This document shows, in pieces, positions 1 to 49,606 of a stretch of 49,606 nt of DNA (its first letter is position 1; each line of letters starts with the position of its first letter). The notes under the pieces were generated by a model. It worked only from the letters and a program-made list of their open reading frames with translations, made no database searches and had not been told where the DNA came from. The DNA lies in NCBI GenBank assembly GCA_017402995.1, contig JAFQOV010000004.1, positions 118,485-168,090 of the forward strand, in the 5' to 3' direction. A program made the position numbers and the translations under genes. The DNA comes from Candidatus Gastranaerophilales bacterium. Lineage in GTDB: Bacteria > Cyanobacteriota > Vampirovibrionia > Gastranaerophilales > Gastranaerophilaceae.

Positions 1-29
1 ATTTTGTCTGTAATTAAAACTTTTGCCAT
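1..29 (-). CDS. serA: D-3-phosphoglycerate dehydrogenase, N-terminal tip (partial)
   Basis: Only the first nine codons lie in the window, reading M-A-K-V-L-I-T-D-K on the minus strand and running off the left edge. A strong Shine-Dalgarno (AAGGAG, 35-40) sits 5 nt before the ATG at 29. The opening is typical of SerA, which oxidises 3-phosphoglycerate in the first step of serine synthesis, but nine residues cannot prove it. The gene follows the GNAT-domain gene by only 14 nt on the same strand, so the two are probably co-transcribed. Confidence 0.5.
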
Positions 30-43
30 TTTTACTCCTTTTA

Positions 44-1057
44 CTATCCTCTAGGCAAATATGCTTGAGAGTATCTGTATAATTGTACGAAACCAACTGA
101 TTCATACATCTTTAGTGCACTTTGCAAGTTTAAATCCAAACTTGCGTTTAATTCGTTTAGCTCGATTATGCCTCCTTGATGTAGTTTAACAACGTCAAGT
201 ACCGAGGCTTTCACGAGCGGATTCGAGAGTTTAAGTCCACGATGCTCAGGAATGATTCCGATTAGTGGCAAATTGGCAATTCCGTCGCCTGTAACATTTG
301 CCAAGCAGAAACCAACAAGTTTATTTTCATATAATAAAATTTTGCTTGCTTGCGGTAAAAATCTACCGTAAACAGAAGTTGTGATTTTATGTGTAATATC
401 GCGACAACCATCAATTGAAGCAAATCTTGGGTCAAAGTTTGAATCTGTTGAATCTTTAAATGAAGCAAAGATAACATTTGCCAATTCTTCAAAATAAATA
501 TCGCGATATGGAGTTAATTTATAGCCGATTGGTAAATTCATGAAATTGAATTGAGCTAATTCTTTTAATTTTTGTTTGTCTTTAATGTCGAAAACAACAA
601 CGCCAGTATCAATCATGCCAAAACCGCATTGAGAAACGTATTTTCTGAAACCTTCTTGAATGCCTAACATTGCGTAGCTAACAGTTGAGTGTTTTCTTAA
701 GCCTCTTGTTTGTTCCATAAATTTGTCAAACAAAAGTTTATATTTTTGTTCAATATCTTCTGTTCCAAGACAGTGAATAACGAACAATTCAATAACATCT
801 TTTGGAACAGTAGTATATGCTAAAAAGCCTGTTGGGATTGAATCTTCCAATAAAACAATACAGCTAATTAAACCTTTTTGATATGATTCGATAAAATCAT
901 CATAAATTAATGGGTCAATTTCAAATTTGTAATCTGTTCTGGCTTTAAGGCGAAAGTCATTATACGCCCCTTGAAATACTCTAAAATATTTTTCTTCTAA
1001 TACAGCAATCTCATACATAAAAGCAATACTTCCCTCGGTTTTTATAGATTGTACCAT
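44..1057 (-). CDS. GNAT-family acetyltransferase-like protein (two GNAT-like halves)
   Basis: This 337-residue protein has two GNAT-like halves. The C-terminal half carries a recognisable acetyl-CoA binding motif A in the segment GIIPEHRGLKLSNPLV, preceded by a strand (KLVGFCLANV) and followed by an alpha4-beta7 end (LKMYESVGFVQL) of the 'YExxGF' type. The N-terminal half has a weaker version. The substrate is unknown. The start is ambiguous: the ATG at 1057 has no SD but a TATAGA hexamer 6 nt upstream (possible leaderless start). An internal ATG at 1018 has GAGG too far upstream (14 nt) to be convincing. It lies directly upstream of serA, 14 nt away, so one transcript is likely. Confidence 0.75.
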   Translation of the reverse strand: MVQSIKTEGSIAFMYEIAVLEEKYFRVFQGAYNDFRLKARTDYKFEIDPLIYDDFIESYQKGLISCIVLLEDSIPTGFLAYTTVPKDVIELFVIHCLGTEDIEQKYKLLFDKFMEQTRGLRKHSTVSYAMLGIQEGFRKYVSQCGFGMIDTGVVVFDIKDKQKLKELAQFNFMNLPIGYKLTPYRDIYFEELANVIFASFKDSTDSNFDPRFASIDGCRDITHKITTSVYGRFLPQASKILLYENKLVGFCLANVTGDGIANLPLIGIIPEHRGLKLSNPLVKASVLDVVKLHQGGIIELNELNASLDLNLQSALKMYESVGFVQLYRYSQAYLPRG

Positions 1058-1092
1058 GGACAATCTATATTTTACAAATATTTTGTTTAGTT

Positions 1093-1122
1093 TTGTATCG
1101 AAAAAAAATTTTATTATATAAT
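1093..1122 (+). promoter_or_regulatory. Putative queA promoter, almost leaderless
   Basis: TTGTAT (1093-1098) is followed after 18 nt by a perfect TATAAT (1117-1122). The queA ATG begins at 1132, only 9 nt after the -10 box. Transcription would start at or a couple of bases before the start codon, and no SD is present. Confidence 0.5.
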
Positions 1123-1131
1123 TATTTTGAT

Positions 1132-2175
1132 ATGCTTAAAACAACAGATTTTGATTACAATTTACCGCAAGAATTAATTGCACAAAATCCCCTCAAAAAA
1201 AGAGAGGATTGCAAAATGCTATATTTAAATCGCAATGATTTAAAATTTAAAGATGATTATTTTTATAACGTTTTAGATTACTTTAAAAAAGATGATATTT
1301 TAGTTTTAAACGATACAAAAGTCTATCCAGCGCGTATTTTGGCAAAAAGGCAAAGTGGCGCAAATGTTGAAATTTTTTTGCTAAATCCAATTGATAATTC
1401 AAATACTTGGGAAGCTCTAGCAAAAAATGCAAAAAGAGTTAAAAATGATGAAATACTTGAAGTTGCGCAAGATTTTAAAATTAAATTTTTAAAAAAAGAA
1501 GAAAATGTTCAAGAGCAAGAAATTCCAAAGGTTTTTGTTGAGTTAATTTATGATAATGAAGATGTTTATGAAACATTAAATAAATATGGCTCAATTCCTC
1601 TTCCGCCTTATATTTCAAGGGAAACAAACAAAGATGATAATGAAGATTATCAAACAGTTTTTGCGCGAAATATTGGTTCTGTTGCGGCGCCAACTGCAGG
1701 TTTGCACTTTAGTAAAGAATTATTAGAAAAAATTAAAGAAAAAGGCGTCAAAATTGCCTATGTTACATTGAATGTTGGGCTTGGAACGTTTATGCCCGTT
1801 AAGGTTGATGAAGTTCAAAAGCACACAATGCACTTTGAAAGTTTTGAAATTCCAAAAGAAACACAAGAGCTTTTTGAAAACAAAAAAGGTTCAATAATTG
1901 CTGTTGGCACAACGGTTTTAAGGTGTCTTGAAGCGACAATGCAAAAACATGGCAAAATCATTGCAACAAAAGACAAAACAAATATTTTTATCTATCCACC
2001 ATATAAAATTAAATCAATAGATAAATTAATCACAAATTTCCATTTGCCAAAATCAACCCTTATTATGCTTGTGAGTGCATTTGCGGGCAAAGATTTTGTT
2101 TTTGAAGCATATAACCATGCTGTCAATGAAAAATATCGTTTCTTTAGCTATGGCGATTGTATGCTAATTGAATAA
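1132..2175 (+). CDS. queA: S-adenosylmethionine:tRNA ribosyltransferase-isomerase QueA
   Basis: QueA transfers and isomerises the ribosyl part of SAM onto 7-aminomethyl-7-deazaguanine at the tRNA wobble position, giving epoxyqueuosine. The 347-residue length is normal. Family motifs are visible in order: N-terminal LPQELIAQNP followed by REDCKML, central SVAAPTAGLHFS, then VGTTVLRCLEA and NFHLPKSTLIMLVSAFAG near the C-terminus. The start was set at the ATG at 1132 (MLKTTDFDYNLP), which matches the usual QueA N-terminus; an upstream in-frame extension has no family support. It runs tail-to-tail with the PBP1A gene with no gap between stop codons. tadA elsewhere in the window also modifies wobble bases. 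Confidence 0.95.
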   Translation: MLKTTDFDYNLPQELIAQNPLKKREDCKMLYLNRNDLKFKDDYFYNVLDYFKKDDILVLNDTKVYPARILAKRQSGANVEIFLLNPIDNSNTWEALAKNAKRVKNDEILEVAQDFKIKFLKKEENVQEQEIPKVFVELIYDNEDVYETLNKYGSIPLPPYISRETNKDDNEDYQTVFARNIGSVAAPTAGLHFSKELLEKIKEKGVKIAYVTLNVGLGTFMPVKVDEVQKHTMHFESFEIPKETQELFENKKGSIIAVGTTVLRCLEATMQKHGKIIATKDKTNIFIYPPYKIKSIDKLITNFHLPKSTLIMLVSAFAGKDFVFEAYNHAVNEKYRFFSYGDCMLIE

Positions 2176-4293
2176 TTACATGCCAGGTAATGGCACAGCC
2201 GAATTATTCACTTTTTCATCATCATATTCAATTAAATCAGATCTATTAACTTCGAAAGCTTTTTTTGGTTGAGCAACTTCTTTTTGCTTAGGTTTTTCTT
2301 GTTTTTTAACTTCTTGTTTTTTTGGTTCTTCAACAACTTGTTTTTGAGCTTCTGTTTGAACTTTTTTGTCTGCCATTTTTTCTTCAGATTCGTCAACAAC
2401 TTCGTCAACGTCTTCAATTGTAATTGGGCTTAATGGCACTTCACCGTTCATATTTGGGTAGTCAAACACGCTTTGTGGGAAGTTTTGAATTGCAACTTTT
2501 AAATAGTTTGCAAAAATTCTAGCAGGCAAAGACCCGCCAGTAATCCCTGGAAGTTTTGAGTTGTTGTCGTTTCCAATCCAAACCCCTGTGACGATATCAG
2601 GTGTATATCCAACAAACCAAGCGTCGCGGTAATCGTTTGTTGTGCCTGTTTTTCCTGCGACATTTGGTGCAATATTTGCTGCTTTACCTGTGCCGATTTC
2701 AACAACTTTTCTAAGCATATAAGTCATTCCAGCAGCAGTTTCAAAATTAATTACTTTAATAATTTTTGGACCCATATTTTCATAAATTGTCACACCGCGT
2801 GAGTTTTCAACGCGCTCAACAGAATAGGGTTTAACTCTGAAACCACCATTTGCAAAAGCACCATATGCGACAACCATATCGTAAAGCTTAACGCCATTTG
2901 AACCTAATGCAATTGTCATATCGCTTGCTAATGGTGTTGTAATGCCCATTTCGCGTGCTGTTTGAATTACTGCGTCAATGCCTGTTTGTTTAATCATACG
3001 AACAGCAGCAACGTTAGATGAAATCGCAAGAGCTTGCCAAATTGTGATTTTGCCACGATATTTTTGTCCATAGTTTTTTGGTGACCAATCTTGAATTGTT
3101 AATGGGGTATCTTCGATTTGCTCGCCAATATTTACCCCTTGTTGCAATGCTGTTGCATAGACAAATGGTTTAAACGAAGAACCAGATGGGCGGATTGCTT
3201 TTGAAACGCGGTCGTATTGTGTTTCTTCGTAATTTTTACCACCAATATACGCATAAATTCGCCCTGTTGTAGGTGAGAACGAAAATAATGCACCTTGATT
3301 TGTAACTTTATTTAAACCAGCCGAAGTCATGGTTGAAACAAGGGTATTTTGTGCAACATTTTGAGATTTATAATCTAGAGTGGTGTAAATTTTTAAGCCA
3401 CCTTGAGAGATTTCTTGCTCTTCAAAACCAATGTTTTTTAATTCATTTAAAACGAAATCGATAAAATAGGGAGCTTTATTAAAAGAATATATTCTTGGCT
3501 TTGTTGAAAGGGTTAAACCCTCCTTTTGAGCTGTTTCCATTTGCTCTTGAGTAATATATTTATTTCGATACATTCTTCTTAAAACTTGGTTTCTTCTTTT
3601 TAAACCAGCGTTTTTGTTTGCAAATGGTGAATATATTGATGGCGCTTGCGGTAAACCCGCAATTAGCGCTTGTTCTGCTAGAGTTAATTGGTTAAGCTCT
3701 TTGTCAAAAAATGTTCTAGACGCACTTTGCACGCCATAGACCCCAGAACCTAGATAAACAGAATTTAAATACATTTCTAAGATTTCATCTTTTGAAATTG
3801 TTTTTTCAATTCTGTGTGCGATAATTAATTCTTTAATTTTTCTGTCAAATGTACGTTCATTAGACAAAAATAAAATTCTTGCTAATTGTTGAGTGATTGT
3901 AGACGCACCTTGTTTAACAGAGCCAGATAGGATATTTGTTATGGTAGAGCGAATCATACCCATTGTGTCAAAACCGCGGTGATGATAGAAGTTTTTGTCC
4001 TCTGTTGCGATTACTGCTTGTTTTAGGTAGGTCGGAATTTTGTCAATTGATACCTTTTCAAATTTAAACGCAGTAAAGGTTTTAATCACTTCACCGTCTG
4101 CTGAATATATTGTTGTTACAGGGTTTGGTTTGATATCTTCAAAGTTTGAAATTGGGGGAAGGCTTGCTAAATAGATATTAAATGCGGCAATTGCAGCCAA
4201 AAAAGCTGAAAAGCACATTGAAAGAAAACACAAGAAAATGTTTCTTTTTTTAGGTCCCCTATAAGCCGTTCTTTTTCTTCTAACACTGTTCAT
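2176..4293 (-). CDS. mrcA: Class A penicillin-binding protein 1A (bifunctional transglycosylase/transpeptidase)
   Basis: This membrane-anchored enzyme polymerises lipid II glycan strands and cross-links their peptides. The 705-residue protein has a short basic cytoplasmic start and one membrane segment at about 18-44. The GT51 glycosyltransferase domain follows, with catalytic Glu98 in EDKNFYHHRG and QGASTITQQLAR near 128-139. The transpeptidase domain has SSFK (nucleophile Ser372, Lys375), SSN at 425-427 and KTGT at 548-551. The last ~80 residues are a low-complexity Lys/Glu/Gln tail (KKQEVKKQEK type), probably disordered. All catalytic motifs are intact. No SD is visible; an extended -10 (TGC-TATAAC) ends 8 nt before the ATG. 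Confidence 0.96.
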   Translation of the reverse strand: MNSVRRKRTAYRGPKKRNIFLCFLSMCFSAFLAAIAAFNIYLASLPPISNFEDIKPNPVTTIYSADGEVIKTFTAFKFEKVSIDKIPTYLKQAVIATEDKNFYHHRGFDTMGMIRSTITNILSGSVKQGASTITQQLARILFLSNERTFDRKIKELIIAHRIEKTISKDEILEMYLNSVYLGSGVYGVQSASRTFFDKELNQLTLAEQALIAGLPQAPSIYSPFANKNAGLKRRNQVLRRMYRNKYITQEQMETAQKEGLTLSTKPRIYSFNKAPYFIDFVLNELKNIGFEEQEISQGGLKIYTTLDYKSQNVAQNTLVSTMTSAGLNKVTNQGALFSFSPTTGRIYAYIGGKNYEETQYDRVSKAIRPSGSSFKPFVYATALQQGVNIGEQIEDTPLTIQDWSPKNYGQKYRGKITIWQALAISSNVAAVRMIKQTGIDAVIQTAREMGITTPLASDMTIALGSNGVKLYDMVVAYGAFANGGFRVKPYSVERVENSRGVTIYENMGPKIIKVINFETAAGMTYMLRKVVEIGTGKAANIAPNVAGKTGTTNDYRDAWFVGYTPDIVTGVWIGNDNNSKLPGITGGSLPARIFANYLKVAIQNFPQSVFDYPNMNGEVPLSPITIEDVDEVVDESEEKMADKKVQTEAQKQVVEEPKKQEVKKQEKPKQKEVAQPKKAFEVNRSDLIEYDDEKVNNSAVPLPGM

Positions 4294-4301
4294 AGGTACA
4301 T

Positions 4302-4310
4302 GTTATAGCA
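4302..4310 (-). promoter_or_regulatory. Extended -10 element for the PBP1A gene
   Basis: On the minus strand TGC-TATAAC forms an extended -10. Eight nt separate it from the ATG at 4293, so the transcript would begin at or next to the start codon. No clear -35 is seen, as is common for extended -10 promoters. Confidence 0.45.
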
Positions 4311-4407
4311 TAGTTTTCAAAATGCAATAGATTAATAAAACTTTAGATTGTTTGAAAAGTTGTTTTTTTAAAGAACTAAAGTTTTTGTTTTTTTAAATTT
4401 AAGATTT

Positions 4408-4430
4408 GGTAGGGTAGACTTTAGTCTACC
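4408..4430 (+). repeat. REP-like palindrome, left copy flanking the RAYT gene
   Basis: The core is a perfect palindrome with 8-bp arms, GGTAGACT-TT-AGTCTACC (4413-4430). It is preceded by GTAG at 4409-4412. A GTAG/GGAG tetranucleotide just 5' of a hairpin is the known signature of REP elements mobilised by RAYT transposases. The reverse complement occurs at 4980-5002, matching 22 of 23 positions. Confidence 0.85.
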
Positions 4431-4449
4431 AAATTTATATTATATTAAT

Positions 4450-4971
4450 ATGTCAAATTTTAAACGTTATTACCAAGACAATAATATTGTATTTGTTACG
4501 ATTGTAACATATGACCGCAAGCCTATATTAATTGAAAATATAGATTTGCTAAGAGAGTCTTTAAAAAAAATAAAATATGATTTTAATATTATAGCTGGCG
4601 TTGTTTTGCCTGATCATTTGCATTTATTAATAAGCACCAAAAAATCTGAAAATTTTTCAAAAATCATATCTTCTTTCAAGGCATATTTTTCTATGCGATT
4701 ATCAAAAAATTATACTCAAACCTTAGAACAATTAAACAGAAGAGAAAAGGGTGTTTGGCAAAGAAAATATTATGACCACGTTATTAGAAGCGAAGATGAC
4801 CTTGATAGACATTTGGATTATATTCATTTTAATTCAATGAAACATTTTCAAATCGCGCCAAAAAATTGGAAGTTTTCTTCGTTTGAAAAATACGTGAAAA
4901 AGGGTATTTATTGTAATGATTGGTGTAATTTTGAAGATAAAAATAAGATTAGCATGCTTGATTTAGAATAA
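4450..4971 (+). CDS. REP-associated tyrosine transposase (RAYT, Y1 HUH family)
   Basis: This is a single-strand DNA transposase of the IS200-like Y1 family, the subgroup that acts on REP palindromes. In 173 residues it shows the HUH metal-binding motif HLH in VLPDHLHLLIS (about 53-63), the segment GVWQRKYYDHVIRSEDD, and a catalytic-tyrosine helix RHLDYIHFNSMKH. This layout is typical of RAYTs rather than of IS200 (which uses HxQ and shorter proteins). It is bounded by inverted REP-like palindromes at 4408-4430 and 4980-5002, with GTAG outside each. There is no tnpB partner and no second copy of the gene in the window. The reading frame is intact and the base composition matches its neighbours, so it looks resident. 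Confidence 0.9.
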   Translation: MSNFKRYYQDNNIVFVTIVTYDRKPILIENIDLLRESLKKIKYDFNIIAGVVLPDHLHLLISTKKSENFSKIISSFKAYFSMRLSKNYTQTLEQLNRREKGVWQRKYYDHVIRSEDDLDRHLDYIHFNSMKHFQIAPKNWKFSSFEKYVKKGIYCNDWCNFEDKNKISMLDLE

Positions 4972-4979
4972 TTATTTTC

Positions 4980-5002
4980 GGTAGACTAAAGTCTACCCTA
5001 CT
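4980..5002 (-). repeat. REP-like palindrome, right copy flanking the RAYT gene
   Basis: GGTAGACT-AA-AGTCTACC (4980-4997) is followed by CTAC, the complement of GTAG. Read on the minus strand it repeats the left copy almost exactly. The pair forms a REP/iREP arrangement around the transposase gene. Confidence 0.85.
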
Positions 5003-5025
5003 TTGTATAAATTTTTCAAAAGAAA

Positions 5026-5040
5026 GGGGGCAAAGCCCCC
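5026..5040 (-). terminator. Intrinsic terminator of the pseudopilin gene
   Basis: The hairpin GGGGGC-TTT-GCCCCC, read on the minus strand, is followed by TTTCTTTT. It lies 27 nt after the pseudopilin stop codon. Confidence 0.8.
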
Positions 5041-5066
5041 AAATAAAACACAAAATAAAAAATCGT

Positions 5067-6761
5067 TTATTCCGCTTCTTCTTCTGTTTCTTCTTGCTCT
5101 TCGCCCCACTTTGTAACAACATAGCCCGTGCCACCTGTGCCTGCTGTACAAACAGTTTTAGCATCATCAAAAGCAAACGCATAAGATAAATCTAAATAAG
5201 CTCCACCGCCACCAGTGCCGTGACCCACACCACCTTGACCAATGCAATTGCTTGTGTTGCCTCCAATTCCACCATCATATGGCGTTTTGACTGCTCCGCC
5301 ATAGCCACCCTCTTCTGTGGTTGTTGTGATACCTCCTGCGAGTCCTTCAAAAGCACTTTCTGCACCTAAACTTGAACACAAAACTGTTGTCCAACGATAT
5401 CCTGTTGTTGAGTCAAGTTTTTTACAGTTCATGCTTGCTCTTGCAGTACTTATAGCATGACCAGAGCTTGTTGCTGCTTTTCCGCCTTCACCACCAATAA
5501 CCATAATTCCCCATTTAGGATTTAAGCTGGCATCTGTTAAAAGAATATATGAATCTTCGCCTTTTTCACCGTTTGTTGGTGTGTCAAAATCAACTGCGCT
5601 CATACCTGCTTTTCCGCTTTTTCCAGCATAGATTGTAATAAAACCATTAGGATAAGCGTCAATTACATCTTGCGGAATTGTGATATTTAAAACATTTGCA
5701 CCTGATGAGCCTCCTGCTCCACCATAACGCGAGCCATCATGGAAAACTTTTTCTGTTACAAGACGAAGAGAAGCGCAATAACTATCGTATCCATGTGCAG
5801 TATATGGTGGAGTATTACTAGAATAATAACGCATATACATATAGTACTCACTATAACTACTGCTTGGCATATCGTTTTCATTTATTAAAGTACCCGCAAT
5901 AGAGCAATGTCCGTGGCCTGAATTCCATAAATCAGCATCAAATTCTTCAGGACAACAAAAACTATCTGTCGGGGTTCCACTTCTGCAATATGCGCATAAT
6001 TGCAAACCATCTTTCCCTTTCCCGGCACTTAGGGTTGTAATATTTTCTACCCATGCACTAAATTCAGACCTATATGGCTTTCTCCAAAAAGTTTTGCGTG
6101 TGTAATTTGTTGTGTAGTTGTTGATAATAGGTTGGTCATACCAAGTAAACATAGAATACATAAATCGCCTCTTGGAATTATACGTAGAATCACCATTTGC
6201 ACCATTTTGCGCACTTGTATATTTTAAGACTGCATGGTTATAATCATAGCCAGTTGGGGCAGTAGTATTTGTTCCATATCGTACCCCGTCGTATACAAAA
6301 TAGCCCAAATCATCAAAAAAAGAATCATCAAACCCAGGTGCGTCACCAACATTATATTGAGTTACACAAGTGTTTTTTCCACCTGTGCCATCGCCATTGC
6401 CATTATATTCAGCAGCAACAAACATATGATATTCTGGACAATCTGCTTGGCTTCTTGGTGGTAGGCCATACAAAAGCGCTCCACCTCCACCGCCACCTGC
6501 GGCTTGAAGAGTTAAAATTTTAAAATTTTTGATTTTATCAGTAATTGCAATGGTTTGAGTTTGTCCATTGATTGCAATAGCAGAATTGTTTACAACATTA
6601 TCTCCACTTTCTCCATCTCCACTGATTGCTTTAATTTCTATATTTTTTGTCATTTTTTTTGTGATGACAGGAACAAATGCCGCTAAAACGCAAGAAATTA
6701 CAATCAAGCTGATTAGAATTTCAACAAGCGAAAAGGCTCGTTTCTTTTTCATTTTCTTCAT
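5067..6761 (-). CDS. Glycine-rich, cysteine-containing type IV pseudopilin-like protein
   Basis: The 564-residue product begins with a class III (prepilin) signal: basic KKMKKKRA, then a cleavage site A9|F10 in RAFSLVEIL with Glu at mature position 5, then a hydrophobic helix (about 10-35). The rest is far larger than an ordinary pilin. It contains a six-glycine run near 89-94 after KNFKILTLQAA (as in the glycine-rich domains seen in some surface proteins), further Gly-rich stretches at 346-353, 422-428, 484-520 and 541-546, about ten cysteines, and an acidic Glu-rich tail. It is probably processed by prepilin peptidase and displayed or exported, but no pilus genes are nearby. SD AGGAG (6768-6772) is 6 nt from the ATG. 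It has its own terminator and a structured leader. Confidence 0.8.
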   Translation of the reverse strand: MKKMKKKRAFSLVEILISLIVISCVLAAFVPVITKKMTKNIEIKAISGDGESGDNVVNNSAIAINGQTQTIAITDKIKNFKILTLQAAGGGGGGALLYGLPPRSQADCPEYHMFVAAEYNGNGDGTGGKNTCVTQYNVGDAPGFDDSFFDDLGYFVYDGVRYGTNTTAPTGYDYNHAVLKYTSAQNGANGDSTYNSKRRFMYSMFTWYDQPIINNYTTNYTRKTFWRKPYRSEFSAWVENITTLSAGKGKDGLQLCAYCRSGTPTDSFCCPEEFDADLWNSGHGHCSIAGTLINENDMPSSSYSEYYMYMRYYSSNTPPYTAHGYDSYCASLRLVTEKVFHDGSRYGGAGGSSGANVLNITIPQDVIDAYPNGFITIYAGKSGKAGMSAVDFDTPTNGEKGEDSYILLTDASLNPKWGIMVIGGEGGKAATSSGHAISTARASMNCKKLDSTTGYRWTTVLCSSLGAESAFEGLAGGITTTTEEGGYGGAVKTPYDGGIGGNTSNCIGQGGVGHGTGGGGAYLDLSYAFAFDDAKTVCTAGTGGTGYVVTKWGEEQEETEEEAE

Positions 6762-6922
6762 TTTTAACTCCTATTTAATTTACGCGTTAACGAAAAAATA
6801 GGAAAACAAGCTAAAAGCATTGTCGCTTTTAGCTTTCCGATATGCAAAAATAGACCTTTTTAAAGGCAATAGTCGCATATGGTTTCATATTATTTTCATG
6901 TTCTAGTTGGTCTTTGAGACCA
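6762..6922 (-). promoter_or_regulatory. Structured 5' leader of the pseudopilin gene, attenuator-like
   Basis: Between a predicted start near 6922 and the pseudopilin SD, the minus-strand RNA has three stem candidates. A 5' hairpin has arms TGGTCT/AGACCA (6908-6922). A multi-part stem closes with ATATGC/GCATAT (6840-6845 with 6875-6880) and encloses CCTTT/AAAGG (6855-6866). A strong 11-bp hairpin (6808-6835) is followed by a U-rich stretch. Structure followed by a terminator-like hairpin and then an SD is the layout of a riboswitch or attenuator. It matches no riboswitch class known to me. An independent small RNA ending at the hairpin is also possible. Confidence 0.45.
6808..6835 (-). terminator. 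Terminator-like hairpin inside the pseudopilin leader
   Basis: The arms are AAGCTAAAAGC and GCTTTTAGCTT, 11 bp perfect, with a 6-nt loop (6819-6824). On the minus strand it is followed by TTGTTTTCC and TATTTTTTCG. It lies 35 nt before the pilin SD. Confidence 0.5.
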
Positions 6923-6927
6923 TAATT

Positions 6928-6957
6928 AGTTTACTCTTTTGTTTTTAGTTTTGTCAA
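6928..6957 (-). promoter_or_regulatory. Promoter of the pseudopilin leader
   Basis: A consensus TTGACA (6952-6957 on the minus strand) and TAAACT (6928-6933) are separated by 18 nt. This predicts a transcript starting near 6921 with a leader of about 160 nt. Confidence 0.5.
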
Positions 6958-6974
6958 TAAAAAAATATATCTTC

Positions 6975-7003
6975 TTGATAAAACCCTTCAATTAGATTAC
7001 TAT
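6975..7003 (+). promoter_or_regulatory. Promoter of tyrS
   Basis: TTGATA (6975-6980), 17 nt, TACTAT (6998-7003). The predicted leader is about 25 nt and includes the SD AAAGGG at 7025-7030. It is too short for a T-box. Confidence 0.5.
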
Positions 7004-7035
7004 TAAAGAACATAAGACTAATTTAAAGGGATAAA

Positions 7036-8247
7036 ATGAATATTTTTGAAGAATTACAAAAAAGGGGCTTAATTGCCCAAATTACAAACGAAAGCGCCGT
7101 AAAAGAATTAATTAACAACGGAAATGCTCGTTTTTATATCGGCTTTGACCCAACCGCAGATTCTTTGCATGTTGGACATTTTATGGCTTTATGTTTAATG
7201 AAACGTTTACAAATGGCAGGAAACAAGCCTGTTGTTTTAATTGGCGGTGGCACAGGACACATTGGCGACCCATCTGGCAGATCAGATTTGCGCTCTATGA
7301 TGACAAAAGAAACAATTGACCACAATTGTGAATGTTTCAAAAAACAAATGGAAAGATTTATTGAATTTGGCGAAGACAAAGCAATTATGGTTAATAATGC
7401 AGATTGGCTTTTAAAACTTAACTATATTGAACTTTTAAGAGAAGTTGGTGCTTGTTTTTCTGTTAACAACATGTTGAGAGCAGAATGTTACAAGCAAAGA
7501 ATGGAGCATGGGTTAAGCTTTTTAGAATTTAACTACATGATTATGCAGGCATATGATTTTTATTACCTAAATGAAAAATATAATTGCAATTTGCAATTTG
7601 GTGGAGATGACCAATGGTCAAATATGCTTGCTGGGTCTGATTTAATTCGCAAAAAAACCGGCAAAGACGCTCACTCAATGACAATTACATTGCTTTTAAA
7701 TTCGCAAGGTAAAAAAATGGGCAAAACGGCTTCTGGTGCAGTTTGGCTAGATAAAAACAAAACTTCAGTATATGATTTTTATCAATATTGGAGAAACGTT
7801 GAAGACGAAGACGTTTTAAAATGTATTAAAATGTTGACATTTTTACCTTTGGAAGAAATTGAAAAAATGGAAACTTGGACTGGCGCAGAGCTAAACAAGG
7901 CAAAAGAAATTTTAGCATTTGAACTAACAAAACTTGTCCACGGGGAAGAAGAAGCAACTTTAGCGCAAAAAACCGCAAAAGAAATTTTTGGTGGCGGCGC
8001 AGACAGTGAAAACATGCCAAGTACAAAAATTACTTTAGAAGGTGATGAAATTTCATTGCTTGACGTTTTGGTTCAATGCAATTTGTGTGCAAGTAAAGGC
8101 GAAGCAAAAAGACTTGTTCAACAAGGCGGAGTTTGCGTCGAAGAAGAAAAAATCTCGGCTTTAGATTATAAAATTTCAAAAGACGCACTTACAAACGGCG
8201 TTAAAATTAAAAAAGGTAAAAAGATTTACCATAAAGCAACAATTTAA
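7036..8247 (+). CDS. tyrS: Tyrosyl-tRNA synthetase
   Basis: This class I synthetase charges tRNA-Tyr. In 403 residues the Rossmann catalytic domain shows GFDPTADSLHVGH with the HIGH-type signature HVGH at 45-48. The tyrosine/ATP pocket contains GGDDQWSN (189-196). The KMSKS-type loop is KMGKT at 227-231, normal for TyrS. A C-terminal S4 RNA-binding domain follows at about 340-400 (LLDVLVQCNLCASKGEAKRL). SD AAAGGG lies 5 nt before the ATG, and a strong terminator follows at 8262-8293. It stands alone as a single-gene unit. Confidence 0.97.
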   Translation: MNIFEELQKRGLIAQITNESAVKELINNGNARFYIGFDPTADSLHVGHFMALCLMKRLQMAGNKPVVLIGGGTGHIGDPSGRSDLRSMMTKETIDHNCECFKKQMERFIEFGEDKAIMVNNADWLLKLNYIELLREVGACFSVNNMLRAECYKQRMEHGLSFLEFNYMIMQAYDFYYLNEKYNCNLQFGGDDQWSNMLAGSDLIRKKTGKDAHSMTITLLLNSQGKKMGKTASGAVWLDKNKTSVYDFYQYWRNVEDEDVLKCIKMLTFLPLEEIEKMETWTGAELNKAKEILAFELTKLVHGEEEATLAQKTAKEIFGGGADSENMPSTKITLEGDEISLLDVLVQCNLCASKGEAKRLVQQGGVCVEEEKISALDYKISKDALTNGVKIKKGKKIYHKATI

Positions 8248-8261
8248 AAAAAATAACCAAT

Positions 8262-8293
8262 AAAAAGCGCAAACCTTGCGGTTTGCGCTTTTT
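8262..8293 (+). terminator. Intrinsic terminator after tyrS
   Basis: A perfect 14-bp hairpin has arms AAAAAGCGCAAACC and GGTTTGCGCTTTTT and loop TTGC. It begins 14 nt after the tyrS stop. Confidence 0.9.
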
Positions 8294-8467
8294 GGTATGC
8301 AATTATTAAGAAATGTAACAAGTTAGAGCAATTAAAAAATAATTTTTTTAAAAATAGGCGAACTTTTTAAAAATAAAAAAATAAATATAACAATAAATTA
8401 AATAAAAAATAGTGTTTTATCCATGCAAAAAATGGGGGTATGGCTAAACTTTACAATATGGTAAAGT

Positions 8468-8704
8468 ATGGTTATGATAATAAAAAACATATGGCAGAAG
8501 ATTATGGAATTAGTAGACGAAAAACAAGTGCATGTTGAATATTTGAACAAAGTTTACGCTTTGGATAAAGATAAATTGAAATATATCTTCAATAAATTTG
8601 GTGTTGAAATTGATGTCGACGACATTGATGATGTTAATCGGGTTCTTGAGAAATATTGTTTGTTTGATATTACTTTTCTTGAGAATTTGAACAAGATTTG
8701 GTAG
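8468..8704 (+). CDS. Small hypothetical protein
   Basis: I do not recognise this 78-residue frame. It has a hydrophobic/basic start followed by an acidic stretch (FGVEIDVDDIDDVNRVLEKY) with a helix-rich look. There is no SD; TACAAT (8452-8457) lies 10 nt before the ATG, so a leaderless start is conceivable. A shorter form could begin at the ATG at 8504, after AGAAG. Its 3' end overlaps the convergent tadA gene by 35 nt, which weakens the call. The 220 nt before it (8248-8467) hold the tyrS terminator and A/T-rich sequence with no other visible feature. Confidence 0.4.
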   Translation: MVMIIKNIWQKIMELVDEKQVHVEYLNKVYALDKDKLKYIFNKFGVEIDVDDIDDVNRVLEKYCLFDITFLENLNKIW

Positions 8705-9140
8705 AACAACGAAGGTTTTTGAAATAGTCATCTAAAACTTTTTGAGCTGATTTGTCTTGCAAACCGCCCTTGGCTTTTAATTTTGAATTTGCAAGTTCAA
8801 TTAAATTAATTTTCCCACCAAAAGCGCCATAATTTGTGTCATAGCAAGAAAAAAATACATTTTTTATTCGAGCGGAAATTATCGCCCAAGCGCACATTGG
8901 GCAAGGTTCTAAATTAACATAAAGATTACAATCATCTAAACGCCAAGAGTTTAGCTTTTTATTTGCTTCATTTATCGCTAAAATTTCAGCGTGTGCAATT
9001 GTTTGGTTGTTTTCCTCTTTTTTGTTTGCTTGAATAGATATTATTTCGCCATTTTTTTCGATTAAAGCAACAACAGGGATATCATTTTTAATTTCTTTTG
9101 ATTTTTCAATTACAAGCTTTAGAAAATTTTTATTGTACAT
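8670..9140 (-). CDS. tadA: tRNA-specific adenosine deaminase (cytidine deaminase-like zinc enzyme)
   Basis: TadA deaminates the wobble adenosine A34 of tRNA-Arg(ACG) to inosine. The 156-residue protein shows the zinc site and catalytic glutamate HAE at 50-52 and PCPMC at 79-83, in normal order and spacing (NLEPCPMCAWAIISARI). Guanine deaminase or another relative cannot be fully excluded. The start is set at the ATG at 9140; a longer reading would need TTG at 9149. It overlaps the end of the upstream histidine kinase gene by 11 nt, so it is the last gene of the response regulator-kinase-tadA operon. The short C-terminal extension is Ser/Cys-rich (CSTKSCSNS). Confidence 0.88.
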   Translation of the reverse strand: MYNKNFLKLVIEKSKEIKNDIPVVALIEKNGEIISIQANKKEENNQTIAHAEILAINEANKKLNSWRLDDCNLYVNLEPCPMCAWAIISARIKNVFFSCYDTNYGAFGGKINLIELANSKLKAKGGLQDKSAQKVLDDYFKNLRCSTKSCSNSQEK

Positions 9141-10773
9141 AATCTTCAAACCTTAGCGAGATTGTGAAATTTTCGTCGCAATTTAAATCAATTTTGATTT
9201 TCATTGCATCACATAAACCTTTAACAATGTACAAGCCAAGTCCTGTTCCGCGGGTTGTGCGAGTTAAGTTTGAATCAACGCGAATGAACTTTTCAAAAAG
9301 TTTTGTTTTAAATTCTTTGTCGATTTTTTCGCATTGGTTTGTAATTTGAATGATTGGAATATTTCCGTCATTAAAAGCTTTAACGTCAATTGGCGCATTA
9401 TTTAGCGAATATTTTTTTGCATTGTCTAACAAGTTAATTAAAATCTGTTCAACTCGATAGTCATCTGCCCAGACGTAGTTAAGGTTTTGAGCGATATTAA
9501 GATTAAATTTAACGTCATCATTATTCAAATATTCAACACTTCTTGAAAGCGTTTCAGATAAATCTGTTTCTTGAATATTATATTTTAAACTTAAGCTTTC
9601 AAGTTCTGGAATTACAAGCAAGTCTTCGACCATATTTGAAAGACGTTGTGCTTGTTGTTTGATGATTTTAAGAGATTGAATTTTTGTTTCGTTGTCGATT
9701 TCGATATCTTGCCTTAAAAGCCTAGAGCTATATCCGATTATGCTTGTTAAAGGCGTTCTAAATTCGTGGCTTGTTGCACTGACAAGGTTGTCTCTATATT
9801 CGTTTAGTTTTTGAAGTTTTTTGTTTTTCTTTCTTAAATCTTTATATGAAACATTGATTTTGCCTGCCATGTAGTTAAATTCTTTTGCCAAAAAGACGAT
9901 TTCATGGGGCGTGAACATGCTTTTAATCAAGTGGATTTTTTTGTCGTAATTACCTTTTGAAATCGCTGTAATTCCTTTGAAAAGTTGACGAATATTCAAA
10001 TAAAGATATGATGTGTATAAACCGACGATTATAAAAATTGTCAAAGCAGCAATGCTTAAGGAAAGAATTATTCGAAAACGAGCTTTTGTGATTGTGCTTG
10101 CAGTGATTTTTTTAGTTGTATCAACAACAACGAACCAATTTAAGTTTTCAATTTTAGAGAATGCTTTTGGGGTATTTTTTTTGTTTCCAAAAATTTTTGT
10201 TGTTGTATCGTCATCAAATTTTAAATCTGAAATAATATCTTGAGCTTTTGTTTCGGGGGCATTTGTTGCGATTAAATTTTTTGTTGTGGTATCAAAAACA
10301 TAGACATTTCTGCCTTTTGTTTCTTCTTTTCCTATGATTTTATCGATAATATTAATATCAATTTGTGCTAATAGATAATATTCTTTGTCTTTATCAATTG
10401 GTGAATAAAGGGCTAATTTTGTAGCGTTTAAAAGATTGTCTTTTTTTGGAAGTCTATTTTTTTCAACAATACTCAAATTTTCAAAAATATTTTTTTTAGA
10501 TTCAATTTTTTTGAAATAATGAGTTTTTTCTTCTGCTTTTGGGATATAGCGAATATTTGTCGCAGCTTCATTTAATTCAGATTGTGCAAAATTAACATAG
10601 CCTTCAATTGCATTTGAAACGAAATTTGAAATTAGATTAGCACTTGTAGCAAGCTCGTTTCTCATGCTTTGTTGAGATACGTTAGAGATGATGAAACCGA
10701 TTGTTACGAGCGGAATTAAAACCGCAGCAACTAAAACGATAATTATTTGTTCGACAATTTTTAATCTTTTCAT
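9130..10773 (-). CDS. Membrane sensor histidine kinase
   Basis: This is a 547-residue two-transmembrane sensor kinase, the partner of the response regulator immediately upstream. Membrane segments lie at about 8-30 and 234-256, flanking a ~200-residue extracytoplasmic sensor region of PAS/Cache-like size. A HAMP-like linker (257-310) follows, then HisKA with phospho-acceptor His336 in SATSHEFRTPL. The ATPase domain has the N box INLLDNAKKYS (Asn447), the F box FEKFIRV and the G box GTGLGL (509-514). The start shares one base with the regulator stop (TAATG), so translation is probably coupled. It lacks any KaiB-like sensor domain of the SasA kind. The signal sensed is unknown. Confidence 0.93.
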   Translation of the reverse strand: MKRLKIVEQIIIVLVAAVLIPLVTIGFIISNVSQQSMRNELATSANLISNFVSNAIEGYVNFAQSELNEAATNIRYIPKAEEKTHYFKKIESKKNIFENLSIVEKNRLPKKDNLLNATKLALYSPIDKDKEYYLLAQIDINIIDKIIGKEETKGRNVYVFDTTTKNLIATNAPETKAQDIISDLKFDDDTTTKIFGNKKNTPKAFSKIENLNWFVVVDTTKKITASTITKARFRIILSLSIAALTIFIIVGLYTSYLYLNIRQLFKGITAISKGNYDKKIHLIKSMFTPHEIVFLAKEFNYMAGKINVSYKDLRKKNKKLQKLNEYRDNLVSATSHEFRTPLTSIIGYSSRLLRQDIEIDNETKIQSLKIIKQQAQRLSNMVEDLLVIPELESLSLKYNIQETDLSETLSRSVEYLNNDDVKFNLNIAQNLNYVWADDYRVEQILINLLDNAKKYSLNNAPIDVKAFNDGNIPIIQITNQCEKIDKEFKTKLFEKFIRVDSNLTRTTRGTGLGLYIVKGLCDAMKIKIDLNCDENFTISLRFEDYVQ

Positions 10774-11495
10774 TATTCTTCCAACATACCAAAAGGCGTT
10801 AATTTATAGCCAACATTGACAACTGTGTGTAAGTATTTTGGTTTTCTTGTGTTTTCTTCGATTTTCTGCCTTAAGCCACCAACGTGAACTCTGACCATTC
10901 TGACATCTTCGTCGCTTCCATAGCCCCAAACTTCATCTAGCAAAACAGATAATGTCACAGGCGAATTTGTGTGTTGCATTAAGCAATAAAGAATTTCAAA
11001 CTCTGTTGGTGTTAGTTTTACTTTTTTGTCTAATACGACAGCTTCAAGACTATCTGGCAAAATTTGAATATCGCCAAGTCTTAGGACTTCTTTGGTATTT
11101 TTGTTTGTGTGAGGTTCGCTTCTTCTTAAAAGCGCGCGTATTCTTAAAAGCACCTCTTGAATATCAAAAGGTTTCATCAAATAATCATCTGCGCCACAAT
11201 CAAAGCCTTGAGTTTTATCTTCAATTGTGCCTTTTGCTGTAAGCATTAAAATTGGCACATTTGGCTTAACTATGCGAATATTTTTGCAAACGTCATAGCC
11301 GTTCATTTTTGGCATCATAACGTCTAATAAAATTAAGTCATATTCGTTTTCTAGCGCTTTTTTTAAGCCTTCTTCGCCATCTTGAGCGCAATCTGTTAAA
11401 TATCCGCTTTGTGAAATATCAAAAGCTAAAAGTTCTCTGATTTGTTTATCGTCATCAACGATTAAAAGCCTTTTGCTTGAATTTTGATTTAACAT
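10773..11495 (-). CDS. OmpR-family response regulator, RpaA-like
   Basis: The 240-residue regulator has a receiver domain with acidic cluster DDD at 14-16, phospho-acceptor Asp58 (LLDVMMPKMNG), Thr86 and Lys108. A winged-helix DNA-binding domain follows (about 130-235). From memory, segments such as VKLTPTEFEILYCLMQ, EVWGYGSDED and the closing KYLHTVVNVGYKL track cyanobacterial RpaA unusually closely; this is a resemblance, not a search result. The start is the ATG at 11495, 8 nt after GAGG. A promoter (TTGATT-17-TATAAT) lies at 11519-11547. It is first in an operon with a membrane kinase and tadA. Confidence 0.93.
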   Translation of the reverse strand: MLNQNSSKRLLIVDDDKQIRELLAFDISQSGYLTDCAQDGEEGLKKALENEYDLILLDVMMPKMNGYDVCKNIRIVKPNVPILMLTAKGTIEDKTQGFDCGADDYLMKPFDIQEVLLRIRALLRRSEPHTNKNTKEVLRLGDIQILPDSLEAVVLDKKVKLTPTEFEILYCLMQHTNSPVTLSVLLDEVWGYGSDEDVRMVRVHVGGLRQKIEENTRKPKYLHTVVNVGYKLTPFGMLEE

Positions 11496-11518
11496 ATTAA
11501 TCCTCAACCAATATATTA

Positions 11519-11547
11519 ATTATAGTTTTAAGGTTAAATAAAATCAA
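11519..11547 (-). promoter_or_regulatory. Promoter of the response regulator-kinase-tadA operon
   Basis: TTGATT (11542-11547) and TATAAT (11519-11524) on the minus strand, with 17-nt spacing. The -35 lies inside the 3' end of the phosphoesterase gene. Confidence 0.65.
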
Positions 11548-12322
11548 CAACTACAATTTCTGGTTTGCAGTTAAAGCGGAATGGGAAAGATTTTGTGCCA
11601 ATGCCTTTTGTGATAATCATTTTGTTTGAAGTTGATTTAATTAAGCCAAAGGCAAACTCTGCGCCAAATTTTGAATCTGTGAATAATGGTGGAGTCATTG
11701 GGAAAATAAATTGGCTTCCATGGGTATGACCAGCGAAAATAAGGCTTGTATCGTCCATAATATCGTAATAGATATCTGGATTGTGAGTGATGGTTAATCT
11801 TGGAAGTGCGGTTTTGTAATATGCTTTTACAAGGTCAATTTCTTGAGTTTTAAGGTCTGCAAGACCGATAACGTCAATATATTTTCCTTTGATGATTGTT
11901 CTTAAGTTGCTATTTGAAAGGAATTTAATTCGGTGGTGTTTGAAAGTTTCAGGAAATTCATTTCCCCAAACCCAGTTGTCGTGCTCGCCTGCGACAAGAA
12001 ACACAGGAGAGATGATTAAATCTAATTTAGAAGATAAAATTTCTAAATTCATTGCTTTGTTTTTATCATGTCCTTTAATAAAATCACCGCCCAGCAAGGT
12101 GATATCTGGGTTTTGACGATTAATTAAAGAAACAATTTTGTCTAGTTTTTTGTAATCTTTTTTATTAAGGTGAAAATCGCTAGCAAAGACAACGCGCACG
12201 CCAGCAAGAGTTCTATCTTGAATTTGATATTTTTTAACTTCAAGCGCATTTGGCTCTATAAAAATAGAGCGAAATAAAACATAAAGCACAATTGCGCATA
12301 CTACCATCATTTGCTTAGTCAT
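11534..12322 (-). CDS. Membrane-anchored metallophosphoesterase (YkuE/CpdA-like)
   Basis: This 262-residue protein is a calcineurin-like phosphoesterase with one N-terminal membrane anchor (about 6-22). Metal-site motifs appear in order: SDFHLN (48-53), LLGGDF (77-81), GEHDNW (112-117), THNPD (His180) and GHTHG (198-202). The third motif is normally GNHD/E; here Glu replaces the metal-ligating Asn. The substrate is unknown; relatives act on phospholipid head groups or UDP-diacylglucosamine (LpxG/YaeI types), and a lipid substrate would fit the anchor. No SD is seen; TATTAT ends 6 nt before the ATG. Confidence 0.85.
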   Translation of the reverse strand: MTKQMMVVCAIVLYVLFRSIFIEPNALEVKKYQIQDRTLAGVRVVFASDFHLNKKDYKKLDKIVSLINRQNPDITLLGGDFIKGHDKNKAMNLEILSSKLDLIISPVFLVAGEHDNWVWGNEFPETFKHHRIKFLSNSNLRTIIKGKYIDVIGLADLKTQEIDLVKAYYKTALPRLTITHNPDIYYDIMDDTSLIFAGHTHGSQFIFPMTPPLFTDSKFGAEFAFGLIKSTSNKMIITKGIGTKSFPFRFNCKPEIVVVDFI

Positions 12323-12421
12323 ATGACCATAATATCATTTTTATAAAATAAAATACATATAGGATTTAAAAATCAATAAAATTGCGTATAATTTCATTAA
12401 AAAAGAAACATAGGTAGAAAA

Positions 12422-13675
12422 ATGACAGATTTAGCGCAAAAAATCCAAAAAGATAATTTCAAATATTGTGCAATGAGCGAGAGTAATCCAAAATGGGAAA
12501 ATAGCATTTCGCGACTTGACGAACTAATGCAAAAACCGTTTGATATCAGAAGCCCTTTTGACAGGGATAATACTCGTATTTTGCACTCAAGCGCATATCG
12601 TCGTTTAAAACATAAGACACAAGTATTTTTTGCAACAAACAATGACCATATTTGTACAAGAATTGAACATGTTAATCATGTTGCAAGCATTTCAAAAACA
12701 ATTGCAAAAACCCTTGGTTTAAACGTTTCATTAGCTGAAGCAATTGCCCTAGGGCACGATTTGGGACACAGCCCTTTTGGACACCATGGCGAAAGAATTA
12801 TTGAAAAAATAATGGACGAGGAAGGTTTCAACGAAAAATTTTGGCATGAGAAAAATTCTTTGCATTTTGTAGATTCAATTGAAACCTTGTCTAATTATAG
12901 TGGTTTTAAAGAAAATTTAAATTTAACATATGCCGTTAGAGATGGTATTGTTTGTCATTGTGGAGAGGTAAATGAAAATTCTTTGAAGCCAAGAGATGAA
13001 TTTATTGACTTAAATTTGATTGAAAAAGGCAAATACATGCCATATACATATGAAGCTTGTGTTGTTAAGATTTCTGATAAAATCGCGTATTTAGGGCGAG
13101 ATATCGAAGATGCTTATACGTATAAATTTTTTGAAAAAGCAGATTTAATGACCTTAAAACAATTGGCTCAAGAGGTGATGAAGCAAAAAGTTCGCTTTAA
13201 AGATGTGAATACGTCGTCATTAATCCATGAATTTATTGTTAATTTGTGTACTAATTCAAATCCAGATTGCGGCTTAACTTTTTCTTTGGAACATTATGAA
13301 ATGATGAACAAAATTAAGAAATTTAATTATCAAAAAATCTATTCAAATAAACGTTTTGTTCCGTTCCAAGATTACGCAACTTTGGTTATAAATACAATTT
13401 ATAAATTTCTTTTAGGATATTATGACGGCTATAACACAATAAATAAACTTGCAAAATATTCAAAATTTTACAAAACTTTGGCGCTAGATTTTTCAGATTG
13501 GCTGATTAAATATTCAAATATTGATGAAAAAACGCATCTTTTGAGAAAATATAGAAATAAAATAATATATAATATTGAAGAAATGAAAGATTACAAAAAA
13601 GCAATCATAGACTACATTTCTGGCATGAGCGACTCATACGCAATCAAAGCATATAACGAATTAATCGAATTTTAG
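12422..13675 (+). CDS. dgt: dGTPase-like HD-domain triphosphohydrolase
   Basis: Dgt-family enzymes hydrolyse dNTPs to nucleoside and tripolyphosphate. The 417-residue protein has the family N-terminal signature FDRDNTRILHSSAYRRL followed by KHKTQV. The HD metal site is His83 in RIEHVNHVA and His112-Asp113 in AIALGHDLGHSPFGHHGE. Later conserved stretches include ISDKIAYLGRDIEDAY. Substrate range (dGTP only or several dNTPs) cannot be told from sequence. A TATAAT at 12387-12392 gives a leader of about 23 nt; only a weak AGG precedes the ATG. It is transcribed away from the phosphoesterase gene. Confidence 0.88.
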   Translation: MTDLAQKIQKDNFKYCAMSESNPKWENSISRLDELMQKPFDIRSPFDRDNTRILHSSAYRRLKHKTQVFFATNNDHICTRIEHVNHVASISKTIAKTLGLNVSLAEAIALGHDLGHSPFGHHGERIIEKIMDEEGFNEKFWHEKNSLHFVDSIETLSNYSGFKENLNLTYAVRDGIVCHCGEVNENSLKPRDEFIDLNLIEKGKYMPYTYEACVVKISDKIAYLGRDIEDAYTYKFFEKADLMTLKQLAQEVMKQKVRFKDVNTSSLIHEFIVNLCTNSNPDCGLTFSLEHYEMMNKIKKFNYQKIYSNKRFVPFQDYATLVINTIYKFLLGYYDGYNTINKLAKYSKFYKTLALDFSDWLIKYSNIDEKTHLLRKYRNKIIYNIEEMKDYKKAIIDYISGMSDSYAIKAYNELIEF

Positions 13676-13708
13676 GCAATTTTTTCTTTGTTTTTGCTTT
13701 ATTGAAAT

Positions 13709-14293
13709 ATGAAAATTTCAAATTTTAAACCAATTAATTTTCAAAAAAAGCTTGTTGCTAATTGTCAAATTGGCGCGAGCGGAAATAATGTGCCAACAAA
13801 AATTTATTTATTAGATAAAAGAGATGATTTTGGCGTCTTGGACAAGGCAAAAGACAAAGAAATTTGGCAAAATGGATATTATATTTCAAATGTTTCAAAT
13901 AATTTTTGTGTTGATTTAAAACATGCAAATCATTACGTTATGGAAACAGATGACGGTGATGTCATTTGTATGTGTAAAGCTAAAGAAAAAGGCAAAAAAG
14001 TCAACCTTGAATATATTGAAACTGCGCCAAAAATGAGCTCATATAATCATACAAGAAAATTGAAATATATTGGCGAAACAATGCTTGCTTTTTTAGTTAA
14101 AGAAGCAAAAGAAAATAAAAAAATTGTTGATGTTCCAACGGTTGCAATGCGCCCAAAAACGCTTGATTTTTATTTTAATCAATGCGGCTTTAAAAAAGAC
14201 GGCAAATTAAGCGCAACTATGCCAAGAGAAGAGGCAAATACGTTCATTAAGAAAAACGAAAAACATACAGGCTCATCTATTGAAATTTTATAA
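13709..14293 (+). CDS. Orphan protein with GNAT-like C-terminal half
   Basis: I cannot assign this 194-residue protein to a named family. Residues about 70-120 look like GNAT strands (VICMCKAKEKGKKVNLEYI). The segment GETMLAFLVKEAKENKK resembles a GNAT motif-A helix, and LDFYFNQCGFKKDG matches the 'FYxxxGF' end of the fold. The N-terminus (KISNFKPINFQKKLVANCQ) resembles short leader motifs that I recall on many orphan proteins of gut Melainabacteria. It follows dgt by 33 nt, with no SD. Its last 6 nt overlap the convergent bioA gene. Confidence 0.7.
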   Translation: MKISNFKPINFQKKLVANCQIGASGNNVPTKIYLLDKRDDFGVLDKAKDKEIWQNGYYISNVSNNFCVDLKHANHYVMETDDGDVICMCKAKEKGKKVNLEYIETAPKMSSYNHTRKLKYIGETMLAFLVKEAKENKKIVDVPTVAMRPKTLDFYFNQCGFKKDGKLSATMPREEANTFIKKNEKHTGSSIEIL

Positions 14294-15649
14294 GCCTAAT
14301 TCTTTTAGTGTTTCGATAGCACATTCTTTTGCGATTTTAACAACAAAATCCATATCTTTTTTGTTGATTATTAATGGCGGATTAAAATAAATTACGTCTC
14401 CTAATGGGCGCAATAAAACACCTTTTTTTAAAGCTTTTTTATAAACTTCGTAACCAAATCGAAATTTTGAATTTAAGGCTTCTTTTGTGTTTTTATCTTT
14501 TACAAATTCAATAGCATTAATTAAGCCAATAGAGCGCACTTCACCAACATTTTTGATATTTAAAAATTCCTCTTTAATTAAACTGTTAAAATACGGCGCA
14601 AGTTCATTTGCTTGTTTTGTGACTTTTCCTTTTTCTAAAATTTTTAATACCGCTAAAGCGCAACTTGCTCCAAGTGGATTTCCAGAATATGTATGCGAGT
14701 GCATAAATGCCTTGCCTTTTGAATAATCATCATAAAAAGCGTTATAAATTTCATTTGTTGTGCAAACTGCTGCCATTGGCATATACCCACCTGTTAAGCC
14801 TTTTGAAATGCACATTAAATCAGGTGAGATATTAGCATGATTGCAGGCAAAAAATTTTCCTGTTCTATAAAAACCTGTTGCAATTTCATCTGCAATTAAA
14901 TGAACATCATATTTATCACAAATTTCTCTCAGTTTTTTAAGATATAATGCTGGATAAATCTTCATTCCAGCGCTTCCTTGCAAAAGTGGTTCAATTAAAA
15001 CAGCGCAAGTTTCATTTCCATATTTTTCAAATTGCTGCTCGCAATCACAAAAACATTCGCACTCGCAATTTTCGCGCTGTTTGTTAAATGGACATCTAAA
15101 GCAATCTGGCGCTTTAATTTTTATAATATCCATTAAAATTGGCTTATAAATTTTTGTATATAAATCGCAATCACCAGCCGAAAGTGCAGCAATTGTTTCG
15201 CCATGATATCCTTCGGATAGTGCCATAAAACGAGTTTTTTTGGTTTTTCCTGTTTGTTGAAAATATTGAAAACTCATTTTCATTGCCATTTCAATAGATG
15301 ACGAGCCGTTATCTGAAAAGTTGAATTTTTCTAGGCCCGAAGGTGTAACTTCAGAAAGCTTTTTTGCAAGCTTGATTATTGGTTTATGAGAAAAATTAGC
15401 AAAAATAACATGTTCAAGTTCGTTTGCTTGTTTTTTTAGCGCTTTTGAAATTTCAGGATTGCAATGCCCTAAAAGATTGCACCACCAAGAAGAAATGACA
15501 TCTTTATAACATTTTTTATTTATGTCATATAGATTTATCCCTTTTGCGCGCTCAATTACAATAGGAGGCAAATCCTCGTAATCTTTCATTTGAGAACAAG
15601 GGTGCCAAAGGTGGTTTAGGTCTTCTTTTTGCCAATTAATTTTTTCCAT
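14288..15649 (-). CDS. bioA: Adenosylmethionine-8-amino-7-oxononanoate aminotransferase (BioA)
   Basis: BioA makes 7,8-diaminopelargonic acid in biotin synthesis. The 453-residue protein shows the BioA-type N-terminus HLWHPCSQMKDYE, the PLP motifs GYHGET (147-152), DEIATGF (Asp254), the Schiff-base Lys283 in ISKGLTGGYMP, and SHTYSGNPL. Other class III aminotransferases are possible but fit less well. Seven cysteines crowd an insert at about 183-203 (CFRC, then alternating CECECFCDC), a variant I associate with some anaerobes' BioA. It follows xerD by 21 nt; no other biotin genes are in the window. TAAAAT lies 6 nt before the ATG, with no SD. Confidence 0.93.
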   Translation of the reverse strand: MEKINWQKEDLNHLWHPCSQMKDYEDLPPIVIERAKGINLYDINKKCYKDVISSWWCNLLGHCNPEISKALKKQANELEHVIFANFSHKPIIKLAKKLSEVTPSGLEKFNFSDNGSSSIEMAMKMSFQYFQQTGKTKKTRFMALSEGYHGETIAALSAGDCDLYTKIYKPILMDIIKIKAPDCFRCPFNKQRENCECECFCDCEQQFEKYGNETCAVLIEPLLQGSAGMKIYPALYLKKLREICDKYDVHLIADEIATGFYRTGKFFACNHANISPDLMCISKGLTGGYMPMAAVCTTNEIYNAFYDDYSKGKAFMHSHTYSGNPLGASCALAVLKILEKGKVTKQANELAPYFNSLIKEEFLNIKNVGEVRSIGLINAIEFVKDKNTKEALNSKFRFGYEVYKKALKKGVLLRPLGDVIYFNPPLIINKKDMDFVVKIAKECAIETLKELGL

Positions 15650-15670
15650 ATAACTATTTTATCATTAAAA

Positions 15671-16555
15671 TTAATTATTAATTTTAAAATATACTTCTCT
15701 TAAAGTTTTTTTGGAAATATGGGTATAAAGTTGCGTTGTGACAATGCTTGAGTGTCCTAATAATTCTTGGACAACTCTTAAATCAGCGCCGCGTTCCAAT
15801 AAATGTGTCGCAAAAGAGTGCCTGATTGTGTGCGGAGAGATTTTTTTGTCTATTTTTTCACCTTGTTTTTTAATGATTGAATAAACAAACTGTCTTGAAA
15901 TTTTTTTACCTTTTGAATTTAAAAACAAATATGGCTCTTTTCCAAACTTAAGAACTTGTAGCTCTCTTGTTTTTAGATATTTTTTTAAAATTTCAACACA
16001 TTTTGAATTAATTGGAATAATTCTTTCTTTTGACCCTTTGCCAAAAACTTTTATGATTTTTTGATTTAAATCAACGTTATTAAATTCTAATTCGACAAGT
16101 TCTGAAACGCGGACTCCTGCTGAATATAATAGTTCAATTATTGCAAGCTCAAGCGTTGTTAAATCTGTTTTTAAAATTTTTTCTATTTCGGATATTGTTA
16201 AAACCTTGGGCAATCTTTTTGGCATTTTAGGGGGAGAAATTAACAAAACAGGATTAGATTTTACATCATAATTTGCACAAAGAAACTTGAAAAAACCTTT
16301 GATTGAGGCAATCTTTCTTGTAATTGTAGAAGGAGCATTTTCTTTTCTGGCTAAAAATCTTGTGTAATTTGAAAGGTCTTTTCTTTTGATTAAATCAAGC
16401 TCTTTAACTTGTTCCTCGGTTTCTAAAAAATCAAAAAAACCTTTTAAATCATTTTCATATGCCAAAATTGTATTATAAGACAAACCTTTCTCGACTTTTA
16501 ATCGAGAAAGGTAATCTGTAATTATTTGTGAAATTGTTTGATTAGCTTTATCCAT
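15671..16555 (-). CDS. xerD: Tyrosine recombinase XerD-type
   Basis: XerC/XerD resolve chromosome dimers at dif. This 294-residue protein has the full two-domain layout: SAM-like core-binding domain (about 8-92) with YLSRLKVEKGLSYNT, then the catalytic domain with Arg149 (AGVRVSEL), Lys173 (GKGSKER), His242/Arg245 (HTIRHSFATHL), His268 (LLGHSS) and Tyr277 (TTQLYTH). It has housekeeping length and context, with no excisionase, att repeats or phage genes around it. It starts 2 nt after the acyl-AMP ligase stop, so it is in the same operon. Confidence 0.92.
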   Translation of the reverse strand: MDKANQTISQIITDYLSRLKVEKGLSYNTILAYENDLKGFFDFLETEEQVKELDLIKRKDLSNYTRFLARKENAPSTITRKIASIKGFFKFLCANYDVKSNPVLLISPPKMPKRLPKVLTISEIEKILKTDLTTLELAIIELLYSAGVRVSELVELEFNNVDLNQKIIKVFGKGSKERIIPINSKCVEILKKYLKTRELQVLKFGKEPYLFLNSKGKKISRQFVYSIIKKQGEKIDKKISPHTIRHSFATHLLERGADLRVVQELLGHSSIVTTQLYTHISKKTLREVYFKINN

Positions 16556-16557
16556 TT

Positions 16558-18246
16558 CTAGATTGCTTCAATTAATTCCTTAACTTCTCTTCTTTTAACT
16601 TTTCTTGTAGTTGTTTTTGGAAGTTCTTCGCGTCTAACAATGATGTTTGTTGGACGTTTATATTGAGTTACTCTTAAGATTTTCTTTTTAACATCTTCCA
16701 ATACAAGAGCTTCAACAGTTTTTTCATCATATTGTTCATAGTAGCTATCTTTTGCAACTAAAACAGCTGTGACTTCTTCTGTACCTTTCTTTTCGCCTGA
16801 TTGACGAACAGTAGATAATACACAAACTTCTTTGATAAATTCAGAAGTTTCAATAACTGCTTCAACTTCTTCTGGGAATACTTTTTTACCGCCAGGTAAA
16901 ACAATCATGTTTTTAATTCTACCTGTGATAAATAATCTTCCAGTTTTATCAAATTTTGCCATATCACCTGTGTGTAACCAGCCGTCTTCATCAATAACTT
17001 CTTTGGTCATTTCTTCTTGTAAGTAGTAACCTTTCATTACTTGAGGACCGCGAAGAAGAAGCTCTTGAGTTTCAGGGTCGATTTTTGCTTCTAGGCTATC
17101 CATCATGAAGCCAACAGATTTCAAGTTAGCATTTTTTGTATAGTCAACGCTGACAACAGGAGAAGCTTCTGATAAACCATAACCTGGATATACATCTAAA
17201 CCAATTCTTCTGAAGAATTTACCAACTTCTGGATCAAATGGTGCACCACCTGAAATAAAGCCAATAAAGTTTCCACCAAGGTTATCGTGGAATGGTTTAA
17301 ATACTAATTTTTTAACGCATTTGAATGGTAAAAGTTTTGCAACTACGTGATAGTTGAATTTGAAAATTGTTTGAACAAATTTTGGTTTTTTAGAAATAGC
17401 ATTTTCAAATTGAATTTTTAACATTTTATAAAAAGCAGGAACTGCGCACATGAAGTTAACTTTTCTTGCTTTCATTGTTTCAATAACTTCTCTTGGTTTT
17501 AATGGGTTTGCATAGTATACAGATAAGCCAAAATTCAAGAAAGTTAAGAAGCTTACTGTTAATTCAAACAAGTGGTTCATTGGCAGAATTGAAAGTGCAA
17601 CAATGTTTTGGTGTTTTCCGCCAAAGATTTTATTAAGCGCAACCTTTAAATCTTTTACTTGAGTCATCAAGTTTTTAAATGTGATTTGAACGCCTTTTGG
17701 GCAACCTGTTGTACCTGATGTGTAAATAATTACACAAGTTGAATTAAGGCTTCTGTGTCTAAATTTAACTTGTGAATTTTCAGGCAATGAATGTACGCTT
17801 TTGTATTGTGCATCTTCTAAAACGTTGTCTAAAAGAATGATGTGTTTAATTGAACCGATTTCTTCTTTTAATTTCAATGCTGTTTTGAAGTATGTTTTTG
17901 AAACAAAAACAATACTTGGTTCACAATTTGACATAATTGAAGATAATTCATGGATTGTCAATTTGATATCTAGAGGAACAAAAGTTGCCCCTGCGATAAC
18001 TGAAGCAAAAAATGCTGCACCAAATTCAACACGTGATTCAGAAATGATTGCAACTTTTTCTTCGCGTTTGATTTCTAAATCGTTAATCAAATAAGCAGCA
18101 ATTTTACGGCTCATTAAGCCAAGCCCTTGATATGTATATTCAAGCCAACCACTTTCGTTGCGCATGCCTAGTGCAACTTTGTCTTTGTGTTCGTTTGTTC
18201 TTTTTTCTATAAACTTTAATACGTTTAAATCTGCGTCTTTTGTCAT
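16558..18246 (-). CDS. AMP-dependent acyl-CoA/acyl-ACP synthetase (fatty-acid activating)
   Basis: This ANL-superfamily adenylating enzyme is probably a long-chain fatty acid-CoA or acyl-ACP ligase. In 562 residues it shows the P-loop IIYTSGTTGCPKG (174-185), YGLSEAS (356-362), HTGD (425-428), the hinge GRLFITGRIKNMIV and FPEEVE, and a C-terminal basic motif PKTTTRKVKRREV, where the catalytic Lys is expected. There are no membrane segments and no fused carrier domain. The acyl chain length cannot be read. SD AAGGAAGAG precedes the ATG at 18246. xerD and bioA follow on the same strand. Confidence 0.88.
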   Translation of the reverse strand: MTKDADLNVLKFIEKRTNEHKDKVALGMRNESGWLEYTYQGLGLMSRKIAAYLINDLEIKREEKVAIISESRVEFGAAFFASVIAGATFVPLDIKLTIHELSSIMSNCEPSIVFVSKTYFKTALKLKEEIGSIKHIILLDNVLEDAQYKSVHSLPENSQVKFRHRSLNSTCVIIYTSGTTGCPKGVQITFKNLMTQVKDLKVALNKIFGGKHQNIVALSILPMNHLFELTVSFLTFLNFGLSVYYANPLKPREVIETMKARKVNFMCAVPAFYKMLKIQFENAISKKPKFVQTIFKFNYHVVAKLLPFKCVKKLVFKPFHDNLGGNFIGFISGGAPFDPEVGKFFRRIGLDVYPGYGLSEASPVVSVDYTKNANLKSVGFMMDSLEAKIDPETQELLLRGPQVMKGYYLQEEMTKEVIDEDGWLHTGDMAKFDKTGRLFITGRIKNMIVLPGGKKVFPEEVEAVIETSEFIKEVCVLSTVRQSGEKKGTEEVTAVLVAKDSYYEQYDEKTVEALVLEDVKKKILRVTQYKRPTNIIVRREELPKTTTRKVKRREVKELIEAI

Positions 18247-18332
18247 ATATAACTCTTCCTTCTATATATTTTCTCTATAACACCAACAGTTAAAAACAAA
18301 CTTATTCTATCATAGATTTTTAAAAGTCAACA

Positions 18333-19319
18333 TTAAATGTTAACCAATGGCAAAATAATTGTAAAGCATGCGCCTTTTTTTTCGTTATTTTTGGCTTTAA
18401 TTTTTCCGTTATGCGCAAGTATAATCTTGTTTGCGATATATAACCCCAAGCCAACTCCAACCTTAGAATATTTTTTTGCACTTGTGTAATATTTTGTAAA
18501 GATGTTTTTAATTTCTTTTTCCTTAATCCCTTCTCCTTCGTCAATTACAGAGATTTCCAGATTATTTTTAACTTTGTTTAAAATAATTTCAATTTTTGAT
18601 GACTTTTTGGAATAGTGAATTGCGTTTGAAATCAGGTTGTTTAGCACTCTTTTGATTAAAAAACTGTCAACAAAACAAAAGGCATGTTCATAATTTGAGA
18701 TAAAGCTTAGTTCTTTGTTTTGAATTGTCATGATGTTTTTTGTTTGTTCGACAACTTCTTGAATTATGTTGTTAATATTAATGTTTTCTTGGTTTAATTC
18801 AAGCTCTTGATGTTCTAATTTGTGAGCGTCTAATAAATCTATTACCAAATTTTTCAAGTCATTGTTTGATATTTTTAAGTTTTTAATTGCTGAAATTTGC
18901 AAAGGTGTAATTTCGCCAAAATTGCCGTTTAAAAATAGGTCATAGGTATTATCTTGGGCAATAATTGGAACTTTCAGGTCATGGGCTAGGCTTGAGATGA
19001 AATCTTGTTTTAAATTTTGGCTTTGTTTTTCTTTTTCAATATATTCATTAATCATTGAATTTCTATCAAAAACACTCTCTAAAAGTGCATTTGTATTTCT
19101 TGAAAGTTGAATTGTTAGGGCATCAACCCCATCATCACACTTTGAAATTAAATTTCCATATCTTGCAGAGGTAATGACATTTAAATAATTATATAAATAT
19201 TTATTTAAACGATTATATTTAATAATAAGTTTTGCATGTTTAATTATAAGAACAATGCTTAAAAGTAAAATCAAGCAAACAACTAAAAGTGAAAGAATTA
19301 TAAGCACGGTTTTTATCAT
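18333..19319 (-). CDS. Orphan membrane histidine kinase
   Basis: This 328-residue kinase has one long N-terminal membrane segment (about 4-27) and no extracytoplasmic sensor loop. A short coiled linker leads to HisKA with His113 (SLAHDLKVPI). The ATPase domain has the N box NNLISNAIHYS (Asn228), DEGEGI (G1, Asp260) and GVGLGLYIA (288-296). All catalytic boxes are intact. No response regulator is adjacent. It is translationally coupled (TAATG, one shared base) to a TPR gene upstream, which may supply the sensing or docking part. Confidence 0.9.
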   Translation of the reverse strand: MIKTVLIILSLLVVCLILLLSIVLIIKHAKLIIKYNRLNKYLYNYLNVITSARYGNLISKCDDGVDALTIQLSRNTNALLESVFDRNSMINEYIEKEKQSQNLKQDFISSLAHDLKVPIIAQDNTYDLFLNGNFGEITPLQISAIKNLKISNNDLKNLVIDLLDAHKLEHQELELNQENININNIIQEVVEQTKNIMTIQNKELSFISNYEHAFCFVDSFLIKRVLNNLISNAIHYSKKSSKIEIILNKVKNNLEISVIDEGEGIKEKEIKNIFTKYYTSAKKYSKVGVGLGLYIANKIILAHNGKIKAKNNEKKGACFTIILPLVNI

Positions 19320-19702
19320 TATCTTTCACTTTCTATTAATTTAAGAGCCTCAAGGCACTTTTTCTTTTTGTCTAGTTCTTTTGTTTTTGTAAAAATTACA
19401 AGCGCTTTTGCAATATTAATTAAAGCGTCATCATATTTTTTATCCAGATATTCGCAAACTCCTAAATTAAAATATGAATTTGCATGTGCGGGATTGATAT
19501 TTAAGGCTTCTTTGTAATGTTTTGCTGATTTTTCAAAGTCTTCTTTTGCAAATTCGCAAAGCGCGCAATAGTAATATCCAAGTTCGTTTTGAGGAAAATG
19601 TTTTTTTAAACGCATTGCGCTATCAAGCGCTGCATCAAAACGTTGTTGGGATATTTTCTCCTTAATTATGAAACAATATTCTTCGACAATATTCTTATCC
19701 AT
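19319..19702 (-). CDS. TPR-repeat protein coupled to the orphan kinase
   Basis: In this 127-residue soluble protein, residues about 20-105 form roughly three tetratricopeptide repeats, seen in the spaced ELGYYYCALCEFAKEDFEKS and ANSYFNLGVCEYLDKKYDDA with the typical A-x-x-x-Y/F pattern. TPRs bind other proteins. The stop shares a base with the kinase start, so the two are made together and may form one signalling unit. A TGC-TAAAAT extended -10 lies 9 nt before the ATG, and no SD is present. Confidence 0.82.
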   Translation of the reverse strand: MDKNIVEEYCFIIKEKISQQRFDAALDSAMRLKKHFPQNELGYYYCALCEFAKEDFEKSAKHYKEALNINPAHANSYFNLGVCEYLDKKYDDALINIAKALVIFTKTKELDKKKKCLEALKLIESER

Positions 19703-19711
19703 ACTCTAAAT

Positions 19712-19720
19712 ATTTTAGCA
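19712..19720 (-). promoter_or_regulatory. Extended -10 element of the TPR-kinase operon
   Basis: TGC-TAAAAT on the minus strand ends 9 nt before the ATG at 19702. It fits the leaderless pattern seen at several genes here. Confidence 0.45.
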
Positions 19721-19777
19721 TCATTTGTAAAAATTTTAAAAATAATGTTTGTTTTTCGTTAGAAAATTTAATGTTTA

Positions 19778-19786
19778 TGCGATAAT
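19778..19786 (+). promoter_or_regulatory. Extended -10 element of the ABC exporter gene
   Basis: TGC-GATAAT precedes a leader of about 15 nt that carries a strong SD, AGAGGAG (19795-19801), 6 nt from the ATG at 19808. Confidence 0.4.
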
Positions 19787-19807
19787 TTTCTTATAGAGGA
19801 GTTTGCT

Positions 19808-21619
19808 ATGAAACTTGAACAAATTACAACTGCTAACGCTTTTAATTATAGATATCTTTTAAAAAGAATTTTCCCATATATTAAACCAGTACTGTTCAGG
19901 ATTGTAATCGCCTTTCTTTTGACTATTCCGCTAGGGCTTTTAGATGGCGTTACAGCTTTTGTACTTAAGCCATATATTGATGTTGTAATTAATGGCGACA
20001 CTTTAACATATGGAAATGTTGTTTTAACAAGAGATATTTTGGGCTTTTGGATTCCACCAGGAATTGTTATTTTTGCTGGTGTTCAAGGTCTTTTAAGATA
20101 TTCAAACACATATTTAACTGATTGGATTAGCTATACAATTGCAAATCATGTAAAAATTGATTTGTTTAAAAAATTAATATTTTTAGATTCAAAATTTTAT
20201 GACGAAAATTCATCTGGTCTTGTAATTTCAAGATTTTTAAATGACCCAGATTTAGCCGCAAGACAGTTAATTAATAGTATAAAATCTTTAATAACTTGTT
20301 TTACAAGTGCATTGGGTTTGATTTTTGTTCTTATTTATAATTCTTGGGAATTGGCAATTGTTGGTGTTGTTGTTTTATGTTGCGCATTTTTGCCAATGAC
20401 ATTATTAAGAAAAAAAATTAAACAAGTTTCAAACAAAACAACTGTTGTTGGTGGAAATATCACAACAGCGTTTAATGAAACTTATAAAGGAAACAAAGTA
20501 ATTTCTGGATATAATTTGCAAGATAAAACTTTTGCAAAAATGAAAAGATTAATTCGCGAAACTTTTGACTTACAAATGTCTTTAACAAAAAGAATTGGTT
20601 GGCTTTCTCCGATTATGTATATCATTGCAAGTATCGGTATTGCTTTTGTTATGTTGGTTGGTAATAAATTAATTGCTATGGATAGATTAACAACAGGTAG
20701 TTTTGCAAGCTTCATAACCTCTTTGCTTCTGCTTTATAAACCAATTAAATCTTTAGGTCATGATTTAACAAATATCCAAAGTATTTTTGTTGCAATCAAC
20801 AGGGTTTTTGATTTGTTTGATTTTGAAACACGAATTAAAGACGAAGGCAAGAAAGAAATGTCTAAATCTTTGAATGCAGTTGAATTTAAAAATGTTAAAT
20901 TTTCATATAATGAAGAAAAAGAAATCTTGCACAATATTTCATTTAAAATTGAAAAAGGCAAAACCCTTGCAATTGTTGGAAATTCTGGCGGTGGTAAATC
21001 AACAATAGTTAATTTGATACCAAGGTTTTATGATATCGATTCAGGTGAAATTTTAATAGATAATGAAAATATTAAAAATTTCACTCTTAAATCTTTAAGA
21101 GATAATATTTCAGAAGTTTTCCAAGGAAACTTTTTGTTTACAGGTTCAATCAAAGATAATATTTTAGTTGGAAAAGAAAATGCAACAGATGAAGAAATAA
21201 ACAAAGTTTTAATCGCTTCGCATTTAGATGAATTTGTTGCAGGTTTAGAAAATGGCGTTGATACGTTAATTGGCGAAAACGGTTGTTCATTATCTGGTGG
21301 GCAAATGCAAAGATTGGCTATTGCAAGAGCAATGGTTAAGGATTCACCAATTGTTATCTTGGATGAGGCAACATCAGCGCTAGATAACAAATCTGAAAAA
21401 GTTGTTCAAAAAGCATTAGATAATTTAATGAAAGATAAGACCGTTTTTGTTATTGCACATAGATTGTCTACAATATTTAATGCGGATAAAATTATTGTTG
21501 TCGAAGATGGACATATCGTCGAAGAAGGAACGCACGAAGAGCTTGTCGGAATTGAAAACGGAAGATATCGTGCATTGTATGATATGCAATTTAAAAATCA
21601 AGAATTGGAAAATGTTTAA
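19808..21619 (+). CDS. ABC exporter, fused membrane/ATPase half-transporter (MsbA-like)
   Basis: This 603-residue half-transporter would work as a homodimer in the inner membrane. Six membrane helices occupy about 30-330. The nucleotide-binding domain has Walker A GNSGGGKST (391-399), signature LSGGQ (495-499), Walker B IVILDEAT (515-522) and H-loop His551. Lipid A/lipid flippase MsbA is the closest functional model in a diderm, but peptide or drug export cannot be excluded. It is a stand-alone gene followed by the tRNA-Val promoter. Confidence 0.88.
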   Translation: MKLEQITTANAFNYRYLLKRIFPYIKPVLFRIVIAFLLTIPLGLLDGVTAFVLKPYIDVVINGDTLTYGNVVLTRDILGFWIPPGIVIFAGVQGLLRYSNTYLTDWISYTIANHVKIDLFKKLIFLDSKFYDENSSGLVISRFLNDPDLAARQLINSIKSLITCFTSALGLIFVLIYNSWELAIVGVVVLCCAFLPMTLLRKKIKQVSNKTTVVGGNITTAFNETYKGNKVISGYNLQDKTFAKMKRLIRETFDLQMSLTKRIGWLSPIMYIIASIGIAFVMLVGNKLIAMDRLTTGSFASFITSLLLLYKPIKSLGHDLTNIQSIFVAINRVFDLFDFETRIKDEGKKEMSKSLNAVEFKNVKFSYNEEKEILHNISFKIEKGKTLAIVGNSGGGKSTIVNLIPRFYDIDSGEILIDNENIKNFTLKSLRDNISEVFQGNFLFTGSIKDNILVGKENATDEEINKVLIASHLDEFVAGLENGVDTLIGENGCSLSGGQMQRLAIARAMVKDSPIVILDEATSALDNKSEKVVQKALDNLMKDKTVFVIAHRLSTIFNADKIIVVEDGHIVEEGTHEELVGIENGRYRALYDMQFKNQELENV

Positions 21620-21625
21620 AAACTC

Positions 21626-21656
21626 TTGACAATAAATATTGATATAATATTATAAT
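21626..21656 (+). promoter_or_regulatory. Promoter of the tRNA-Val locus
   Basis: A perfect TTGACA (21626-21631) and a perfect TATAAT (21651-21656) are spaced 19 nt apart. A second TATAAT sits at 21643-21648. The start would be near 21663, just ahead of the broken tRNA copy. Confidence 0.6.
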
Positions 21657-21672
21657 ATAGCAAGTTGATTGC

Positions 21673-21739
21673 GGGCGTTTAGCTCAGTTGCCCGTTAGCG
21701 ATAGCTAACAAATACGAGAAACGCGCTTCCCTCGGGAAG
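21673..21739 (+). pseudogene. Broken partial copy of tRNA-Val
   Basis: The first 18 nt (GGGCGTTTAGCTCAGTTG, 21673-21690) are identical to the start of the intact tRNA-Val at 21762. The D-loop is then replaced by 32 nt containing the hairpin GTTAGC-GATA-GCTAAC. Sequence like the anticodon arm resumes at 21723 (GCGCTTCCC), but the arm closes prematurely as CTTCCC-TC-GGGAAG with no anticodon. T arm and acceptor 3' strand are missing. It cannot be a functional tRNA. It lies between the promoter and the good tRNA, so it should be transcribed. Confidence 0.75.
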
Positions 21740-21761
21740 TGATGACAACAAAATAGATTTC

Positions 21762-21837
21762 GGGCGTTTAGCTCAGTTGGTAGAGCGCTTCCCTTACAAG
21801 GAAGATGTCGGGAGTTCGAGCCTCTCAACGCCCACCA
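21762..21837 (+). tRNA. tRNA-Val (UAC)
   Basis: A complete cloverleaf: acceptor GGGCGTT/AACGCCC, D arm GCTC/GAGC, anticodon stem CTTCC/GGAAG with loop CTTACAA (anticodon TAC at 21795-21797), T arm GGGAG/CTCTC with TTCGAGC loop. The 3' ACCA is encoded. An intrinsic terminator follows at once. Confidence 0.97.
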
Positions 21838-21840
21838 TTA

Positions 21841-21863
21841 AAACCACTCAACAAGAGTGGTTT
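21841..21863 (+). terminator. Terminator after tRNA-Val
   Basis: AAACCACTC-AACAA-GAGTGGTTT, followed by further T residues. The stem resembles the terminator at 22575-22601. Confidence 0.85.
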
Positions 21864-21882
21864 TTTTATTTTTAAATTTCTC

Positions 21883-21910
21883 TTGTTCTAATTAAAAATA
21901 TTGCTATAAT
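21883..21910 (+). promoter_or_regulatory. Promoter of the hemolysin III gene
   Basis: TTGTTC (21883-21888), 16 nt, then TATAAT (21905-21910) with an upstream TGC, a full extended -10. SD AAGGAA follows at 21925-21930. Confidence 0.6.
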
Positions 21911-21938
21911 AAATTTGTAAATTTAAGGAATTAAGAAC

Positions 21939-22571
21939 ATGTCACAAGAAACAAAATATACCCCAAAAGAAGAATTTTTAAATGCGTTTACGCACTCTTT
22001 AGGCGCAATGTTTGCAATTTATGCAATTGTTATGTTGGCAGTAAGTTCGCACAATGCAATTGAAGCAGCGTCAACTGCGATTTTTGGCTCTATGCTATTT
22101 GTACTTTTTCAATCATCTGCCTTATATCATGCCATGGTTAATAAAACTGCAAAAAAAGTTTTTCAAAAAATAGACCATAGTGCAATCTTTATGTTGATTG
22201 CAGGCACATATACCCCTGTTTTATTGTTAACTGTTCCTTTCCCATTATCCGTTGCATTGCTTGCAATGACTTGGTATTTAGCAATTACTGGGATAATTTA
22301 TTCTTGTTTGACATTGAAATTTAAATACCTATCAACAGGCTTATATTTAATCATGGGTTGGTTGTCTGTATTTTTGGTATATACAATTTGGGTTAATGCA
22401 AGCCATAACGCTGTTTGGTTATTGCTTTTGGGTGGATTATTTTATTCTTCTGGTTGTATATTTTATTTAATCAAAAAGAAATATATGCACACAATTTGGC
22501 ATATCTTTGTAATTTTGGGTGCAATTTCTCATTACTTATGTATTATGGAAATTTTAAAACAAATTAAATAA
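21939..22571 (+). CDS. trhA: Hemolysin III / PAQR-family membrane protein
   Basis: This 210-residue protein with seven membrane helices belongs to the YqfA/TrhA group, which has been linked to membrane fluidity or energetics; the haemolysin name is historical. Conserved family residues are present: NAFTHSLG near 15-22, SALYHAM (about 60-66), KIDHSAIFMLIAGTYTP (about 77-93) and the metal-site histidines in HTIWHIF and ISHY at the end. It has its own promoter, SD and shared bidirectional terminator. Confidence 0.92.
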   Translation: MSQETKYTPKEEFLNAFTHSLGAMFAIYAIVMLAVSSHNAIEAASTAIFGSMLFVLFQSSALYHAMVNKTAKKVFQKIDHSAIFMLIAGTYTPVLLLTVPFPLSVALLAMTWYLAITGIIYSCLTLKFKYLSTGLYLIMGWLSVFLVYTIWVNASHNAVWLLLLGGLFYSSGCIFYLIKKKYMHTIWHIFVILGAISHYLCIMEILKQIK

Positions 22572-22574
22572 TAA

Positions 22575-22601
22575 AAAACCACTCCTTTTGGGAGTGGTTT
22601 T
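22575..22601. terminator. Bidirectional terminator, trhA / acetyl-CoA synthetase
   Basis: AAAACCACTCC and GGAGTGGTTTT form an 11-bp stem with A and T tails. It lies between two convergent genes and can serve both. Confidence 0.85.
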
Positions 22602-22619
22602 AAGTTTATTTATCTAAAC

Positions 22620-24779
22620 TTATTGGCAGCAACCATGGCATGCACCACAAGTACAACCACCAAGTTTATCCATTGCTTCTTCTAAACGAACTTTAATACG
22701 TCCGTCAACTGCGATACCTTCGCCAGTTTTTTCAGAAATCAACAATGGGTTGATATCTAATTCATCAATGAATGGATAATCGTTAACAAGTTGAGATAAT
22801 CTCAATAATGTTTCTTGGATTTGATCCATTTGAGCTGGAGTTGTTCCACGAGCGCCTTCAAGAAGTTTATATGCTTTAACTGATTTAATCATTTCAGCTG
22901 CATCAACATCTGTTAAAGGAGCAATTCTGAATGTTACGTCTTTCATAACTTCAATGAATACACCACCTAAGCCAAACATCATCATTGGGCCATATTGTGG
23001 GTCTGTTGCGATACCGCAAACCATTTCTCTATTGCCTTTAACCATTTCTTGAATGATAACGCCTTCAAGACCGTCTAAAAGTCCTCTTTCTTCTAATTTA
23101 GCGATTAAGTCGTTATATTCAGCTCTTAATTGTTCTTCTGATTGAATGTTAACTCTAACACCGCCAACATCAGTTTTGTGAGATGTTGTTTTAGAAGTCA
23201 TTTTCATAACAACTGGATATCCAATTGCATTACCCATTTCAACAACTTCGTTGATATTTGTTGCAAAACCTGATTTACAAACTCTGATACCATATGCATC
23301 CAACACGTCAATTGATTCACGAGTTGTTAATTGAGCTCTGCCTTCAGAAATTGATTGTTTAATAATTTGTTCAGCTCTTGCTCTATCAACGTCATATGTT
23401 TTGATTTCGCCAACTGGGCGTTCTTGCCAAATTCTTTGTTGGTTTAATCTGTTGAAGCCTTCAGCAGCTTCTTCAGCATACATAAAGAATGGCATATTAA
23501 CTTCCATATCTGAAATTTTTGTGAAGAAATCAGAAGTTGTCATAAATACGCCAACAACTGGTTTTTGTGGATATGCTTTTTTGATTTCCATAATTGCTTC
23601 AGCAACATCAATGTCTTTTAGACCCATAAATGGTAAGTAAATTACCATAATCATATCAACGTTTTCGTCAGCAATTACTGTTTGAAGTGTTTGTTTGTAG
23701 TGGTCGATTGGAGCAGAAGCAATCATGTCGATTGGGTTTTTAACAGATGCTGCTGCTGGTAAGAAGCTTCTTAATTTTTCTTTTGTAGCGTCTGTAATTG
23801 GAGCCATTTGCATACCATATTCACAAATTGCGTCAGTTGCCATAATGCCAGGACCACCAGAGTTTGTGATGATAGCAACTCTGTCGCCTTTTGGAATTGG
23901 GCAATTAGAGAACATTTTTGCAGTTGCAAATAAGTTTTTCAAAGAATATTCTCTGATAACACCTGATTGAGCTAAAAGAGCATTTGCTGCTTTATCTGCA
24001 CCAGCTAATGAACCTGTGTGAGAAGATGCAGCAGAAGCACCAGCTGCTGAACGACCAGCTTTTAGGGCAAGGATTGGTTTTTTCTTTGAAATTCTAGAAG
24101 CTAATTTTCTGAAGTTTGCTGGGTTTTGGATAGATTCCATATAAAGAAGAATTTGTTCAACATCTTCTTCATTTTCCCAATATTCCATAGCAGTTTCAGC
24201 GTTAACGTCTGCTTGGTTACCAATTGAAATGAATTGAGCAAAACCAAGATTTAAGTCTTTTAAGATGTTTAAAATACCGCCACCAAGCGCACCTGATTGA
24301 GAAACAAAACCAATGTTTCCTCTTTCTGGCAATGCTTCAGCGAAAGTTGCGTCCATTGAAACAGCTGGGTTTGTGTTTAAAACGCCTAAGCAGTTTGGAC
24401 CAACTAATCTCATGCCGTATTCTTCAACTTTTCTTGCTAATTCTTTTTCAGCTTCAGCACCTTCTTTGCCTGCTTCTTTGAAGCCAGCAGAGATAACACA
24501 AAGTCCTTTAATTCCTTTTTGGTTACATTGATCAACTGTATCCAAAACAAATTTTTGAGGAACAATGATAACTGCGAAATCTACTTCGCCAGGAATTTCA
24601 GCAACTGAAGTATATGCTTGGAAGCCTTCAATTATTCCACCTTTTGGGTTTACAGGGTAGATATTACCTTGAAATTTGTAATCTCTTAATCTTTGCATGA
24701 TTTCGGAACCAATTGTTTTTGGTTTTGTTGAAGCACCGATAACCGCAATAGATTTTGGTTTCATGATTTTGCTTAACAT
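22620..24779 (-). CDS. ADP-forming acetyl-CoA (acyl-CoA) synthetase, fused alpha-beta, with Cys-rich tail
   Basis: This enzyme converts acetyl-CoA, ADP and Pi to acetate, CoA and ATP, giving substrate-level ATP in fermenters. The 719-residue chain has a CoA-binding domain (about 1-130; IAVIGAST, GPNCLGVLN), a ligase-CoA domain with FVSQSGALGGG, the phosphorylated-His loop SSHTGSLAG (His254), NSGGPGIMATDA, and a C-terminal ATP-grasp domain (about 470-700; GYPVVMKMTS, DINPLLI). This is the fused form of the archaeal-type ACD. Protein acetyltransferase Pat shares the scaffold, but no GNAT domain is present here. The last 14 residues (706-719) hold five Cys and a His. SD AAAGGA precedes the ATG. 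It follows the radical SAM gene by 18 nt. Confidence 0.93.
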   Translation of the reverse strand: MLSKIMKPKSIAVIGASTKPKTIGSEIMQRLRDYKFQGNIYPVNPKGGIIEGFQAYTSVAEIPGEVDFAVIIVPQKFVLDTVDQCNQKGIKGLCVISAGFKEAGKEGAEAEKELARKVEEYGMRLVGPNCLGVLNTNPAVSMDATFAEALPERGNIGFVSQSGALGGGILNILKDLNLGFAQFISIGNQADVNAETAMEYWENEEDVEQILLYMESIQNPANFRKLASRISKKKPILALKAGRSAAGASAASSHTGSLAGADKAANALLAQSGVIREYSLKNLFATAKMFSNCPIPKGDRVAIITNSGGPGIMATDAICEYGMQMAPITDATKEKLRSFLPAAASVKNPIDMIASAPIDHYKQTLQTVIADENVDMIMVIYLPFMGLKDIDVAEAIMEIKKAYPQKPVVGVFMTTSDFFTKISDMEVNMPFFMYAEEAAEGFNRLNQQRIWQERPVGEIKTYDVDRARAEQIIKQSISEGRAQLTTRESIDVLDAYGIRVCKSGFATNINEVVEMGNAIGYPVVMKMTSKTTSHKTDVGGVRVNIQSEEQLRAEYNDLIAKLEERGLLDGLEGVIIQEMVKGNREMVCGIATDPQYGPMMMFGLGGVFIEVMKDVTFRIAPLTDVDAAEMIKSVKAYKLLEGARGTTPAQMDQIQETLLRLSQLVNDYPFIDELDINPLLISEKTGEGIAVDGRIKVRLEEAMDKLGGCTCGACHGCCQ

Positions 24780-24797
24780 TTTTCGTCCTTTCTTTAT

Positions 24798-25433
24798 TTA
24801 ATATCCGTTTTCTATAAACTCTCTTGCTCTGAATTTTGCGCCTAGTGACTTTGCAACAACTTCACAACGCTCAACATTCACAGGATAATTTGGAACATTT
24901 GAAACAACAGTCGTTACAGTTTTGATTTTTTCTTCGACGCAAGCTCTAATAAAGCGTTTTACTTCTTCATAAGCATTTTCAATTTTTGGATTTGAAACCT
25001 TGTTATAAACTTCTTCGTTTTCGCCATTCAAACTGATTGAAATAAAATCAATATATGGAGCTAATTCAAGTGCTACATTTCTTTTGTGAATAGCATTTGC
25101 ATGTCCATTGGTATTAATTCTTATTTTAATGTTTGGATAGTTTTCTTTTAAATATTTTGAAATTTCAACAACTTCATTAATTTTAATCAATGGTTCGCCA
25201 TATCCGCAAAAAACAATTTCATCAGCTTTTGCGATAATATCTTTTTTTAATTCAATTTGATTTATTACATCAATAGCGCTGATATTGTCTTTGTCTAGCC
25301 ATAAATTTGCCCCTTGAACGTCATCTTTTTGATTTCTTAAGCAAAAAACACATGCGTTTGTGCATGCGTTTGTCATATTTATATATGGCTTGTTATCTAA
25401 AAAATATAAAAGATTTTCATTGCGCTCTACCAT
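24798..25433 (-). CDS. TatD-associated radical SAM protein
   Basis: This 211-residue radical SAM enzyme has the 4Fe-4S motif CTNACVFC (Cx3Cx2C) close to the N-terminus, after INMTNA, and a GYGEP SAM-binding motif. The opening, with CLRNQKDDVQGANLWL soon after the cluster, matches the short family usually found beside or fused to TatD nucleases. No tatD gene is in this window, and its reaction is unknown. The start is the ATG at 25433 (MVERNENLLYFL): a clean TTGTCT-17-TACAAT promoter ends 7 nt before it, and an upstream TTG start would lie inside the -35. Confidence 0.85.
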   Translation of the reverse strand: MVERNENLLYFLDNKPYINMTNACTNACVFCLRNQKDDVQGANLWLDKDNISAIDVINQIELKKDIIAKADEIVFCGYGEPLIKINEVVEISKYLKENYPNIKIRINTNGHANAIHKRNVALELAPYIDFISISLNGENEEVYNKVSNPKIENAYEEVKRFIRACVEEKIKTVTTVVSNVPNYPVNVERCEVVAKSLGAKFRAREFIENGY

Positions 25434-25440
25434 AGTAATA

Positions 25441-25469
25441 ATTGTACATCTAACAGATTTTTTAGACAA
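25441..25469 (-). promoter_or_regulatory. Promoter of the radical SAM-acetyl-CoA synthetase operon
   Basis: TTGTCT (25464-25469), 17 nt, TACAAT (25441-25446) on the minus strand. Only 7 nt separate the -10 from the ATG, predicting a leaderless transcript. Confidence 0.6.
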
Positions 25470-25481
25470 CTAAAAATTCAA

Positions 25482-25772
25482 TTAAAATCTTGGCACCATA
25501 GAGCCACTTTTATGATCCATGTAATCCAAAGCTCTTTGATGTTGAATTTGATTAACGTCTAGTTTAATAACTGGCGGTTGCTTGGTAGACATTTCTTTTT
25601 TCACCTTTTCAATTGAAGGTGATTTTTTCATCATATCAGTTTTAATTAAGTCGTTTGCATTTTCAACAGTTTCAACGTTAATTGCACCCGTATTAACTAA
25701 TATTGGGGTTTCAACATAGGCAAATGCGCAAGATATCAATAAACAAATTAAAATAGATAATCTTTTAATCAT
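25482..25772 (-). CDS. Small exported hypothetical protein
   Basis: This 96-residue protein has a Sec signal peptide (basic start, hydrophobic core LSILICLLISCAFA, cleavage expected after the AFA). The mature part is short, polar and Lys/Met-rich, with no recognised domain. The Cys in the signal region does not form a clear lipobox. It overlaps the tsaC stop by 4 nt (ATGA), so the two are translationally coupled. Function unknown; the upstream neighbours murJ and a SpoIID-like gene suggest an envelope role. Confidence 0.75.
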   Translation of the reverse strand: MIKRLSILICLLISCAFAYVETPILVNTGAINVETVENANDLIKTDMMKKSPSIEKVKKEMSTKQPPVIKLDVNQIQHQRALDYMDHKSGSMVPRF

Positions 25773-26326
25773 AACTTCAAGGCTCCTTGTCTTAAGAATT
25801 TATACTCATCATTTTCGCATAAAATGACTGTTGATGGAATATTTTCATTTTTCACATCTTCAATTGGTTGAATTATTGTTGCAACGTTTGAAAATTTTTC
25901 ATAAGCTTCTTGATATGTTTCAACAGGGGGTTCCTGCGTGATATTACAAGAAGTTGTTGCCAAAACTCCGCCTTCGATTTGCTTTGCAAGCTCGCAAAAA
26001 TCTGGGCTGTTTGGAATTCTAATTCCGATAGTGTCTGTTTTTGTAATTTCATCAGATACTAAATCTGTTTTTTTAAAGATTAAAGTCAAACCCCCAGGGA
26101 GATATTTTTCAATTAATTCATAAGCATAATTTGGGATTTCTTTAATATATTTTTTTAACGGTTCAAAATCATAGCTCATTAAAATTAAGGGTTTTTTTAC
26201 ATCTCTTTTTTTTATTTCATATATTTTTTTAATCGCCATAATGTCATTTGGGTGGCAACCAAAGCCCCAAACAGTATCTGTTTTAAAAGCAAAAACTTCG
26301 CCTTTTTTATTGTTTATTTTTTGCAA
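25769..26326 (-). CDS. tsaC: Threonylcarbamoyl-AMP synthase (YrdC/Sua5 family)
   Basis: TsaC makes threonylcarbamoyl-AMP for the universal t6A37 modification of ANN-decoding tRNAs. The 185-residue length is that of the short YrdC form, lacking the Sua5 C-terminal domain. Seen are GEVFAFKTDTVWGFGC, the nucleotide-site KKRDVKKPLILM, LPGGLTLIFK, GIRIPNSP and TTSCNITQEPPVET. The start overlaps the murJ end by 20 nt, so the gene is embedded in the SpoIID-murJ-tsaC operon. Confidence 0.92.
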   Translation of the reverse strand: MQKINNKKGEVFAFKTDTVWGFGCHPNDIMAIKKIYEIKKRDVKKPLILMSYDFEPLKKYIKEIPNYAYELIEKYLPGGLTLIFKKTDLVSDEITKTDTIGIRIPNSPDFCELAKQIEGGVLATTSCNITQEPPVETYQEAYEKFSNVATIIQPIEDVKNENIPSTVILCENDEYKFLRQGALKL

Positions 26327-27914
26327 ATTTTGCTCCTAACTTTTTTTCGATTTTTTCTTTTAAATCTTCAAGATATTCAATTTTTAAAACATGTGCAATG
26401 ATTAAATATAGCGGTAAAATCACCCCTAAAACTATCAAAACTTTGACAATTTTTAAAATAAATGTTGAAGCTAAAACTTTTCCTAAGAACATGTTTAATA
26501 TAAAGCCGACAACAAAAACAATAGAAGCACAGAAGATTATTTTACCAATTTGTTTGAAAAACTGTTTGTATCCGATTGTGATTTTTTTTCTAATTAAAAT
26601 TGCAAGAAGTGTTCCGTTAATCAAGGTAATTATCGTTGTAGATAGCGCAATACCGTTAATTCCCATTGTTTTAACAAAAATTGAATTGAAAATTATTTTC
26701 AATAAAATCGAACCCATAGCAATATAAAAAGGCGTTTTTGAGTCATTAAAAGAATAATATAGTCGAGTGATTGAATCTCTAAACATATATGGGATTATTG
26801 ATAAAGAAATAAAGAATAATACTTCTGATACCATTAATGTTGCTTGGTGTGTGAAGGCTCCGCGCTCAAGCGCTAATGAGATTAAATCTGTTTTTGAGAT
26901 GAAAATAAATATCATCATAAAGGTGCCAACAAAAATTAAAGAGCCAACACCTTTATTGAAATAGTGTCTAACTTCGTCAAATTTTTTCTCTGCGACAAGT
27001 CTTGAAAATAAAGGAAATAATGGAACCAAAAGGGCTGACAACATTAAACCAACCGGAAATTGAAAAATTCGATTTGCATATCCATATGCTGTCCATTGAC
27101 CTTCAGCTAAACCTGAAGCAAAGAATATATCAACATATATTCCTATTTGCCCAATTGTTGAAGACAAAAATGCAGGCATTAAAAGCTCTAAAATGTCATT
27201 AAAATTTTTATTATTGAAAAAGTCAAAGCAAGGTTTAAAAGCATAACCCAATTTTAAAACAACAGGTGTTTGTAAAAGCAATTGCAACAATGCACCGCAT
27301 GTTGTACCAATTGCTAGATAAAATCCTGTGTCATCACCTTTTGAAAACAATAAAACTGCAATCAAGCCAAAAGAGAGCATAGATGGTGCAATATTAGGCA
27401 ATAAAAATTTATTATATGTAACTAAAATTCCATAATATAACCCTAAAAATGCACCAATTAAAATTACAGGCGACATCAATTTTAGATGATACGCTGCTAG
27501 TGATGATAGTTCTGGAGTTGCTTGTGAAATTATGACATTCATTACTTGTTGAGGGAAAAAGAAACAAATTAAAGCCAACGACCCAAAAACAAGCAAAGAA
27601 AATGTTTCAAACGTATTAAAAAGTTTTTGCGTTTCTTCTTGCGGTTTTACATCAAAGTTTTTGATTAATTTTGAAAAAACACTAACCGTTGCGCTATGGA
27701 AAGGTCCACCCATTCCACCAAGAATAACAATTGCAAGCGCTGGGATTTGATAAGCATAGAAATATGCGTCAGACACAATGCTTGCGCCATAATAGTTTGC
27801 AACGATAATGTCTCTTAAAAACCCTGCGATTTTAGATAGCAAAATCACAATGACAATTAAGCTTGCGCTTTTTAAAAGATTTGGAGAACTATTACTTTTT
27901 GTTGTCATATTCAT
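26307..27914 (-). CDS. murJ: Lipid II flippase MurJ (MviN)
   Basis: MurJ moves the peptidoglycan precursor lipid II across the inner membrane. The 535-residue, strongly hydrophobic protein has about 14 membrane helices and the MurJ N-terminal pattern ILLSKIAGFLRDIIVANYYG. GGMGGPFHSATVSVF follows in helix 2-3, and later come conserved pieces such as PMFRDS-type FRDSITRLYYSFND. The ATG at 27914 follows AGGA by 4 nt; ATG 27908 is an alternative. It overlaps the end of the SpoIID-like gene by 23 nt. It supplies substrate for PBP1A at 2.2-4.3 kb. Confidence 0.93.
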   Translation of the reverse strand: MNMTTKSNSSPNLLKSASLIVIVILLSKIAGFLRDIIVANYYGASIVSDAYFYAYQIPALAIVILGGMGGPFHSATVSVFSKLIKNFDVKPQEETQKLFNTFETFSLLVFGSLALICFFFPQQVMNVIISQATPELSSLAAYHLKLMSPVILIGAFLGLYYGILVTYNKFLLPNIAPSMLSFGLIAVLLFSKGDDTGFYLAIGTTCGALLQLLLQTPVVLKLGYAFKPCFDFFNNKNFNDILELLMPAFLSSTIGQIGIYVDIFFASGLAEGQWTAYGYANRIFQFPVGLMLSALLVPLFPLFSRLVAEKKFDEVRHYFNKGVGSLIFVGTFMMIFIFISKTDLISLALERGAFTHQATLMVSEVLFFISLSIIPYMFRDSITRLYYSFNDSKTPFYIAMGSILLKIIFNSIFVKTMGINGIALSTTIITLINGTLLAILIRKKITIGYKQFFKQIGKIIFCASIVFVVGFILNMFLGKVLASTFILKIVKVLIVLGVILPLYLIIAHVLKIEYLEDLKEKIEKKLGAKFAKNKQ

Positions 27915-29634
27915 CAAATCCTATTTTATAAACTACATATTTTCCTTTATTTTCATCTGATAAAGGCGCAAAATTAATTGTATTAATTCCTTGATTTAAA
28001 TATTGAGTTATATTTATTTTAACAACTTTGTTTTTTGCAATATTTTTTGTATCGAAAAATTCTAAATCATTTATTTTAAAAGGAAATTCAGAAACATTTT
28101 TAGAATTATCTATGTACAAATAAGCATTTTTAAAAGTGTCCTTATCGAAATAAAATTCAGTTTTATACCAAACATTGTAATCGTTGAATAATACAGTTTT
28201 TAAAACAGTTGAAAAGTTAATATCAGAATAGTAATGGTTTAATATTTCAGGATATTTTTTGCCCATTTTTGCCATAGCGCTCGCGCCATATTGGCTCATT
28301 CCAACGCCGTGACCAAAGCCTCCACCAATTAAAATGAACTTTTCTGGATATCTGTTGTCGTCGATATAATCAAAAAGTTTTACAAGCGAAAAAGTTTTCT
28401 TTTCTGGGGTTTTTTCTTCTTCGTTTTCACTTTTAACAATATCTGCGCCTTTAGTTTTGACGTAAAAATTTGCACTTGGAAGGGAAGAATTTCCTTTTTT
28501 AAACAATCTTCTGATAGCTAATTCTTTTTTAACTTTATATTGTCCATTTTTTGCAATAATTTCAAGTTCTGTAATTTTTCCAGATTGAGTCCTGTTTAAA
28601 ACTTTAATCTCTTTTAAATTTTCAAGTTTAATATCACCTTCATATTTTGGTGATACAAGCCCTGCTTTTGATTGAGCTAAAAGAGTATTGTGCAAAATTT
28701 CTTCTAATTCTTGTCTTTCAAATTCAAATTGCCATCTAAATTTTGGAGATTTGATATCAAAACCACTATCTTCTTTAGATAAAAATTTTTCTAAATCGTC
28801 ATCATCTTTGATTGGCTTTTGTTTTTCATTATCTGTCACAGATTTTAAATATGGGTGTAAGCCCTTGTTAAAGCCATCTGAAAAAACGTCATCCCAATCA
28901 TCTGTAATACCGATTGATGTTGAAAAATATAGTGCGCTTATTGGTTTATCTTTATATAGTGCGTAAATTCCTTTTGTTTGTTCAACTGCAATATCTGTAA
29001 TTTCACGATATGAATTTGAGCCATAATAAACTTGTGCTGCTGTCGAATCAACAAGGTCATAATTAGCAGACATTTTTGCATTCATTGCATAATTTCTTGC
29101 AGCAATTGCTTGTGCTTTCAAGGCTTCTAATCCAAAAGAAACGGGCATTTCGTTTGGAATTACCCCTCTTATATAATTTTGCATGTCAATAATATTTATA
29201 AGATTAAAGCTTTGATTGTTTTTTGCAATTTTAATTTCAATCATTCCCTTGTATTTTGCAGGCAAGCCTTTTCTGTTTAAATCAATGATTTTTAAATCAT
29301 CTTTTGAAGAAAAAAGAATTGGACCAATAAGCCCAGAGTGCTTTAATTCGTTATTGATATAAATATCTAATCTATCAACATTCATCATTACTTCAACAAT
29401 GCTGTTTTTAGGAACAGTATTAATTTTAGATGAAGTATTTTCTTGCGAAATATCGATTATTGTAATATCTTCGTCAGATGATATTTTGGCGTTTTGGTGT
29501 TCATATGTTGAAAAATTTTGGTTTGATATTGCAACGCGCACAGTTTGCTTTTCGCCGTTAGAAAAGGCATTTGCGCTTGAAATAAAATTAAAAAATAAAC
29601 CCAAAAATAGTAATATAAATAATTTAAATCTCAT
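27892..29634 (-). CDS. SpoIID/LytB-domain protein (peptidoglycan remodelling)
   Basis: SpoIID-domain proteins are lytic transglycosylases or amidase enhancers acting on glycan strands. The 580-residue protein has a signal peptide (about 1-23, ending NAFS). The SpoIID core spans about 145-470, with MQNYIRGVIPNEMP, LEALKAQAIAARNYAM and the C-terminal signature GHGVGMSQYGASAMA followed by ILNHYY. A further ~100 residues after the core look beta-rich. In non-sporulating bacteria such proteins act in cell-wall maintenance. A clean promoter (TTTACA-17-TAAAAT) ends 7 nt before the ATG. It heads the murJ-tsaC operon. Confidence 0.9.
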   Translation of the reverse strand: MRFKLFILLFLGLFFNFISSANAFSNGEKQTVRVAISNQNFSTYEHQNAKISSDEDITIIDISQENTSSKINTVPKNSIVEVMMNVDRLDIYINNELKHSGLIGPILFSSKDDLKIIDLNRKGLPAKYKGMIEIKIAKNNQSFNLINIIDMQNYIRGVIPNEMPVSFGLEALKAQAIAARNYAMNAKMSANYDLVDSTAAQVYYGSNSYREITDIAVEQTKGIYALYKDKPISALYFSTSIGITDDWDDVFSDGFNKGLHPYLKSVTDNEKQKPIKDDDDLEKFLSKEDSGFDIKSPKFRWQFEFERQELEEILHNTLLAQSKAGLVSPKYEGDIKLENLKEIKVLNRTQSGKITELEIIAKNGQYKVKKELAIRRLFKKGNSSLPSANFYVKTKGADIVKSENEEEKTPEKKTFSLVKLFDYIDDNRYPEKFILIGGGFGHGVGMSQYGASAMAKMGKKYPEILNHYYSDINFSTVLKTVLFNDYNVWYKTEFYFDKDTFKNAYLYIDNSKNVSEFPFKINDLEFFDTKNIAKNKVVKINITQYLNQGINTINFAPLSDENKGKYVVYKIGFDEYDNKK

Positions 29635-29641
29635 AGCTTTA

Positions 29642-29670
29642 ATTTTACAATTAAAAAATATTAATGTAAA
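29642..29670 (-). promoter_or_regulatory. Promoter of the SpoIID-murJ-tsaC operon
   Basis: TTTACA (29665-29670), 17 nt, TAAAAT (29642-29647) on the minus strand. There are 7 nt to the ATG at 29634 and no SD. A plus-strand TATAAT (29672-29677) for the divergent MFS gene lies beside it. Confidence 0.55.
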
Positions 29671-29705
29671 ATATAATATGTTTCACACAATTTACGGAGA
29701 AAATA

Positions 29706-31082
29706 ATGAGCAACGAAAACCTTAGAAAATTTACTTCCGCACAATTATTAAACTTTTGCATAGGCTTTTTTGGTTTGCAATTTGCTTGGCAAATGAGAAT
29801 AATTTTATCGGGTCCATTAACAGAATCTCTTGGCGCAAGCCCTCTTTTGTATGGTTTAATTTGGCTTGCAGGTCCTGTTACAGGTATCGTTGTTCAACCA
29901 ATCATTGGTGCTTTATCTGATAACACATTTACTCGTTTTGGAAGAAGAATTCCATATCTTTTCTTTGGCGCATTGTTTGGCGCAATTGGTTTAATATTGT
30001 TACCAAAAAGCGAATTTTTAAGCAGTCTTTTCGGCGCAAATCACCCAGCTTGGCTTGCTTTGGCAATCGCTGCATTGTTTATTTGGGTAATTGACGCATG
30101 TGTTAACGCTGCTCAAGGTCCATATAGAGCTTTAATTCCTGATAATATTGATAAAACTCAACATGCAATTGCAAATTCATTTTTAAGCTTTGCAATTGGC
30201 TTGGGTTCAGTTGTTGCTGCAGGTGCTGCACCATTTTTGAAATGGGCATTTAATTACCAAATGTCTGTTGATGCACAATTTACAATGGCTGGTGTAGCGT
30301 TTATTTTAGGTATGCTTTGGACTTGTTTTACATTCAGAGAAAATAAAGCAACAAAAGAAGAAACAACAGAAATTAAACTTGAGGCAAAAAAATCTGCTTC
30401 TAAACCATTTATTCAAAACGTAAAAGAATTTTTATCTACAAGTCCAGAAGTTGGTAAAATTTGCTTAATTCAATTCTTTACTTGGATTGGGTTAATGAGC
30501 TTATTGATATTTTTCACTCAATTTGTAGTACATATTTTATACAAAGTGCCTGACACAACAAATCTGGCGCAAAATGTTGTTGATATTTTTGCTCCAATTC
30601 AAACGGAAGCGCAAAATTTTGCTTCAATTTGCTTTGCGTTTTTCAATTTAATTTGTTTTGTTGTTGCAATTCCAATTGCAAAAATGGCAGAAAGAAACGG
30701 AAACAAAAGAGTTCATGCGATTTCACTTTTGACAATGGCTCTTTCATATTTCCTTATCGCTTTTGCAACAAATACAACAATGGTCTTTATCGCAATGGGT
30801 GTTGCTGGTATTGGCTGGGCTTCTACTCTAGCTTTGCCTTTTGCAATGTTATCAAAATATATCAAAGAAGGCACAGAAGGCTCTGCAATGGGAATATTCA
30901 ACATTTTCATCTCAGCTCCGCAAGTCCTTGTCTGTACACTATTAGCTTGGTTTATTAATATTTCAACATTTGAATTAGAAGGATATCCAAACAATCATTG
31001 GGATTATGCCTTTTTGTTCGGTGCTTTAATGTTAATCATTTCAGCTTTTGTTACTTTAACAATCAAAGAAAAAGAAGAATAA
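29706..31082 (+). CDS. MFS transporter, SLC45/sucrose-maltose transporter-like
   Basis: This 458-residue protein has 12 predicted membrane helices. The helix 1-3 region reads GPVTGIVVQPIIGALSD followed by FGRRIPYL, the signature of the GPH/SLC45-type disaccharide:H+ symporters. A second conserved loop, MAERNGNKRVHAIS, lies midway. A sugar substrate is likely but its identity is not visible. SD GGAG (29696-29699) lies 6 nt before the ATG. It is divergent from the SpoIID operon, with 71 nt between start codons, and ends at a bidirectional terminator. Confidence 0.85.
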   Translation: MSNENLRKFTSAQLLNFCIGFFGLQFAWQMRIILSGPLTESLGASPLLYGLIWLAGPVTGIVVQPIIGALSDNTFTRFGRRIPYLFFGALFGAIGLILLPKSEFLSSLFGANHPAWLALAIAALFIWVIDACVNAAQGPYRALIPDNIDKTQHAIANSFLSFAIGLGSVVAAGAAPFLKWAFNYQMSVDAQFTMAGVAFILGMLWTCFTFRENKATKEETTEIKLEAKKSASKPFIQNVKEFLSTSPEVGKICLIQFFTWIGLMSLLIFFTQFVVHILYKVPDTTNLAQNVVDIFAPIQTEAQNFASICFAFFNLICFVVAIPIAKMAERNGNKRVHAISLLTMALSYFLIAFATNTTMVFIAMGVAGIGWASTLALPFAMLSKYIKEGTEGSAMGIFNIFISAPQVLVCTLLAWFINISTFELEGYPNNHWDYAFLFGALMLIISAFVTLTIKEKEE

Positions 31083-31106
31083 TATAAAAATAATATAAAT
31101 TTAAAT

Positions 31107-31138
31107 AAATAGCTTGGAGTTTAATCTTCAAGCTATTT
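31107..31138. terminator. Bidirectional terminator, MFS transporter / cation antiporter
   Basis: AAATAGCTTG and CAAGCTATTT form a 10-bp stem with a 12-nt loop. It overlaps the last codons of the convergent antiporter gene. Confidence 0.75.
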
Positions 31139-32149
31139 TATTATTAAAAATAAAATATAAGCTAAATAAAAAATTCCACAAAAAAGCAAAGATTGAAGAG
31201 TTATTTTTTTGTTTTTCCAAGCGGACAAAGTAAAAAATAATCCGCATAAAATTGTTAAAGTGGCATTAATTAAAATTGAAAAATTAAATTTCCAAGGAGT
31301 TAAAAATATCCCAAGAGAAGTTAAAATCATTGCTTGAAAAACAACAGCACCAATAATATTTGACAAGGCAAGCTCGTCTTTTCCTTGTTTAAGCCAGATT
31401 ATGCTGTTTGTAATCTCTGGTAATTCTGTTGCGAATGGTGCAACAATTAAAGTTGTAATCATTGGATTTATATTAAAAATATTTGAAAAATATTTAATTT
31501 CTTCAACAAAAAAATGTGTGCAAAAAACAAGTGCAACAAGTGAAATTACAATTTGAGAAAACAAAATATAGTTATTTTCTTTTTTAAATATTTTTTCAAA
31601 AAATAATTTAATATTTTCTTCTTCGTCGTTTTCATTTTGTGATTTTTGAATTGTCCGAAGTGCAAAAATGAAATATAAACAGATTAAAGACAATCCAATT
31701 AAGATTTTTATCGGTTTAAAATCGATAAATACAGCACAAAAGGCGATTGAAAAAGCCAAAATAAAATATTTAAAATCTCTTGTAATGTTTTTATGGTTTG
31801 TTTTAAAGGAGTCTTTTTTCTTTTTTAAAACAAGATATAAAAACATAACCCCTAGAATAAATAATGCAAAAGTTGATAACATGAAAGGAGAGCCAAAAAT
31901 CGCGCCAATTGCAATTTCTTGCCCTGTTGTTAAATCTTTTGAGATAAAAAACGAACCAATAATTGCAACAATTGGGACAATGACTTCTGGTAAACCAGTT
32001 CCTAAAACCGCAAGAATTGAACCTGTTGCATTTTTGTTTAAATTAAGCTTGATTCCCAATCTTTCAATTGCATTTGTAAAAAAAATGCAAGCCAAAACAA
32101 TTGCCAAGAGTGAAGATAGGGCGATTGTAAAATGTGTTAAAAAATACAT
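31133..32149 (-). CDS. Calcium/cation antiporter (CaCA family)
   Basis: This 338-residue membrane protein is built of two inverted halves. The alpha-1 repeat contains GSILAVLGTGLPEVIVP and AIGAIFGSP; the alpha-2 repeat contains TTLIVAPFATELPEITNS and LALSNIIGAVVFQ. The paired acidic ion-binding glutamates (LPE) are present in both repeats. The first repeat has GTGLPE rather than the usual GTSLPE. It probably exchanges Ca2+ (or another cation) for H+ or Na+. A charged cytoplasmic loop separates the halves (about 165-195). It is transcribed divergently from nrnA. Confidence 0.85.
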   Translation of the reverse strand: MYFLTHFTIALSSLLAIVLACIFFTNAIERLGIKLNLNKNATGSILAVLGTGLPEVIVPIVAIIGSFFISKDLTTGQEIAIGAIFGSPFMLSTFALFILGVMFLYLVLKKKKDSFKTNHKNITRDFKYFILAFSIAFCAVFIDFKPIKILIGLSLICLYFIFALRTIQKSQNENDEEENIKLFFEKIFKKENNYILFSQIVISLVALVFCTHFFVEEIKYFSNIFNINPMITTLIVAPFATELPEITNSIIWLKQGKDELALSNIIGAVVFQAMILTSLGIFLTPWKFNFSILINATLTILCGLFFTLSAWKNKKITLQSLLFCGIFYLAYILFLIIK

Positions 32150-32177
32150 TTGTTTTTCCTTTGGTTTTTGGTATCCT
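32150..32177 (+). promoter_or_regulatory. Putative promoter of nrnA-yihY-nagZ
   Basis: TTGTTT (32150-32155), 16 nt, TATCCT (32172-32177), then 7 nt to the ATG at 32185. The -10 is weak, but the layout matches the other leaderless candidates. Confidence 0.35.
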
Positions 32178-32184
32178 ATTAGAA

Positions 32185-33135
32185 ATGGAAAGAGAAATTT
32201 TAAAAACGATTAATAACTCTCAACGTGTTTTAATAATAACACATGTTAATCCTGATGGCGATACTCTTGGTAGCGCAAGTGCGCTAAAGTCCTATATCGG
32301 CAATAAAGCTGATATTTTAATTCAAATTAAAGATAATTTTAACTTTCCAAAAACATATTCTTTTTTGCCACATTTAAATCAGGCTAAAAATCTTTCAGAT
32401 GTTAAAGATGAATATGATTTAATTGTTGCGCTTGATGTAGCGTCAATCGATAGAATTATTGATAAAGCTAGAGCCTTGTTTGATAAAGCGCAAAACACAA
32501 TTTCAATCGACCATCATAAAACAAACAAAAACTATGCAAAACTAAACCTTGTCAAAGGTGGGACTTCTTCTTGCGGAGAAGTTTTATATGATTTTTTTGT
32601 TAAAAACGATATTGAAATTACATCTGAAATGGCAATGGGGTTATATTCTGCAATTTTAACAGACACCGGTTGTTTTAAATACGAATCAACAACTTCATAT
32701 ACTTTTGAAATTGCAAAACAGCTATCAAAACTTGTAAATACATCTGAAATTGCGGATTTGTGCTATACGAACAAAGCAAAAAATTTAATCTTATTTCAAA
32801 GTGAATTAGTAACAAATGCGAAATTTTGTTTGAATGACAAAATTGCTTATACATTAATTACAAAAGATATTATTGAAAAATATAGCGCAAAAGATGAATA
32901 TACAGAAGGAATTTGCGAAACCTTGCGCTCGATTTATGGCGTTGAAGTTGCTTTTGTTTTAAAAGAAACCGACAACGGCGCAAAAGTTTCTATTCGCACA
33001 AAAGAGCTTGACGCAACCAAAATCACAGATAAATTTAACGGTGGCGGACATAAACGCGCAGCTGGTTGCACAATAAAAACAAATATTAACCAAGCGGCAG
33101 AAAAATTAATCGAAACAGCTAAAGAATTGTTATGA
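32185..33135 (+). CDS. nrnA: DHH/DHHA1 phosphoesterase NrnA (nanoRNase / pAp phosphatase)
   Basis: NrnA degrades 2-5-nt RNAs and, in many bacteria, dephosphorylates pAp. The 316-residue protein has the DHH catalytic motifs THVNPDGDT (Asp24, Asp26), ALDVAS, the DHH triplet at 109-111, and the DHHA1 substrate motif GGGHKRAAG (286-294). The start is set at the ATG at 32185 (MEREILKTI). A longer reading would overlap the divergent antiporter gene and adds a hydrophobic stretch not typical of the family. The stop overlaps the yihY start by 4 nt (ATGA). Confidence 0.93.
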   Translation: MEREILKTINNSQRVLIITHVNPDGDTLGSASALKSYIGNKADILIQIKDNFNFPKTYSFLPHLNQAKNLSDVKDEYDLIVALDVASIDRIIDKARALFDKAQNTISIDHHKTNKNYAKLNLVKGGTSSCGEVLYDFFVKNDIEITSEMAMGLYSAILTDTGCFKYESTTSYTFEIAKQLSKLVNTSEIADLCYTNKAKNLILFQSELVTNAKFCLNDKIAYTLITKDIIEKYSAKDEYTEGICETLRSIYGVEVAFVLKETDNGAKVSIRTKELDATKITDKFNGGGHKRAAGCTIKTNINQAAEKLIETAKELL

Positions 33136-34007
33136 AAAAAGTATTTAAAATTTTAAAAGAATATTTAACCAATTTAATTCAATGTATTATCCGAGACGAC
33201 TATGCAAACGCTGGCGGCGAAATGGCATATATGGCTGCTCTTGGAATTTTTCCTTTTATGCTATTTATTATGGCTGTTTTTGGCTGGCTTGGAAAAACAT
33301 TTTTTGTCAATAAAATCATTTTTGGCTTGTCAACAATCGCTCCGCAAAGCGTAATCGACTTGATTAATGGCGTATTAAACGAGGTTGTAATCTTTAAAAG
33401 CGGAAAGTTTATGGCAATTGCTGGCTTTTTTGTCACATTGTTTTTATCGTCAAATGCGATTGCGGTATTCATTAAAGGGTTAAATCGCGCAAATAATGTC
33501 CAAGAAAATCGCTCATTTTTAAAGGTTAGACTTCTTGCGATTTTAATGGTTTTTGTAAATGCTTTTTTCTTGTTTATTAGTATCAACTTAATTGTCTTAG
33601 GAAAAGTCATTACAAATTTTGTTGGGGTATATTTATCTATTCCGCAAGAAATAATAGACACAATTTTAATTACAAGATGGCCTGTTGCGTTTTTGTCATT
33701 GTTGCTTTTGGCGTCAATTAACTATTACGTTTTACCTGCGAGAGATTTTAGCGCAAAAAGAAAAAGTGTTATCCCAGGCGCTATGTTTTTCTGTGTTTTT
33801 TGGTTAATTGGTTCGTGGGCATTTTCTTTATATGTTAACGCGCTAGGCACATATAACAAGGTTTATGGCACAATTGGGGTTTTTGCAATTTTAATGATTT
33901 GGTTATATTATTCATCAATTATTCTTTTGATTGGTGGACAAGTAAACAACCAAACCCTAAGACGTCTCACAATTCTTGATAAAAGACGACAAAGGACACA
34001 AGAATAA
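33132..34007 (+). CDS. yihY: YihY/BrkB-family membrane protein
   Basis: This 291-residue inner-membrane protein has about six helices. It belongs to the family once mislabelled 'ribonuclease BN'; its function remains uncertain, with transport proposed. Family features include GGEMAYMAALGIFPFMLF near 28-45, the GLNRANNVQENRSFLKVR loop, and the closing IWLYYSSIILLIGGQVN segment. It is translationally coupled to nrnA upstream (4-nt overlap) and abuts nagZ with no gap. Confidence 0.9.
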   Translation: MKKVFKILKEYLTNLIQCIIRDDYANAGGEMAYMAALGIFPFMLFIMAVFGWLGKTFFVNKIIFGLSTIAPQSVIDLINGVLNEVVIFKSGKFMAIAGFFVTLFLSSNAIAVFIKGLNRANNVQENRSFLKVRLLAILMVFVNAFFLFISINLIVLGKVITNFVGVYLSIPQEIIDTILITRWPVAFLSLLLLASINYYVLPARDFSAKRKSVIPGAMFFCVFWLIGSWAFSLYVNALGTYNKVYGTIGVFAILMIWLYYSSIILLIGGQVNNQTLRRLTILDKRRQRTQE

Positions 34008-35057
34008 ATGAGAAAATTTTTTCTTTTTCTTTTCTTGATTTCAACTTGCGTTTTTGCTCTTGATATTGACGAAAAAATTGGGCAGATGATTATTGTTGGT
34101 TTCAAGGGGGATAGTGTTAAATCTCGCGGGTTTAAACAAGTTCAAAAACAATTAAAAAAAGGCGAAATTTCTGGAGTTATACTTTTTTCAAGAAATATAA
34201 AATCAAAAAATGATTTAATTCAGATGAACAACGAACTTTTGAAATCTTCTAAAATTGTTCCTTTTATTTCAATTGATAATGAAGGCGGACAAATTCAAAG
34301 GTATGATTTTATTCAAACAAAAAGCGCAAAAGAAATTGCAAAACTAAGCGAAAAACAAGCGCGTGAAGAATATCAAAAAATGGCAAATTTAGAGCATGAA
34401 TTGGGTATTAATTTAAACTTTGCTCCTTGTGTTGATTTAGAAATAAATAAAAATTCAATCATAGCTAAAAAAGAAAGAAGTTACGGCGAAAATTCTGATA
34501 TTGTTTCAAAATACGCAGAAATTTTCATTCAAGAACATAACAAGTTAAATATCATAAATTCAATTAAACATTTTCCAGGGCATGGAAGTGTGGCTGGGGA
34601 TACTCATCTTGGGTTTGTGGAATCAACAAATACTTTTAAAAATAACGAACTTTTGCCATATATAAATTTATTAAATTATGACGATAAAAATATGGTTATG
34701 GTTTCACATGTTTTTAATAAAAATTTTGATGAAAAATATCCTGCAAGTTTATCTGAGTTAACTCTAAAAGGTTTTTTGAGAGGAAAAATCGGGTTTGATG
34801 GGGTGATTGTTTCAGATGATTTTGATATGAGGGCAATTAAAAACAACTATTCACTAGAAGAAACTGTCGAAAAAGCAATTAATGCAGGTGTTAATCTTTT
34901 AGTTTTTTCTGGAAATATATCAAAAAATGATAAAAACGAAGTTAAAAAGATGAGAAAAATTATTAAAAATGGAATAAAAACAGGAAAAATAGACATTGAA
35001 AATATTAATAATTCATACGAAAGAATAATTAATATTAAAAAATTAATAGAAAATTAA
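34008..35057 (+). CDS. nagZ: Exported beta-N-acetylhexosaminidase NagZ-like (GH3)
   Basis: GH3 NagZ enzymes remove N-acetylglucosamine from muropeptides during wall recycling. The 349-residue protein shows IDNEGGQIQR (90-98), the GH3 motif KHFPGHG (187-193) with DTH (198-200) that marks the NagZ catalytic loop, and nucleophile Asp270 in VSDDFDM. Unlike cytoplasmic E. coli NagZ it has a signal peptide (about 1-18, CVFA|LD), so it acts outside the cytoplasm, like Bacillus NagZ. It starts directly after the yihY stop codon (TAA-ATG), third in the operon. Confidence 0.92.
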   Translation: MRKFFLFLFLISTCVFALDIDEKIGQMIIVGFKGDSVKSRGFKQVQKQLKKGEISGVILFSRNIKSKNDLIQMNNELLKSSKIVPFISIDNEGGQIQRYDFIQTKSAKEIAKLSEKQAREEYQKMANLEHELGINLNFAPCVDLEINKNSIIAKKERSYGENSDIVSKYAEIFIQEHNKLNIINSIKHFPGHGSVAGDTHLGFVESTNTFKNNELLPYINLLNYDDKNMVMVSHVFNKNFDEKYPASLSELTLKGFLRGKIGFDGVIVSDDFDMRAIKNNYSLEETVEKAINAGVNLLVFSGNISKNDKNEVKKMRKIIKNGIKTGKIDIENINNSYERIINIKKLIEN

Positions 35058-35111
35058 AAAACTACTTGATTATTTTTTTTGATATTGTATTATAATTAAG
35101 CAAACGCTTTT

Positions 35112-35186
35112 GCGGGAGTAATTCAGTGGTAGAATGCTTCCTTGCCAAGGAAGATGTCGCGAGTTCGAGCCTCGTCTCCCGCTCCA
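35112..35186 (+). tRNA. tRNA-Gly (GCC)
   Basis: Acceptor GCGGGAG/CTCCCGC, anticodon stem CTTCC/GGAAG with loop TTGCCAA (anticodon GCC, 35144-35146), T loop TTCGAGC. The encoded 3' end is TCCA. A TATAAT at 35091-35096 gives a promoter, and a terminator hairpin begins 2 nt after the CCA. Confidence 0.96.
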
Positions 35187-35187
35187 T

Positions 35188-35213
35188 AAAAGACACCTTA
35201 ATAGGTGTCTTTT
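35188..35213 (+). terminator. Terminator after tRNA-Gly (unit A)
   Basis: AAAAGACACCT and AGGTGTCTTTT form a perfect 11-bp stem with a 4-nt loop, followed by ATTTT. Confidence 0.85.
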
Positions 35214-35308
35214 ATTTTGCGCGAGACTCGGCAAGCCTCTTGCTTTGCATGACCAAATTCTACGGCTCATATTTCGCCTTGAATTTTAGGCCTTCCCGCT
35301 CCATAAAG

Positions 35309-35330
35309 AAGAGTCACAGAAGTGGCTCTT
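35309..35330 (+). terminator. Terminator-like hairpin of unit B
   Basis: AAGAGTCAC-AGAA-GTGGCTCTT has nine pairs, including one G-U, followed by TTTT. The stem sequence is unrelated to that of unit A although the flanks are near identical. Confidence 0.65.
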
Positions 35331-35490
35331 TTTTATTTTGCGTGAGACTCGGCAAGCCTCTTGCTTTGCAAGCTAATGTCATATATCAATGAATTTTTGG
35401 AGTAAAGATATCATCTTTGTTGTTAATACAACTGAATAAATTTGCTAAATATGTTAATATTTATACAGTTAACAACCAAAAGAGGTGTTT

Positions 35491-37110
35491 ATGAGGGTAA
35501 TTATTATTGGTGGCGGTGCGGCAGGTGCAAGTTGTGCAACAAGATTAAGAAGGCTAAATGAAGATGCTGAAATAATCATTTTAGAGCGAACAAATGAGGT
35601 CTCAATCGCCAATTGCGGTCTTCCGTATTACATTTCTGATGTTATTCCAAATAGAGATAGTATCCTTGTATCAACTCCTCAAAAGTTTAAATCTTGGTTT
35701 AATATTGATGTCCGCTTAGAAACAGAAGTTGTTGAAATAAACAAAGAAGAAAAATTTGTTCTTACAAACTCGAATGAAAAATTAAATTATGATTATTTAG
35801 TTTTAGCAAACGGTGCAAACCCTATTGTCCCTGAATTTGCGGGCTTAAATAAAGACAAGACTTTTGTTGTCAGAACTTTAAATGATGCTGATAAAATTAA
35901 AAGCTATATTAAAAACAATCCTGTTAAAAAAGTAGCGGTCATTGGTGGCGGTTTTATCGGAATTGAAATAGCTGAAAACCTTATAGAAATGGGGTTAAAT
36001 ACAACTTTAATTGAGCTAAATAACCAAATTTTAGCACCCGTTGATTTTGAAATCGCAAAAATTGCACAAGATGAAATGATTAAAAAAGGCGTAAATCTGA
36101 TTTTATCTGATGGCGTTCAAAAGTTTAGCGAAAACCAGATTATTCTAAATTCAAATAATGCAATTGACTATGATTTATGCATTTTAGCGCTTGGTGTTAA
36201 GCCTGAAACCGATTTAGCATGCAAAGCTGGATTAGAAACAAATCGGGGGATTATTGTTGATGAGCATTTAAAAACTTCAAACGAGTTTATTTATGCTGCG
36301 GGCGATAATATTGAAGCGAAAGATTTTGTAAGCGGACAAAACACCCTTTTACCTCTTGCAGGGCCAGCTAATCGCCAAGGACGAATTGTTGCAGATAACA
36401 TTTGCGGATTTAATTCGACTTATAAAAATACCCAAGGAACAAGTGTCGTAAAGATTTTTGACTTAACTGTTGCAAGTAGCGGAAACAATGAAAAACAATT
36501 AAAACAAAAAGAAATTCCTTATTGGAAAACTTACGTATACGGTCGCTCTCATGCCGGATATTACCCTGATTCAGATATGATTTTGTATAAATTATTATTC
36601 TCAAATGACGGTAAAATCTTAGGTATTCAAGGAATTGGCGAAAGCGGAGTTGAAAAAAGAGTTGATGTAATTGCAACAATTATGCGAAATAATGGCACTG
36701 TGCAAGATATGATTGATGCTGAATTGTGCTATGCGCCGCCATATTCTAGTGCAAAAGACCCTGTGAATATTTTAGGAATGAGTGCTGATAATATTTTAAA
36801 AGGGCTTGTTAAGCCTGCTTATTTTGAAGATTTAAAAAATGCAGTTGTTATTGATGTTCGACCTAATATGATTTATAAAATGGGTACAATTGATAGTGCT
36901 ATAAATATTCCTATCGCTGAAATTAGAAAAAGGCTTGATGAAATTCCAAAAGATAAAAAAGTGATTTTATCTTGTAATACAGGCTATACAAGCTATTGTG
37001 CGTCAAGAATATTAGCTCAAAAAGGGTTCAATAATATTTATTCTTTTATGGGCGGATATGAATTGTATAAGGAATTTATAAAAGAAAGTGTTAAATTAAA
37101 ACATGTCTAA
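35491..37110 (+). CDS. CoA-disulfide reductase / NADH oxidase-like flavoprotein with C-terminal rhodanese domain
   Basis: This 539-residue protein is of the CoADR-rhodanese (NADH-dependent persulfide/CoA-disulfide reductase) type. It has an N-terminal FAD motif IIIGGGAAGASCATRLRR, the redox-active single Cys42 in IANCGLPYYISD, a second Rossmann motif for NAD(P)H at about 148-170 (VAVIGGGFIGIEIAENL), FIYAAGDN for FAD (267-273), a dimerisation domain, and a rhodanese domain from about 445 with Cys495 (SCNTGYTSYCAS). It probably reduces CoA disulfide or persulfides and handles sulfane sulfur in an anaerobe. SD AGAGG precedes the ATG at 35491; reading from GTG at 35485 would put the start in the spacer. 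Confidence 0.92.
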   Translation: MRVIIIGGGAAGASCATRLRRLNEDAEIIILERTNEVSIANCGLPYYISDVIPNRDSILVSTPQKFKSWFNIDVRLETEVVEINKEEKFVLTNSNEKLNYDYLVLANGANPIVPEFAGLNKDKTFVVRTLNDADKIKSYIKNNPVKKVAVIGGGFIGIEIAENLIEMGLNTTLIELNNQILAPVDFEIAKIAQDEMIKKGVNLILSDGVQKFSENQIILNSNNAIDYDLCILALGVKPETDLACKAGLETNRGIIVDEHLKTSNEFIYAAGDNIEAKDFVSGQNTLLPLAGPANRQGRIVADNICGFNSTYKNTQGTSVVKIFDLTVASSGNNEKQLKQKEIPYWKTYVYGRSHAGYYPDSDMILYKLLFSNDGKILGIQGIGESGVEKRVDVIATIMRNNGTVQDMIDAELCYAPPYSSAKDPVNILGMSADNILKGLVKPAYFEDLKNAVVIDVRPNMIYKMGTIDSAINIPIAEIRKRLDEIPKDKKVILSCNTGYTSYCASRILAQKGFNNIYSFMGGYELYKEFIKESVKLKHV

Positions 37111-37144
37111 AAATTGATATTTAAAAAGAATGACATATAAAAAA

Positions 37145-37163
37145 GGTCTCCAAACAGGAGACC
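37145..37163. terminator. Bidirectional terminator, flavoprotein / tRNA-Ile
   Basis: GGTCTCC-AAACA-GGAGACC is flanked by six A and six T. It lies between the convergent flavoprotein gene and tRNA-Ile. Confidence 0.9.
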
Positions 37164-37172
37164 TTTTTTATA

Positions 37173-37246
<74 letters not shown>

Positions 37247-37313
37247 GTAATTTTGCTTCGTGGTTAAAACCTTTTGCATAATCTAAAGTAACACGAACAA
37301 AATTTAAAATCAA

Positions 37314-39005
37314 CTACATTTTTTCAACAGGATTTACACCAATTAAATTCATCATTGTGCGCATAATAATTCTAAAAGAATTAACTATGGCAAGTTTTTT
37401 AAGGCAATCTTGTTTGTCATCTGATAAAACTCTTGTGTAGTTATAGAAATGATGGAAAGAATTTGCTAATTCTGTTAAATATTTACACAACATATATGGA
37501 GCGCGATATTTAACAGCGTTTGCAAGCAATCCTTTTCCTTCTTCTAATTTTAAAATCAACGCTTTAATTGCACTTAATGATTCATCTGAAAGATTTTCAA
37601 AGATTGATGAAATGTCTGGATTTTTAATAAATTCATCAATTTCAGATTGTGTCAAAATTGGCTCAAGTTCTGTTTTGTTGTCGATATCAATTCTTTTTTC
37701 AATAGCTTTTCTCATAATTGAGCATGCTCTGGCATGTGCATATTGGACATAAAAAACCGGATTTTTGTCAGATTGAGATTTTGCCAAATCGACATCAAAA
37801 TCAATTGTTGTATCGGAAGAACGCATTAACATCCAAAAACGCGTTGCGTCAACTCCAACTTCTTGGATTAAATCATCAAGTGTGACCATTTTTTTACGTT
37901 TGCCCATGCGTTGTTGTTCGCCATCTTGGATTAGATTAACAAGCTGTCCTAATAAAACTTCTAATTTTGAGCTGTCATATCCAAGCGCGTCAATTGCAGC
38001 TTTCATTCTTGGAATATAGCCGTGGTGGTCTGCACCCCAGATATTGATTAATCTATCAAAGCCTCTATCTAATTTATTTTTGTGATATGCGATATCCGCG
38101 GTTAAATATGTGTTTTTACCGTCAGTTTTAACTAAAACTCTATCTTGGTCATCTTCATAATCAGAGCTTTTAAACCAAACAGCGCCATCTTTTTCATATA
38201 TTTTTCCAGCCTTTTGCAATGTTTCCATTGATTTTTCAACTTCATTATTTTCGTATAATGACAATTCTGAGAAAAATAAATCAAAATGTGTGCCAAAATT
38301 TTCTAATAATTCTTTTTGAAGTCTTAACATGTCTTGTTTTGCAAAATCCGCATATGACAAGCCTTTGTTGTCTTCTAGATATCTTTTAGCGCAATCAATC
38401 AAATATTCGCCAGGATACATATCTTCTTCAAGTTCAATGTCTTCGCCTTGCAATTGTTTGACGCGAACTTCTAAAGATTTTCCAAGCTTGTTAATTTGAT
38501 TTCCGGCGTCATTAATATAAAATTCTTGAAAAACTTCATATCCACAATAGTTCATGATGTTTGCTAAAGCAGAACCCAAAGCAGCCCAACGCCCGTGTCC
38601 AATATGGAAAGGACCTGTTGGGTTTGCGCTGACATATTCAATATTTACCTTTTCGCCTTTGCCAACATTTGTTTTAAGATAGTCATCTTTTTTGTTTAAA
38701 ATGTCTTTTATGACGTTATTTAAAAATGCGTTTTCAAGTTTAAAATTGATAAAACCTGCAACAACATTGATTGAAAAATCAGCTTCTTCAATGTGTTTTA
38801 CAATTGCGTTTGCAATCATTGGCGGTGCCATTTTTGCGCTTCTTGCAAGAGCAGAAACGTTAATTGCAAAATCGCCAAAATCCTTGTTTTTAGGCGCGTC
38901 GCAGACTAATTCAACTTCTAACTTTTCGCATTCATTTAATTCTTTGTTTTCAATCGCTTTTAAAATAGCGTTTTTTGTAATTTCAATAAAATAATTCTTT
39001 AACAT
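37314..39005 (-). CDS. argS: Arginyl-tRNA synthetase
   Basis: This class I synthetase charges tRNA-Arg. The 563-residue protein has the ArgS-specific N-terminal domain (about 1-115), the HIGH motif in SANPTGPFHIGHGRW (134-137), INDAGNQINKLG, and WGADHHGYIPRMKAA. The KMSKS region is degenerate (RMGKRKKMVTLDDL), as often in ArgS. A DALR anticodon-binding domain lies at the C-terminus (about 440-563, with FHHFYNYTRVL). No SD is seen; TAAAAT ends 9 nt before the ATG. Confidence 0.96.
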   Translation of the reverse strand: MLKNYFIEITKNAILKAIENKELNECEKLEVELVCDAPKNKDFGDFAINVSALARSAKMAPPMIANAIVKHIEEADFSINVVAGFINFKLENAFLNNVIKDILNKKDDYLKTNVGKGEKVNIEYVSANPTGPFHIGHGRWAALGSALANIMNYCGYEVFQEFYINDAGNQINKLGKSLEVRVKQLQGEDIELEEDMYPGEYLIDCAKRYLEDNKGLSYADFAKQDMLRLQKELLENFGTHFDLFFSELSLYENNEVEKSMETLQKAGKIYEKDGAVWFKSSDYEDDQDRVLVKTDGKNTYLTADIAYHKNKLDRGFDRLINIWGADHHGYIPRMKAAIDALGYDSSKLEVLLGQLVNLIQDGEQQRMGKRKKMVTLDDLIQEVGVDATRFWMLMRSSDTTIDFDVDLAKSQSDKNPVFYVQYAHARACSIMRKAIEKRIDIDNKTELEPILTQSEIDEFIKNPDISSIFENLSDESLSAIKALILKLEEGKGLLANAVKYRAPYMLCKYLTELANSFHHFYNYTRVLSDDKQDCLKKLAIVNSFRIIMRTMMNLIGVNPVEKM

Positions 39006-39086
39006 AATACGTATATTTTAATATAAAAAAAATAAAAATGAAGAAATGTAACAAAATTTTAAAAAACTGTTATCACCTTAACAAGC

Positions 39087-39114
39087 TTGACTTTTGAGGA
39101 GTTTTAACTATAAT
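39087..39114 (+). promoter_or_regulatory. Strong promoter of the 70-residue orphan
   Basis: TTGACT (39087-39092), 16 nt, TATAAT (39109-39114), one of the best sigma70-type promoters in the window. Transcription would start near 39121, about 26 nt before the likely ATG. Confidence 0.7.
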
Positions 39115-39146
39115 GAAAATTGCATCACACAATTGAAAGCTTGGAA

Positions 39147-39359
39147 ATGAGCGGAATTAACAAAGTTACATTTAATACTCCATATACAAATGATCTGAAA
39201 TTGTACACAAAACGTACTTGTTCAGATAATTCTGAAATGTATATTAAATCTAAACTTAATATGCTTTACAAACAAGCGCTTTCAAGCAAAATCCAATTTG
39301 CAAGCAAAAGAAACTTAAGAAAATTGGTCGAAGGTAATCACCTAGACGAAACTGTTTAA
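39147..39359 (+). CDS. Small basic hypothetical protein
   Basis: I do not recognise this 70-residue protein. It is basic and helix-rich (YIKSKLNMLYKQALSS), ending in RNLRKLVEGNHLDETV, with a short N-terminal MSGINKVTFNTPY. The start is the ATG at 39147; a TTG at 39120 would extend it by nine residues. The strong promoter just upstream supports a real gene, although the SD is weak (TTGGAA). A seven-codon frame (M-K-I-A-S-H-N) begins at 39114 and ends just before it. Its stop overlaps the convergent neighbour by 4 nt. Confidence 0.65.
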   Translation: MSGINKVTFNTPYTNDLKLYTKRTCSDNSEMYIKSKLNMLYKQALSSKIQFASKRNLRKLVEGNHLDETV

Positions 39360-39871
39360 TTGCATTTTCTTTTTACGCTGTTTTGTATTTCGTTTGCAAA
39401 ATTTAAATATTTAATTAAATTCTTATAGCGAATTTCTTCTTCGCCATATGGAATTGTTTTATCCAACAAGGTTTTTGTATCGATATTTAATTCACCAAGC
39501 TTTTTAAGAGCTTCTTTTGCAATTTTTGCTTTATATATTTTTGGGAAAAATGCTAAAAATAGACGTTCTGGAGAAAATTTATTTTTTTTAATTAAGCTAT
39601 TTTCTTTTACATTTAGAAATCTTTTAACTGTTTCAAAAGAACGAGGTGAATTGTTTTCAATTTGTTCTTGCAATAAATTTAAATCATATTCATTTAAACG
39701 CTTTTTGTTTGTAGCGTCGAATTTTTGAAAATCTTCAGGAATTTCAACAAAAGAAGAAATCTCTTCTTCTTTTGGTCTTTTTTCAAATATATTCTCGGGT
39801 TCATTTCCTTGCTTGATTATTCCTGATTGGATTAGCCTTTCTTCAAGGGAATTATATGATTTATTTTCCAT
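39356..39871 (-). CDS. Hypothetical protein, charged and helical
   Basis: No family is recognised for this 171-residue protein. The first ~60 residues are acidic and probably disordered (EKRPKEEEISSFVEIPED). The remainder is basic and helical, with conserved-looking FSPERLFLAFFPKIYKAKIAKE. It has no signal peptide or membrane helix. CATAAT ends 6 nt before the ATG, with no SD. It is convergent with the 70-residue orphan and divergent from nifU. Confidence 0.7.
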   Translation of the reverse strand: MENKSYNSLEERLIQSGIIKQGNEPENIFEKRPKEEEISSFVEIPEDFQKFDATNKKRLNEYDLNLLQEQIENNSPRSFETVKRFLNVKENSLIKKNKFSPERLFLAFFPKIYKAKIAKEALKKLGELNIDTKTLLDKTIPYGEEEIRYKNLIKYLNFANEIQNSVKRKCN

Positions 39872-39968
39872 ATTGCTATTATGCTATCAATTATATTTTT
39901 TTTAACCATATACAAGTAGGATTTTTAGGTGATATAATTAGTTTTGTAGAGAAATAAAATGGTAAATT

Positions 39969-40802
39969 ATGTGGGAATATACGCAAAAAGTTAAAGAACA
40001 TTTTAAAAATCCAAAAAATGTTGGAGAAATTGAAAACGCTGATGCAATCGGCGAAGCTGGTGCGCTATCTTGCGGAGATAAGCTAAAATTATATTTAAAA
40101 ATTGAAAACAATGTAATTACAGATGCGAAGTTTCAAACCTTTGGTTGTGGTTCAGCTGTTGCTGCAAGCAGTATATTAACAGAAATGTTGATTGGAAAAA
40201 CCATTGAAGAAGCTAAAAAAATTACAAACAAGCAAATCGCAGACGAGCTTGGCGGTTTGCCACCAGAAAAAATGCACTGTTCTGTAATGGGAAGAGAAGC
40301 GCTAGAAGACGCTTTAAAAAATTATTTACAAGATGATGAGGATTGGACAGAGCTTGAAATTGAACCGCAAGAAACAAACTCTCAAATTATTTGTCACTGT
40401 TTTGGAATAACAAAACAAGAAATTATCGATTCAATTACAAAAAATGGCGCTAAAACTTTTGATGACGTTTCTAAATTAACTTCTGCTGGTCTTGCTTGCG
40501 GAAGATGTAGAGAATTAATTGAAAATCTAATCAAAGAATATATCAAAACAGACAAAAAAGAAGTCTTAAATCCAGTTCAAAAAATAATTAAAATAAATAA
40601 TATTATTGAAAATGTAATTGAACCAGAACTTAAAAAAGACATGGGCGGGATTGAGCTTGTAAACGTTGATGGAAATAATGTTTACGTTAGATTAAAAGGT
40701 CATTGTTCCGCTTGTCAAAATGCAAAATTAACTCTTAAAAATTTTGTTGAAACAAAATTAAAAGAGCTTGTAGATGATGAAATAGTGGTTTTGGAAGAAT
40801 AA
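39969..40802 (+). CDS. nifU: NifU-type Fe-S cluster scaffold, three domains
   Basis: NifU assembles Fe-S clusters using sulfur from NifS. All three classical domains are present in 277 residues. The IscU-like N-terminal domain has Cys35, Asp37, Cys60 and Cys104. The central BFD-type 2Fe-2S domain has Cys142, Cys144 (ICHC), Cys177 and Cys180 (ACGRC). The C-terminal NifU domain has GHCSAC (Cys246, Cys249). No nitrogenase genes are nearby, so it probably serves general Fe-S needs. TATAAT (39933-39938) is the likely -10. nifS follows 1 nt after the stop. Confidence 0.95.
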   Translation: MWEYTQKVKEHFKNPKNVGEIENADAIGEAGALSCGDKLKLYLKIENNVITDAKFQTFGCGSAVAASSILTEMLIGKTIEEAKKITNKQIADELGGLPPEKMHCSVMGREALEDALKNYLQDDEDWTELEIEPQETNSQIICHCFGITKQEIIDSITKNGAKTFDDVSKLTSAGLACGRCRELIENLIKEYIKTDKKEVLNPVQKIIKINNIIENVIEPELKKDMGGIELVNVDGNNVYVRLKGHCSACQNAKLTLKNFVETKLKELVDDEIVVLEE

Positions 40803-40803
40803 A

Positions 40804-41982
40804 ATGAACGTATATTTGGATAATAACGCAACAACGAAAATTGATGATATTGTTTTTGAGGAAATGACAGCTTTTTTAAAGGAAAACTATGCCAACCCTT
40901 CAAGCATGTATGACCCTGCAAGAGTTTGTGCAAACGCTATTGAAAAAGCAAGACAAGAAGTTGCAGATTTTTTAGGCGCAGAAGATAAAAACACAATCAT
41001 TTTTACTTCTTGCGGGAGTGAAAGCGCAAATACTGCAATCAAAGGCATATTAGAGAAAACAGATAAAAAACACATCATCACAACCCAAGTTGAACACCCT
41101 TGCGTTTTATCTGTATATGAAAGTTTAGAAAAAAAAGGTTACAGTGCGACTTATCTTGGCGTAGATGAAAATGGCGAATTGGATATTGAAAAACTATTAT
41201 CTAAAATCACTCCTGAAACTGCGCTTGTATCAGTAATGCACGCAAATAATGAAACAGGCGCGATTTATCCGGTTGAGGAAATTGCAAGGGAAGTCAAAAA
41301 AATTGATAATAATATTAAAATTTTTGTTGATGGCGTTCAAGCGGCTGGCAAATTACCTATTAATTTAAAAGATACTTTAATAGATTTTTATTCTATTTCT
41401 GGACATAAATTCCACGCGCCAAAAGGCGTTGGGGTGCTATATGTTAAAAAAGGAAATTTGTTTGAGCCATTAATCCATGGTGGACACCAAGAAGGCTCTT
41501 TGCGTGCAGGCACCCAAAACACTGCCTATATTGTTGCAATGGGCGCAGCTGCAAGATTAGCAAAAGCAAATTTAGATTATGAATTAACACATGTTAAAAG
41601 ATTGAGAGATAAATTAGAAAAAGGCATTTTAGATAATGTTAAAAATGCGCGTTTAAATTCAAAAAGCCAAAATAGAACTCCAAACACAACAAATATTGGC
41701 TTTGAATATATCGAAGGCGAATTAATCTTATTATATTTAAATGACCTTGGGATTTTTGCTTCTTCTGGAAGCGCTTGCACGTCAGGTTCTTTGGACCCTT
41801 CCCATGTTCTAAGAGCTCAAAAAACACCATTCACATCTTTGCATGGTTCAATTCGCTTCTCGCTTTCAAGATATACAACCGAAGCAGAGATTGATTATGC
41901 TCTTGAACATATTCCGTCTGTAATTAAGAAAATTGTGCAAATTTCACCATTCCAAAAAGAATTAAAAGCACTTGGAATGTAA
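40804..41982 (+). CDS. nifS: Cysteine desulfurase NifS
   Basis: NifS takes sulfur from cysteine through a PLP-bound intermediate and passes it as persulfide to NifU. The 392-residue protein shows the family N-terminus YLDNNATT, EHPC near 97-100, HANNETGA, the PLP Lys202 in SISGHKFHAPKG, GGHQEGSLRAGTQN, and the persulfide Cys325 in SSGSACTSGS (IscS/NifS group I loop). It is the second gene of the nifU-nifS operon. A stretch of 87 nt to the next gene shows no terminator. Confidence 0.96.
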   Translation: MNVYLDNNATTKIDDIVFEEMTAFLKENYANPSSMYDPARVCANAIEKARQEVADFLGAEDKNTIIFTSCGSESANTAIKGILEKTDKKHIITTQVEHPCVLSVYESLEKKGYSATYLGVDENGELDIEKLLSKITPETALVSVMHANNETGAIYPVEEIAREVKKIDNNIKIFVDGVQAAGKLPINLKDTLIDFYSISGHKFHAPKGVGVLYVKKGNLFEPLIHGGHQEGSLRAGTQNTAYIVAMGAAARLAKANLDYELTHVKRLRDKLEKGILDNVKNARLNSKSQNRTPNTTNIGFEYIEGELILLYLNDLGIFASSGSACTSGSLDPSHVLRAQKTPFTSLHGSIRFSLSRYTTEAEIDYALEHIPSVIKKIVQISPFQKELKALGM

Positions 41983-42069
41983 AATTTTGTAAAGCGATTT
42001 TAACACAATTATCAATTTCATTATGAATATATCCTTTATATATACATAAGATACAAGGAGAGATTTATA

Positions 42070-42792
42070 ATGTTTAATTTTGGTAATTTGACAGGTTTAA
42101 AACCAGCTAGTTTAAATACAACAGAAGCAAAACCAGAAATTAAAACGTACGTTGCTACTACAAACAGTGATGTTTCAATTCATGATGAAGTAAAAAAAGA
42201 AGAAAATAAAACGCCAGATTTTAGCGAACAAGAAGTTAATGATATTTTAAACATGTTAGATGAGATGTCTGAAGAAGAAGTGCAAGCAGTGCTTGAACAA
42301 TTAGATGAATATCAAGACGGCTATGAAGAAGAGGGCGACAGTGTTTCTTCTGATAAAGTTGATAAAGCGATGGATAAAATTAACGAAGGTTTCGGTAAAT
42401 TAGAAGAAAAAGCCGAAGAAGGCAGAAAATTAGGCTATCCTGAAATGATGATTCATGTGAATACTGTTGGAAGTCAATTTAATAGACAAGAAGTTTATGT
42501 TGACGCTTTAAAAGATTTGTCAACAGAAGAACTTGAAGAATTTATTAAAGAATATGGTGTTGAAAAATTTGCACAAGAAATTCTTGAAACATTCTGTTGG
42601 CAAGCTAAAAGAGGAGATGACCAAGAATATAAAGACGCACTAGAATCATTAAGAGAAATGATTGATAATGAAATTGACCCTGAATTAAGAGATGAACTTT
42701 TGAAGAATGCTTCAAATTATAATAATGCAAAAGAATCTTCTGACGCATATGAAGAAGAAACAGGTGAACACGGTAATTTCTATTATCTATAA
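42070..42792 (+). CDS. Acidic orphan protein
   Basis: I do not recognise this 240-residue, very acidic, helix-rich protein. The first ~55 residues are low-complexity (FGNLTGLKPASLN, then polar). The middle has repeated Glu-rich helices (SEQEVNDILNMLDEMSEEEV), and 110-235 could be a folded helical domain (LGYPEMMIHVNTVGSQFNRQ). There are no membrane segments or signal peptide. AAGGAG at 42055-42060 lies 9 nt before the ATG. A bidirectional terminator follows. It is probably abundant and soluble; function unknown. Confidence 0.8.
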   Translation: MFNFGNLTGLKPASLNTTEAKPEIKTYVATTNSDVSIHDEVKKEENKTPDFSEQEVNDILNMLDEMSEEEVQAVLEQLDEYQDGYEEEGDSVSSDKVDKAMDKINEGFGKLEEKAEEGRKLGYPEMMIHVNTVGSQFNRQEVYVDALKDLSTEELEEFIKEYGVEKFAQEILETFCWQAKRGDDQEYKDALESLREMIDNEIDPELRDELLKNASNYNNAKESSDAYEEETGEHGNFYYL

Positions 42793-42806
42793 AAATTTAT
42801 TATTTT

Positions 42807-42833
42807 AAAAAAGCCCCTTTTGGGGCTTTTTTT
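42807..42833. terminator. Bidirectional terminator, acidic orphan / AsmA-like gene
   Basis: AAAAAAGCCCC-TTTT-GGGGCTTTTTTT. It touches the stop codon of the convergent AsmA-like gene. Confidence 0.92.
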
Positions 42834-45800
42834 ATTGCGTGATTGGAAATTTTAATTTTTCTTGCATTTTTGATTTTAGCTCATTTTGCAAATCCAAGAT
42901 TTTTTCCTGAGCTTTTTCGTTTTGAATATTAATTTCATTTCTAACTTTTTGCTCAAGTTCGGTCTTTGCTGTTTCAACAGCAGCTTTTGCTTTTTGTTTT
43001 TCTTTAATGATTTCATCAACAAGCAATTCTTTTACAGCAGGTGCTGTTGTATCCATTTGCAAAACTTTTTGAGCGTTAACTTTGATTTTGTTTGCAACTT
43101 CATATTCATTTTGCAATTGGTTAATCAATTGTTGCTGAACGTAATTTGCGCTAAATTCGTTTGCTTTTTCCATGTCTGCTTGAACAGCTAACCATTTAAA
43201 TGATTTAACTAAGCTCAATGGTTTTGCGACGTCACCTTTTAAAACAATTTGAAATTTGGTTGCATTATTATCAGAGTGTCCTTTTGCAAAGTCAGGAATT
43301 TCTTTATATTCACTTTCTTCGACAATTTGAGTGAACACAGAGAACAACTGAGCGCTTGCAACATTAAGCCCTGGAGTGTTTTTAACTAAATTTACAGGGT
43401 TTGCCATGGCCAATGGTCCAAGCATATCTGAAATTGCAGAAGCTAAGCGCACGCGAACATTTGAATTTAAGTTATTTTTAATTAAATCCATATCTCCTTT
43501 AATTAAAACGCAAAGGATATCCCCTTGTGATGTGATAGAATTTAGAGTTGCAATTCCATTTTTGAACGATAATTCGCCCATTAATTTTTCAAAGTGCGAG
43601 CTATCAACAGTTGCAAGAGGTGTTAAAATTATACCGATTGTATTTTTGAAAAATGGGTTTTCTCTAACGTTTTCGGCTAAGAAAAAGTTTTCTAATTTTG
43701 AAAAAGGTCCATATTGCCCGTCAACAACTTCAAAAGATACATCACCTTTCAAAGATTTCATTTGTTCAAGATATGTTGCACCTTTTAGGGAAATATCTGC
43801 GTTAAATTGTAACTCGCCTGTCAAAGTGTTTTTCATGTTTGCTGCTTGAACAAGCATTTTATCTGCGTTTATATTTTTCCCTTTGACATCAGCTGAAATC
43901 AAAGAAGAAATCAAATTGACTTTAACATCTCCTGAAATTGTGCCATCAAAACCTTTGCAAGTTAATTTGTCAATGATTAAATTGTTGTTTTTAATTCCTA
44001 AATTGCCTTTTGCGTTGTCGATTACAATCGCGCCTGTGGTAATTTTTTTAATGTCGAATTTACCATCTGCTAAAAGCGGAATGTTTGGAGGTGTTGTTGG
44101 TTTTTTAGCACTTGGTGAAGCAGGTGGCATATATTTCATTGCTTGCTGCGCTACAACCATAGCCTTGTCAACATTAATCAAATTAGAAAAAACGTTGATA
44201 TCTTTAATTTTAAATATGTTTGATGGTGCTAAATCTGCTTTTAAACTAGCGTCGATTATAGATCCGTTAACATCAATTTTATCTAGGTTGATATTTAAAG
44301 AATTTAAAAGAAAATCTAAATCCACTTGTTTAAGTGCAAGCTTAAGTTCTGGAATTTTGATGTTTGAAACTTTAACGTCTCCGCCAAAATTTAATTTATC
44401 AAAATACCCATGCAAAATCACTTTGCCTTTTGCAAGCATATCTGAAGTTTTGAAAATAGAAATTTTCAAGTGCTCTTCTTTTGGAATGTTTAATCTTAAA
44501 AGATTTAAATGATTGTTATCAATCAACATTGTAAAATCAACGATTTGAGTTAAGTCGTTTTGATTTTCTTCTAAAATATCGCTGAAAGCTGCGTTTTGTT
44601 TTTTAAACAGACCAGAGTTTTTTATTTTTATTTTATTACCATTAAGCGCAATGTTTGCTTGTAATAAGCTTGGTAAATTAGATAAAGATTTAAACTCAAT
44701 TGGCGTAAAATGATTATTTGCGTCTGAATATATTTGAGCTATGATATCTTGTTTTTTTGAATTGCCAAAAATCGCCACTTTAATTGGCATAGCGCCTTTT
44801 GAATCGACATAATATGCAATTTCTTTTCCAAGCGTTTGTGCTAAATCGTTTGAATAGATTTTTCCATTTGCAAAAATATCAATCAATGGATTTTGAAGAT
44901 AATTTTTAATGTCACCTTTAATATTAATTTTAGAATTATTATTATATTGAACATCAAATGGGTTAATTACAACGTTTTCGCTATCAATATCAATATTTAA
45001 ATTTTGTATTCCAACAAGTGTTTTTAGCTGCGGAATGTTAAATTTGAATTCGTTATTTGAAATTTTGCCATCAATTAAATCTTTTTTAATGTTAAAATCA
45101 ACACTCGCTTTTTTATTTGTTATATAAAAAGTTTTTTGAGCGTCTGAAAGATTTAAGTTATCAAGCGCTACGTTTGCTTTTGCAACTAAATTTTCAAGCT
45201 TTCCTTTAATGTCAGCGTGAAGTGTTAAATTTGCATTATTCAAATTAAACGCTTTTTTTAGTTCATTAGGCGCAAAAGCGTTGTATAAAATTGGCAAAGA
45301 TAAATTATTGAAATCAAGGTTGATATCTGTGTTTGCTTTTGAATCGATAAAGCCATCAATTGCAAGTTTTGCGCCATTAATTTCGGCTTTTGTGTCTTTA
45401 ATATTTAATGCGTTATTGTCAAAAATGAAGTTTGCAATAATATCTTTAATTCCAAATTTATTTTTTGAATTTACAAAAGAACCGTCTTTGATTAAAATTG
45501 TGCCGTTTGATTTCAATTTTTTGAAATTTGTTTTAATATCGGCATTTGCAACTAAATAGCCTGTTGCATTAACAAATTTGATATCGTTTTTAATATTTAA
45601 ACTATCAAGCAAGCCTTCTAATAGTGCTAATAAATTTGAAAAATGAATTTTATCTGAAACAATATTTAAGCGCATTTTTGGTCTTTTTGAATTTTTAATT
45701 GAACCTAAAATCGCAATTTTTTCGTCATTTGTTGCATATAAATTTGTGTCAAAATCAACTTTTTTGCCTTTTAATTTTGCATGGAAAAAGCTGTTTGGAA

Positions 45801-46677
45801 GTCTAATTTCTGACAATTTTAAATTTAGGTTATCAATATTAAAATATCCAAAGCCTAGGTTGTTTTTAATTCTGATTTTTGAATTAATATCTGCGTTTAA
45901 ATCATATGTCTGATAAATTTTCACAATATTTACAAATGGAATTTGCATTTTTTCGTCTGGGTCAACTTCCACTGCTTGTTGTTGCGCCATTGGTAAAGAT
46001 GCAATAATATCAACATTTGCTTTGATATTTTCTTTATCGTTAGATTTTAAAATTGCATTTGTTTGCGCTTTTATAGAATTTGTTTTGCTAATGTAACCAA
46101 CATAGAGTTTGTCGCCAACCAGAGTTAAATTATTTTTTGTTTTTAAATCATTGATTAAAACTTTATAATTTACAATTTTAATTGCTGGAACTTTAATTCG
46201 GATTAAACTAACAAGTTTGTTGATTTTTTCTTGTTCTGGAGTAATTTGTGGTTTTGGTTTTGCATTGTTTTCGTTGATAATGTTTTCAATTACTCTAACG
46301 ATTTTATATTGCTCATCATTAATGATTTCAAGGTTAATAAATGGGTTTAAAACCTCTGTTTTAGATGTTTTAACGGTTAATGTTAATAATGATGGTAAAA
46401 CGACTCCGCCTTTGATTTTATCTGTTGAAAAAACTAAAGACCCGTCATCTAGCGTGATTTTAACATCTTCAACCTTTACGCCCGCAGATAGCATTGGAGT
46501 TGTGTATAATTTTAAAGATGAATAATCTAAGTTTAATTTTGCACTTTCTTTAACAAGTTTTTGAATTTCTGGTTTAAAACTCTCTAGGTTAATACAAAAC
46601 GGTGCAATTAAAAAAGCACCATATAAAACTGCAAAAAAAGATACTGTTGCAATTATAGCTTTTAAATATTTTTTCAT
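42832..46677 (-). CDS. AsmA/TamB-like envelope protein
   Basis: AsmA-like proteins are anchored in the inner membrane and carry a long periplasmic beta-rich body thought to guide lipids to the outer membrane. This 1281-residue protein has an N-terminal anchor (about 5-27: AIIATVSFFAVLYGAFLIA). A long run of repeating beta-strand segments follows (many DIKANVDI, DLNFNNLSLP type stretches), with an AsmA_2-like C-terminal region at about 900-1130 (KGFDGTISGDVKVNL). The final ~120 residues form a charged coiled coil (KEKQKAKAAVETAKTELEQK). The start is ATG 46677, preceded by GGGGAG. It supports a diderm envelope. Confidence 0.85.
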   Translation of the reverse strand: MKKYLKAIIATVSFFAVLYGAFLIAPFCINLESFKPEIQKLVKESAKLNLDYSSLKLYTTPMLSAGVKVEDVKITLDDGSLVFSTDKIKGGVVLPSLLTLTVKTSKTEVLNPFINLEIINDEQYKIVRVIENIINENNAKPKPQITPEQEKINKLVSLIRIKVPAIKIVNYKVLINDLKTKNNLTLVGDKLYVGYISKTNSIKAQTNAILKSNDKENIKANVDIIASLPMAQQQAVEVDPDEKMQIPFVNIVKIYQTYDLNADINSKIRIKNNLGFGYFNIDNLNLKLSEIRLPNSFFHAKLKGKKVDFDTNLYATNDEKIAILGSIKNSKRPKMRLNIVSDKIHFSNLLALLEGLLDSLNIKNDIKFVNATGYLVANADIKTNFKKLKSNGTILIKDGSFVNSKNKFGIKDIIANFIFDNNALNIKDTKAEINGAKLAIDGFIDSKANTDINLDFNNLSLPILYNAFAPNELKKAFNLNNANLTLHADIKGKLENLVAKANVALDNLNLSDAQKTFYITNKKASVDFNIKKDLIDGKISNNEFKFNIPQLKTLVGIQNLNIDIDSENVVINPFDVQYNNNSKINIKGDIKNYLQNPLIDIFANGKIYSNDLAQTLGKEIAYYVDSKGAMPIKVAIFGNSKKQDIIAQIYSDANNHFTPIEFKSLSNLPSLLQANIALNGNKIKIKNSGLFKKQNAAFSDILEENQNDLTQIVDFTMLIDNNHLNLLRLNIPKEEHLKISIFKTSDMLAKGKVILHGYFDKLNFGGDVKVSNIKIPELKLALKQVDLDFLLNSLNINLDKIDVNGSIIDASLKADLAPSNIFKIKDINVFSNLINVDKAMVVAQQAMKYMPPASPSAKKPTTPPNIPLLADGKFDIKKITTGAIVIDNAKGNLGIKNNNLIIDKLTCKGFDGTISGDVKVNLISSLISADVKGKNINADKMLVQAANMKNTLTGELQFNADISLKGATYLEQMKSLKGDVSFEVVDGQYGPFSKLENFFLAENVRENPFFKNTIGIILTPLATVDSSHFEKLMGELSFKNGIATLNSITSQGDILCVLIKGDMDLIKNNLNSNVRVRLASAISDMLGPLAMANPVNLVKNTPGLNVASAQLFSVFTQIVEESEYKEIPDFAKGHSDNNATKFQIVLKGDVAKPLSLVKSFKWLAVQADMEKANEFSANYVQQQLINQLQNEYEVANKIKVNAQKVLQMDTTAPAVKELLVDEIIKEKQKAKAAVETAKTELEQKVRNEINIQNEKAQEKILDLQNELKSKMQEKLKFPITQ

Positions 46678-46723
46678 AATACTCCCCAATAATTTATATA
46701 AATATTATAAGATAAAAATTTAA

Positions 46724-48244
46724 TTATTTTATATCCCAATTAATTTTTGTTTCAAATTTTGATTTATTGTAATAATTCAAGTTTTTTGTTGGTTGTTTAA
46801 ATTTTGTTTGATATTTTTCTTTTGTTAAAAATAGCGCATAGTATTTATCTTCAAAAGCGAGTTTCCAATTTTTATCTTTTTTAATTTCTTCAACAATAGG
46901 ATATGATTTATCTAAAATTAAAATATCGCAATGGTAAAATTTGAAAAATTTTTCGTAATCTTGCGCTAGAAAAACTTTTCCCATTTGGTTAATTAAATCG
47001 TTATCGTAAACTTCTTCGTATCTGCCGTCCATAAAAATATGATTATTTGGATAAAGCTTATACGAAACATAGCTTCCTGTGTGAAACATTGTGAAAATGT
47101 TACCTTTAATATTATTTTCTTTAATAAATTCAACACAAAAAATTGGATATTGACTTGGATAGGTTTTGTTAATGAACTTATATTCGAAAATATGTGAGAT
47201 AAAGGAAATTAAAAGCAAAATAAAAATAATAATTTCTTTTGTTAAATCAATTGCTTTTGGCAATTTTTTATTAAAAATTTGATAAAAATCTATATAACAA
47301 TATGCTAAAAGTGCATATGAAAAAAAGACATGCATTCTTAAAGATTTGAGTGAAATTAAAAGAGTGAATAATAATATTAAATATTTTGTTTTATCAATTT
47401 TTAAATAATAATTTTTAAATCCATATTTTTTTATGTTTTTAAAAATGAAAAACAAGAAAAACGCTACTACAATAAAAAAGAAGATTTTAAACTTCAACAT
47501 TGTATATATATAATTATTATCAAAAAAAGCGCTTTGCCATTCTGTAATATGCACGCGATTTAAACTTAGCGCGCCAAAAATAAAATATATATATTTAATT
47601 CCATATGGATTAATTAAAGTTGTAGCGCAAGTTAGGAAAAAAGTTTTCAAATAATTTTTATATTCATTTTTGTTTAATGCTTCGCCAAGTGCAAAAAGTA
47701 AAATTAAAATTAAGCCAAGAGCAAAACCGCCATGTAAATTTGCCCAAATAATGTTTAAAACAGGCAATGTCCATAAGATTTTGAAGTTTTTTTCAAGGCT
47801 TGCTTTTTTTAAAATATATAAATATATAACGAAAAATAAAAACGAAAAAGTTTGACAACGAATTGTTGAAAAAATGTTATAGCTAATTGATTGCAAGACA
47901 AAAAAGAAAAACAAAAAGTTTAGTTTTGCATTTTTATCTTGAAGTTTAATGATTTTTGCAACAGTAAAAATTGTTAAAAAGATAATTAAAGTTTTAAAAA
48001 TATATAAACCGATATCGCCAAAATTATTTTGAACTAAGTAAAAAATTAAACTTGAACCCCATTCATGATCAATGAATTCGTGGGTTTTGCCAAAAGATTG
48101 AAATTCAAATGGAAACAAGGTGCCTGTTTGAAAAAAACTTTTCCCAACAACAAGTCTTGCCCAAAAATCAAAATCTATATTAATATCCAAAGTTGAAAAA
48201 ATTCCAACAAATAGAAGAATTGATAAATAAAACAATAAATCCAT
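46724..48244 (-). CDS. Multi-spanning membrane protein, GT-C glycosyltransferase-like
   Basis: This 506-residue protein has about 10-12 membrane helices. The N-terminal loop holds DINIDFDFWARLVVGK with THEFIDHEWGSS about 40 residues later. This 'D-x-D-x-W ... G ... HEW' layout occurs in GT-C-type (Dol-P/polyprenyl-P sugar) glycosyltransferases of cyanobacteria and others. A soluble C-terminal part (about 370-506) follows, with MDGRYEEVYD. Transfer of a lipid-linked sugar is a reasonable guess; donor and acceptor are unknown. The start is ATG 48244, with TATAAT ending 6 nt upstream. Confidence 0.7.
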   Translation of the reverse strand: MDLLFYLSILLFVGIFSTLDINIDFDFWARLVVGKSFFQTGTLFPFEFQSFGKTHEFIDHEWGSSLIFYLVQNNFGDIGLYIFKTLIIFLTIFTVAKIIKLQDKNAKLNFLFFFFVLQSISYNIFSTIRCQTFSFLFFVIYLYILKKASLEKNFKILWTLPVLNIIWANLHGGFALGLILILLFALGEALNKNEYKNYLKTFFLTCATTLINPYGIKYIYFIFGALSLNRVHITEWQSAFFDNNYIYTMLKFKIFFFIVVAFFLFFIFKNIKKYGFKNYYLKIDKTKYLILLFTLLISLKSLRMHVFFSYALLAYCYIDFYQIFNKKLPKAIDLTKEIIIFILLLISFISHIFEYKFINKTYPSQYPIFCVEFIKENNIKGNIFTMFHTGSYVSYKLYPNNHIFMDGRYEEVYDNDLINQMGKVFLAQDYEKFFKFYHCDILILDKSYPIVEEIKKDKNWKLAFEDKYYALFLTKEKYQTKFKQPTKNLNYYNKSKFETKINWDIK

Positions 48245-48250
48245 AAAGAA

Positions 48251-48256
48251 ATTATA
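48251..48256 (-). promoter_or_regulatory. -10 box of the GT-C-like gene
   Basis: A perfect TATAAT on the minus strand lies 6 nt before the ATG at 48244, in the 59-nt gap to the divergent pheS. The overlapping plus-strand TATAGT may serve pheS. Confidence 0.45.
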
Positions 48257-48303
48257 GTACAAAATTTATGTTTGAGCTATTATTAAACGCAGGAGAAAAA
48301 CTA

Positions 48304-49338
48304 ATGGAAAATAAAATTCAAGAAATCAGAACGCTAGCACTTCAAGAAATTGAACAAGCAAGCGACTTAAAATCTTTAGAAGATGTAAAAAACAAATATT
48401 TATCAAGAAACTGTGAATTTAATAACCTAAAAAAAGGCATGAAAGATTTAACACCTGAAATGCGCCCTGTTATTGGTTCATTGTTAAATAAAGTTTCAAG
48501 TGAACTTGAAACATTGATTAATGAAAAAAATGATATTTTTTATAAAAAAGAATTAAATGAAAAACTTTTATCTGAAAAAATTGATGTTACCCTTGAAGGC
48601 GAACAAATCCCACTAGGACACGTTCACCCATTAACTCAAACAGTTAATGAAATTGTTGAAATTTTCAATCATCTTGGTTTTTCTTTAATTGATCCAGCTT
48701 TGTCTCCAGAGGTGGAAACAGAAAAATATAACTTTGATTTGTTGAACGTTCCAAAAGAACACCCAGCAAGAGATGTGCAAGACACATTTTATTGTGATGG
48801 TGCGAAGGGCGTTGTTTTAAGAAGTCAAACTTCAAACGCGCAAGCAAGACAAATGATGTCTTCTAAACCGCCAATTAAAATCATTTCTCCAGGCAGAGTG
48901 TATAGAAACGAAAACGTTAGCGCAAGAAAAAATAACCTTTTCCATCAAATTGAAGGATTGTACGTTGATAAAAACGTGACAATGGCACAATTGAAAGGTG
49001 TTTTAAACGAATTTGTTCGTTTATATTTTGGTGAATCTCGCCCAACAAGATATAGAAATAGCTTTTTCCCATTCACAGAACCATCTGTTGAAATAGATGT
49101 TCAATGTATTATGTGTCAAGGAAAAGGTTGCTCTGTTTGTTCTGGGTCTGGCTGGCTTGAAATTTTGGGCGCTGGCATGGTTGACCCTAATGTTTTAAGA
49201 GATGTCGGAATTGATCCAAATGTATATTCTGGTTTTGCCTTTGGCATGGGTGTTGAAAGACTGACAATGCTAAAATATGCAATTGATGATATTAGACTGT
49301 TTTTTAATAATGATGAAAGATTTTTGAAACAGTTTTAA
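48304..49338 (+). CDS. pheS: Phenylalanyl-tRNA synthetase alpha subunit
   Basis: This is the catalytic subunit of the class II PheRS heterotetramer. The 344-residue protein has an N-terminal coiled coil (about 1-90), then HPLTQTVNEI (107-116). Motif 2 is KIISPGRVYRNE (192-203) with FHQIEGLYVD, followed by FFPFTEPSVEID (254-265), and motif 3 is GFAFGMGVERL (310-320). A four-cysteine knuckle (Cys268, 271, 276, 279) interrupts the usual EIDV-W segment. The ATG at 48304 follows AGGAG at 8-9 nt; the upstream in-frame ATG at 48268 lacks support. pheT does not follow within the 268 nt left. Confidence 0.96.
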   Translation: MENKIQEIRTLALQEIEQASDLKSLEDVKNKYLSRNCEFNNLKKGMKDLTPEMRPVIGSLLNKVSSELETLINEKNDIFYKKELNEKLLSEKIDVTLEGEQIPLGHVHPLTQTVNEIVEIFNHLGFSLIDPALSPEVETEKYNFDLLNVPKEHPARDVQDTFYCDGAKGVVLRSQTSNAQARQMMSSKPPIKIISPGRVYRNENVSARKNNLFHQIEGLYVDKNVTMAQLKGVLNEFVRLYFGESRPTRYRNSFFPFTEPSVEIDVQCIMCQGKGCSVCSGSGWLEILGAGMVDPNVLRDVGIDPNVYSGFAFGMGVERLTMLKYAIDDIRLFFNNDERFLKQF

Positions 49339-49346
49339 AAAAATAT

Positions 49347-49369
49347 AAGGTAGGTTTAAAGCCTACCTT
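49347..49369 (+). terminator. Terminator after pheS, REP-like palindrome
   Basis: AAGGTAGG-TTTAAAG-CCTACCTT, followed by six T. The GGTAG...CTACC arms resemble the RAYT palindrome at 4413-4430. Confidence 0.8.
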
Positions 49370-49385
49370 TTTTGTTTTTTGTTTA

Positions 49386-49468
49386 AAAGACTAAAGTCTT
49401 TGTTTATTTTTTTTAAGTCCTTTAGACTTCTCCGTTTTTCTTTTTATCTATAAAGGGCTAAAGCCCTT
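49386..49468. repeat. Cluster of three short palindromes with a CTAAAG/CTTTAG centre
   Basis: AAAGACT-AA-AGTCTTT (49386-49401), AAGTC-CTTTA-GACTT (49415-49429) and AAGGGCT-AA-AGCCCTT (49453-49468) follow in a row, separated by T-rich spacers. Two of the three have perfect 7-bp arms around AA, the same centre as the REP-like element at 4980-4997 (GACT-AA-AGTC). No gene is visible in 49339-49606. Confidence 0.75.
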
Positions 49469-49473
49469 GTTCA

Positions 49474-49516
49474 TTTTCTTTTTCTTTCGTCAAGCGCCGA
49501 TGAAAGAAAAAGAAAA
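49474..49516. repeat. Perfect 15-bp polypyrimidine/polypurine inverted repeat
   Basis: TTTTCTTTTTCTTTC (49474-49488) and its exact complement GAAAGAAAAAGAAAA (49502-49516) flank a 13-nt GC-richer centre that includes AAGCGCCG. The arms are pure C/T and pure A/G. Confidence 0.8.
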
Positions 49517-49606
49517 CAGAACCAAAAGAAAAAGAAATATCGGCTTGGTTATATTATTACATTCTAGAGACGCACTAAGTTCAATATTTGTGCTTTCGGG
49601 AACTCG

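Follow-up and report, generated by a model that had tools for sequence, protein, structure and literature searches.

The described systems closest to the locus reported here are the group 3 REPtrons (subclass 2.5), which include those of the Stenotrophomonas maltophilia and Marinomonas TnpAREP proteins and in which a single-copy gene lies between inverted REPs that form a short, perfect GTAG hairpin (PMC8266576, PMC6006769). The Stenotrophomonas REPs have an 8-bp perfect stem, and the Marinomonas REPs have a TTTA loop (PMC8266576). The REPs of E. coli TnpAREP (group 2, subclass 2.2; solved structure 4ER8) also carry the GTAG tag, but they have long, bulged stems and occur in BIMEs. In the accessible part of a wider survey, Di Nocera 2013 (PMC3733652), GTAG REP families, including the cyanobacterial GTAG-12, -15, and -16, are described as extragenic palindromes of 20 to 40 nt with GTAG at one end that lie mostly 3' of genes and are associated with RAYTs. 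That part of the survey makes no mention of Melainabacteria, and no description of a REP-RAYT pair in this lineage was found in the papers searched.

Here, we analyzed a 49,606-nt stretch of DNA (the window) from the 1.7-Mb, 26-contig genome of a Candidatus Gastranaerophilales bacterium (the host genome, G000). The window contains a genuine REP-RAYT pair of the known kind, which is ordinary but well supported and which we are confident represents a REPtron, i.e., a RAYT gene present in one copy and flanked on both sides by its cognate REP. The nearest named relatives of the host are Candidatus Gastranaerophilales and Melainabacteria metagenome-assembled genomes (MAGs), in agreement with an initial reading of the DNA letters alone (the sequence-only reading), which had likened the host to a gut Melainabacterium. 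These data extend REP-RAYT pairs, with clean cross-genus co-diversification, to the gut Melainabacteria.

A RAYT gene between two inverted REPs

The segments at 4408-4430 (GGTAGGGTAGACTTTAGTCTACC) and 4980-5002 are reverse complements at 22 of 23 positions, and both this count and the coordinates agree with the sequence-only reading. Since only 1 of the 23 positions is mismatched, the perfect unit common to both sides is 22 nt long (Table 1), and its GTAG strand reads GTAGGGTAGACTTTAGTCTACC. GTAG directly adjoins the base of the hairpin and is outermost on either side of the open reading frame. When folded as single-stranded DNA, the REP forms a 7-bp stem with a TTTA loop (minimum free energy, -5.2 kcal/mol; z, -3.8). 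The earlier placement of GTAG directly outside the hairpin was accurate; the 8-bp arms and 2-nt center that had been assigned to the hairpin resulted from counting the inner T-A as a pair. The hairpin is indeed short and perfect rather than long and imperfect, but this is not a departure from known REPs, since group 3 REPs look alike in this respect (PMC8266576). No third GTAG hairpin was found in the whole window, and shuffled windows yielded no matches to the GTAG hairpin.

TABLE 1 Features of the REP-RAYT locus and its neighbors, in window positions
Feature	Position	Strand	Description or basis
Neighbor on the 5' side of the REP-RAYT unit, predicted penicillin-binding protein (PBP1A-like)	2176..4293	-	ORF; name from sequence features
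Left REP	4409..4430	+	GTAG (4409-4412), then hairpin GGTAGAC-TTTA-GTCTACC; 20 nt upstream of RAYT start
RAYT (TnpAREP-like Y1 HUH protein), 173 aa	4450..4971	+	ORF, Pfam, NCBIfam, 4ER8 homology
HUH motif codons H56-L57-H58	4615..4623	+	4ER8 alignment; invariant in 8 relatives
Predicted catalytic tyrosine Y124	4819..4821	+	Aligned with Y115 of 4ER8; invariant in relatives
Right REP	4980..5001	-	Same 22 nt, inverted; 8 nt past RAYT stop
Terminator-like hairpin of convergent prepilin gene, GGGGGC-AAA-GCCCCC	5026..5040	.	Sequence
Neighbor, prepilin-like gene (N-methyl motif), convergent with RAYT	5067..6761	-	ORF; PF07963 match G000:C1:125162-125236

A second family of short palindromes, with the center CTAAAG (AAAG-N-CTAAAG-N-CTT) and without a GTAG tag, was also observed. 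Its members lie at window positions 4370-4386, just upstream of the left REP, at 49385-49401 and 49452-49468, and at one additional locus (L009).

The 173-residue protein encoded between the palindromes had been read as an HUH/Y1 protein, and its alignment with 4ER8, which covers both the HUH motif and the tyrosine, bears this out. By homology, we identify it as a RAYT. It matches the Pfam family Y1_Tnp (PF01797) and scores 126.9 bits against the NCBIfam model NF047646, "REP-associated tyrosine transposase" (cutoff, 80), whereas its score against the IS200 model NF033573 is 41.6 bits, which is under the cutoff of 55. It is the sole Y1 transposase over the cutoff in the host genome. Among proteins of solved structure, its best match is E. 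coli TnpAREP (4ER8; residues 1 to 160; E value, 7e-19), with which the HUH, WQ, and Tyr residues align. More specifically, the E. coli residues W94, Q95, and R104, which are described as conserved in REP-associated subclasses (PMC6006769), have W103, Q104, and R113 as their counterparts here, while D109 occupies the position of E100, where an aspartate is a feature of subclasses 2.5 and 2.7 (PMC6006769). Across relatives at 53 to 67% identity, the RAYT ORFs remain intact, and the catalytic residues are conserved.

The protein thus shares with subclass 2.5 the DHLH and WQ motifs and the D for E at the GTAG-contact position, but it is longer (173 aa versus a median of about 151), comes from a different phylum, and has a different Y-motif (YIH[FY]N[SP] here versus YI[VI]ANP). 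In the window RAYT, this motif is YIHFNS, which deviates from the Y---NP described for class 2 RAYTs (PMC6006769). The deviation is minor and falls inside a well-supported clade: NP is found in a clade-mate (L059) and in the sister RAYT (L017), and NS is found in other relatives. Taken together, the pair appears to be of a short-hairpin, group-3-like style, a likeness of motifs and hairpin rather than of position in a tree with the reference subclasses.

By analogy with characterized TnpAREP enzymes, from which we infer binding, cutting, and mobility, the RAYT would be expected to bind the GTAG hairpin in its single-stranded form and to cut near it using Y124. The cut REP would then be joined elsewhere, scattering single 22-nt REPs into intergenic gaps. 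A second, RAYT-independent route, namely, duplication or recombination of REP-containing DNA, would be needed for part of the copies in the host and its relatives.

REP copies are dispersed in the host genome

A search of the host genome that allowed 3 mismatches identified nine REPs, eight of them exact, against none for the reversed-pattern control, which is far beyond chance. In the ninth copy (GTAGGGTAGATTTTAATCTACC), both sides of one stem pair are changed. The palindrome is thus not confined to this locus, a restriction that the sequence-only reading had named as evidence against its proposal, and the host combines a low gene number with many REPs (one gene and nine REPs, a modest REP number). 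The copies sit in intergenic gaps, often between 3' ends; several adjoin GC-rich terminator-like hairpins, and hairpins resembling the one beside the right REP (Table 1) stand before several dispersed REPs. In G012, a genome of another genus, 45 of 45 examined copies also lay outside called genes. In being dispersed, extragenic palindromes within the 20- to 40-nt range with GTAG at the foot, these elements resemble the GTAG families as described by Di Nocera 2013 (PMC3733652). Unlike the E. coli REPs, they are short, perfect, and mostly single.

Unrelated host copies have only a 22- to 23-nt core in common, which indicates that the unit is the REP itself. Three loci (L003, L005, and L008) have longer common flanks of up to ~130 nt, plus a prepilin cassette, and appear instead to have been copied as parts of a larger segment. 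A mobile unit that extends beyond 22 nt into the flanks of these three loci (TAATATGATAAAAATTTATT-REP-TTTCTGTC) was rejected as a general solution, since the other copies are alike over 22 to 23 nt only. The cassette consists of a short prepilin and a 188- to 217-aa protein with an N-terminal signal-like segment; it is present in at least these three places and is followed by a REP in each.

RAYT and REP co-diversify across genera

In a GTDB family sample of 239 genomes, 88 had a RAYT match; flanks were examined at 91 RAYT loci, and the tree comprised 88 sequences. The window RAYT and five others from two other genera (64 to 67% identical) group together at 99/96, and all five clade-mates have the window-type REP inverted on both sides, with one right copy off by one base. 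The sister RAYT (L017) has the REP GTAGGGTCGACTTTAGTCGACC, and the next clade has GTAGGGTGCAATTTATTGCACC. Across eight natural REP variants, which were hand-picked and mutually related such that shared ancestry is not removed, the stem positions are 100% paired and five of the seven stem pairs are changed on both sides, compared with 15 to 45% pairing in slid controls. Since sister RAYTs have REPs that bear compensatory stem changes, these comparisons indicate that RAYT and REP co-diversify and that compensatory changes keep the stem. The same RAYT-REP pair is present in the named relatives (L281 to L285; Gastranaerophilales, Melainabacteria, and other uncultured MAGs, overlapping in part with the family sample), and RAYTs of other phyla recovered in the same search mostly carry different GTAG hairpins. 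The REP/iREP-RAYT architecture that had been proposed for the locus is therefore upheld by the RAYT model score, the dispersed extragenic copies, and the covariation of the REP with the RAYT tree.

REP number follows the RAYT in one direction only

At least five REP copies were present in 5 of 5 genomes with the window RAYT clade but in only 26 of 234 genomes without it (P = 2.7e-5); the association of the REP with any RAYT was weak (P = 0.036). The earlier expectation that copy number would track RAYT presence thus holds insofar as the clade predicts five or more copies, whereas the converse fails, because the richest REP genomes, G223 (same genus; 278 copies), G027 (132 copies), and G026 (78 copies), have no detectable RAYT. 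Taken literally, the REP is therefore equally abundant in some relatives without the RAYT, G223 among them, which the sequence-only reading had named as evidence against the pairing. We nevertheless do not take these genomes as disproof, given that the REP varies in step with RAYT phylogeny.

Searches of the REP-rich, RAYT-less genomes with PF01797 and the RAYT protein yielded no RAYT remnants at useful E values. A RAYT may hide in assembly gaps, although these genomes are ~99% complete by marker genes. We read them as cases of RAYT loss or non-assembly plus RAYT-independent amplification; REPtron loss is described for many E. coli strains (PMC3733652). G223 (L118 to L122) and G026 (L124 to L127) contain dense mosaic arrays that mix two hairpin types, the REP and a second one (GTAGGGTGGACTTCAGTCCACC), with GGTAGAC and GGTGGAC stems and recurring spacers, an arrangement that resembles the mosaic elements (BIMEs) of other bacteria. 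With sister genomes ranging from zero to 278 copies, the family offers a natural test of REP persistence without the transposase.

Enrichment of REPs near type IV prepilin genes

In both the host and G012, REPs adjoin type IV prepilin genes more often than expected. Based on PF07963 matches, of which the host has 32, eight of the nine host REPs are no farther than about 1.8 kb from the start of an N-methyl prepilin gene, as are four of five after related sites are collapsed (P, about 1e-4, post hoc). In G012, a prepilin gene is a close neighbor of 16 of the 45 examined copies (12 are directly 3'), relative to about 8% expected, a value estimated from the gene content of this genome (83 prepilins and about 2,100 genes in all). 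The prepilin-adjacent REPs of the host are found on contigs C1, C9, C19, C22, C24, and C26, and the right REP of the window is among them.

The junction on the other side of the locus bears on its history. The PBP1A-like gene is conserved in 19 of 21 congeners searched, and in about 10 of 18 congeners examined it follows a conserved gene that begins MAKQ, with no REP seen between the two. In the host, this junction is split: the left RAYT REP lies at one broken end (window positions 4294-4408), and the REP at C24:1561 (L008) lies beside a MAKCAQ homologue at the other. Insertion of the REPtron between the MAKQ gene and the PBP1A-like gene, followed by one REP-REP exchange, would explain both junctions.

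Alternative explanations

These REP-bearing broken ends, together with the long common flanks and prepilin cassette of L003, L005, and L008, the large REP sets without a RAYT, and the many G027 copies that lie in one gene family with related flanks (see below), are also what would be expected if segment duplication, gene conversion, and REP-REP recombination were now the main means of REP spread, with the RAYT a bystander or relic. We consider this a possible but somewhat unlikely account, given that RAYT ORFs have stayed intact and kept their catalytic residues over 53 to 67% identity, that the remaining host copies are alike over the 22-nt core only, and that the REP sequence follows the RAYT tree.

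Two other readings fare considerably worse. The Y1 transposase fold (PF01797) and the weak IS200 match would suit an ordinary autonomous IS200/IS605 insertion sequence, but that match is below its cutoff while the RAYT model is well exceeded, and the host has one copy of the gene, rather than multiple whole copies, while 22-nt REPs are dispersed alone; we therefore regard such an element as highly improbable. About as improbable, in our view, is that the hairpins have nothing to do with the protein and act as transcription terminators or RNA elements. Most copies do lie 3' of genes, often between convergent ones, yet many of them already have a distinct GC-rich terminator-like hairpin next to them. 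In addition, the 22 nt, which include an unpaired GTAG at one end, are identical in different genera and follow the RAYT tree. A REPtron thus remains our preferred explanation of the locus.

REPs in frame within the prepilin leaders of relatives

In G027, which lacks a detectable RAYT, 46 of the 88 copies listed precede a prepilin N-methyl motif by no more than 300 nt. Every one of these is on the coding strand, and nearly all REP-to-motif distances equal 2 modulo 3, the exceptions being two of 220 nt. At least 38 prepilin genes of this genome (L135, L141, L147, L159, and L221 to L254) have the same 22-nt REP in frame as RVDFSLP, upstream of (A)FTLAE. In all 38 genes examined, the reading frame is uninterrupted from a point upstream of the REP to the end of the motif. 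A Shine-Dalgarno-like start precedes the REP in 36 of them and is absent from the other two within the stretch examined; none of the 38 has such a start between the REP and the motif, where 13 lack any ATG, GTG, or TTG. The G027 REP thus appears to be translated within prepilin leaders, before the processing site. The leader of type IV prepilins is removed by prepilin peptidase. Since it is expected to be cut off, the leader would be a tolerant landing place for a REP, and the in-frame copies suggest that a protein segment removed at maturation can serve as a safe harbor for repeat DNA.

Six G012 prepilin leaders have a different REP, GTAGGTTGGGCATACTTGCCCAAC, in frame at the same place, where it reads VGWAYLP, VGWAFLP, or VGWTYLP (L193, L194, L199, and L256 to L259). 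A survey of leaders in 383 genomes returned mainly G027 (39 matches) and G012 (7 matches, not all REPs); the other single matches were mostly not hairpins, and the host genome had none. REPs and Rickettsia palindromic elements (RPEs) in frame within genes are known, and N-terminal cases may be misannotated starts, according to PMC6006769 and PMC3733652. As described in PMC3733652, RPEs resemble the G027 and G012 leader REPs in being palindromic repeats in frame in coding sequence, but they strike many unrelated genes, and those compared are CGTC tagged, whereas the G027 cases cluster within a single gene family and within a segment that processing is expected to remove. We found no published report of REPs concentrated in prepilin leaders in the literature searched, which is no proof of absence.

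Common flanks among the G027 copies suggest that part of the leader-REP set reflects gene-family amplification. With respect to recombination at the REP, the G027 leaders yielded one four-gamete set only, in coarse clusters. Upstream and downstream similarity were uncorrelated, but the same was true of downstream similarity and the mature-region control, which makes this observation weak. It is conceivable, albeit unlikely as a whole, that in this family the evolution of type IV prepilins and the REP system are linked. In this scenario, RAYT-tagged hairpins would come to lie next to prepilin genes, would in some species turn into translated parts of the leader that is discarded, and would there act as recombination joints that shuffle or multiply prepilin genes once the RAYT is gone. 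The prepilin link and the RAYT-free REP expansions are the observations most worth following. In addition to the REP, the G027 prepilin leaders seem to include translated copies of other dispersed repeats.
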